Virus record (IMG/VR): IMGVR_UViG_3300031951_013921
Location: 1-40,190 of that record
DNA length: 40,190 nucleotides
DNA from: a virus
Strand: one strand, 5' to 3'
In this document: positions 1-40,190 of the stretch, one piece after another
Numbering within the stretch: position 1 is the stretch's first letter
Layout: every line of letters begins with the position of its first letter
Made by a program: the position numbers and the translations under genes
Notes under the pieces: model-generated
The model's input: the letters and a program-made list of their open reading frames with translations, nothing else
Database searches by the model: none
What the model was told of the DNA's origin: nothing

Positions 1-2
1 AA

Positions 3-413
3 GGACCAATCGGACCTACCGGAGCTCAAGGAGCAACTGGAGCTCAAGGAGCAACTGGACCTCAAGGAGCTCAAGGAGCGACAGGCGGACCTGGACCTCA
101 AGGAGCTCAAGGTGCGACAGGCGGACCTGGACCAACAGGAGCTCAAGGTGCAACAGGCGGACCTGGACCACAAGGGGCTCAAGGAGCAACAGGCGGACCT
201 GGACCAACAGGAGCTCAAGGAGCGACTGGACCTCAAGGAGCTCAAGGTGCAACAGGCGGACCTGGACCAACAGGAGCTCAAGGAGCGACTGGACCTACAG
301 GAGGACCTGGACCTCAAGGTGCTCAAGGCGCAACTGGACCAACAGGAGCTCAAGGCGCAACTGGACCTACAGGCGGACCTGGACCAACAGGAGCTCAAGG
401 AGCACAAGGTGCA
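3..413 (+). repeat. Collagen Gly-X-Y coding repeat (9-nt unit)
   Basis: Tandem in-frame 9-nt units such as ggagctcaa, ggagcaact and ggaccaaca encode Gly-X-Y. A longer period made of GGP, GPT/GPQ, GAQ and GAT blocks recurs several times. Near-identity between units makes this stretch prone to length change by slippage or recombination. Confidence 0.9.
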
Positions 414-950
414 GGATTTACCTCGATTTCACCAAATAGTGCTAACAATATATTAATAGCAAATGGTACAAGTAATTCTGCAACATCCGACGCTGCTTTT
501 ACATACAATACATCAACAGACCAATTGTATTTGAGTGGAGTTGAATATTTCTTCGTTAATGACCCAACCGTATCACTTACATCAAGTGGTGATTATTATG
601 GTGAAGTTATGACCTTTGGTAGTGGTGCATCTACATTAGGGAACTGTTATTATTGGGGTTCTACTGGCTGGGTTGCAACTGATGCAGATGCTGCGGCATC
701 GTCAGTAGGTTTGTTAGCATTAGCAACATCAAGTGCTGGTTTTGATAGAGGTATGTTAATTAGAGGATTCTTTAAAGATACGACTTGGTCATGGACACAA
801 GGAAATGTACTTTACTTAAGTACAACCGCAGGTAAATTAACTCAAACACAACCGGCAGGTACAGGTGATATTGTTAGAGTTGTGGGATATGCATTATCAA
901 GTGATGAAATATTCTTCGACCCATCTCAAGATTGGATAGAACTGGCATAA
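3..950 (+). CDS. Collagen-like tail fibre protein, 5'-truncated by window edge
   Basis: The frame is open from base 3 to the TAA at 948-950, so at least 315 residues are present and the start lies outside the window. The first ~137 residues are uninterrupted Gly-X-Y triplets ([15 protein letters not shown]), which predict a collagen-type triple helix forming a trimeric shaft. The remaining ~175 residues are a globular C-terminal region rich in Gly, Ser, Thr and aromatics, as expected for a fibre tip or trimerisation head. There are no Lys residues in the triplets; Thr and some Pro occupy Y positions. It is followed after 1 nt by the next gene, so the two are probably co-transcribed. Collagen-repeat fibres are common in marine T4-like phages. 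I cannot tell which fibre (long, short or whisker) it is. Confidence 0.85.
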
Positions 951-951
951 T

Positions 952-1404
952 ATGGGAACAATTACTAAATTAAATAACGTTTTATGTGCTAATATAAATG
1001 CAGTGAATAATTTATTGGCAGGTGCTGGCGGGGACATTTCAAAGTGGGATGATAATACTTTTTGTCCTGCAGGTCCGACACCCACTCCAACACCCACTCC
1101 AACACCAACACCTACACCAACACCAACACCTACTCCAACACCTACTCCAACACCGTGTCCACCTACTTGTTGTGAAGTGAACCTTTGTTATGGTAGAGAT
1201 TGTGTAGCCGCTTGTACATGTAACCTTCAAGGAACATTCTTCTTACATATACCATGTGTCGATAATCCATGTCAATTACCATATGCTGATGGAATTTTTG
1301 ATGATGTGGATTGTACAATACCATCGGCAACTGCTGCTTATAGTGACGGTTTTGATTGTTGGTATTGGGATGGTAGTACTTTATCATACCAAGGAGGTTG
1401 TTAA
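952..1404 (+). CDS. Thr-Pro stalk protein with Cys-rich C-terminus
   Basis: 150 residues in three parts. Residues 1-40 are a short N-terminal segment. Residues 42-68 are an unbroken Pro-Thr dipeptide stalk. Residues 69-150 are a Cys-rich domain with about 14 cysteines (CPPTCCEVNLC, CVAACTC and others), ending in a terminal Cys. No signal peptide is visible, so the cysteines either form disulfides only after lysis or bind metal. The ATG is 1 nt after the collagen-like gene's stop, which implies translational coupling and a shared role in the fibre. A weak terminator follows. Thr-Pro stalks are classic O-glycosylation and prolyl-hydroxylation substrates in other systems, and the next genes encode an oxygenase and glycosyltransferases. 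The family is not recognised. Confidence 0.75.
   Translation: MGTITKLNNVLCANINAVNNLLAGAGGDISKWDDNTFCPAGPTPTPTPTPTPTPTPTPTPTPTPTPTPCPPTCCEVNLCYGRDCVAACTCNLQGTFFLHIPCVDNPCQLPYADGIFDDVDCTIPSATAAYSDGFDCWYWDGSTLSYQGGC
1075..1155 (+). repeat. (Thr-Pro)n coding repeat
   Basis: Degenerate acn-ccn hexamers encode the alternating Pro-Thr stalk. An analogous tract occurs at 17412-17504 in a separate gene, so the two are possible recombination partners. Confidence 0.85.
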
Positions 1405-1418
1405 TAATATTGATATAT

Positions 1419-1438
1419 AATAGTTTTTGACTATTTTT
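1419..1438 (+). terminator. Weak rho-independent terminator-like hairpin
   Basis: AATAGT (1419-1424) pairs with ACTATT (1430-1435) around a TTTTG loop and is followed by T's. The stem is only 6 AT-rich bp. It lies between the stalk gene and the oxygenase gene. Confidence 0.4.
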
Positions 1439-1452
1439 ATATAAAAAGTATT

Positions 1453-2037
1453 ATGCAAATATCTTCATTTATTATTGATAATTTCTACTCAGATGTTGAT
1501 GAGGTAAGAAAGTTCGCACTTCAACAAGAATATCCTGTTAGTGGTAATTATCCTGGTAGGAGAACCAAGTCATTTTTGAATAACTCCATGAAGGAAGTTA
1601 TTGAATCTGTAGTGTCCCCCCACTATGGTAAAGTAACTTATTGGTCTGAAGAACAATACACAGGGTCTTATCAATTTACAACATCAAAGGATAGAAGTTG
1701 GATACATGCCGACCAAACAACAAAATGGGCCGGTGTTTGTTATTTAACACCCGATGCTCCATTAAGTTCAGGTACGGGGTTATTTAAACACAAAAAAACG
1801 GGTCTAACCATGGCTCCAAAAAATCCTGATGGTACGTACAACATGACGATACTAAACGAAATATACAAAGATTCACAAGACATGACTAAATGGGAACTTG
1901 TTGATAGAATTGGAAATGTATATAATCGTTTGGTTTTATATCGAGGTGACCATTTTCATATATCAATGGATTATTTTGGTCAAGATATAGATGACGGTCG
2001 TTTATTTCAAACATTCTTTTTTGATACTGAAAATTAA
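1453..2037 (+). CDS. 2-oxoglutarate/Fe(II) oxygenase-like protein
   Basis: 194 residues. A facial-triad pattern is visible: His85-x-Asp87 (in WIHADQ), a distal His at 167 or 169 (in GDHFHIS), and Arg183 (in DGRLFQ) at the place where 2-oxoglutarate-binding Arg usually sits. The Tyr-Leu-Thr-Pro strand after the HxD fits a double-stranded beta helix. Known members hydroxylate amino-acid side chains or small molecules, and they are frequent in T4-like phages of marine hosts. Its stop overlaps the start of the next gene (TAATG at 2035-2039), placing it in an operon with two glycosyltransferases. Its position just after the collagen-like and Thr-Pro fibre genes makes those proteins the most attractive substrates, which is an inference only. 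Confidence 0.75.
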   Translation: MQISSFIIDNFYSDVDEVRKFALQQEYPVSGNYPGRRTKSFLNNSMKEVIESVVSPHYGKVTYWSEEQYTGSYQFTTSKDRSWIHADQTTKWAGVCYLTPDAPLSSGTGLFKHKKTGLTMAPKNPDGTYNMTILNEIYKDSQDMTKWELVDRIGNVYNRLVLYRGDHFHISMDYFGQDIDDGRLFQTFFFDTEN

Positions 2038-3284
2038 TGAGAACTAAAAAACCATCCGCAATTTTGTACGGTTGGCGTGAATTAGGAACTTTTACGCTCA
2101 CCTCAGATGTGTATTACGAAGAAAATCTTTTAGATGAGGTAATTATCTATTCGCTACCGTTTACTGATGATATAAGTAAAGATTATTCTTTATATCAACC
2201 AGACATTATCATGGGTTGTGATGATAGAGTTTCATCCAATCATAAAATTATTTCAAATAGAATTATAAGGTATATAAATTTTCCACCTGATAATGTGTTA
2301 GCAAATGACGTTGTTTGTCAATCTACCTTTAGAAACTGTGAAAATATAAAACCAAAATTTTCAATATTCACTCCAACATATAGTACAGGAGAAAAAATAT
2401 ATAGAGTGTATGATAGTTTAAAAAATCAAACTTTAGATGATTGGGAATGGGTTATTGTTGACGACACACCAAACCATGCAACTTGGGGTATCATACAAGA
2501 GATTTCTAAAAATGACTTTAGAGTAAAAGGTCATAAAATTTATCCTCCAAGTAATGGTAATATTGGTTTAGTAAAACATCGAGCATGTTCTTTATCTAAT
2601 GGTGAATGGTTAGTAGAATTGGACCACGACGATACACTTATTTCAACTTGTTTAGAGGAGTGTAGTAATGCGATAAATAAATTTCCTAATGCTGGTTTTT
2701 TATATAGTGACGTATGTGAACTTTATGAAGATGGTGAAATGAAAACTTATGACCACGATTTATCAGGTAATTGGTATGGTAGACATGATAATTATTTTGA
2801 TTTTGGTTATGCTGGTCATTCATATGTAGAAGTTGATGGTAAAACTTACATAAATCACCATTACCCCGACATTAATCCTTTAACTATAAGATTTAATATC
2901 AGTATGCCAAATCACGTAAGGGTTTGGAAAAAAGAAGTTTATGATAAAATTGGTGGTCATAATATTAATACGCCAATTGCCGATGATTACGAATTGATTG
3001 TTAGAACATTTTTGAATACAGAAATGGTCCATATAAAAAAGATGTTGTATTTACAATACAATAATAGAAATAGTGCTGTCGATAATAATGCAATTGATAT
3101 TAATAGAAGGTCAAGATTGATAAGGGACCACTACGATTTACAAATACATAATAGAATATTAGAGTTAGGTAAAACAGATTGGAATTGGGATGATAATTTA
3201 GGTCATTCACAAAAGTTTCAAAATAACATCCATATAAAAAAATACTATGGAGAAGAAGAAGTATTAAATAAAATTTATGAGTAA
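2037..3284 (+). CDS. Family 2 glycosyltransferase
   Basis: 415 residues. Residues 1-105 are a non-catalytic N-terminal region. A GT-A domain begins near residue 107 (FSIFTPTY), with the nucleotide-binding VDD at 141-143 and the metal-binding DHDD at 196-199 (in ELDHDD), continuing to about residue 350 with the acceptor-side region (IADDYEL). Family 2 enzymes transfer a sugar from a nucleotide-sugar donor; the donor and acceptor cannot be read from sequence. The gene overlaps its neighbours by 1 nt upstream and 8 nt downstream (ATGAGTAATAG), typical of tightly coupled translation. It is probably cytoplasmic, with no membrane segment. It belongs with the fibre-associated glycosylation locus. 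Confidence 0.85.
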   Translation: MRTKKPSAILYGWRELGTFTLTSDVYYEENLLDEVIIYSLPFTDDISKDYSLYQPDIIMGCDDRVSSNHKIISNRIIRYINFPPDNVLANDVVCQSTFRNCENIKPKFSIFTPTYSTGEKIYRVYDSLKNQTLDDWEWVIVDDTPNHATWGIIQEISKNDFRVKGHKIYPPSNGNIGLVKHRACSLSNGEWLVELDHDDTLISTCLEECSNAINKFPNAGFLYSDVCELYEDGEMKTYDHDLSGNWYGRHDNYFDFGYAGHSYVEVDGKTYINHHYPDINPLTIRFNISMPNHVRVWKKEVYDKIGGHNINTPIADDYELIVRTFLNTEMVHIKKMLYLQYNNRNSAVDNNAIDINRRSRLIRDHYDLQIHNRILELGKTDWNWDDNLGHSQKFQNNIHIKKYYGEEEVLNKIYE

Positions 3285-4410
3285 TAGACCAACATTGGCG
3301 TTTGCCACCATGTGTAAAAACGAAGAACACATTATCGGAACCGTATTGGATGCGGTCGCACCTTACATTGATTATTTGGTTGTTGCTGATAATGGTTCAA
3401 CGGATAGAACATTAGAGATTGTACAAGAGTTTATGGATAGAACAGGTATACCTGGTGAAATTCATAATGATGAATGGTTTGGTTTTGATAAAAACAAAAA
3501 TATGATGATGGAGTACGTTTATGATAAAACCGACTACGTATTACATTTGGATGCTGATGATATTTTAACAGGTGATTTTTATTTTGATTATAATGACGTT
3601 GGTTTCGACAATTATTTGATGACCATGAAAAGAGGTACATCAACTTGGAAGGCGACCGTAATTTATAACAATAGATTACATTGGAAATTTTGTGGTGTTG
3701 CTCACACGATTATTAAATGTTTAGAAAAACCACACGTCTCAACGGGAGATTTATCTAACAGAGGTTATGTCATAGCTGATGGTGTTGGTTCAAGAGCATT
3801 CGACCCAAAAAAATATTTGTATGATGCAGAAAGATTACAAAAACAATTTTGGGATACATTGGTTGAAGACCCCGATGGATTAAATCATCGTTCAGCTTTT
3901 TATACCGCACAAAGTTATATGGATTACGGTATGTATAGAGAAGCACTTCAATGGAATAGATTATATACTCGTCTTGAAAATACTTGGATTGAAGAAAGAT
4001 TCGAAGCTCAAATTAGAATTTCAAAATGTTTAATGGAATTAGATGGAGACTTTGATGAAATCAAAATGGAAATGGATAAGGCTATACAAATATTTTCAGA
4101 TAGAGCAGAACCATATTTTTATTTTGGATTATATGCTAACATAAAAGGTAATTTTGAACTTGGTTATCAATATCTTTCTAAAGCGAAAAGTTTATCTTTG
4201 ATTAACGCACAAACTAAATATATCTTATTTGTATTGAATACATGTTACGGTAAATACATAAATGATGAACTATCAGTTTCGTGTTATTGGACGGGTAGAT
4301 ACCAAGAAGGTTTAAAGTATTTGCTTGAGATAATTGATGATGGTGAATTTTTACAACATAAAGATAGGTTGATGGAAAATTTTAATTTCTTTAAAGAAAA
4401 AATGAGTTAA
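3277..4410 (+). CDS. Family 2 glycosyltransferase with helical C-terminal region
   Basis: 377 residues. An N-terminal GT-A fold contains the motif DNGSTDRT (38-45) and the metal-binding DADD (92-95, in HLDADD). Residues ~200-350 look like TPR-type helical hairpins (AQSYMDYGMYREALQWNRLY and further repeats), an arrangement seen in bacterial GT2 enzymes that glycosylate peptides or cell-surface glycans. The TPR-like part could hold a protein acceptor such as a fibre subunit; that is an inference. The start lies inside the upstream GT2 gene and its stop forms TAATG with the next gene. Confidence 0.85.
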   Translation: MSNRPTLAFATMCKNEEHIIGTVLDAVAPYIDYLVVADNGSTDRTLEIVQEFMDRTGIPGEIHNDEWFGFDKNKNMMMEYVYDKTDYVLHLDADDILTGDFYFDYNDVGFDNYLMTMKRGTSTWKATVIYNNRLHWKFCGVAHTIIKCLEKPHVSTGDLSNRGYVIADGVGSRAFDPKKYLYDAERLQKQFWDTLVEDPDGLNHRSAFYTAQSYMDYGMYREALQWNRLYTRLENTWIEERFEAQIRISKCLMELDGDFDEIKMEMDKAIQIFSDRAEPYFYFGLYANIKGNFELGYQYLSKAKSLSLINAQTKYILFVLNTCYGKYINDELSVSCYWTGRYQEGLKYLLEIIDDGEFLQHKDRLMENFNFFKEKMS

Positions 4411-5615
4411 TGGAAAAAGTTGATGTTTTAATAATTGGTGGAGGTATTACGGGATTATCTTTGGCTTCTTTTTTGAAAAAAAGAGATTACTTGGTTTTAG
4501 AAAAAAGTCAAACATTAGGTGGATATTGTAAAACTAAAATTAGTGGAGATTTTGTTTGGGATTATTCAGGTCATTTTTTTCATTTTAATAATTCAGAAAT
4601 AAAAAACTATATTTTAGAGAACATTGATAGTGAGATATTAGAAGTTAAAAAAATTACGGACATTTATTATAATGGTGAAATCATAGACTTTCCATTCCAA
4701 CAAAATATACACCAACTTAATAATAAGGAATATGAAGAATGCTTGACAGATTTGAATAATTGTGATGGTATTGATAATACAACATTCAAATCTTATGTAA
4801 AATCAACTTTAGGTAATGGTATATGTGATAAGTTTATAATACCATATAATGAAAAATTATATGCTTGTGATTTGAACGAATTGGAGTTTGACTCTATGGG
4901 TAGATTTTTTCCATCCACAACTGAAAAAAAATCGTATAATGATACATTCATTTACCCTAAAAAAGGAAGTTATGAATATATTAAATCAATACTTAAAAGA
5001 TTGGACCCTGAAAAGATTTTAACACACACAGAGGTTATTAGTTTAGATTTAGAAAATAAAATTGCTAGAACAAATACAGGTACTTATCAGTTTGAGTCAT
5101 TGGTTAGTACATTACCGTTTGATGTTATGTTAGGACTTCTTAATCAACCTAGTAATCTTTCCGCAAATAAAGTTTGTGTTTTTAATTTAGGGTTCAATAA
5201 AGGTACTAAGATTAAAACACATTGGAGATACTTTCCTAATGATGAGGTTTTTTATAGAGTTGGGTTTTACAATAATATTCTTAACCAAGAAAACCTTAGT
5301 CTATACGTTGAGGTTGGATTAAAACAAAATGAAGAATTTGACCAAAAAGATTTATTAAGTGATATATTATCAGACTTGAAAAAAGTTGGTATTATTGATG
5401 ACCACAAACTTACAGACTACCAATTTTTAGTTATGAGCCCCGCATATGTGCACATCACTAAAGAGAGTAAAAAAACATATGAGGATTGGAAAAATTTATA
5501 TAATCCTAAACAAATACATTCTATTGGTAGATATGGTTGTTGGACATATTGCTCTATTGAGGACAATATCATACAAGCAAAAGAAACTGCTAAGACTTTA
5601 GACAACTACCTATAG
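4410..5615 (+). CDS. FAD-dependent oxidoreductase, UDP-galactopyranose mutase / amine-oxidase fold
   Basis: 401 residues. The N-terminal Rossmann dinucleotide motif GGGITG is at 10-15 in the strand VDVLIIGGG. An acidic residue (Glu31) follows for the FAD ribose, and GG at 37-38 is typical of the flavin monoamine oxidase / protoporphyrinogen oxidase / UDP-galactopyranose mutase group. The region GHFFHF followed by a Pro-Phe substrate segment (IDFPFQQN) resembles the mutase subgroup, which converts UDP-galactopyranose to UDP-galactofuranose for glycan synthesis. Sitting among glycosyltransferases, a sugar-donor-modifying role is more likely than an amine-oxidising one. Substrate assignment is tentative. 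The 3' end overlaps the convergent minus-strand gene by 10 nt. Confidence 0.7.
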   Translation: MEKVDVLIIGGGITGLSLASFLKKRDYLVLEKSQTLGGYCKTKISGDFVWDYSGHFFHFNNSEIKNYILENIDSEILEVKKITDIYYNGEIIDFPFQQNIHQLNNKEYEECLTDLNNCDGIDNTTFKSYVKSTLGNGICDKFIIPYNEKLYACDLNELEFDSMGRFFPSTTEKKSYNDTFIYPKKGSYEYIKSILKRLDPEKILTHTEVISLDLENKIARTNTGTYQFESLVSTLPFDVMLGLLNQPSNLSANKVCVFNLGFNKGTKIKTHWRYFPNDEVFYRVGFYNNILNQENLSLYVEVGLKQNEEFDQKDLLSDILSDLKKVGIIDDHKLTDYQFLVMSPAYVHITKESKKTYEDWKNLYNPKQIHSIGRYGCWTYCSIEDNIIQAKETAKTLDNYL

Positions 5616-6190
5616 TGGTCACCACCAACCCACAATACAAAACTTCTTCTTGTACCTTTAGTTACTTTGGTAACTCTATGCATCATATAACTTGGAAAAA
5701 TGAATACGACTCCAGCACCACGTTCAGCAACTGCCACATTATCACCACCACTCCACATTTCTAAATCTCCCCCTTCATATTCATCCGCTTCGGATAGTTG
5801 GACAGTGATAGAAACTTTTCTTTGTGTACCAATTCCAGGACCAATATCTTGATGCCAATCATAATGACCTTCTTGGGTATCGTAATATTCAGTGTATTGA
5901 ATAAGTTCGTTTGCTGAAATAAGATTAAATTTCCATACTTCATTATTTGCTGTTGCGGCCATATCCATTAATTTTTCATACAACCACATCCATTCATCAT
6001 TTTTCGGTATCCATTTGACTGATGAACTTCTAATCTTTTTTATAATTTCTGGATTATCACTACCAAATACAGTCGCGTCATTGAATGGTAATCGGGCAAC
6101 ACCATCATAAATTTTATTCAATTCTTCCCTACTGAAACCTTCTTTGTACCAGTAATAGTTTTGTAAATTTATTTGTTCTTTAAAATTCAT
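5606..6190 (-). CDS. 2OG/Fe(II) oxygenase, prolyl-4-hydroxylase-like (PKHD type)
   Basis: 194 residues with a textbook triad: His113-x-Asp115 (in YDWHQD), distal His171 (in MMHRVTKV) and Arg181 or Arg182 (in GTRRSFVLW) for 2-oxoglutarate. The EGGDLEMW and FIFPSYMMHRV segments match bacterial PKHD-type hydroxylases, which share the catalytic fold of prolyl and lysyl hydroxylases. It starts 2 nt from the end of the giant glycosyltransferase gene on the same strand and would be co-transcribed downstream of it. It is the second oxygenase in the locus and far better conserved at the motif level than the one at 1453. Likely function: hydroxylating a protein side chain to create or modify a glycosylation site (inference). 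Confidence 0.85.
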   Translation of the reverse strand: MNFKEQINLQNYYWYKEGFSREELNKIYDGVARLPFNDATVFGSDNPEIIKKIRSSSVKWIPKNDEWMWLYEKLMDMAATANNEVWKFNLISANELIQYTEYYDTQEGHYDWHQDIGPGIGTQRKVSITVQLSEADEYEGGDLEMWSGGDNVAVAERGAGVVFIFPSYMMHRVTKVTKGTRRSFVLWVGGDHYR

Positions 6191-6191
6191 A

Positions 6192-9100
6192 TTATCTATT
6201 GTCTATGTAAATTATTACTTCATTATAGTATTCTAAAAAATGTTCGTTCCATAAGTCCCATTTTATATCAACACCATCGACTGAATTTATTTCGTAGTTA
6301 TTATAATTAATCAATACATTATCTCTAAAATATCTAAACTTTTGATTTAATTCTGGTGTTCCTAAATGCCATTCACCCGATATTAATTTAACATTTTCTT
6401 TGATGAAATCTAAATTTTCCTGACTGAATACATCGTATTCTCCACCCTCACAATCTAACTTTAAGAAATCTATTTTTTTAATATTATATAAATCTACTAA
6501 TTTTTTAAATGTTATTGTTTCCATCATAGTTTCACCACCAAACAATTGGTCGGATTCCACTATGGAATTTTTTGAACCAATACCTTTATTAATTTGTGTT
6601 ACGGGGTGACCTATTGTATTATTTACTAAAGTTTTAAATTCAATTTGACTTGGTTCTAAACAAAAAACATGTTTTGGTTTTTTGTGTAATATTGATTTTG
6701 TAAAAGGACCAACACTTGAACCTATATCCATTACAATATCACCTTCTTTTACTTCAAAGTGTTTTTCATAAATTTTATTATCAAATATCTCATCAGTGAT
6801 TGCTCCCTTATGAAAATCAGCATGCATCATATCTGAGTTATTCATCCACCCCCAATCAAAATCTGATGGAACATTACTTTTACTTTTATTTATAATTTTT
6901 TCAATTTGTTCAATAACCATTTCTGAACCAATCTCTTTAGTACATTCAAATTGTCTTGAAGTACCTTTATGTATAGGACACCAATTCCAATCACCAGCAT
7001 CTAACCTATCCCAATTAAAACATCCGTGACATACATTTTCATTGATAACTCTATAAGTGTCTAATGTTGTTTCAGACCATTTTTCACTAAATCCTGAAAT
7101 TAAAACTACTGGTAATTCACAAGCCCATGCTAACCAAGAAAGACCTGAACCTAAACCAATAAAAAATTCACAAGTTGCTAAATCATCTATAACTTCTTGT
7201 ACTGAACCACCTTTATATAAGGTAACTCCTTTTGGGTAAAAATTATTCATATACCCATCACCCTCTTTTGAGTAAATCATACATTCGTACCCAAGATTAT
7301 TTAGATAATCAACAACTTCTTGCCAACCCTTTTTATTATTCCAATATTTTGATTGCGCGGTAGAATGAAATCCAATACCTACCTTTTTCTTTTTTTCTAC
7401 TTTTGGTAAATTTAATTTTGGTCGTATTTCTTTATATTCTAAACCTAAAATATCAGATGCGGTTTGTTGTAATGGTAATGGTTTGAAATCACGGGGGTGT
7501 TTGTTCAAATCTAATTCACCATCTTCTTTATAAAACCAACCTAAATTATATTGTGCAAAAATATTATAAACAACACTTCCAGGTTCAACAAATTCAATTT
7601 CAGGGTATTGGTCTTTGAATAGATAATTCATGAATGTAGATACAACTACATGACAATTATGTTTTTTTCTAAATTCATCAACATATGGAAACCATGATAA
7701 TGTGTCACCTAAAGATTTTGAACCAAATGAAATAAATACCCGTTTGTTTGTGTAGTCATTACTATTTTGATATATTAATTCATCGTTTTCTCTTACCTCA
7801 ACTCTCCAATTTGAATGGTATTCTTTATTTAATTTAACCCAACTATTAATTGGTATGTTGTTTTCATATGCGACTTGGTTGTTTTCAAAAAACTTTACAT
7901 TCAATTTATTTTCGGTTGAACCGTTAATTTCTAAATATGGATTTACTACATAATGATTAGAAAATGTATAATCATTTTTTATTTGATTATTCACCATAAA
8001 CTCTAAATCTAAAACTTTGAAGTAAAAATCACGTAATGATTTCCCTAAATCAAAAGTTTCATCCAACTTATAGGATTTTCCGTTTTCAATTAATTGTAAT
8101 AGTTTGGTTGTTGATAAATTTATATCATCATTTTCTATTTCAGTTATAAATCCGTCAAACATACCAACATATTGAGGTAAGTTTCTTGCCATTATTTTCA
8201 TTCCATAACTAATGGCTTCCCTTAAAACTAAGGGGTTACATTCGTTAATTGAATTAAACATAAAAACATCACAAGCAATCATAAAATCAGAAACATCATT
8301 TCTTTCAAGCCATACCGTCACATTGGAAGGTAAGTTATCCATAATAGGTTTCCAATAATCTTCAAAATTCGGAGCTTGGTTTCCAATAAAATGAAAATGA
8401 ACGTCCTTATTTTCTTCCCATACTTTTCTTGCAATTTCAACACCCTCACCTTGATTTTTTCCTGAAGTCCAAAGACCAACATTCAACACATGAGTTTTGA
8501 ATGGGTCTATTCCTAACTTTTCTCTTTTTGCTATTTTTTCTATCAAAGGAACTCTAAATTCATTATTATAAATCTGATGTTTTTCTTTAATATCTGAAAC
8601 TAAATCTTCCAAGGGGTAAAGTTGAACCTCTTTATATGATGGTTCGTTTTTAAAAGTTTTTTCTATATGAAATGGTGTTACTAATGAATACGCATCAGGA
8701 TGTAATTTTCTATTGTCAGGACTAAACCAATTATTATGACAAGACTCAACAATTTTCCATGTTCTATCATTCGAATAAATTGTATTTAATAATGATTTTG
8801 AAACTCTATTGAAACTTTCGAATGCTTCACTAATTTCTTCAAAATGAACAATATCTATATTTTTTTCTTTTATAATGTCTATTAATTTTTCTTTCTTTTG
8901 TTCTTGGGTTTCTTCTCCCAAAATACTCAAATTAATAAAATGTTCATCATCCAATAAATTAATAATTTGGTCTCTCTGAACTACATATGTGTGACTAAAC
9001 CTTGAAAACTCAACAACAAAAATTTCAATTTCATCTTTGTATTTTTGTAATTCCTTAATTCTTTTTAATAAAAATTGTGGCATACCTCCTGTTGAAAGGT

Positions 9101-10751
9101 GTGGTGTTACGTATAATAATTTTATCATATTTTGTTTTTTATTTTTATTTAAACTTTGCCAATATGCAAGTTCCATATCATCTTCATAATTTTGGTCTCG
9201 TCCTTCTGAGTCCGAAAAACTCGGTCCTTGTGTAAATAACATCGGGACTGTAATCCCAAAATTAAATTTCTTATGTCTATCATTATGTATAAATCTGTAT
9301 GTGTTACTAGAGCAATCATTTAAAAACATATCAACCGCACACATATAAAATTGACTTGTTGGTGTTAAAAATTCTGTCATAATTGTCATCCAATGCTCCA
9401 CAAAATGTCTTTTGTAAAATAGTGATTGGGTACATAACATCTCTTCAAATGAACCATGAGTTTTACCATTCAATTTAATTTCACTTCTTGGTAATAATTT
9501 AACTCCTAATCCAACAACATCGTAATGATTTACAGTTTCACACCAATTATCAAAAATTTCATTTATTTCATTTTTTGATACTCCATTCATTAATTTAATA
9601 TCATCCTCAAACACAATTACATTTTGTGCGTCAGTTGATAGGAATTTTGTAAATAGATTTACGTATGCGGCATTACAACCCATTTTTGTATATTTTGGGT
9701 CATCTAAAATTACTCCGTCTATAAATTCATAACCTGTAATTTCTAATTCATCAAGTAGTTTGATTACACTTTCTTTTCTATCTGTTCGATGAGGTAAATT
9801 TATTACATAACCTACGTCTGCAATTTTTATATCTTTATAATAAACACCTTTAAGTTTTTCAATCATAGAATCAATAACATTTAATCTTTTTTCTCCATGT
9901 ATAAAGAATAATTCGGCTCTCTTTGATGGAACTAATAACCAATCTTTTATATGTCTTGGTTCACCTGTAAATGTAGTTTTATCATTAATTAAATCAATTG
10001 TTTCTAAACTTCCATTTACATATACACTCGGCAATCCTCTTGAAACTTTGTGTTTCCATAATAAACAATTAACTATTGTCTCTTCGTGATAGGCAGCATA
10101 CTTAACTGTATTTTCTTTGATGATTGGGTTTAAACACATTTCAGTCCATTCGTCGATAAATGGTATTGTGTTTTGACCTGCAAGAAAATAACCTGTTTGT
10201 CTATACCCTGATTGGTATCTAAATGACTGGTTGATATTATATAATTCACAAATGGGGTGTTCTAAAGTTTTGGTTAAATCATTATCAATACCACCAACAC
10301 CGTCCCAATACATAAAATCATACACACCCTTTGTAAAATATGGAACAACCTCATCTTTAGGGTATAAATCAAATATCTTTTCTAAATTTTGTAAACAGAT
10401 TGTGTCGGCATCCAAATAACAAACAACATCAGTAAAATTTTCTAAAACATCTTTAGTTATTGCGGGTCTTTGAATTAAAGTATCGTAAATTGCAATCCTA
10501 TTCCTATCGATATAAAAGTTACCATTACCCTCGACATTAAAAAGTTCTTCATTTTGGTTTCTTATATCACAAATCCATTTTTTAACAAATACGTTTTTTT
10601 CATTTATTTCTTCATGGTGATTTAATAAGTAAACAAATATTGGTAAATCTGAAAAAGACCTGATAGACTTGATTGTTTTTTTTATAATCGGTAAATAATT
10701 TTTATCTCCATATAATAGAAATGACCTATCAAATTTTTTTGTACTATCCAT
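6192..10751 (-). CDS. Giant five-domain glycosyltransferase-methyltransferase (GT8, GT25, GT4, GT9-like, FkbM)
   Basis: 1519 residues, among the largest genes visible. Domains in order: GT8-like, ~1-300 (donor-site DAD at 114-116 in CYLDADT); GT25-like, ~308-515 (start VGYVINLPHRTDRK, FEDD at 381-384); GT4, ~542-890 (GLWTSGKNQG, and the E-x7-E motif Glu837/Glu845 in INECNPLVLREA); a linker, ~925-1000; GT9/heptosyltransferase-like, ~1003-1290 (SLGDTLSW start, GLGSGLSWLA, and a Cys cluster C1241, C1244, C1258, C1270 resembling the metal-binding Cys of autotransporter O-heptosyltransferases); and an FkbM-type methyltransferase, ~1320-1515 (MDIGSSVGPF at 1341-1350, LKLDCEGG at 1430-1437). An internal Met at 542 begins the GT4 domain. 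No stop or frameshift separates the domains. It would build and cap an oligosaccharide, perhaps on a fibre protein. Confidence 0.9.
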   Translation of the reverse strand: MDSTKKFDRSFLLYGDKNYLPIIKKTIKSIRSFSDLPIFVYLLNHHEEINEKNVFVKKWICDIRNQNEELFNVEGNGNFYIDRNRIAIYDTLIQRPAITKDVLENFTDVVCYLDADTICLQNLEKIFDLYPKDEVVPYFTKGVYDFMYWDGVGGIDNDLTKTLEHPICELYNINQSFRYQSGYRQTGYFLAGQNTIPFIDEWTEMCLNPIIKENTVKYAAYHEETIVNCLLWKHKVSRGLPSVYVNGSLETIDLINDKTTFTGEPRHIKDWLLVPSKRAELFFIHGEKRLNVIDSMIEKLKGVYYKDIKIADVGYVINLPHRTDRKESVIKLLDELEITGYEFIDGVILDDPKYTKMGCNAAYVNLFTKFLSTDAQNVIVFEDDIKLMNGVSKNEINEIFDNWCETVNHYDVVGLGVKLLPRSEIKLNGKTHGSFEEMLCTQSLFYKRHFVEHWMTIMTEFLTPTSQFYMCAVDMFLNDCSSNTYRFIHNDRHKKFNFGITVPMLFTQGPSFSDSEGRDQNYEDDMELAYWQSLNKNKKQNMIKLLYVTPHLSTGGMPQFLLKRIKELQKYKDEIEIFVVEFSRFSHTYVVQRDQIINLLDDEHFINLSILGEETQEQKKEKLIDIIKEKNIDIVHFEEISEAFESFNRVSKSLLNTIYSNDRTWKIVESCHNNWFSPDNRKLHPDAYSLVTPFHIEKTFKNEPSYKEVQLYPLEDLVSDIKEKHQIYNNEFRVPLIEKIAKREKLGIDPFKTHVLNVGLWTSGKNQGEGVEIARKVWEENKDVHFHFIGNQAPNFEDYWKPIMDNLPSNVTVWLERNDVSDFMIACDVFMFNSINECNPLVLREAISYGMKIMARNLPQYVGMFDGFITEIENDDINLSTTKLLQLIENGKSYKLDETFDLGKSLRDFYFKVLDLEFMVNNQIKNDYTFSNHYVVNPYLEINGSTENKLNVKFFENNQVAYENNIPINSWVKLNKEYHSNWRVEVRENDELIYQNSNDYTNKRVFISFGSKSLGDTLSWFPYVDEFRKKHNCHVVVSTFMNYLFKDQYPEIEFVEPGSVVYNIFAQYNLGWFYKEDGELDLNKHPRDFKPLPLQQTASDILGLEYKEIRPKLNLPKVEKKKKVGIGFHSTAQSKYWNNKKGWQEVVDYLNNLGYECMIYSKEGDGYMNNFYPKGVTLYKGGSVQEVIDDLATCEFFIGLGSGLSWLAWACELPVVLISGFSEKWSETTLDTYRVINENVCHGCFNWDRLDAGDWNWCPIHKGTSRQFECTKEIGSEMVIEQIEKIINKSKSNVPSDFDWGWMNNSDMMHADFHKGAITDEIFDNKIYEKHFEVKEGDIVMDIGSSVGPFTKSILHKKPKHVFCLEPSQIEFKTLVNNTIGHPVTQINKGIGSKNSIVESDQLFGGETMMETITFKKLVDLYNIKKIDFLKLDCEGGEYDVFSQENLDFIKENVKLISGEWHLGTPELNQKFRYFRDNVLINYNNYEINSVDGVDIKWDLWNEHFLEYYNEVIIYIDNR

Positions 10752-10787
10752 CCCTTAAATAATAATAATTTGGAATTGTAAATGAAG

Positions 10788-10795
10788 TATTTATA
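10788..10795. promoter_or_regulatory. TATTTATA / TATAAATA element in divergent gap
   Basis: The 51-nt gap between the divergent giant glycosyltransferase gene and the LamG gene contains TATTTATA on the plus strand, which reads TATAAATA on the minus strand, the T4 late -10 consensus. In the minus direction it is 36 nt from the ATG, a plausible late promoter. In the plus direction it is 7 nt from the ATG. Confidence 0.4.
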
Positions 10796-10802
10796 AAATA
10801 AA

Positions 10803-11834
10803 ATGCCATCACCAAATAAAATAAAATATTCCACATCACTTACCCCTGGTACAATTAAAGCGGGAAACTTCTTAATTGGGGTAAATGATGATGTTACATA
10901 TGGACCGACTTCAGTTACAGGATTCTATCAAAGTCTGACACCGGTAACGAGTGGGTTTACTGTCCATCAAAATAAGGTAACTTTAGGTCCTTCTACTTTT
11001 AGACCAAATAACGATAGTGAATTTATAACATTGGCGAAAGCTTTAGGTGGAAATGTTACAGGAGTTACTGATAGTATCGTGTATTTAGAATCACAATCAG
11101 ATATTGTTGTTCTAAATAGGGATTATGAGGATATTGTTACAAGTGGTTTATCTATATGTTTAGATGCTGGTTACACACCATCATATCCTAGGTCAGGAAC
11201 AACATTTTATAATGTTGCTAATAGTAATAATACATTGACTTTTAGTTTATTAAATGGGGTGAGTTACTCTTCAGAGGTAGGAGGTTCCTTAGTGTTTGAT
11301 GGGTCCGATGATGAGGTTGTTAGTAATGATGTATATACTATGGTATCGGGAATGACTTGGGATATATGGGTTAAAAGGACATCTGACGGAAATATATTCA
11401 ATATGATGATGAGTAATTTTATACCATATATGGCATTTAGAGGAACAGGTAGCGGTTCGGATATAAATAGATATCAGATATCATATCGTACAATTACGGG
11501 GGGGACAACAAGTCAAAGAAATTTATATTCAACAGGCGCAACCTTCAGTAATAATATATGGTATAATTTTACTTACACTTTATTATATGATTTACAAAAT
11601 CAACTTGCCACCGCAAAAATTTACGTTAATGGAGTTTTCAATACATCTTCTTCAAATTACACCGATTCACTTTATCAACCATCTTCAGGTAGTAGATTAC
11701 GTTTAGGTAATTACACAAACAATCAATATCCATTTCCGGGTAATATTGCAAGACTTTTAGTTTACAATAAAGTATTATCGGACGCTGAAGTCCTTAAAAA
11801 TTACAACGCACAAAAATCAAGATTTGGTTATTAA
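10803..11834 (+). CDS. LamG-type fibre/adhesin protein (paralog 1)
   Basis: 343 residues. The ~115-residue N-terminal module is shared with three other proteins here (12837, 14812, 15804): the motif PNxIKYST near the start, then GNF/WxxG, GPTS, a Gly-Tyr-Thr segment and a conserved NRDYE-IVT-GL. Residues ~125-335 form a LamG/concanavalin-A-like jelly roll (SLVFDGSDDEV, then MTWDIWVKR, ending in RLGNY and NIARLLVYNKVLS). The end, NYNAQKSRFG plus one residue, is nearly identical in paralogs 3 and 4. Probable role: receptor- or glycan-binding fibre tip attached through the common N-terminal module. No signal peptide. Confidence 0.75.
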   Translation: MPSPNKIKYSTSLTPGTIKAGNFLIGVNDDVTYGPTSVTGFYQSLTPVTSGFTVHQNKVTLGPSTFRPNNDSEFITLAKALGGNVTGVTDSIVYLESQSDIVVLNRDYEDIVTSGLSICLDAGYTPSYPRSGTTFYNVANSNNTLTFSLLNGVSYSSEVGGSLVFDGSDDEVVSNDVYTMVSGMTWDIWVKRTSDGNIFNMMMSNFIPYMAFRGTGSGSDINRYQISYRTITGGTTSQRNLYSTGATFSNNIWYNFTYTLLYDLQNQLATAKIYVNGVFNTSSSNYTDSLYQPSSGSRLRLGNYTNNQYPFPGNIARLLVYNKVLSDAEVLKNYNAQKSRFGY

Positions 11835-11876
11835 CTAATTATTCTTTTTTTTTTATCTTTTCATATCTTTTAATAT

Positions 11877-12809
11877 ATGAAAGAAATTTGTTTAGATATT
11901 ACTGGTTGTAGAGCATTAGGAGATGCATTATGTGCAACACCACTTATTAGAAAATTATACAATTCTTATAATAAGAAGGTTTCGGTAATTACACATATGA
12001 TAGAGTTATTTCAAAATAATCCATATGTTGAAAGTGTATATCACGATTTAATTAATAGAGAAGAATTAAAAGAAAAATATGACATATATAATACTTTTGA
12101 TGTGTCATATAAAGAAAACGGAGTTTGTAATAAACATAACTCAATGGACATCAGACAATTTCATGCAATATCTTTAGGATTAATGCTCACCAAAGAAGAA
12201 ATGACTTTAGATTACATTCCAAAGTATTCTACAGTGGTGCCAAATATACCGGAAAAATATGTTTTGATTCACTCAGTTCAAAATTGGAACTCAAGAACTT
12301 GGGATATTAATAATTGGAAATTTTTAACAAAACTATTAAATGAAAAAGGAATATCGGTCATTTCTATCGGTAAAGACTCTTCAGAATTAGGAGGTTCAAA
12401 CGTAGATAAACCTGTATTTGATTTTGAAATTCAAAATGGATTAAATTTAGTTAATAAAACAACATTAGATGAAACTTGGAGTTTAATTGCAAACTCACTT
12501 TGTTTTATTACAATGGACTCAGGTCTTTTACATTTAGCAGGAACAACAGATGCTCAAATCATTCAGCTTGGTAGTTCAATAAATCCTGAATTTAGAGCAC
12601 CATATAGGTATGGGTCTCAAGATTATAAATATCATTACATTAGAGGTGGTTGTGGATTACATTGCGCTTCAGATGTAAAATATGGGGTAAGAGAGTGGGG
12701 TTCAATACAAGGAGTTCCACCTTTGGTTAATTGTTTAGAAAACAAACCGACATTTGAATGTCACCCTTCAGTTATTCAAGTTTATAATAAAGTATTGGAA
12801 TTCGTTTAA
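11877..12809 (+). CDS. GT9 (heptosyltransferase-family) glycosyltransferase
   Basis: 310 residues, GT-B fold of family 9. The N-terminal GCRALGDALCATPLIRKL resembles the start of ADP-heptose transferases, and the C-terminal donor-binding motif is MDSGLLHLAGTTDA. A Cys cluster near the C-terminus (GGCGLHC, CLEN, FECHP) recalls that in the fourth domain of the giant protein at 6192-10751, suggesting both belong to the metal-containing protein O-heptosyltransferase branch. It sits alone between two LamG fibre genes, preceded by a 42-nt T-rich gap. A fibre-glycosylating role is inferred from position. Confidence 0.85.
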   Translation: MKEICLDITGCRALGDALCATPLIRKLYNSYNKKVSVITHMIELFQNNPYVESVYHDLINREELKEKYDIYNTFDVSYKENGVCNKHNSMDIRQFHAISLGLMLTKEEMTLDYIPKYSTVVPNIPEKYVLIHSVQNWNSRTWDINNWKFLTKLLNEKGISVISIGKDSSELGGSNVDKPVFDFEIQNGLNLVNKTTLDETWSLIANSLCFITMDSGLLHLAGTTDAQIIQLGSSINPEFRAPYRYGSQDYKYHYIRGGCGLHCASDVKYGVREWGSIQGVPPLVNCLENKPTFECHPSVIQVYNKVLEFV

Positions 12810-12836
12810 GTAGAATATTTATCTAATAAAAGATAA

Positions 12837-14549
12837 ATGCCAAACGCAATAAAACGTAATACAGTAACTGAAAGTTTATCGTTAAAAAAAGGTAATTTTT
12901 ATATCGGAACATTGGACGTAGGTAAAGGACCTACAAGCAGCACTGGATTTTGGAATGGTATTACTCCTCCTCGTGGTGGTTATACCATATATTTAAACAA
13001 ATCAAGTAACGGACCTTCGATATATGTAGCTGCAAATGATTCTGATTTAGTCAGTTACACAAATAAAATCGCCGGCACAAATTACACCACCGCGTCGCAG
13101 TGTTTATCATATTTTGCAGAACAAACAGATAGTTTCGTATTAAATAAAGATTATGATGCATTAATCACAGATGGTTTAGTCTACTTAGTTGATAGTAGTA
13201 ATGTGTCTTCATACCCAGCTAATGGAACCACGTTATACCCTTTAATGAATACTGGTGGTGTGGGTAATGGGACTCTGTCGAATGGAACATCTTGGGAAAG
13301 TACTAATGGTGTTTTTACTTTTGACGGTTCTGACGATTTAATCTCTATAGGTAATTCAAATAATTTTAGTAATATAACTTGGTCAAATGGTTTTACAATT
13401 GCGGTTTGGTATAAAATAGATTCTTTGTCCGATTTTAGTAACCAATTTAGATGTATGATTGGGTCCACAGGGACTAGAAGTTTTAACTTTTATTTATATG
13501 GCTCAACCACCAATCCTACACAACTTTATTACCATTTTAGTTCAAATTATAATTCTGGACTCTCAAACTTAGTAACAGTATCAACAACAAGATATCATTT
13601 AGGTATTTTTACTATCAATTCTAATGGTTCAACATACTATCACGATGGTGTCGCATCAGGTAATCAGGGAGGTGCAACACCTGCATATTATACTGAAGGG
13701 GGGACACAATATTTGGGTAGATGTGATAATCAATGGAAAGGAAAAATATCGAGGTGGGCATTATACAATAGGTCGTTATCACAAGCAGAGGTTACACAGA
13801 CATTAAGAAATAGTGGACCTACTTTTTTTAATACTTGTAAAACTTGCAAAGAAATATTAGATACATTTCCACAACTGTCGGGGTATGACGGTCTATATTG
13901 GGTATATCCGGGGGGAACTAATTCATCACCATACCAAGTTTATTGTGATATGACAACTGATGGTGGTGGTTGGATGTTAATTGCGAGAAGTGCACCATCA
14001 GTAACCTTAGGTGGTGAAAACTGGGGTTGGAAAGGTGGTGCGGTAGGTAGTATAAATGATTTTTCTAAGGCGTATCAATTAGGATGGGGTGAAATATGGG
14101 ATGGTAACGCAACATTTACTTCATTTATATTCGGTAATCAAAGAACAAACGCCGATAATAGTTGGGGTCCATTTATTTATAAAGTTTCATCGATAAATTA
14201 CTCAACTTTTTTTGGGTCCGACACACAACAATCATATACCAACTCCACAATAAAAAGTAACACCGCGGTTTATGGTACTACTGATTTTCCTGGTATGCAA
14301 CAAGCAGTTGGTTATACGACAACGGGAACAAACAATAATATTTATTACATGAGAGATTGTTGTGGTTTTGCTGGTTATGGTGGTGGATGGGGTGGTATGA
14401 CTACGGTTTATTGTGGTGCAAACTTTTATTATTCGGGTCCTTGGTGTGGTGGTGAAACAACAACCGGAGGTGTTTATGATTTCAATACATATACGTCAAA
14501 TGGATTGACATACGGAGGAACTCAACATTATATGATTATGGTAAAATGA
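12837..14549 (+). CDS. LamG fibre protein with fibrinogen-like C-terminal domain (paralog 2)
   Basis: 570 residues. The shared N-terminal module is ~1-115 and the LamG-like domain ~120-325 (TFDGSDDLISIG to KGKISRWALYNRSLS). At ~333-570 there is a domain with the hallmarks of fibrinogen C-terminal (FReD) lectins: CKTCKEIL, then PYQVYCDMTTDGGGWMLIAR at 365-384, and a Cys/Gly/Trp-rich end. FReDs bind acetylated or other sugars in animals. Here the domain replaces the usual NYNAQKSRFG end of the other paralogs and probably adds a second binding specificity. The next small gene begins inside its stop (ATGA). Confidence 0.8.
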   Translation: MPNAIKRNTVTESLSLKKGNFYIGTLDVGKGPTSSTGFWNGITPPRGGYTIYLNKSSNGPSIYVAANDSDLVSYTNKIAGTNYTTASQCLSYFAEQTDSFVLNKDYDALITDGLVYLVDSSNVSSYPANGTTLYPLMNTGGVGNGTLSNGTSWESTNGVFTFDGSDDLISIGNSNNFSNITWSNGFTIAVWYKIDSLSDFSNQFRCMIGSTGTRSFNFYLYGSTTNPTQLYYHFSSNYNSGLSNLVTVSTTRYHLGIFTINSNGSTYYHDGVASGNQGGATPAYYTEGGTQYLGRCDNQWKGKISRWALYNRSLSQAEVTQTLRNSGPTFFNTCKTCKEILDTFPQLSGYDGLYWVYPGGTNSSPYQVYCDMTTDGGGWMLIARSAPSVTLGGENWGWKGGAVGSINDFSKAYQLGWGEIWDGNATFTSFIFGNQRTNADNSWGPFIYKVSSINYSTFFGSDTQQSYTNSTIKSNTAVYGTTDFPGMQQAVGYTTTGTNNNIYYMRDCCGFAGYGGGWGGMTTVYCGANFYYSGPWCGGETTTGGVYDFNTYTSNGLTYGGTQHYMIMVK

Positions 14550-14800
14550 GACAAATAGTATTAAAAACAACGGACAATCAAAGAGTATTATTTAACTCTA
14601 ATAATACTAGTTTAATGTTAAATCAAGAACAACCATATGGTATTGAATATAGAAAACCATGTAGTTCGACATTAACTGAAACGGAATCAAATAATTGGTG
14701 GAATTATGTTGACCAACTACTTATAGAAAGACCGACATCTAATTTTCATTCAGTTTGGAGGATTAATGATAATAACATTATTTACGGTTTTGAAAATTAA
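14546..14800 (+). CDS. Small protein of unknown function coupled to LamG/fibrinogen-like fibre
   Basis: 84 residues, not recognised. The start overlaps the fibre stop by 4 nt (ATGA), so the two are translationally coupled. It is short, polar and soluble, with WWNYVDQLL as its most hydrophobic stretch. The location is typical for a dedicated fibre-folding or assembly helper, but nothing in the sequence proves that. Confidence 0.6.
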   Translation: MRQIVLKTTDNQRVLFNSNNTSLMLNQEQPYGIEYRKPCSSTLTETESNNWWNYVDQLLIERPTSNFHSVWRINDNNIIYGFEN

Positions 14801-14811
14801 AATATATATTT

Positions 14812-15804
14812 ATGCCGAACACAATAAAATACTCAACAACTGGTGACACACTTTCATTAAGAAAAGGTAACTGGTTTATTGGTGTTGGTGACCCTAAAGG
14901 ACCAACTTCAAGTACCGGTCACTGGGCCGCAATTAATCCTCCCACAGGTGGATACACAATCTATGAAAATAAAGCATCAGACGGACCATCAATTAGGGTA
15001 CCTGAAAGTGATATTGATTTAATTAGGTGGGCAGAAACTTTTTATAGTGGTGTTAATATTTCTACTGTTTACAGTGCAATTACACACCTAAATACAAACA
15101 CAACCACAATGGTTGTTAATAGAGAATATGAAAATATTGTAACTAATGGGCTTGTTTATAATTTGGATGCTGGTTATGTACCATCATACCCTAAGTCAGG
15201 GTCAACTTGGAATGATGTAAGTTTAAGTGCAAGAACAGCAACTTTAATTAATACACCAACATTTAATTCTTCAGGATATATTAATTTTTCAAAAACAAGT
15301 TCACAATATGCAACAACACCAAACATTGGAACTATACAAACATGGACAGTAGAAGCTTGGGTAAGATTTTCATCCTCATTAAATGGTCAAGTTGCGATGG
15401 TTGTAGGAAATCAATTTAATGGCTCAACAAGTATTAACTTTACCATTGGAACAAATGGTGCTCCGTCATCATATAATATTCAAGTTGGATTTTTTCAAAA
15501 TGGATGGAATAACACAACAGGATTTGCACCAGTGCTTAATACTTGGTATCAAATTGTCGGAAGATATGGTGGTGGGCAATTAAGTCAATTTGTAAATGGT
15601 GTTGCTTCAGGAGGAACAGTTAACGTTACTGCAACTTTAGCATCAGGAGGAGAAATAAGGCTAATGAGAAGGTGGGATGATGCCGTTTCATCGACCAATT
15701 TAATAGATGGTGATTTGGGTATTGTTAGAATTTATAATAGATTTTTATCATCTACCGAAATTCTACAAAACTATAACGCACAAAAAGCAAGATTCGGATT
15801 ATAA
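14812..15804 (+). CDS. LamG-type fibre/adhesin protein (paralog 3)
   Basis: 330 residues. N-terminal shared module (PNTIKYSTTGDTLSLRKGN, GPTSSTGHW, GGYTIYENK, VNREYENIVTNGLVYNLDAGY) followed by a LamG-like domain from ~140 (FSKTSSQYATTP, TWTVEAWVRFSS, GDLGIVRIYNRFLSS) and the family-specific end NYNAQKARFGL. The upstream TATTTATG element overlaps its ATG. Its stop and the next start share TAATG. It is the closest relative of the following gene and probably arose by tandem duplication. Confidence 0.75.
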   Translation: MPNTIKYSTTGDTLSLRKGNWFIGVGDPKGPTSSTGHWAAINPPTGGYTIYENKASDGPSIRVPESDIDLIRWAETFYSGVNISTVYSAITHLNTNTTTMVVNREYENIVTNGLVYNLDAGYVPSYPKSGSTWNDVSLSARTATLINTPTFNSSGYINFSKTSSQYATTPNIGTIQTWTVEAWVRFSSSLNGQVAMVVGNQFNGSTSINFTIGTNGAPSSYNIQVGFFQNGWNNTTGFAPVLNTWYQIVGRYGGGQLSQFVNGVASGGTVNVTATLASGGEIRLMRRWDDAVSSTNLIDGDLGIVRIYNRFLSSTEILQNYNAQKARFGL

Positions 15805-16778
15805 TGCCAAACGCAATTAAATATTCAACAACAGGCGACACCCTATCATTAAAAAAAGGAAATATCTTTTTTGGTGTTGGTGATGTCGGTAAAGGACCAT
15901 CGAGTGCCACCACGTATTATAATGGTGTTACTCCACCTTCAGGTGGGTATACAATTTACTCATATAATGCCGCTCAGACTTCAAAACTTAGTTTCCATAC
16001 TGCGGTTAATGACTCAGCACTTATTACATACACAAACGGAGTATCGGGTCAAAACTTTAGTACTGCGACACAATGTTTGAATTGGTACGCAACACAATCA
16101 AATTATGTTTGTGTTAATAGAGATTATGAAGGGATAGTCACAAACGGTTTGGTGTTAAATGTAGATGCAGGTTTTACACCGTCATATACATCATCAGGTA
16201 CGACTTGGTATGATTTATCTTATGGTGGTTATAATGGGGATTTGGTAAACGGACCAACTTTTAATAGTTCAAATGGAGGTAGTATTGTTTTTGATTCCGT
16301 GGATGATGAAGTTAATACGACATATGGACCAACCTTAGGAGATTTTACCATAGGTATTTGGTTCAAGGATAATGGTACTCCCCAATATGGTAGACTAGTA
16401 GATAAATCATATACTAATGGTTTTTGGTTAGGTAGAAACGATACAACACCAAATAGTTGGGGTGGGGGTATAAAAGAAACAAGTTTTCCATATGGAATTT
16501 TTCTAAACCTTACTGACGGCCAATGGAATTATTTAGTATCTATTAGAAGTGGTACAACTCATATATTATATGGAAATGGTATTGCAAACACAACCAGTAA
16601 TACAGTGACATCATCCGCACTTGATAGTACCACATTTTCTATTGGTGCTTGGAGTGGTTCTGAAAACTCACAAAGGTTTAAAGGTAATATAGCCGTTGTG
16701 CAAGTTTATAATAGAGCTTTGACCAGTACTGAGGTTTTACAAAACTATAACGCACAAAAATCCAGATTTGGATTATAA
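15804..16778 (+). CDS. LamG-type fibre/adhesin protein (paralog 4)
   Basis: 324 residues with the same plan as its upstream neighbour: shared N-terminal module (PNAIKYSTTGDTLSLKKGN, GKGPSSATTYY, VNRDYEGIVTNGLVLNVDAG), a LamG-like domain (SIVFDSVDDEVNTTYG, FTIGIWFKD, GNIAVVQVYNRALTS) and the NYNAQKSRFGL end. The LamG surfaces differ strongly from paralogs 1-3 while the two ends are conserved, as expected for alternative receptor-binding heads mounted on one scaffold. Confidence 0.75.
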   Translation: MPNAIKYSTTGDTLSLKKGNIFFGVGDVGKGPSSATTYYNGVTPPSGGYTIYSYNAAQTSKLSFHTAVNDSALITYTNGVSGQNFSTATQCLNWYATQSNYVCVNRDYEGIVTNGLVLNVDAGFTPSYTSSGTTWYDLSYGGYNGDLVNGPTFNSSNGGSIVFDSVDDEVNTTYGPTLGDFTIGIWFKDNGTPQYGRLVDKSYTNGFWLGRNDTTPNSWGGGIKETSFPYGIFLNLTDGQWNYLVSIRSGTTHILYGNGIANTTSNTVTSSALDSTTFSIGAWSGSENSQRFKGNIAVVQVYNRALTSTEVLQNYNAQKSRFGL

Positions 16779-16779
16779 T

Positions 16780-16787
16780 TATAAATA
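16780..16787 (+). promoter_or_regulatory. TATAAATA T4-late-like box
   Basis: An exact match to the T4 late -10 consensus on the plus strand, 7 nt before the ATG at 16795. The gap is too short for a normal leader if this is a -10 box, so function is uncertain. Confidence 0.3.
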
Positions 16788-16794
16788 AAATATT

Positions 16795-17061
16795 ATGGCA
16801 GATTTACAAGAATACGACAACAGAAGATTTATGATTTTTAACGTTAGTGAGTTAAATCAAATTGATTTTAATACTGTGTTAGAAACATCTGCAGAAACCG
16901 TTAGAAAATCAGTTAATCAAACAAAAACATTTGTAAAATGGGATGGTACGATACCAACTTGTGTTAGTAATTTAACAACAAAAGAAGGACCATATACATA
17001 TGAAGAAATATTAACAATTCTAGCAACTTCAGAATGGACTGACCCTAACCCAATGATATAA
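16795..17061 (+). CDS. Small protein of unknown function between fibre genes
   Basis: 88 residues, not recognised. It is acidic and soluble, with a helical N-terminal half and a C-terminal GPYTYEEILTIL segment. It is coupled to the next gene through TAATG. Position between two fibre genes suggests a fibre assembly or chaperone-type role, without direct evidence. Confidence 0.6.
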   Translation: MADLQEYDNRRFMIFNVSELNQIDFNTVLETSAETVRKSVNQTKTFVKWDGTIPTCVSNLTTKEGPYTYEEILTILATSEWTDPNPMI

Positions 17062-17942
17062 TGCCAACATCAAGACCATTCGCATATAATCCTGGTTCAC
17101 AGATAAGTGGAACATTACAATTTGGTAGTGTTGCTGTTGGCACACCAACTTCTGGTGTAACAGGAAATCCAAGATGGTTTAATGGTCCTGACGAAGATTT
17201 AGGTTATGTTATAGCAATTCCGGTATCAGACGGAAATCAACCTGTTCCTGATGGTTCATTTGCATCAATTGGGTTTTTTAGGTCGACAGCTCGTACTGAA
17301 GGGTCATATATTGAAATATCAAAAATTATTTCAATTAATCAAAATTTTACAACAGGTAATGAGGCGTATCTTTGGTTGAGCGGTAATGGATATTGGTCTT
17401 CATGGAATTATACAACTCCTACACCAACTCCAACTGCAACACCTACTCCGACACCTACACCAACGCCAACCGCAACTCCAACACCAACTCCTACACCAAC
17501 ACCTGCAGGTAGTGCGGTCACATTCTCTCAAACATTTACTTCAGGTACTGCTCCAGGTTCAACAATAGAAACAGCATGGACAACATTCAGAGGTCAGTTA
17601 ACGGGCACTTATACCAAATTTGATTTCTTCAGTTCAAACGGACAACCAGGGTATACCGGAATAACGGATTCAGTCAAAGTACAACAACTTGCAAATGCCC
17701 TTAGAACGGGCACAACGGGCATTAGTTTTGTAACAACAATAAGTGGTGTTACTTGGAACGTTGGGTGTTGTGCTTGTAGAGCTGGGGGTGCTTTAAACGG
17801 AGCCGTTGAATTTGCAAACGTTGCTTTATGTGCGGGTAGTAGTACTGCAGCTTTAAGGCCTTGGATTAATAACGCAAACTGGGGTGGTATTGGAAGTACT
17901 GTTGGTGCTGCTACACAAACATTAACTCTTAGATTTTACTAA
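17061..17942 (+). CDS. Thr-Pro stalk fibre protein (second copy type)
   Basis: 293 residues. Residues 1-117 are a beta-rich N-terminal domain, 118-148 a Thr-Pro stalk with occasional Ala, and 150-293 a C-terminal domain rich in Gly, Ser and Thr with a CCACRAG cluster, ending in LTLRFY. The plan (head, Thr-Pro stalk, Cys-containing tip) parallels the protein at 952-1404, although the flanking domains are not obviously homologous. Thr-Pro tracts are the sort of sequence glycosylated and hydroxylated in other organisms. Likely a virion fibre or decoration protein. Confidence 0.7.
   Translation: MPTSRPFAYNPGSQISGTLQFGSVAVGTPTSGVTGNPRWFNGPDEDLGYVIAIPVSDGNQPVPDGSFASIGFFRSTARTEGSYIEISKIISINQNFTTGNEAYLWLSGNGYWSSWNYTTPTPTPTATPTPTPTPTPTATPTPTPTPTPAGSAVTFSQTFTSGTAPGSTIETAWTTFRGQLTGTYTKFDFFSSNGQPGYTGITDSVKVQQLANALRTGTTGISFVTTISGVTWNVGCCACRAGGALNGAVEFANVALCAGSSTAALRPWINNANWGGIGSTVGAATQTLTLRFY
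17412..17504 (+). repeat. (Thr-Pro)n coding repeat, second tract
   Basis: Acn-ccn hexamers with two Thr-Ala interruptions code for the 31-residue stalk. Similar in sequence and codon use to the tract at 1075-1155. Confidence 0.85.
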
Positions 17943-17944
17943 CT

Positions 17945-18079
17945 ATGGTAACTTATGACGTAATAGAAATTCCAACAGGAAACGTAGTGTTTTCAGATTC
18001 AACTTATGAAGATTGTTTAAATTGGATTGAAACGTATGGTGACATACTTAACTACACAATTGTAGAACATCAGGTTTAA
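17945..18079 (+). CDS. Small unknown protein, 44 residues
   Basis: ATG at 17945, 2 nt after the stop of the Thr-Pro fibre gene, and TAA at 18077-18079. The product begins MVTYDVIEIPTGNVVF and ends YTIVEHQV: a short beta-alpha-beta-like protein with no signal peptide. It overlaps the 3' end of the convergent minus-strand gene by 32 nt. The close spacing to the upstream gene supports it being real; the function is unknown. Confidence 0.5.
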   Translation: MVTYDVIEIPTGNVVFSDSTYEDCLNWIETYGDILNYTIVEHQV

Positions 18080-18548
18080 AAAACACTCTTTCTTTACTAC
18101 CAACCATTTGTTTATACCATAAACCTTTATTATCCATCCATACGTATGGGTCATTAGGGTTTTCAGTCCAACCGTGTTTTGAATAATACTCAGAATCTTT
18201 ACGTAAAAGATTTGCTCTATGAGAAGAGTGAAATTCTTCGGTACCTAACCAATGAGGTAAAACAAACTCACCTTCAATATGTTCGTGAACCATTGTGTTT
18301 TTGAAACCACGTTCAACCCACACATCAATACTATCGTTGTAGTATTGTTTAAGAGCATTTACATAGTCTTTCCACATAACAGAACAAGGGTGATTTAACC
18401 AACCCTTATATGGTTTACCATCTTTACGGGTACGACCTGTGATTGCAGATATGATTTGATATGCCTCCACACGCTGTTTACCAAGACGTTTGTTGTCTAA
18501 ACTTTCTAATGATTTTCTAAAATCTGTGTATGGAAGGAACGTTTGCAT
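18048..18548 (-). CDS. Pyrimidine-dimer DNA glycosylase-like protein (MSMEG_6728-type)
   Basis: 166 residues from the Met in MQTFLPYTDF. The open frame extends upstream but that extension reads as intergenic/antisense sequence, and the promoter at 18582-18589 lies inside it. The N-terminal pattern MQTFLPYxDFxxSxxxLDNKRLGKQRVEA, then GWLNHPCSVMW, is characteristic of a family annotated as pyrimidine dimer glycosylase / MSMEG_6728 family in phages and bacteria. Members are proposed to incise UV-damaged DNA; direct proof for this subgroup is limited. It would help the phage survive sunlight damage. It has its own host-type -7 box. Confidence 0.75.
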   Translation of the reverse strand: MQTFLPYTDFRKSLESLDNKRLGKQRVEAYQIISAITGRTRKDGKPYKGWLNHPCSVMWKDYVNALKQYYNDSIDVWVERGFKNTMVHEHIEGEFVLPHWLGTEEFHSSHRANLLRKDSEYYSKHGWTENPNDPYVWMDNKGLWYKQMVGSKERVFFKPDVLQLCS

Positions 18549-18566
18549 GATTTTTTTTTGTATTAC

Positions 18567-18578
18567 GATATATTTATA
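18567..18578 (+). promoter_or_regulatory. GATATATTTATA element before gene at 18619
   Basis: Matches the recurrent plus-strand element (see findings); 40 nt upstream of the ATG, a good distance for a promoter -7/-10 box. Confidence 0.45.
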
Positions 18579-18581
18579 AAA

Positions 18582-18589
18582 CAAAGATA
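18582..18589 (-). promoter_or_regulatory. Host-type -7 box TATCTTTG for the glycosylase-like gene
   Basis: The minus strand reads TATCTTTG, matching the Bacteroidetes -7 consensus TAnnTTTG, 33 nt from the ATG at 18548. No clear -33 TTG is seen. Confidence 0.55.
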
Positions 18590-18618
18590 ATAAAAAAATT
18601 AAAATAATTAAAAAAATT

Positions 18619-19065
18619 ATGAAAAGAATTGTAAGATTAACAGAATCTGATTTAGCTCGTATCGTAAGAAGAGTTATTGCTGAAGATGCTACTGCAGCAA
18701 CCGCAGCAAGTCCAAAAAAAATTACAAAAGATTTTACCGTTACAGGTGATGAGTCCTTACACTTGAAAATCAGCTCTAAAGTTGGTGGTATGGCTAATAA
18801 ATTGGCAGGTAATCCGAACGTTGTTGAGTTTGATGCATTATTAAAGTATTCTAGCAAACCGGCATATGATGGAAGCTTCGACCAAAAAAATGCAGGAAGA
18901 GTGATTCCAGTTAAAGGTTATTTTGGTTGTAATAGTGGTAAATTGACTGCTAAGGACCCATCTACAGGAAAAGTTGTAGAATTTTTTGATAACTCAATGA
19001 GTACTTCAATGATGGCATTCGAAGATTTCTTACTTGAAACAGGTCTTTGTGCTAGCATCTCATAA
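18619..19065 (+). CDS. Unknown protein with N-terminal 'RLTESDLxRIVRRVI' tag-like segment
   Basis: 148 residues. The N-terminal 22 residues form an amphipathic basic helix (MKRIVRLTESDLARIVRRVI) ending in the motif IAE before Asp23. Similar openings occur on otherwise unrelated phage proteins as I recall them from this phage group. IAE matches the (I/L)xE cleavage rule of T4 prohead protease gp21, so this may be a capsid-targeting peptide removed on head maturation. The rest (from ~33) is a small beta-rich domain with two Cys (about 101 and 146), unrecognised. A bidirectional terminator follows. Confidence 0.65.
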   Translation: MKRIVRLTESDLARIVRRVIAEDATAATAASPKKITKDFTVTGDESLHLKISSKVGGMANKLAGNPNVVEFDALLKYSSKPAYDGSFDQKNAGRVIPVKGYFGCNSGKLTAKDPSTGKVVEFFDNSMSTSMMAFEDFLLETGLCASIS

Positions 19066-19085
19066 TTAAAGATATATTATAATAA

Positions 19086-19111
19086 AAAAGGGGAGTTTTC
19101 ACTCCCCTTTT
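19086..19111. terminator. Bidirectional rho-independent terminator
   Basis: An 11-bp stem, AAAAGGGGAGT (19086-19096) with ACTCCCCTTTT (19101-19111), around a TTTC loop, A-run on one side and T-run on the other. It serves the convergent genes at 18619 and 19112. Confidence 0.9.
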
Positions 19112-19687
19112 TTATTTGTTTTTAATTACAATGTAAAAACCGTAATCTTGTTTATCGTAAGACATACCTAAACCATATTTCTTTGTTGTTTTATCTAAAA
19201 GAATAGACATCGCATCCTCCATACCAACACAGTAATCAAAGAAAGAATCTGCAATTACTTTATTAATATCTAATTTTTTAGTATCAACTTTACTAAAACA
19301 AAGTACAGGAATTTTATCCCAAAATTGTTTAGCTGATTTATCATCATTTGTGAATTTAGGTTTAAATTGATTCATGTTTTTAGCATCAACCACACATAAT
19401 TTTGTAAGGTTTACATCCAACTTTACTGGTGAGAGACCGTAAGACTTTCTGAACTCATCAAAAGACTGTTGTAGGTATGATTGAACAATTTTCATATCAA
19501 CTTTCTTTAAAAAAGCTTCATTGTAGTCAAAAGAAGTCCCGTCTTTTGGTCCAATATATACTGAACCCTCATACATTTTACCCATCCAAATGTCAGACTT
19601 CATTGGGTAATTTGCCAATGAGTATTTGCTCTGTGCATTAGAAACGAAAACAATTAGAAGTGAAAAAATTAAGATGAGGTTTTTCAT
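19112..19687 (-). CDS. Secreted protein with weak CAP-domain resemblance
   Basis: 191 residues with a Bacteroidetes-style signal peptide (MKNLILIFSLLIVFVSNAQS, cleavage near residue 18-20), so the product should be exported. After it, FRKSYGLSPVKLDVNL resembles the first helix of CAP/SCP domains and FDYCVGMEDAMSILL to YGFYIVIK the end of such a domain, but the match is weaker than in the gene at 23408. Export by a lytic phage suggests action in the periplasm or outside: envelope modification, superinfection control or lysis. It has its own TAnnTTTG box and shares a terminator with the convergent gene. Confidence 0.65.
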   Translation of the reverse strand: MKNLILIFSLLIVFVSNAQSKYSLANYPMKSDIWMGKMYEGSVYIGPKDGTSFDYNEAFLKKVDMKIVQSYLQQSFDEFRKSYGLSPVKLDVNLTKLCVVDAKNMNQFKPKFTNDDKSAKQFWDKIPVLCFSKVDTKKLDINKVIADSFFDYCVGMEDAMSILLDKTTKKYGLGMSYDKQDYGFYIVIKNK

Positions 19688-19725
19688 AGTTTTTATGTTT
19701 TTAAGATTGGTGAATGATTACACTA

Positions 19726-19733
19726 CAAAGATA
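19726..19733 (-). promoter_or_regulatory. Host-type -7 box TATCTTTG for secreted protein
   Basis: The minus strand reads TATCTTTG, 38 nt from the ATG at 19687. Confidence 0.55.
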
Positions 19734-19775
19734 AGACCTTTTTTTGATTTGCCAAAAGGTATTGAAAATATTTTT

Positions 19776-19807
19776 AAAAAATCCCATCATAATAAAATGA
19801 TGGGATT
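19776..19807 (-). terminator. Rho-independent terminator of the tmRNA gene
   Basis: The minus strand reads AATCCCATCAT, a 6-nt loop, ATGATGGGATT and then T's (A's at 19776-19780 on plus). The 11-bp stem begins 4 nt past the tmRNA CCA end. Confidence 0.85.
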
Positions 19808-19810
19808 AAA

Positions 19811-20209
19811 TGGTGGAGGTGGAGGGACTCGAACCCTCGTCCAGTCTATCCTGTCAGATAAGGACTACACGTTTAGGTCAAGGTTTTTCATACCTTCCGA
19901 AATATCTAAGTTCTCACACCGCTCAGCAACGGTGGTAGTTCTTTAGGGGAACCACACCCTTTTTGTTTTCTTTTAGAGTAAAAACCAACTCATCTGCGAC
20001 TTCTGTTGCTAGGTTATATGTCTGACCGACCCCCCGTTTCCGTGCTTATATTAAGCTACAGTAACTTGCTCAGTTGCAATTAAACCAACCACTGAAAGGT
20101 TATCAAGTACGTTGCCGTATAAAAATCGAATCAGTTTTTAAAGAGATTAACTCAGTCCCTACGTGCCCTTATTCCTCAGCCAATACCTGTCAAATCCAAA
20201 AACACCCCC
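19811..20209 (-). ncRNA. ssrA: Transfer-messenger RNA (tmRNA)
   Basis: 399 nt, complete. The 5' end GGGGGTG (20209-20203) pairs over 7 bp, with one G-U, with CACCTCC just before the encoded ACCA 3' end at 19814-19811. The T arm GAGGG-TTCGAGT-CCCTC is perfect, and the 5' part TTTTTGGATTTGACAGG matches the conserved tmRNA start (GGAUUCGAC-like). An internal reading frame ends in TAA at 20053-20051. tmRNA with SmpB rescues stalled ribosomes and tags the nascent chain for proteolysis. No smpB is seen in this window, so host SmpB would be used unless it lies elsewhere. It has its own promoter and terminator. Confidence 0.95.
20051..20116 (-). other. tmRNA tag-peptide reading frame
   Basis: Resume codon GGC at 20116-20114 is nucleotide 94 of the tmRNA, close to position 90 in E. 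coli. The preceding TTATAC resembles E. coli TTAGTC, with A at -4. The frame encodes a 21-residue tag beginning GNVLDNL and ending ATEQVTVA, then TAA. Bacteroidetes tags usually begin with G but are about 9-10 residues ending in LAA. A later resume at GCA (20077-20075) would give ATEQVTVA; TTAATT before it also has A at -4. Confidence 0.7.
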
Positions 20210-20232
20210 AATACTTTCAAAGAACTCTTTTA

Positions 20233-20263
20233 CAAATATAATACAAAGATTTGTATTAAACAA
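20233..20263 (-). promoter_or_regulatory. tmRNA promoter, Bacteroidetes type
   Basis: The minus strand has TATATTTG (20240-20233) and an upstream TTG (20263-20261) 20 nt away, matching -7 TAnnTTTG and -33 TTG. Transcription would begin around 20226-20228, leaving a leader of about 18 nt for 5' processing. Confidence 0.65.
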
Positions 20264-20278
20264 TATATTTATAAATAC

Positions 20279-21424
20279 ATGAAAAAAATATTAAATATTT
20301 TTGAGGAAGAAGAAGAGAAGGAATTAACCGACTACGAAAAAATTCTTGCACTTAATAAAAGAAAGATTGACCCGTATGAAACTCATTTTGATGGGTGTGA
20401 TGGTACTGATTATTCAGACTATTATGAAGTAGGTTATGACGGTATCACTTTTACTTTTCATGATGGATTAGAAGAATATCTAAGATTTTTTTTCAAAGAA
20501 ACTTACGGTGAAGAAGGTTCAGATGCTTGGTATGAAGCAGGATATCTTGATGCTATGAGTAGAGGTCAATGGGAATGGGATACTTGGGATAGAGCAAGTG
20601 AAGATTGGGATGAAGGGTATACAATTGAATCAATAAAAGGTGAACCATTAAAACTTTTATATGATATATTAAAAAAATATCAACCACACTTATTAAATTC
20701 CTTTGAGGTTATTGATAACCAAGTTCGATGGAAAGGTGATAAAGAAACAGATAAAATAAATGATTTTATTGAATCTGTAAGTAAAAGGGCAAAGGATGAT
20801 TTAATAGATGCATATGCAAATGCGAATGATATGGCAACAGATGCTGAAGTTCCAAGTTATCTTGATGATATATATTGTAATTCTTTATCCGTTATCAATA
20901 TTGAAAATCAATCAAAAAATTGTTATTGGAAATATCATTTAAGTTGGGGTGATGCTATTATGTTATTTGTAAGATACGGAACTCCTGAAGATTGTTTGAT
21001 GGACATAATGTTTAAAGCAATAGAAAAAGAAGTTACAAAACATGCTCCAGAATATTATGAAATTCAATACGAAGCTTGGAACAGAGATGTGTTTTATGAA
21101 CAATTTAATAAAAGATGTGTTAGGGTGTTAGAAAGTTTAATGGAAGAGTTAGACGATATGGTTGAAGAAGGCGGAGAAGAAAAAATGAAAAAATACTTTC
21201 AAATTTTAAACACACTAAATGAAAAAATAGGATTTAATACAAATAAAAAAATTCCAGGAGGTTATGAAATTAGAGTATTTGATGTTGATAAAGACACTTT
21301 AATGGTTAATTATGGTTTACGTAAAACCGACAAATGGGGTGAACCATTTAAAAAGGGCTCCTCCCCATTACGTCGCATCTTGAACATGTTGGTAACACCA
21401 CCAATTGTTCCTTATATTGATTAA
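20279..21424 (+). CDS. Unknown acidic protein
   Basis: 381 residues, not recognised. The N-terminus is highly acidic (FEEEEEKELTDYEK), then comes an aromatic, Asp/Glu-rich central region (WEWDTWDRASEDWDEGY) and a helical C-terminal half. No signal peptide or membrane segment. A TATTTATA element lies 5 nt before the ATG (AATATATTTATA, 20262-20273). The high negative charge could suit a DNA-mimic or internal head protein, but this is not demonstrable from sequence. The 3' end overlaps the convergent peptidase gene by 4 nt (TTAA). Confidence 0.65.
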   Translation: MKKILNIFEEEEEKELTDYEKILALNKRKIDPYETHFDGCDGTDYSDYYEVGYDGITFTFHDGLEEYLRFFFKETYGEEGSDAWYEAGYLDAMSRGQWEWDTWDRASEDWDEGYTIESIKGEPLKLLYDILKKYQPHLLNSFEVIDNQVRWKGDKETDKINDFIESVSKRAKDDLIDAYANANDMATDAEVPSYLDDIYCNSLSVINIENQSKNCYWKYHLSWGDAIMLFVRYGTPEDCLMDIMFKAIEKEVTKHAPEYYEIQYEAWNRDVFYEQFNKRCVRVLESLMEELDDMVEEGGEEKMKKYFQILNTLNEKIGFNTNKKIPGGYEIRVFDVDKDTLMVNYGLRKTDKWGEPFKKGSSPLRRILNMLVTPPIVPYID

Positions 21425-22479
21425 TACATTTTAATCAATCTTTCTTTAATAATTTCATAAAGACTTACTAAATCCTCATCGGGAATAAATAAAAATCCGT
21501 CATCATAAGCATCACTTAATGTGATACCATCTTTTTCTTCATAAACGTCGATAGTTTCTAAACGGTGGAAAGTCTCGTCTTGGAAACCGAATACGTCTAC
21601 GTCTTTGTCTAATTCTTCTACAAATGAATTCATAATTGTTTTTTGTGTGTATACTATTGGTTTGTAAAGATACTCATATTTTTTTAATCCCAAAACTTTT
21701 ACCATATTTTTTCCAGCTTCAATTGCACATTTCACATCTTCGATTGAAATGAACTCTTGTGCTGAGTGCATATTATAGTAACCACAAGACATATTGATAC
21801 AAGAAACGTCAATTTTTTTCTTTAATTGTGAGATGTCAGTATAAGGGTGAGATTGAATTAACATTTCATTACCAAAACTTTCAGTAATAACTTCTAATGT
21901 TTTTTCAAAGAATTCACTATCACGTTCAAATAAACGAACTCCCGAGCAAATCTCGGTAATTAAGTGATTACCTGGCGCATCGTATTGAGTAATATACCCA
22001 ACATCTTGTAAGAAGTTTACATCACATTTTGATGAACCATGACAACCTGTTTCTTCTGATACAAATAAACCGATTTTTACTTTGTCTAATTGTTTAAGTA
22101 ATTCTAAACAAATAAAAATACCACATTTGTCGTCACCACCAATACCTGTTGGGTTTCCCTCTGTATCGTAAGCCTTTAATACGTCAACAAGAGTGTCGTC
22201 AAAAGTTTTACCAAAAGTGTGTGGTCGTTTCAATTTTTCTTCTTCGACAACAATCTTATCTATTTTAGAGTGAACCGTATCTGTGTGTGCAATAAACATC
22301 GGATAGAATTCACCTTCTTCAAGTGTACCCTTTGTTGCATAGATGTTCATCATCTCATCACGATAAAAAGACACCCCCTCAATACCCTCAAGTTCATCAC
22401 AAAGGTATTCCACCATATCCTCCTCTTGATATGTTTTTGACGGTACTGAAAGGAGTTCTTTAAATTTATTTAGGTCCAT
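21421..22479 (-). CDS. M20/M28-clan zinc aminopeptidase-like protein
   Basis: 352 residues from the Met in MDLNKFKELL; the longer open frame upstream would read through the promoter region. Co-catalytic zinc ligands are in order: His65-x-Asp67 (in AHTDTVH), Asp116/Asp117 (in IGGDDKCG), catalytic Glu142 and Glu143 (in SEETGCHGS) and a late His238 (in YNMHSAQEFIS). This is the layout of M20 peptidases such as peptidase T and PepD-like enzymes, which trim di- and tripeptides in the cytoplasm. It is rare in phages. With the phage tmRNA and ClpC it could complete protein-to-amino-acid recycling. It has its own TAnnTTTG box. Confidence 0.85.
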   Translation of the reverse strand: MDLNKFKELLSVPSKTYQEEDMVEYLCDELEGIEGVSFYRDEMMNIYATKGTLEEGEFYPMFIAHTDTVHSKIDKIVVEEEKLKRPHTFGKTFDDTLVDVLKAYDTEGNPTGIGGDDKCGIFICLELLKQLDKVKIGLFVSEETGCHGSSKCDVNFLQDVGYITQYDAPGNHLITEICSGVRLFERDSEFFEKTLEVITESFGNEMLIQSHPYTDISQLKKKIDVSCINMSCGYYNMHSAQEFISIEDVKCAIEAGKNMVKVLGLKKYEYLYKPIVYTQKTIMNSFVEELDKDVDVFGFQDETFHRLETIDVYEEKDGITLSDAYDDGFLFIPDEDLVSLYEIIKERLIKMY

Positions 22480-22496
22480 TATTTTGTTTTTTTTTA

Positions 22497-22504
22497 CAAA
22501 GGTA
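22497..22504 (-). promoter_or_regulatory. Host-type -7 box TACCTTTG for the peptidase gene
   Basis: The minus strand reads TACCTTTG, 17 nt from the ATG at 22479. It supports the shorter start. Confidence 0.5.
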
Positions 22505-22545
22505 ATATATTTATATAATAAAATAAAAAAATATATCAAATTTTT

Positions 22546-23367
22546 ATGAAAAAATTTTTAATGACAGAATCAGAAAAATCAAGAATACTTGGTATGCACT
22601 ATAACGCAATGGGTAAATCATTAGTTAAAGAAGAGGCAGGTGACCCGGGAACAATTAACGCAGTGCCGAGAGAACAAGATTTAGTTGACGGGGGTATGAG
22701 TTATATTGGTATTGATTATTATGATGAGGATGGTAATAGAAAACAATACTATTACCATTGTACACCGTCGGTTTATTCAAAAAAGGAAGATTGGAATGTA
22801 CCAGGTAATAGAGCAGGTGATTTTACGGACGGTGATAATAACTTAGTAACACTTCAACTAAAGGGTGATTATAAGACACAGTTAAAAAATGCTTGTCAAA
22901 ACATTTACACTTTTTATAATAATTATAAAAAAACTTTTTGTGCGAACCCCAAAAATAAAACAAAAGATGCCTATGAGTTTTTATGTCCTAAAGAAACTCC
23001 ACAACCTCAAGTTGCTGCGGCTACTACGAAAGTAACAGCACCAAATCCTGTTTCTGATGCTAATGTGGCTGATGCACAAAAAAGAGCGGCAGAAGCAAAA
23101 GCAAAAATAGAACAAGCAAATATTGACCTAAAAAAATTGATGGATACACCTAGGTTTTTAAGAACTACTGATAGTGATGGATATACCATTACTGATAAAA
23201 CAACATTAGATGCTCAGGTTAAAGAGTTAGCCAGAGTTCTTGCTAATGGTGCTAATCCTACAGATAGAATAGATAAACAAGATTTATTAAGAAGTATGAA
23301 TAATGTTATTAAAGCATTTCCTGAATACGGTGAAACTTTAAAAAGTTACATATATCAACTTCAATAA
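22546..23367 (+). CDS. Unknown protein with N-terminal 'TESEKSRILGMH' segment
   Basis: 273 residues. The N-terminal MTESEKSRILGMHYNAMGKSLVKEE is a short helical segment of a kind I have seen leading diverse phage proteins in this group. LVKE at 26-29 could be a prohead-protease-like site. The centre (to ~145) has Tyr-rich beta strands and three or four Cys. Residues ~160-200 are Ala/Lys-rich coiled coil (DAQKRAAEAKAKIEQANIDL), followed by a helical C-terminus. A TATTTATA element lies 30 nt upstream of the ATG (22508-22515). Function unknown; possibly an internal head or ejected protein. Confidence 0.65.
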   Translation: MKKFLMTESEKSRILGMHYNAMGKSLVKEEAGDPGTINAVPREQDLVDGGMSYIGIDYYDEDGNRKQYYYHCTPSVYSKKEDWNVPGNRAGDFTDGDNNLVTLQLKGDYKTQLKNACQNIYTFYNNYKKTFCANPKNKTKDAYEFLCPKETPQPQVAAATTKVTAPNPVSDANVADAQKRAAEAKAKIEQANIDLKKLMDTPRFLRTTDSDGYTITDKTTLDAQVKELARVLANGANPTDRIDKQDLLRSMNNVIKAFPEYGETLKSYIYQLQ

Positions 23368-23378
23368 ATAATTAAAAT

Positions 23379-23409
23379 AAAAAAACCCACTCACAAGGTG
23401 GGTTTTTTT
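23379..23409. terminator. Bidirectional rho-independent terminator
   Basis: CCCAC (23386-23390) pairs with GTGGG (23398-23402), extended by an A7/T7 stem on each side. It lies between convergent genes. Confidence 0.85.
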
Positions 23410-23917
23410 ATTGACATACGGTTAGTACACAAAAAATATAGTTGTCTCCTGTATAAACATTACTACCAATAATAAATTCATCATCAATAACGTAATTAAC
23501 GAAAATACCTGTGAAATATGGGTCTAAAAGTAGTTTATTATGTGATGGTGAATTAACCCAAGCATTAAATATTTCAGATGCAACTTGTTCTACAGTTCCT
23601 TGATATACCGCCCCGTATAAATTTTCACCAAAAAAATTAAAACCTGTTCTATTAACGTAATTTACCCTTTCATCAAAATTATTAAATGTTTTAGGGTAAG
23701 ATGTTTTTATTTTTTGGCTATGGTCAAGAGGTACGGTATTAGTTGATGACATATAAGATAATTGCTGTTCATTCAAAGGTTTGGCCTTTTCGTTAACTTT
23801 ATATGGTACTAATTTATTTTGGACACGGTATTTGTTTACTTTTTGGATAATTAAATCGTTAATTGATTGACCAAAAGTAAAAAACGAAAAGAATAAAAAT
23901 AAAAATAGGAGTTTCAT
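23408..23917 (-). CDS. Secreted CAP-domain (SCP/PR-1-like) protein
   Basis: 169 residues starting at MKLLFLFLFFSFFTFGQS, a typical flavobacterial signal peptide (cleavage after ~17); the further-upstream Met would disrupt it. The mature part is a CAP domain: an N-terminal helix INDLIIQKVNKYRVQNKLVPY, a GENLYG motif, and the late SPSHNKLLLDPYFTGIFV containing the conserved His-Asn. CAP proteins bind lipids or peptidoglycan-associated targets, and some have protease-like activity. In a phage, export to the periplasm may serve superinfection exclusion, envelope change or lysis. It is the second CAP-like secreted gene here after 19112. Own host-type promoter. Confidence 0.8.
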   Translation of the reverse strand: MKLLFLFLFFSFFTFGQSINDLIIQKVNKYRVQNKLVPYKVNEKAKPLNEQQLSYMSSTNTVPLDHSQKIKTSYPKTFNNFDERVNYVNRTGFNFFGENLYGAVYQGTVEQVASEIFNAWVNSPSHNKLLLDPYFTGIFVNYVIDDEFIIGSNVYTGDNYIFCVLTVCQ

Positions 23918-23933
23918 ATTGATTTTGTTTTTA

Positions 23934-23941
23934 CAAATATA
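23934..23941 (-). promoter_or_regulatory. Host-type -7 box TATATTTG for CAP gene
   Basis: The minus strand reads TATATTTG, 16 nt from the ATG at 23917; it agrees with the shorter start. Confidence 0.5.
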
Positions 23942-23965
23942 ATACAAAACTCCATATATAAAAAA

Positions 23966-26002
23966 TTATTTCTTTCTTTTTGTTGGTTTTTTTATTTTAA
24001 CGTCAGTTTTCTTTTCCTTTTCGTTATACGTTAAAATAAATTTAGAACCTTTTTCAGGATTATCAGTTAAAATTTTTTCTGTGATTGCATCATCCACCCA
24101 CTTCTGAACCGTTCTTTTTAGAATACGTGCCCCAAATCTTGTATCAGTACCAACCTCAGTTAAATGTTTTTTCAAAGTACCATCAACCTCAACTGTGTAT
24201 TCTAATTTTTCAATTCTTTCATAGAATTTATTTAACTCTAAATCAACAATCTTTAATAAATCATCTTGGTTTAAATCTTTGAAGTATACGATGTCATCAA
24301 AACGGTTGATGAATTCAGGTGCAAACTTTTTGAACAATTCTTTTTCTAACAAAGATTTAATTTCCTCGTCTTTTCTTTCGGTTTTTGTTGATGTTGAAAA
24401 CCCAACTCCTGTACCAAAATCCTGAACTACTTTTGTACCTACGTTTGATGTCATTAAAATGATACAATTTTTGAAATTAATTTTTCTTCCATGACCATCA
24501 GTCAACATACCTTCATCTAACATTTGTAAAAATACATTAAAGATTTCAGGGTGTGCTTTTTCAATCTCATCTAATAAAATTACAGAGTAAGGTTTGTTTT
24601 TTATTTTGTTTAAGAAAGGTGAACCTTCTTCATAACCAACATAACCTGGTGACGTTCCTGTTAATTTTGATGTTGAAATTTTGTCAGAAAACTCACTCAT
24701 GTCTAATCTGATAAGTGCGTCCTCACTATTGAACATGTGTTTTGCCAATTGTTTTGCCAACTCAGTTTTACCAACGCCTGAATTACCAATCAACAATCCA
24801 CTAAAGATTGGTTTTTTGGGGTCATTAAGACCGACGCGGTTTCTTTGAATTGCTCTTGCAATTTTTGCCACAGCATCGTCCTGACCGATTACCCTTGTCG
24901 ATAACGTATCTTTTAATGTAATAAGTTGTGAAGTCTCATCTGTAGTAATCTTATTGATTGGAATTTTTGTCATCAAAGAAACTACATCATAAACAACGTC
25001 TTCAGTTACCTCACGACGGTATAAATCTCTATTTTCTTCAAACTTTCGTTTTTCGTTTTCAAGTTCAGCTAAAACCTTTCTTTCTTTATCACGAAGATTT
25101 GCGGCTTCCTCATATTTTTGTTTGTTGATTACGTCTAATTTTTCCTCTTTGATTTTAGCAGCCTCTTTTTTAAGTTCCTCAATAATTTCAGGTAATTTAA
25201 TTTCTACCTGTGAACGTGCACCAACCTCATCAATAATATCAAACGCTTTATCAGGAAACTCACGGTCTGTAATATATCTATCTGCCAATTCAACACATAG
25301 TTTTAGTATATCATCACTATAACTTACTTTGTGGTGGTTTTCATAACGGTCTTTTGAGTTCTGTAGGATTTGTAAAGTTTCTTCTTTAGTTGAAGGGTCT
25401 ACAATTACCTTTTGAAAACGTCTTTCTAATGCTCCGTCCTTTTCAATATTTTTACGATACTCCTCCAATGTGGTTGCACCAATACATTGTAATTCTCCAC
25501 GGGATAATGCTGGTTTGAAGATGTTGGATGCGTCCATAGAACCTGATGAATTACCCGCACCAATCATAGTATGAATTTCATCAATAAAAACAATAATGTC
25601 AGGATGGTCATATAACTCCTCCATAATTACTTTCATTCGTTCTTCAAATTGACCACGATATTTTGTACCAGCAACTACAGATGTCATATCTAAAGAAACT
25701 ATTCTTTTACCCGCCAAATTTTGTGGACAATCACCCTCAAAGATTTTCTTAGCTAATCCTTCCACAATTGCGGTTTTACCACAACCTGGTTCACCAATTA
25801 TAATTGGGTTATTTTTCTTTCTACGAGAAAGGATTTGAGCAATCCTATTAATCTCATCTTCCCTACCAATTACAGGGTCTAATTTACCTTCTTCTGCGGC
25901 TTTGATTAAATCACGAGAAAAGTTATCTAAAACAGGTGTTTTTGATGAGCTATCTTGTGTTTTGTTTTTTGGTTTTTCGTTTCCGTCTGCTGAGTCAATC
26001 AT
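23966..26002 (-). CDS. clpC: ClpC-type AAA+ unfoldase lacking the N domain
   Basis: 678 residues with two AAA+ modules. D1 has Walker A GEPGCGKT (70-77), Walker B VFIDEIH (138-144) and Arg fingers R194/R195. D2 has Walker A GNSGVGKT (406-413) and Walker B LLDEIE (476-481). Between them (~285-325) is a short UVR-like middle region ([20 protein letters not shown]), the ClpC rather than ClpB arrangement. V533-G534-F535 sits where ClpC/ClpA/ClpX carry the tripeptide that docks on ClpP, so the protein should feed a peptidase. The usual ~140-residue Clp N domain is missing and replaced by ~25 polar residues; adaptor use must therefore differ. No clpP is seen in this window, so host ClpP is the likely partner. 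Confidence 0.92.
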
Positions 26003-26017
26003 ATTTTAGTTTTTTAT

Positions 26018-26025
26018 CAAATTTA
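26018..26025 (-). promoter_or_regulatory. Host-type -7 box TAAATTTG for clpC
   Basis: The minus strand reads TAAATTTG, 15 nt from the ATG at 26002. Confidence 0.45.
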
Positions 26026-26063
26026 ACTTATATAAACTGAATAATCAATTATTTTTAGGTTTT

Positions 26064-26135
26064 TGTCATAATGTCATATATAAATTTGACTTTACTGACA
26101 TTTTGTCATATATTTAGTAGTGGCACATATTTAGT
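26064..26135. promoter_or_regulatory. Repeat-rich control region between clpC and the UVR-protein gene
   Basis: Three TGTCATA copies (26064-26070, 26072-26078, 26104-26110), an inverted CTGACA (26095-26100) and two ATATTTAGT segments lie in the 173-nt divergent gap. The layout is operator-like. No regulator is identified. Confidence 0.45.
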
Positions 26136-26175
26136 GTAAAAATACAAAAATAAACTTATAAAATGAAATAATACT

Positions 26176-26538
26176 ATGATTAACTGGAGAGAATTTGATG
26201 AAATGTTTGATAAAATGTTTTCTATGAGGTCAGATTTTTTTAACGACAAGAGTTGGAATTACAAAACCTATAAATCACCTGATGGAAAATATTCATACAC
26301 ATACATGTCAAAAGGGTTTCAACCAACAGATGAATTAGATGAATTAAAAAATAAATTAGATGTTGCTGTTGAAGAACAAAATTTTGAGGAAGCCGTTAAG
26401 TTAAGAGACCAAATTAAGAGTTTAGAAAAAAACAAAGAAAAGATTTCGGAGTTACAAACTAAATTAGATGAATGTATTAAAAAACAAGATTTTGAAAAGG
26501 CGATTGAATATCGAGATAAAATAAAGGCTCTCAAATAA
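26176..26538 (+). CDS. Two-UVR-motif protein, candidate ClpC adaptor
   Basis: 120 residues. The N-terminal ~50 residues are aromatic-rich (MINWREFDEMFDKMF, then a YKSPDGKYSYTYMSKGF strand pair). Residues 53-86 and 92-120 are two UVR-type helical hairpins (LDVAVEEQNFEEAVKLRDQI and LDECIKKQDFEKAIEYRDKI). UVR motifs occur in UvrB/UvrC, in the ClpC middle domain and in the ClpC regulator McsA. The first hairpin closely resembles the segment [20 protein letters not shown] of the phage ClpC encoded divergently 174 nt away, which makes a ClpC-adaptor role likely. No McsA-type zinc Cys pairs are present. It ends in a strong terminator. Confidence 0.75.
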   Translation: MINWREFDEMFDKMFSMRSDFFNDKSWNYKTYKSPDGKYSYTYMSKGFQPTDELDELKNKLDVAVEEQNFEEAVKLRDQIKSLEKNKEKISELQTKLDECIKKQDFEKAIEYRDKIKALK

Positions 26539-26542
26539 CAAG

Positions 26543-26566
26543 AATCCACCTTCGGGTGGATTTTTT
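26543..26566 (+). terminator. Rho-independent terminator with TTCG tetraloop
   Basis: AATCCACC (26543-26550), a TTCG loop, GGTGGATT (26555-26562) and a T run. 8-bp stem. Confidence 0.92.
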
Positions 26567-26610
26567 GTTTACAACTATTTTACCAATCATTATTTTTTAA
26601 ATAAAAAATT

Positions 26611-26865
26611 ATGGCAATAACAAGAACTGATATAGTTGGCACAAAAATTATTTGTGAAATTGAGTCTTCTAATTTAGTTAAGACTGAATATGATAGTGAA
26701 ACAAATATGCTAATCGCAACATTTAAAAATGGTATTATGTATGAATATGAAGAAGTTCCACACAAAATTTACGCACAATTCAGACTTGCAGAATCACAAG
26801 GAAAATTCTTTAATACAGAGATTGCAAGACAATACAAATACAAAAAAGTGGAAGAAACAGAATAA
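26611..26865 (+). CDS. KTSC-domain protein
   Basis: 84 residues. The pattern ESSNLVKTEYDSETNMLIATFKNG, then MYEYEEVPHKIYAQFRLAESQGKFFN, matches the small KTSC domain (Ser...Tyr-Asp...Leu-x-hydrophobic-x-Phe-x-x-Gly...Tyr...Val-Pro...Ser...Gly-x-Phe-Phe-Asn). The domain is found alone or fused to lysyl-tRNA synthetases and phage proteins; its biochemical role is unclear. It follows a terminator and is preceded by an A-rich leader (AAAAAATT before ATG), so it begins its own transcription unit. Confidence 0.85.
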   Translation: MAITRTDIVGTKIICEIESSNLVKTEYDSETNMLIATFKNGIMYEYEEVPHKIYAQFRLAESQGKFFNTEIARQYKYKKVEETE

Positions 26866-26882
26866 CCTATGTATTTATAGGT

Positions 26883-27656
26883 ATGGAAAGTGATAGTAAA
26901 ATCATTAATAGTTTATATCTTCAAGACGAATTAAATCCCGACATTTGGTATCTACCGAATGAAAAACACATGGGAGACCCTGAGGCACAGTTTTATAAAC
27001 TTAAACCCGAAATCAAAGAAAGACTTCTTAAAGTAAGTGAAATATTTTTAGATTATATCGACATTGATATATATGTTCACGACATCATTCTTATTGGTTC
27101 ATTAACGGGTTATAATTGGTCTGATTTTTCAGACTTTGATGTTCATATTCTTTATGATTTTAATGATGCTGGCGAAAACGCTGATTTATATAGAGAATTA
27201 TTTCATTTGAAAAAAACCGTATTTAATGCGAAGCACGACATAAAAATTAAAGGGTATGAAGTTGAAATGTTCATACAGGATTTAAATGAAAAAGAAACTA
27301 GTGCTGGTTCATACTCTGTGTTATATAACAAATGGTTAAGGTCCCCTGAAAAAGAAAACTTCAAAATTGATAAGAAGATTATTAAAGAAAAGGCTAATCA
27401 ATGGATGAGAATTATTGACGGTGTTTTAGAAAATGCTGAAGAGGAAGATTTAAACGACGCAATAAAATTAGTTTCAAAATATAGAGAAAAATTAAGAAAA
27501 TATAGAACCTGTGGGCTTAAAAAAGAAGGAGAGTTTTCTTATGAAAATTTGGTATTTAAATTCTTAAGAAGAAATGGTTATATATCCAAATTAGAAGATT
27601 TCAAAAACAAAATTACTGATAAAAAATTATCATTAGAACAAGAAATTGGCGAATAA
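26883..27656 (+). CDS. Nucleotidyltransferase-fold protein
   Basis: 257 residues. The nucleotidyltransferase superfamily signature is intact: G72-S73 followed by D84-x-D86 (IGSLTGYNWSDFSDFDVHI) and a third acidic residue at Glu128 (VEMFIQD). The C-terminal half is helical. Such proteins transfer nucleotides to RNA, proteins or small molecules; MNT-type antitoxins and toxins also share the fold. The substrate cannot be inferred. The start is 3 nt after a TATTTATA element (26872-26879) and 17 nt after the KTSC gene. Confidence 0.75.
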   Translation: MESDSKIINSLYLQDELNPDIWYLPNEKHMGDPEAQFYKLKPEIKERLLKVSEIFLDYIDIDIYVHDIILIGSLTGYNWSDFSDFDVHILYDFNDAGENADLYRELFHLKKTVFNAKHDIKIKGYEVEMFIQDLNEKETSAGSYSVLYNKWLRSPEKENFKIDKKIIKEKANQWMRIIDGVLENAEEEDLNDAIKLVSKYREKLRKYRTCGLKKEGEFSYENLVFKFLRRNGYISKLEDFKNKITDKKLSLEQEIGE

Positions 27657-27675
27657 TTGAAAATTATCAATTAAC

Positions 27676-27687
27676 GATATATTTATA
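27676..27687 (+). promoter_or_regulatory. GATATATTTATA element before 27700
   Basis: A full-length copy of the recurrent plus-strand element, 12 nt upstream of the ATG at 27700. It is preceded by a small AT-rich inverted repeat (AATTGAAAATTATCAATT). Confidence 0.45.
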
Positions 27688-27699
27688 TAGAAAAAAATT

Positions 27700-27891
27700 A
27701 TGCCAACAACAGCGTGTACTTCATATTATACTACGGTAGTAAAAGGTTATGTTCCTGGTTCAGGTGATACACTTGGAACCGTAGTTACATTTACTACCCC
27801 AAAACCGGATTACGGTACTCAGACTAATGATAGTACTAATTTACAATGTAATGCTGTAACATTAGGTGGCTTTAATGGATTAAACAATTAA
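27700..27891 (+). CDS. Small unknown protein
   Basis: 63 residues, not recognised. It is Thr/Gly-rich and beta-prone (VVKGYVPGSGDTLGTVVTF) with two Cys, similar in style to phage decoration or tail accessory proteins. It heads the run of genes that leads into the head cluster and has the clearest copy of the upstream element. Confidence 0.55.
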   Translation: MPTTACTSYYTTVVKGYVPGSGDTLGTVVTFTTPKPDYGTQTNDSTNLQCNAVTLGGFNGLNN

Positions 27892-27905
27892 AAAATAATA
27901 TTAAA

Positions 27906-29252
27906 ATGGCAGATTTAAGACCAATTGGTAGTGAAAAATTAGAAGGAGTGGATAAGTTGAGAAGGATTATGGAAATCGCAACTTATAAAGAAACCCCAAA
28001 AACTGAATTAAATAATTTGTCAACAACAAATTATACCATTCAATTATCTGATGGTAACTTTTATGGTATTGTAAAAGAAAGACAAGGGTATATTATTAAA
28101 ACAGGTGTCAATGAGTCTAACATGGATTATTCGGACCCTATGAAAAATAGAAAATATTATCGTTCATATTCAGAAGCGATGAAAAAATTAAATTTAATTG
28201 TTGCTGAAACAAATAGAATAACTGGTAATGATAATGAAATTCCACTTATTGGTGAACAACCTGAGGTAAAAAAAAAATTCGTACTGAAAACAGCTAAAAA
28301 GGACACACCTGCTCCTGAAGCTCCCGCACCTGATATGGCGACTCCGGCTCCTGAAGCACCAGCTTCCGAAGCACCGGCTCCAGAAGTACCGTCTCCCGTA
28401 GCACCTGCCGATGACATGTCAGCCCCAACACCTGAAATGGGTGGAGATACTGATATGGGAATGGGTCTCGACATGGGTGGAGAGGAAACACCAGAAGAAC
28501 CAGAAATGCCAATGGCACCTGGAGACGCACCTATGTTAGATAATGAAACCGATGTAGAAGGTGATGATGAAGAAGGCGGACCAAGTAATTTAAAATTAAT
28601 CCAAAAACTTACAGGTAAATTAAGTCAAAAATTAAGAATGTTTGATAAAGATAAGGGACTTGATTCACAAGATATTAAATACGTAATTAATTCAATAGTG
28701 TCAGCTATTAATTTAAGTAAGTTAGATGACGACGATAGAGAAGACATCGTAGATAAAATTGAAGGGTTTGATGAGTATGGTAAAGAAGGTGAAGGTGATT
28801 TAGACTTTGATATGGGAGAGTTTGATATGGGGGGTGAAGAAATGCCAACTGACGAAATGCCAACTGACGAAATGCCAACTGACGAAATGCCAACTGACGA
28901 AATGCCAATCGAACCCGAAACTAAAGAAGGGTATCAAACTGTAATGGATTCAATTTTTGGTGAGTCTCAAGTTGAGAAAGTTTTATCAGGTTATTTTGAT
29001 TTTAAAGAAGAGGAAGCTCCGATTTTAGAGGTAAAAAGTAAAATGGACTTTTTAAAAAATAAAATTAATAGAATTTCACAAAAACAAGAATTAAAAAATT
29101 TATCAGTTAATGAAACACAAATGAAGGCTGGGTTAGTTCTTTTGGAACAATACGATAACTCAACTCTAATAGGTAGAACTAATAAAAATAATTTAGTTTT
29201 TAATATTAATAATAGAGAAGTTAAACTTACACCAAACGGTAGAACTATATGA
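27906..29252 (+). CDS. Acidic Pro/Ala- and Met-rich structural-type protein
   Basis: 448 residues. Residues 1-130 are a folded N-terminal part (IQLSDGNFYGIVKERQGYIIKT). Residues ~134-235 are a Pro/Ala/Glu/Met-rich disordered linker, 238-292 a helical segment (LKLIQKLTGKLSQKLRMF), then a second acidic linker containing four perfect 5-residue repeats (MPTDE), and a C-terminal domain from ~370 ending in NNREVKLTPNGRTI. Highly acidic with no membrane segments. Low-complexity acidic linkers of the same composition occur in the scaffold at 36799, so a head-assembly or internal head role is plausible. The last 4 nt overlap the next gene (ATGA). Confidence 0.65.
   Translation: MADLRPIGSEKLEGVDKLRRIMEIATYKETPKTELNNLSTTNYTIQLSDGNFYGIVKERQGYIIKTGVNESNMDYSDPMKNRKYYRSYSEAMKKLNLIVAETNRITGNDNEIPLIGEQPEVKKKFVLKTAKKDTPAPEAPAPDMATPAPEAPASEAPAPEVPSPVAPADDMSAPTPEMGGDTDMGMGLDMGGEETPEEPEMPMAPGDAPMLDNETDVEGDDEEGGPSNLKLIQKLTGKLSQKLRMFDKDKGLDSQDIKYVINSIVSAINLSKLDDDDREDIVDKIEGFDEYGKEGEGDLDFDMGEFDMGGEEMPTDEMPTDEMPTDEMPTDEMPIEPETKEGYQTVMDSIFGESQVEKVLSGYFDFKEEEAPILEVKSKMDFLKNKINRISQKQELKNLSVNETQMKAGLVLLEQYDNSTLIGRTNKNNLVFNINNREVKLTPNGRTI
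28842..28901 (+). repeat. Four perfect 15-nt tandem repeats (MPTDE)
   Basis: The unit atgccaactgacgaa occurs four times without a mismatch, followed by a partial fifth (atgccaatcgaa). Perfect copies point to recent expansion. Confidence 0.95.
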
Positions 29253-29650
29253 ATTTAGTTTTTATAAATGAATTAGGACCCAATTTTAGGGGAGATAACA
29301 TTTATGAATTTATATTTTCAGATATTGATGACGTACACGGTGATGAGTGGGATAGTGAAACAGCAAATGGAAAACCAACACCACCTTACGTTGAATTTAT
29401 AAAAAAAGTTGGTGTATTAAAAAATTCTGAGGTTGAGTTAGAATTGATACAAAATTCAGATTTTTTTGGAATGTACGATTCTGTTGACGGTGTAATTGCT
29501 TTGGGTTGGGAAAAACCTGATAATTATGAAGGGAAAAGATTAGTATTTCAATATGGTGAAAGTATTGAAATTGTAGAAAATAAATTATACGAGAAGGACA
29601 TCGTATTAAAATGGGAAAAAAATTTAGTTAGTGATGAGACATATGAATAA
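29249..29650 (+). CDS. Unknown protein, coupled to structural genes
   Basis: 133 residues, not recognised. It begins MNLVFINELGPNFRGDNIYEFIFSD, contains VHGDEWDSETANGKPTPP and ends in an acidic beta-rich tail. It is soluble and acidic. Start overlaps the upstream stop by 4 nt (ATGA), and its 3' end overlaps the next gene's start region, so it is part of one operon running into terminase. Confidence 0.65.
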   Translation: MNLVFINELGPNFRGDNIYEFIFSDIDDVHGDEWDSETANGKPTPPYVEFIKKVGVLKNSEVELELIQNSDFFGMYDSVDGVIALGWEKPDNYEGKRLVFQYGESIEIVENKLYEKDIVLKWEKNLVSDETYE

Positions 29651-30290
29651 TAAAATAGCAAAACTTTTACACGAAGGGTTTTCGATGACAACTTTAGAAG
29701 GACTTAACGAAAAACAATTATCTGTTTTATTTAATAAAATTGTTTCAGAACAACCTAAACCTATTGAAAAAACAGTCACATCTAAAGTAATCGAATTACC
29801 CACAGGTGCAAAGACGGCTTTGGGTGGTGCAACCGTATCAAATGAAGCCGGTAAAACTGTTATCACCACAACACCAACAGAAGGTGAAATTGGTGAAGAA
29901 GAGGAAGTAGATGTTACAAATGTGGATAAAGGTGAGGACGACCAAGACCCAATTCAAATACAAGGTCCTGATGGGATGGGTGAAGGTTACATTTCAGAAA
30001 AGGCAGTTTCAAAACAACAACAAAAAATTATGGGTTTAGCACTTTCAGTTAAAAGAGGTGATACTCCTAAATCAAAAGTTTCTAAACAAGTTCAAAAAAT
30101 GGCAAAAGAAATGACAAAAAAAGAACTTGAGGATTTTGCTTCAACAAAACATAAAGGTTTACCTAAAACAGTTGATGAAAAAGAGGAAGTAGAAAAATTA
30201 GAGGAAAGTATCTTAAGAATTATTGAAAATCATTTACCTCCTCACACTACAAAAGGTGAATTACTAAATTATATTAGAAGAAACAAATAA
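29643..30290 (+). CDS. DUF3008-like domain protein upstream of terminase
   Basis: 215 residues from the ATG at 29643 (MNNKIAKLLHEGF); GTG at 29631 and ATG at 29634 are alternative starts. The N-terminal ~36 residues are a helical segment ending IVSE. A linker of Glu/Asp/Thr follows. The core SKQQQKIMGLALSVKRG to KELEDFASTKHKGLP matches the small DUF3008 domain found in phages. The C-terminus is helical and basic. The gene ends 3 nt before the terminase start. Small terminase normally sits here in T4-like phages, but I see no positive evidence for that identity. Confidence 0.7.
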   Translation: MNNKIAKLLHEGFSMTTLEGLNEKQLSVLFNKIVSEQPKPIEKTVTSKVIELPTGAKTALGGATVSNEAGKTVITTTPTEGEIGEEEEVDVTNVDKGEDDQDPIQIQGPDGMGEGYISEKAVSKQQQKIMGLALSVKRGDTPKSKVSKQVQKMAKEMTKKELEDFASTKHKGLPKTVDEKEEVEKLEESILRIIENHLPPHTTKGELLNYIRRNK

Positions 30291-30293
30291 TGA

Positions 30294-32069
30294 ATGTCTC
30301 TTTCAAAAGAACAAATACTATTAGAATATGCTAAATGTGCTCATGATACACCATATGCACTAAGAACATATTTACAAACCTACGATAACACACAATCCAA
30401 ATACGTACCGTTAGAATTATTTAATGACCAAGTAACTTTGGTTAAGGATTATGATACTTGTGAAGAAAATATCGCACTTAAGTATCGTCAGGCCGGTGTA
30501 TCAACAGTAACATCTGCATGGGCATCAAAACGATTGGTATTTGCTAAAAAATCAAAACCAGAAAAAATCCTAATTATTGCAAACAAACTTGATACTGCCG
30601 TGGAAATGGCGAATAAAGTTCGTGCGTTTGTAGAACAATGGCCAAGTTGGTTAGGTGTTGGGTTTTCTCCTGAGAAAAATGCAGCAAGACACTTTAAGTT
30701 AACTAATGGTTGTGAGGTTAAAGCTGTGGCAACATCAAAAGATGCACTTCGTGGTTATACCCCTACTATTCTTATTTTTGATGAGGCAGCATATATTGAT
30801 GCAGATGAAGATTTCTGGTCTGCTTGTATGGCGTCCCTTTCAACGGGAGGTAAAGTAATCGTGATTTCAACACCAAACGGATTCGACCCAATCTATTATT
30901 CAATCTATAGTCAGGCTGTTAAAGGTATGAATGACTTTAGAATTACAGAAATGTATTGGTTTCGTGACCCTCGTTATTCTAAAGACTTAAAACTTGTTAA
31001 AGTAGAAGATATAATTCACTATATGTTAAATAGGGGTGATTATAGAGATGAGGATATTGTATTAGACTATTCTGAGATTAAAGTTGCGGATAGAGATTTT
31101 GAAGAAATAAAACAAAAAATAGAAAAGGGTTATAAACCTTATTCGTCGTGGTTTGAAGCCATGTCAAAAAAATTAAAGTTTGATAAACGTAAAATTTCAC
31201 AAGAGTTAGAGTGTAACTTTTTAGGTTCAGGGGATAACGTAATTCCACCTGAAACCATGAAAAAAATCAAAGAAAATTTTATAAAAGAACCTGAAAATAA
31301 ATTTATGGGTGGTGCTTTGTGGCAGTGGAAAGAACCAATTGCAGGTCACAAGTACATTATGGGTATTGACGTTTCTCGTGGTGATAGTGAAGACTTTACA
31401 ACTTTTACTATTATTGATTTTGATGATAGAGAACAAGTGTTAGAATATATTGGAAAAGTCCCGCCTGATGTGGTTGCAGAAATTGCTTTCAAATGGGCAA
31501 CTATGTATAACGCATTTATCGTTACCGATATTACTGGTGGTATGGGGGTTGCTACTTCCCGTAAATTACAAGAACTTGGTTATAAAAATCTTTATGTTGA
31601 TGGAATAAATCCTGCCGATAAATGGAAATGGGACCCAAAACAGAATGATAAAATACCTGGTATTAATTTTAATTCGAAAAGAGTTTTAATTGTTCAGGCG
31701 TTTGAAGAGGCTTTAAGATTTGGGTTTATTATAAGGTCTCAGAGGTTATTTAATGAACTTAATACGTTTGTATACGTGAATGGTAGACCTGACCACCAAA
31801 AAGGTCAACATGATGATTTAATTATGGCTATGGCCATGGCAATTTATGTTGGTGAATCGTCATTCGCTAAATTAGAGAAAGCAACAGAACAAGCAAAGGC
31901 GATGATTGAGTCTTGGACAACAGAAAAACGTGATTTCAGAGATTCTTCACAAAATTTTAATCCGGGGTTACCTGTTGACATATATAACCAATACAGAATG
32001 GGTGGGTATCAATCAACAAAGAATGATTATGAAAAGTATTTATGGTTATTCAGTAACAAAAGAGTTTAA
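30294..32069 (+). CDS. 17: Terminase large subunit (T4 gp17-like)
   Basis: 591 residues. The ATPase domain has a deviant Walker A, KYRQAGVST (63-71, lacking the Lys just before the Ser/Thr), Walker B ILIFDEA (159-165, D163-E164) and a coupling motif ISTPNG (191-196). The RNase H-like nuclease domain has acidic residues D359 (MGIDVSRGDSEDFT), D412 (VTDITGG) and D507/D508 (GQHDDLIMA). The enzyme docks on the portal, pumps DNA into the prohead and cuts the concatemer. It is followed after 38 nt by the portal gene. T4 genes 18 and 19 (tail sheath and tube) are absent from between. Confidence 0.96.
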   Translation: MSLSKEQILLEYAKCAHDTPYALRTYLQTYDNTQSKYVPLELFNDQVTLVKDYDTCEENIALKYRQAGVSTVTSAWASKRLVFAKKSKPEKILIIANKLDTAVEMANKVRAFVEQWPSWLGVGFSPEKNAARHFKLTNGCEVKAVATSKDALRGYTPTILIFDEAAYIDADEDFWSACMASLSTGGKVIVISTPNGFDPIYYSIYSQAVKGMNDFRITEMYWFRDPRYSKDLKLVKVEDIIHYMLNRGDYRDEDIVLDYSEIKVADRDFEEIKQKIEKGYKPYSSWFEAMSKKLKFDKRKISQELECNFLGSGDNVIPPETMKKIKENFIKEPENKFMGGALWQWKEPIAGHKYIMGIDVSRGDSEDFTTFTIIDFDDREQVLEYIGKVPPDVVAEIAFKWATMYNAFIVTDITGGMGVATSRKLQELGYKNLYVDGINPADKWKWDPKQNDKIPGINFNSKRVLIVQAFEEALRFGFIIRSQRLFNELNTFVYVNGRPDHQKGQHDDLIMAMAMAIYVGESSFAKLEKATEQAKAMIESWTTEKRDFRDSSQNFNPGLPVDIYNQYRMGGYQSTKNDYEKYLWLFSNKRV

Positions 32070-32107
32070 TTTAACACGGATGAACTTATTATTTAAATAA
32101 AAAAATT

Positions 32108-33922
32108 ATGGCAGAACAAAAATATACGGTATGGCAAAGGTTGGGTAAGGTTTTTGGACCTAACGCTACTTTAGACCAACAAACGCCGGTTTTCAAGTTT
32201 GATAAAAAAGAACTATTAAAAACCACAGATAAGTCTGAGTTTGAAAAGGAAAAACTACAAGCCCAACAAACCATGTATATTGGTAAACAGTGGCAAAAAG
32301 TTGAAAGTAACTTGTATACTCAAGCGGTTTATTATGAACCAACTCGTATGGCATCATATTATGATTATGAGTCTATGGAGTATACTCCTGAGATTTCTGC
32401 AGCGTTGGATATCTATGGTGAAGAATCTACAACACCCGATAAAGATGGATATATGTTACAGATTTATTCTGAATCAAAAAGAATAAAATCAGTATTGGCT
32501 GACCTTTTCAATAATAGATTAGACATTAATACCAACTTACCAATGTGGACAAGAAACACTTGTAAGTTTGGTGATAATTTTGTGTATTTAAAACTAGACC
32601 CTGAGAAAGGAATTGTTGGTTGTCAACAATTACCTAATATTCAAATCGAAAGATTGGAAAAAGGGATGAGGTTCCAACCGGATAAGTATTCTCAAGAAAT
32701 GGAAAACGATGCATTGAAGTTTACTTGGAAAGAAAAGAATATGGAATTTAACACTTGGGAAGTAGCTCACTTTAGAATTTTAGGTGATGATAGAAAACTA
32801 CCTTATGGTACATCAATGTTAGAAAAAGCAAGACGTATTTGGAAACAACTTTTATTATCTGAGGATGCAATGTTAATATATCGTGTATCAAGAGCACCTG
32901 AAAGAAGAGTGTTCAAGGTGTTTGTTGGTAATATGGATGATAAAGACGTTGATGCTTACGTACAAAGAGTTGCTAATAAATTTAAAAGAGACCAAATCGC
33001 AGACCCGTCAACAGGTAATGTGGATATGAGATATAACCAACTTGCGGTAGACCAAGATTATTTTATACCTGTTCGTGACCAAGCGGCAACAAATCCAATA
33101 GAAACTTTACCGGGTGGAACAAACTTGGCAGAGATTGCAGATATTGAATATATCCAAAAGAAACTTGTAACGGCATTAAGAATACCTAAGGCTTATTTAG
33201 GTTTTGAAGAAGCTGTTGGTGATGGTAAAAACTTATCGTTGTTAGATATTAGATTTGCAAGAACAATCAATAGAATTCAAAAATCTATGATTGCAGAATT
33301 AAATAAAATAGCAATCATCCATCTTTTCTTATTAGGTTTTGAAGATGAATTAACAAACTTTACTTTAGGGTTGACTAACCCATCTAAACAATCCGATTTA
33401 TTAGGTATTGAGGTTTGGAAAGAAAAGATTCTTCTTTATAAAGATGCTGTTGCTGAGATTGCAAATAGTGTTGCGCCTGTATCCGCTTCTTGGGCTAAGA
33501 AACACATTTTAGGATTCTCTGACGAAGAAATCAGATTAGACATCCAACAACAGAGAGTAGAAAGAGCGGTTGCAGCTGAATTAGCAAAAACCGCTGAGGT
33601 AATCACTAATACAGGTTTATTTGATACAATAGATAAACTATACGGTAAGAAAGATAGTGAAAAACCTGCTGAAGGTGGTGATACAGGAGCACCTGATATG
33701 GGTGGAGCGCCTGATATGGGTGGAGCACCACCGATGGGAGGAGAGTCACCAGCACCTGAGGCTGGAGGGGCTGAGTTGGCACCTGAATCATTCAATAAAG
33801 ATGACCTAAATTTACTACTTGAAGAACATTTATTTGGTCAAAATGATTTTATGAATTTAGGTAAAGCAAGAAATTCATTAGTAGAAATAGATGATAAACT
33901 GAAAGATTTGTTAGACAGATAA
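32108..33922 (+). CDS. 20: Portal protein (T4 gp20-like)
   Basis: 604 residues. Family features: YYDYESMEYTPEISAALDIYGEE near residue 78, then SRAPERRVFKVFVGNM in the stem/wing region, RYNQLAVDQDYFIPVR, and LRIPKAYLGFEEAVGDGKNLSLLDIRFARTI in the crown-side helices. These match T4-type portals, which form the dodecameric ring at the unique capsid vertex. The C-terminal ~90 residues add a Gly/Ala/Pro/Met-rich linker (four GAPDMGG-like units, 33685-33755) and a short acidic helix, longer than in T4 gp20. It is preceded by AAAAAATT-ATG. Confidence 0.96.
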   Translation: MAEQKYTVWQRLGKVFGPNATLDQQTPVFKFDKKELLKTTDKSEFEKEKLQAQQTMYIGKQWQKVESNLYTQAVYYEPTRMASYYDYESMEYTPEISAALDIYGEESTTPDKDGYMLQIYSESKRIKSVLADLFNNRLDINTNLPMWTRNTCKFGDNFVYLKLDPEKGIVGCQQLPNIQIERLEKGMRFQPDKYSQEMENDALKFTWKEKNMEFNTWEVAHFRILGDDRKLPYGTSMLEKARRIWKQLLLSEDAMLIYRVSRAPERRVFKVFVGNMDDKDVDAYVQRVANKFKRDQIADPSTGNVDMRYNQLAVDQDYFIPVRDQAATNPIETLPGGTNLAEIADIEYIQKKLVTALRIPKAYLGFEEAVGDGKNLSLLDIRFARTINRIQKSMIAELNKIAIIHLFLLGFEDELTNFTLGLTNPSKQSDLLGIEVWKEKILLYKDAVAEIANSVAPVSASWAKKHILGFSDEEIRLDIQQQRVERAVAAELAKTAEVITNTGLFDTIDKLYGKKDSEKPAEGGDTGAPDMGGAPDMGGAPPMGGESPAPEAGGAELAPESFNKDDLNLLLEEHLFGQNDFMNLGKARNSLVEIDDKLKDLLDR

Positions 33923-33940
33923 TATTTATAATAAAAAAAG

Positions 33941-34672
33941 ATGAACAAATTTGGACAATTAAAAACTAATATAGAAAAAACAAGTATTGATTTATTTGGT
34001 AAAAATAGATTTAATCAATTTATGAAGGAATTCAAATCTAATATTTTAGAGAATAGAGACTTGAGTGAAATTTTCTTCATTTATGATGACTTATCATCAA
34101 AAAAAGGAATGGATAAGGATATCGCAACAGACTATGTAAATGAATCAATCGAGTATTGTCAAATTTTAATTGATAACAATAAGACTAAAATATCTAAGTT
34201 ATCTGAGTGGGTTTCATCTTACAATAGTAATACTGAAAACAATTATAAGAATATTGATACAATCATTTATAATAACTCAATTAAAAACTTAGAGACAGTA
34301 TTAGAATCTAAAAAACAAATTATATCTAACTTAATTTCTGAAGGTGTAAAAAAAGAAATTAAAGAATCAGTTAACTTACCATTATCAACTATGGTTAAAG
34401 TTGCCGAAGACAATTTAAAAAATGAACTAGCTAATCTAAGTGAATCAGACAAAAAAGAAATCACATCGATTTCATCATTATCTAAAGAGGAGTTAGAAAA
34501 AGAATTTAACACACTTAAAGAGTCTGTAATAACTAATTTAAAAGGTTCATTAAACGAATCAAAAGAAGATGAAATTAAAACTATGATTGGTCAAACAATT
34601 ACAAAAATTTCAGATTCAAAATGTACTCACTACGATTTATATAAGTTGAGAAAATTACACCAAGGACTATGA
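33941..34672 (+). CDS. Helical protein between portal and protease (prohead-core position)
   Basis: 243 residues, almost entirely helical and Lys/Glu/Asn-rich, with coiled-coil potential around 110-200. The family is not recognised. In T4 the interval between genes 20 and 21 holds the small prohead core proteins gp67 and gp68, so a core/scaffold role fits position and composition. A LISE motif at 131-134 fits the (I/L)xE protease rule and could be a maturation site. A TATTTATA element is 10 nt upstream of the ATG. The last 4 nt overlap the next gene. Confidence 0.65.
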   Translation: MNKFGQLKTNIEKTSIDLFGKNRFNQFMKEFKSNILENRDLSEIFFIYDDLSSKKGMDKDIATDYVNESIEYCQILIDNNKTKISKLSEWVSSYNSNTENNYKNIDTIIYNNSIKNLETVLESKKQIISNLISEGVKKEIKESVNLPLSTMVKVAEDNLKNELANLSESDKKEITSISSLSKEELEKEFNTLKESVITNLKGSLNESKEDEIKTMIGQTITKISDSKCTHYDLYKLRKLHQGL

Positions 34673-34962
34673 GTAAAAAATACTTTTTTGGTTGGGGTAA
34701 CATAAAAAAAGGTATTACTGAAATAATCAGAATCTATTCAGAGAAACCATCTTTCTTTTCTAAGAAGAGAATAGAATCAGGAATTGCTTTTATAATAGCC
34801 GAGTGGGGTATGATATTTTTCTTACTTAAAAAGTACCCAAATTTAACCATGACAGATTTAGTCATGTGGGCAACAGTTCAGTTCGGAGTTTCGGGATACA
34901 TTATATATCAAATACAAAAAGAAAAAAAGTTTGAGAAACCAAATGAAAATCAAGAAAGTTGA
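34669..34962 (+). CDS. Small membrane protein with two predicted transmembrane segments
   Basis: 97 residues. Hydrophobic segments lie at ~38-55 (SGIAFIIAEWGMIFFLL) and ~63-82 (LVMWATVQFGVSGYIIY), with basic N- and C-terminal ends. The family is not recognised. Size and topology would allow a holin or a membrane anchor for head assembly (T4 proheads assemble on the membrane). No adjacent endolysin supports the holin reading. Its 3' end overlaps the minus-strand bS21 gene by 13 nt. Confidence 0.6.
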   Translation: MSKKYFFGWGNIKKGITEIIRIYSEKPSFFSKKRIESGIAFIIAEWGMIFFLLKKYPNLTMTDLVMWATVQFGVSGYIIYQIQKEKKFEKPNENQES

Positions 34963-35141
34963 TTTTTAAGTTTTTGAATATATTGCGCTCTTTTTTTCTC
35001 ACTTCTCCTTTTAACAGAATTCTTTGTAAACTCTTGTCTATCTCGTAATTGTTCAGTTTGCTTTGTCTTATAAACTTTAAATTTATATTGTTTCAAAGCC
35101 TGTTCAATTGAAGACGCATTTTTTACTTTAATTATAATCAT
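34950..35141 (-). CDS. rpsU: Ribosomal protein bS21 homolog
   Basis: 63 residues, the usual length for bS21. The pattern MIIIKVKNASSIEQALKQYK, then LRDRQEFTKNSVKRRSEKKR and AQYIQKLK, follows bS21: an N-terminal beta strand with Val-Lys-Val, the ALKxYK helix, the RRQxFTKPSxxRR core and a basic C-terminal helix with Tyr54. bS21 binds the 30S platform near the 16S 3' end. Established work on Flavobacterium johnsoniae shows bS21, bS18 and bS6 sequester the anti-Shine-Dalgarno. Here the leader has no Shine-Dalgarno. It is the only minus-strand gene inside the head cluster. A TATATTTAT element (35169-35161 minus) lies 19 nt upstream. Confidence 0.88.
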   Translation of the reverse strand: MIIIKVKNASSIEQALKQYKFKVYKTKQTEQLRDRQEFTKNSVKRRSEKKRAQYIQKLKNQLS

Positions 35142-35244
35142 ATTTTTTTTACTTTATAATATAAATATACGGAAAAAAGTCAATTTTGACATTTTTTATT
35201 TTTAGACTTACATTTAAAAAAAATAAACCTGAAAGTTATGATTA

Positions 35245-35694
35245 ATGAAAAAAGGAAAAACATCAAAATTAAACATTTTTGATGATGCAAAATGTCTCTA
35301 CGGTACAGTAGATTCAAAAAATTTAAAATCCATTTATGTGGTACTACAGACTTGGATTGAACCATTGAGTATAGATGAAAATTGGAACCGATTAGTTGGT
35401 GAAATAAAAAGACAAATACAACATACATTATTAGAAGTAGTAGATACCCAAACATTCGAAAGAAAACAAATTGTAGATTTAGATTTAAGGACAAGTGGGA
35501 TACAAAAAAATAAAAAAAGTTTTATGAATATTGAAATAACATTATTTGTTCATAACAACACACACGACTTTAAATCCCCAATATTAAAAGACAAAATTAA
35601 AAAAATAGTTTCTTGTGTTTATACTGACGATTTAAAAAATAATAAACATTTTACTCTTAGTAAGACAAAATCTGAAGAATTCAAAGAAAGCTAA
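35245..35694 (+). CDS. Unknown protein in head-gene cluster
   Basis: 149 residues, not recognised. An alpha/beta protein with a central helix (NWNRLVGEIKRQIQHTLL), a strand segment (KSFMNIEITLFVHN) and a basic Lys-rich C-terminus. It lies just before the prohead protease, where T4-like phages often carry a small conserved gene of unknown function. Transcription would begin near the 104-nt gap that separates it from bS21. Confidence 0.65.
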   Translation: MKKGKTSKLNIFDDAKCLYGTVDSKNLKSIYVVLQTWIEPLSIDENWNRLVGEIKRQIQHTLLEVVDTQTFERKQIVDLDLRTSGIQKNKKSFMNIEITLFVHNNTHDFKSPILKDKIKKIVSCVYTDDLKNNKHFTLSKTKSEEFKES

Positions 35695-35715
35695 TATTTA
35701 TCTCTAAAAGAACTT

Positions 35716-36429
35716 ATGAAAATTTTAGGACCTAGCGATACAGGTAAAGGTATATTAGTTGAGTGGGATGCAGGGATTATTAACCCTAACGAACCACGTA
35801 ATCAAAGTATTATACGTGAATCTTACGGACAATTAGAACATTCTAAACCATTTGAATTTTATGCAACTCTTCAAAAGTGGGGGGTTCCAAATAGAAACGG
35901 AAGAGTATATCCTGAAAAGATATTAAGAAGAGAATCTGAAAAATATCAAGACGCTATTAAACGTGGTATGTCCATTTCAGAATTAAATCACCCTGAATCT
36001 TCTTTAATTGACCTTGATAGAGTATCTCACCTTATCACAGAGATGTGGTGGGAAGGTAACGTATTAATGGGTAAGATTAAATTATTAACTACGCCAGGTT
36101 TTCATGAAAGAGGTATAGTATCATCTAAGGGTGATGTTGCAGCTAACATGATGAGACAAGGAGTTACTATGGGGGTATCTTCTCGCGGTGTTGGTTCATT
36201 AGTTAAAAAGGGTGACCAAAACGAAGTTCAAGACGATTTCGAATTAATTTGTTTTGACCTTGTATCTTCACCGTCCACACCTGGAGCATATCTTTACTTG
36301 AATAAAGAAGATAGACCAAGATATGAAGAAAAATTATCAGAACATGATAATACTTTAGTTAGTGTTGGAGGTGGATTAGAAAAATCTGTTGACTTAATGA
36401 AAAGATTGTCCGACTATTTAGGAAAGTAA
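35716..36429 (+). CDS. 21: Prohead core protease (T4 gp21-like)
   Basis: 237 residues. A serine-protease triad of the gp21 type can be placed: His92 in ISELNHPESS, Ser155/Ser156 in MGVSSRGVGS and Asp181 in ICFDLVSSPS. NRNGRVYP at 59-66 is a family hallmark. The enzyme is activated inside the prohead and cleaves scaffold, core and capsid proteins after (I/L)xE motifs in T4. Likely substrates here are the scaffold and capsid protein immediately downstream. A TATTTATC element precedes it by 13 nt. Confidence 0.95.
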   Translation: MKILGPSDTGKGILVEWDAGIINPNEPRNQSIIRESYGQLEHSKPFEFYATLQKWGVPNRNGRVYPEKILRRESEKYQDAIKRGMSISELNHPESSLIDLDRVSHLITEMWWEGNVLMGKIKLLTTPGFHERGIVSSKGDVAANMMRQGVTMGVSSRGVGSLVKKGDQNEVQDDFELICFDLVSSPSTPGAYLYLNKEDRPRYEEKLSEHDNTLVSVGGGLEKSVDLMKRLSDYLGK

Positions 36430-36440
36430 AAAAATTTATT

Positions 36441-36650
36441 ATGGACGAAAAGTATTTTGTAGCAAAAATCACAACTGATATGGTTGATGATAACACAGGT
36501 AAAGTTAAAAAAATGAGAGAAGAAAAACTTGTGAGAGGGTTTTCACCGACAGATGTCGAAGCAAAGGTAACGAAAGTTTACGAAACTTATTCAATGGATT
36601 GGAGAATTACAGCAATTGTTGAAAGTAAAATTGACGAAGTTATCGAATAG
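36441..36650 (+). CDS. Small DUF4494-like protein
   Basis: 69 residues. The arrangement YFVAKITTDMVDDNTGKVKKMREEKLVRGFSPTDVEAKV resembles the small DUF4494 domain found in Bacteroidetes and their phages (YF-x-K, a charged turn, LV-x-x-x-S-x-x-E-A). Function unknown. It lies 11 nt after the protease and is closed off by a terminator. Confidence 0.65.
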   Translation: MDEKYFVAKITTDMVDDNTGKVKKMREEKLVRGFSPTDVEAKVTKVYETYSMDWRITAIVESKIDEVIE

Positions 36651-36671
36651 TTTTTTAACAAATTTTTTAAG

Positions 36672-36695
36672 AAGGGACTTATGGTCCCTTTTTTT
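36672..36695 (+). terminator. Rho-independent terminator
   Basis: AAGGGAC (36672-36678), a TTATG loop, GTCCCTT (36684-36690) and a T run. It separates the protease operon from the scaffold-capsid operon. Confidence 0.92.
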
Positions 36696-36750
36696 ATGCT
36701 TTTAATTTTTTTCTTGTAAAGGTGGATAAATAAGAACTTTTTTGAATAAC

Positions 36751-36762
36751 GATATATTTATT
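36751..36762 (+). promoter_or_regulatory. GATATATTTATT element before scaffold gene
   Basis: A copy of the recurrent plus-strand element 36 nt before the scaffold ATG and downstream of a terminator, so new transcription must begin near here. This is the strongest positional support for the element acting as a promoter. Confidence 0.6.
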
Positions 36763-36798
36763 TAGTAAAATAAACGCATAACGCATTGCATTAAAAAA

Positions 36799-38307
36799 AT
36801 GAGTTTGGAAAAAAACGAAAATTTAGTCGAGAAAACTTTACTACAAATAAAGTCAATCGAGGAAGCTATAAGCGAAAACGCAAAAGGAATACTTGCTTCT
36901 ACAATGAAGGAAGAAATCAGTGAATTAGTAAAGGAGTCATTATTTGGCACAAAATCAAAATCGTCTTTACACGAGCAAGAAGAAGATGACACCGAAGAAG
37001 TGGTAGGTGTGGAAACTGACACAGAAGTTGCAGATGATAGTGAAGAGACAACAGACGTTGATGCTGAGGTTAATCCTGAAGGTGGTGAATTTGATATCAC
37101 TATGATGGATACCGATGTTGATACTGATAATGAAGACGAATTACCTCCCCTTGATATGACAGGGGCAAAACCTGATGAAGTATTGAAAGTGTTTAAGGCT
37201 ATGGGTGATGAAGATGGAATTATCGTTGTTAGAGACGATAATAAAATACACCTTACTGACAACAACACCGACACTGAATACTTTATTGATTTAGGTGATG
37301 ATTCAGAAATGCCAATGGAAGAACCTATGGAAGATATGAATGAGAGTGTGATTTATGAATTAGTCTTCGAAGAGGATGAAAAAATGGGTAAACACGAAAT
37401 GGAAGAAGATTATATGGAGGAAGAAATAGACGAAGAAATTGACGAAACAATTTACGAATTGGAAGTTAGTGAGTCTATGAAACCTGTTGGTATGGGCTTC
37501 GGAAAAATGAAAAATGGTTTATCTAAATCATCTGTTAACAACAAAGGTTTCGATGAAGATATGGAAGATGGTATTAAATCAGAGAAAAAAGGAAAAGGTC
37601 CTAAATTCAACTACGGTAAAATCAAACATGGTGTTACTGAAAACTACATGGAAGAAGATTACATGGAAGAAGGATGGATGGATGAAGAAATGATTGATGA
37701 CATGAAAACCGAATCTGACTACATGGAAGGCGATTACATGAAAGGAGACTACATGGAAGGAGATTGTATGGAAGGTGATTGTATGGAAGGTGACGCTATG
37801 GTAGACGAATTACCTGGTGAAACTACAGAAGCATCAAGAACTATGACTTACATGAGAAGAGCACAAAGAGACCGAGTTGCAGCACCAAGTCAATTAAGAA
37901 AAGAATCTGTTGAAAAAGAACTTAATTTATTAAGAGAGAAAAACGAAGAATACAAAAAAGCTTTAGACTTCTTTAGAAATAAATTAAATGAAGTAGCAGT
38001 ATTCAACTCAAACTTGGCTTATTCTACTAGATTGTTCACTGAACACTCAACAACAAAACAAGAAAAAATAAACATACTTAGAAGATTTGATAATGTTGAA
38101 ACTATCAAAGAATCTAAATCACTTTACAAAGCAATTAAATCTGAATTAGACGGAGTAAGTAAAAGTAATGAAGTTGTAACTGAATCAGTTCAAAGAAAAC
38201 TTGTTAACACTCCTTCAAATGGTTCAGCATCTAATTTGATTGAAAGTAAAACTTATGAAAATCCACAATTCTTAAGAATGAAAGATTTGATGGGAAAAAT
38301 TAAATAA
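36799..38307 (+). CDS. 22: Prohead scaffold protein (T4 gp22 position), extended and very acidic
   Basis: 502 residues, almost twice T4 gp22. Residues 1-50 are helical with LVKE at 43-46. The middle ~55-345 is intensely Asp/Glu/Met-rich and contains five tandem 5-residue repeats (DYMEG/DCMEG). The C-terminal ~355-502 is helical coiled coil (ELNLLREKNEEYKKALDFF) with a conserved-looking tail. Position between protease and major capsid, plus composition, support a scaffold core role; direct gp22 sequence similarity is mostly restricted to the C-terminal coiled coil. Expected to be degraded by the protease. Confidence 0.85.
   Translation: MSLEKNENLVEKTLLQIKSIEEAISENAKGILASTMKEEISELVKESLFGTKSKSSLHEQEEDDTEEVVGVETDTEVADDSEETTDVDAEVNPEGGEFDITMMDTDVDTDNEDELPPLDMTGAKPDEVLKVFKAMGDEDGIIVVRDDNKIHLTDNNTDTEYFIDLGDDSEMPMEEPMEDMNESVIYELVFEEDEKMGKHEMEEDYMEEEIDEEIDETIYELEVSESMKPVGMGFGKMKNGLSKSSVNNKGFDEDMEDGIKSEKKGKGPKFNYGKIKHGVTENYMEEDYMEEGWMDEEMIDDMKTESDYMEGDYMKGDYMEGDCMEGDCMEGDAMVDELPGETTEASRTMTYMRRAQRDRVAAPSQLRKESVEKELNLLREKNEEYKKALDFFRNKLNEVAVFNSNLAYSTRLFTEHSTTKQEKINILRRFDNVETIKESKSLYKAIKSELDGVSKSNEVVTESVQRKLVNTPSNGSASNLIESKTYENPQFLRMKDLMGKIK
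37717..37791 (+). repeat. Five tandem 15-nt repeats in the scaffold gene
   Basis: Units of the type gactacatggaaggn or gattgtatggaaggt encode DYMEG, DYMKG and DCMEG. Imperfect, so older than the repeats at 28842. Confidence 0.9.
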
Positions 38308-38343
38308 ATAAACAATAAATAAACTCAAATTAAAAAAAATAAA

Positions 38344-40158
38344 ATGGGAGCATTATTAGAATCAGGTCTTGTTGGTAACATCGGGTTAAAACACCTTAAA
38401 GTTATCAAAGAAGATACAATCAACAAATGGGATAAATTAGGATTCCTAGACGGTCTTAAAGGACACATCAAAGAGAACATGGCACAGTTATATGAAAACC
38501 AAGCTTCTCACCTAATCAACGAAGCGGCTTCTACGGATAGCTCAGGTTCTTTCGAAACTGTAGTTTTCCCTATCGTAAGACGTGTATTCTCTAAATTGTT
38601 GGCTAACGATTTAGTATCTGTACAAGCAATGAACTTACCTATCGGTAAATTGTTCTACTTTGTACCTAAAATCCAAAGCTACCAATACCCTAACGCAACT
38701 GACGGTCAGTTACACTACCCACCAATTGGAGGTCCTAACACACCTAACAGTAACATTGGTCAAGGTTATAATTCAACGGATAAAAACCTTTACGATAGAT
38801 TTTACGAAGGTTCTGAACCAACATTAGACCCTCCAGGATTATTTGACTATTCTAAAGGTAGATTCTCGGCTATAACTACAAATGCTGTAACTGTTGCTTG
38901 GAGCAGCGGTCAATTAGTTGAGTCAGCATATGCTGCGGGCGAATACAGAAAAGTTCTTTTAATTCTTTCAGGTTTCTCTAGTGCGGGTGCCGGTAAATTA
39001 ATCGGACCTGAAGGTCAAGAAATGGATAATGAAGCTTTCTTATCTGATTTACAAGTTAACGCATTAACTGGTGTAGGTTCACCTGAAAGAGCATTCTCAG
39101 GAGCGGGTACTTCAGACTTACTTTTCCGTGTAGTTACTCAAAAATATGGTAAAGGTATCGTTCAATACGGTTCACAACAAGCTACAACTTTCTACAGTGG
39201 TAGTTACAAGGGAAATGGTGGTTCTTATGACAATATCTGTGATGCAGCAGGTTTCATCTACTTAGAAGTTGATTTACAAGTACCATGTGCAATCGGAGCT
39301 AACTCAATTGATGGTTACTCAGGTTTAACAACTACATTTGCCGCTGCGGCAGGAGGACAATTTTCATGTTCTTATAGAGTATACGAAGAATTAGAATTCG
39401 AAGACAAAATTGGTGAGGTTTCTTTCGACTTAGAATCAGTAACTGTTTCTGTAACTGAAAGAAAATTAAGAGCACAATGGTCTCCTGAATTGGCACAAGA
39501 CGTTTCTGCATTCCATAACATCGATGCTGAAGCTGAATTAACAGCTTTATTATCTGAGCAAGTAGCAGCAGAAATCGACCGTGAAATTTTACGTGACTTA
39601 CGTAAAGGTGCAGCTTGGAACTTACGTTGGGACTACAACGGATGGAAAAGAGGTACTTCTTCTAACCCTTTAACTCAATACACTCAAAAAGATTGGAATC
39701 AAACATTGATTACAGCAATTAACCAAATTTCAGCACAAATCCACAAATCTACATTAAGAGGTGGAGCTAACTGGATTGTTGTATCTTCTGAGATTTCCGC
39801 TATCTTTGACGATTTAGAATACTTCCACGTATCTAACGCGTCTCCTGAGCAAGACCAATACAACATGGGTATTGAAAGAGTTGGTACATTAGCTGGTCGT
39901 TACCAAGTTTACCGTGACCCTTACTTCCCACCGAACACAGTATTGTTGGGACACAAAGGTTCTTCATTGTTAGATACTGGTTACGTTTACGCACCATATG
40001 TTCCTCTACAATTAACACCTACAATGTATAACCCATTCAACTTCACACCTATCAAAGGTATCATGACAAGATACGCTAAGAAAATGGTTAACAACCGTTT
40101 CTACGGACGTATCACAGTTGATGGAGTTAGAACATTTGACTTGAGAGAATTGAGATAA
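38344..40158 (+). CDS. 23: Major capsid protein (T4 gp23-like)
   Basis: 604 residues, longer than T4 gp23 (521). The N-terminal ~60 residues are a helical delta-type region ending HLINE before AAST. The following FPIVRRVFSKLLANDLVSVQAMNLPIGKLFYF corresponds to the start of the mature T4 capsid protein (MVRRAIPNLIAFDICGVQPM region), so cleavage after Glu60 is predicted (Glu65 in T4). The HK97-like core continues with LRAQWSPELAQDVSAFHNIDAEAEL and WIVVSSEISAIFDDL to the end YGRITVDGVRTFDLREL. An insertion around 170-340 is the likely cause of extra length. Highly biased, C-rich codons mark it as strongly expressed. Confidence 0.97.
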   Translation: MGALLESGLVGNIGLKHLKVIKEDTINKWDKLGFLDGLKGHIKENMAQLYENQASHLINEAASTDSSGSFETVVFPIVRRVFSKLLANDLVSVQAMNLPIGKLFYFVPKIQSYQYPNATDGQLHYPPIGGPNTPNSNIGQGYNSTDKNLYDRFYEGSEPTLDPPGLFDYSKGRFSAITTNAVTVAWSSGQLVESAYAAGEYRKVLLILSGFSSAGAGKLIGPEGQEMDNEAFLSDLQVNALTGVGSPERAFSGAGTSDLLFRVVTQKYGKGIVQYGSQQATTFYSGSYKGNGGSYDNICDAAGFIYLEVDLQVPCAIGANSIDGYSGLTTTFAAAAGGQFSCSYRVYEELEFEDKIGEVSFDLESVTVSVTERKLRAQWSPELAQDVSAFHNIDAEAELTALLSEQVAAEIDREILRDLRKGAAWNLRWDYNGWKRGTSSNPLTQYTQKDWNQTLITAINQISAQIHKSTLRGGANWIVVSSEISAIFDDLEYFHVSNASPEQDQYNMGIERVGTLAGRYQVYRDPYFPPNTVLLGHKGSSLLDTGYVYAPYVPLQLTPTMYNPFNFTPIKGIMTRYAKKMVNNRFYGRITVDGVRTFDLRELR

Positions 40159-40190
40159 TCAATTAAAAACAGAATAAGAAAAGGTCAGAG

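Follow-up and report, generated by a model that had tools for sequence, protein, structure and literature searches.

A phage-borne tmRNA lineage with a long conserved tag and a possible phage ClpC-like reader

A tmRNA gene and its surroundings

The window analysed here is a stretch of 40,190 nucleotides, positions 1 to 40,190 of IMG/VR virus record IMGVR_UViG_3300031951_013921. It carries a one-piece tmRNA gene with its own flanking signals and, a few kilobases away, genes for a ClpC-like unfoldase and a small UVR-motif protein (Table 1). The preliminary description of this DNA had called the tmRNA complete and proposed a covariance-model search, which bore it out: RF00023 was matched from end to end (20209..19811, minus strand, model positions 1-374) at 102.7 bits, the cut-off being 47, and the G3-U70 pair, CCA, promoter and terminator are all present. 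This is the sole tmRNA match in the window; ARAGORN, run on the same window, missed it.

Table 1. Features of the tmRNA locus and of the nearby ClpC-like gene, in window positions
Feature	Positions	Strand	Basis
One-piece tmRNA gene of 399 nt with encoded CCA and G3-U70	19811..20209	minus	RF00023 full model and sequence
Tag frame from resume codon GGC to stop codon UAA, GNVLDNLSVVGLIATEQVTVA	20051..20116	minus	In-frame conservation among 69 distinct same-length relatives
Promoter, Bacteroidota-type, TTG-N20-TATATTTG	20233..20263	minus, upstream of tmRNA	Sequence
Intrinsic-terminator-like hairpin and T run	19776..19806	minus, downstream of tmRNA	Sequence
Phage ClpC-like unfoldase with two AAA modules and a GVGF ClpP-docking loop, N domain absent	23966..26002	minus	Pfam AAA, AAA_2, ClpB_D2-small
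Small UVR-motif protein, next to ClpC	26176..26538	plus	PF02151, two stretches

In the acceptor stem, GGGGGUG is paired with CACCUCC, the alanine identity pair G3-U70 included; discriminator A and the encoded CCA follow. Of 84 full-length relatives, 83 share this identity pair, and most also encode CCA. The -7 motif TAnnTTTG was found upstream of the tmRNA in 51 of 59 distinct relatives (4.5 in shuffles), and a run of five T residues follows it in 75 of 84. Since both the G3-U70 pair and the promoter motif are kept, the tmRNA appears fit for charging and for transcription by a Bacteroidota polymerase. The host is accordingly predicted, mainly from the promoter type, to belong to the Bacteroidota. 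The terminase of the window phage shares about 27% identity with its counterpart in Flavobacterium phage immuto, in which no tmRNA match was found. Folding of the whole RNA gave a z-score of only -0.6 under a model that excludes pseudoknots.

Several other features of the window and of related tmRNAs were noted. A 269-aa ORF (18051-18857, minus strand) contains a pyrimidine-dimer DNA glycosylase domain (PF03013), while a 1519-aa ORF (6192-10751, minus strand) appears, as read from its sequence, to combine several glycosyltransferase-like parts with a methyltransferase-like end. Two plus-strand ORFs (952-1404 and 17061-17942) contain long Thr-Pro repeats (TPTPTP), near-repeats that code in several frames. 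A T-loop intron is known from the tmRNA of Clostridium botulinum. In about a dozen relatives the T loop of the phage tmRNA is broken by an insertion, which in one of them (L440:12531-12783) is a group I intron (RF00028, 92.7 bits); the others, assigned by sequence likeness to this one, are L093, L099, L104, L136, L140, L145, L153, L161, L184, L186 and L200. The huge phages LR756508 and LR756511 encode, besides a full tmRNA, a short RNA that scores above the tmRNA cut-off and comprises little beyond the tRNA-like domain (LR756508:414804-414915, L337; LR756511:2250-2386, L338); a similar short tmRNA-like RNA has been described in mycobacteriophage DS6A (PMC4131195).

A long tag under selection in a phage tmRNA lineage

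Bacteroidota tags typically have about 9-10 residues and end in LAA. In the window tmRNA, an internal frame without a start codon runs from the resume codon GGC at nt 94 (window 20116-20114) to a UAA stop codon at 20051 and encodes 21 residues that end in QVTVA rather than in the canonical (Y)A-hydrophobic-A-A of ssrA degrons. The resume site, UAUAC-GGC, was placed by analogy with UAGUC-GCA of the E. coli tmRNA, in which A86 sets the frame (PMC2481249). Relatives settle the frame: near pairs among 69 distinct relatives with a 66-nt tag region showed a synonymous to nonsynonymous ratio of 429:226 in the tag frame, versus 142:526 and 145:653 in the other two. The same substitution pattern ruled out an alternative frame starting from GCA (ATYLITFQWLV). 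ARAGORN independently called 21-aa tags in two relatives (L201 and L205). The length, the frame and the VTVA end proposed in the preliminary description were thus right.

Tags were counted in two censuses. The first, based on two IMG/VR pattern scans and on records that hold a related major capsid protein, comprised, among the matches listed, 73 distinct tag genes from 174 loci, many of them near-copies; 69 of these genes had 21 codons, three had 22 and one had 20. The second, made with a profile, yielded 59 distinct tags, 53 of which are 21 aa long. The first census demanded GG[CT][GA]A[CT] at the tag start and the second an A at -4, and those letters are therefore no findings. The final residue is alanine in all but two of the 69 tags, those two ending in serine. 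Observed ends include TVA, VAA, AVA, SVA, VVA and similar; V-x-V-A is found in most of the class and VAA in some members. The long non-LAA tag is thus real and conserved, so that selection acts on the peptide.

In ordinary tmRNAs the tag stop codon sits in the H5 loop, of consensus UUAAU. In the Rfam alignment this loop falls on a UUUAAUU sequence in the middle of the phage tag, the UAA of which is out of frame. Relatives fold a hairpin at this site that is more stable than in synonymous reshuffles (mean z -1.5, 62 of 69 negative, the sequences not being independent of each other). Covariation of this in-tag hairpin was not seen in fixed columns, and its register varies between sequences. An ordinary tag of about 12 codons may have been extended through the hairpin by about 9 codons.

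One of the two IMG/VR scans used a 5' motif of the tRNA-like domain, the other a core motif located just after the tag; each returned at least 119 stretches. The core motif, GTCGG..CATATAAC...G.AACAG, was found in more than 100 viral contigs, and among bacterial and archaeal genomes totalling 257 Gb it matched three stretches, all GC-rich and without tmRNA features, which points to a tmRNA lineage of phages that has a long tag of its own. The 5' motif is blind to the tag, and its 119 matches listed comprised 96 long tags, 6 short tags of the form GEQVE(L/M)AMAA, 10 cut off and 7 without a tag, the latter being mostly not tmRNA. That the window tmRNA belongs to a lineage of phage tmRNAs in which the tag is almost always 21 codons long is well supported. 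BLASTN of two tmRNAs of the lineage against 50,697 phage records found nothing. Searches by tblastn with the 21-aa tag alone and with a Bxz1-type tag were equally blank; since they also missed Momo, which is among the records and carries the latter tag, peptides so short are beyond the reach of this method and the blank is no evidence of absence.

Phage tmRNAs have been thinly described: a 2014 survey reported non-chromosomal ssrA only in eight mycobacteriophages and named two more phages (PMC4131195). Published tags range from 8 to 35 residues (PMC8012679), so that length alone is not new. Like bacterial one-piece tmRNAs (RF00023; E. coli tag ANDENYALAA), the phage RNA matches the model over its full length and has G3-U70 in the acceptor, a T arm, a resume codon with A at -4, a stop codon and a pseudoknot-rich body. 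Unlike them, it has a 21-codon tag with a VTVA end, includes the usual H5-loop stop place inside the tag frame and carries a core motif seen in viral contigs only. The tmRNA of the mycobacteriophage Bxz1 group (Momo, KR080196) is likewise phage-encoded and has a long tag (25 aa, ATDTDATVTDAEIEAFFAEEAAALV), but this tag is unrelated in sequence, the host belongs to another phylum and no ClpC homologue was found in Momo.

Two tag classes and the phage ClpC-like unfoldase

The [VIM]GF loop is the ClpP docking site of unfoldases such as ClpC, the N domain of which is the binding place of ClpC adaptors. All 63 phage homologues examined contain two Walker A motifs and a VGF, IGF or MGF loop and lack the N domain, with only 39-58 residues ahead of the first AAA module. 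The nearest solved structure for the window protein is residues 141-806 of S. aureus ClpC (E 1e-202). Bacterial ClpC (S. aureus, B. subtilis) similarly consists of two AAA modules with a middle domain and a ClpP-docking loop but possesses an N domain; as no Clp_N domain was found in the phage protein, we refer to it as ClpC-like. The neighbouring UVR-motif protein exhibits a weak likeness to the C-terminal part of McsA (NF053706 stayed below its cut-off) and is possibly a partner of ClpC.

Other components of tagging and proteolysis were also sought. SmpB was found in none of 40 IMG/VR phage records, so host SmpB would be needed. ClpX over the cut-off was found in none of 53 records of any tag class, and ClpP is encoded by a minority of both long-tag classes. 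Weak AAA matches in phages with YAxAA and short tags were considered as ClpX and were rejected, as their sequences read as MoxR/VWA-type ATPases. Two phage genomes of more than 630 kb, LR756502 and LR745206 (L327, L328, L381 and L382), encode SmpB, a ClpC-like protein and at least two ClpP genes, with no full tmRNA match.

The ClpC gene itself is split in some relatives, at the Walker A cysteine, by an intein-like sequence (C-VLGDTWIE... to ...VVSHN-C; L439:8001-10496 and L441:8001-10501). The insertion is also found in L442-L444 and L450, and gaps of about 1.6-1.7 kb occur at the same site in G039, G040 and G065. A short N part is separated by stop codons from a C part starting with Met, and the insertion has the look of an intein split in an atypical way.

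A sister class was recognised through two contigs that bear a tmRNA and lack ClpC. Its tags, e.g., DVELSTMTFEDAMAFVGADYAVAA, are 24 aa long, were found in 53 contigs and end in YA(V/L/I)AA, the canonical ssrA degron end. No phage tmRNA lineage whose long tag is almost fixed and comes in two classes of ends was met in the literature searched, a set that mostly lay outside subscription journals. Homologues of the window ClpC were detected in 33 of 35 large records with V-x-V-A tags, versus 1 of 23 with YAxAA tags and none of 4 with short tags, some of these records being near-copies and all of them possibly fragments. The exception (G076) combines a YAVAA tag with ClpC. On a tmRNA tree from which the tag columns were left out, the tag class switches only once or twice; consequently, at most two independent events lie behind the link to ClpC. 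The tmRNA was found 2-6 kb downstream of ClpC, on the same strand, in all 28 ClpC loci for which 7 kb or more of sequence was available behind the gene (counted by hand). Most of these phages keep the order capsid gene, ClpC, tmRNA; as the block is syntenic throughout, the nearness of ClpC and tmRNA is not independent evidence. A tie between the V-x-V-A tag and the phage ClpC, as read from gene content and tag ends, is therefore suggestive only.

Tags of other phages vary as well. LR756511, without a good ClpC match, has an ordinary tag, ANPEFAMAA. LR756508, in which ClpC is present, has an apparent very long tag of about 35 residues ending in PAAV (L332; LR756508:92434-92880), for which ARAGORN proposes another frame. 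Phage G and Momo, both without ClpC, have tags ending in LQVA and ALV, respectively. On the tmRNA tree, similar tags of the SVVGL or METLGL type occur on differing tmRNA backbones, as if phages had swapped the tag region with each other by recombination.

Possible fates of the tagged chains

We propose, with a probability of roughly 0.4, that the window encodes a functional phage tmRNA whose tag is a degron adapted to the N-domain-less phage ClpC docking on ClpP. Host alanyl-tRNA synthetase would charge the tmRNA and host SmpB would load it into stalled ribosomes, where alanine and GNVLDNLSVVGLIATEQVTVA would be added to unfinished chains. The long tag with its V-x-V-A end may then be read by the phage ClpC without an adaptor and the chains threaded into host ClpP, or into phage ClpP in some relatives. 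The rescued chains would thus be cleared during infection by an unfoldase that the phage supplies, while phages of the sister class, without ClpC, would use their ordinary YA(V/L/I)AA end, presumably for host ClpXP. The preliminary description had suggested such re-routing to the phage ClpC; the association of ClpC with the tag class and the docking loop speak for this part of the claim, and the one or two class changes, the synteny and the exception G076 speak against it. Its other suggestion, that the tag makes rescued chains more stable, found nothing in its favour.

The tag may instead be an ordinary ssrA degron whose hydrophobic-Ala end is read by host ClpXP, its length having another cause such as the RNA hairpin and ClpC serving other needs. 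The nearly invariant final alanine (a V-A end may still suit ClpXP), the members ending in VAA and the stable hairpin inside the tag frame all fit this explanation. Yet this class retains its V-T-V-A-type end and its 21-codon length and the sister class its YAxAA end, and the tag class is associated with ClpC, so we consider it somewhat unlikely. A stronger version of the proposal is a private route of rescue and disposal in large Bacteroidota phages, in which phage ClpC would read the 21-residue degron and host ClpXP would recognise it badly if at all; we hold this version to be rather doubtful.

Long tags are known to have changed protease before, which raises the question of another host reader, Lon, FtsH or host ClpC. 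Like the phage tags, that of Mesoplasma florum has a length and a sequence unlike those of most bacterial tags, and its protease changed, to Lon (PMC8138137); E. coli tags too are read by ClpAP and Lon (PMC8012679). The M. florum tmRNA is, however, cellular and belongs to a bacterium without ClpXP, in which Lon is the reader, where phage ClpC would be the reader here. No feature pointing to Lon or FtsH was found and the phages themselves carry ClpC, which makes this explanation quite improbable. Least probable of all is that ribosome release alone matters, as it does for growth of lambda-immP22 in E. coli, which requires release and not correct tagging (PMC2481249), the tag being neutral or stabilising and no mark for destruction, since such strong conservation of residues and length is unexpected for a neutral peptide.

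The phage tmRNAs described here form a lineage that is widespread among viral contigs and was seen in these only; its tag is under clear selection and differs from cellular tags. If the degron is indeed read by the phage ClpC, the two would provide a new pair of degron and unfoldase for laboratory use in bacteria. The lineage also raises a testable question, namely whether phages alter the fate of unfinished proteins during infection by bringing both the mark and its reader.
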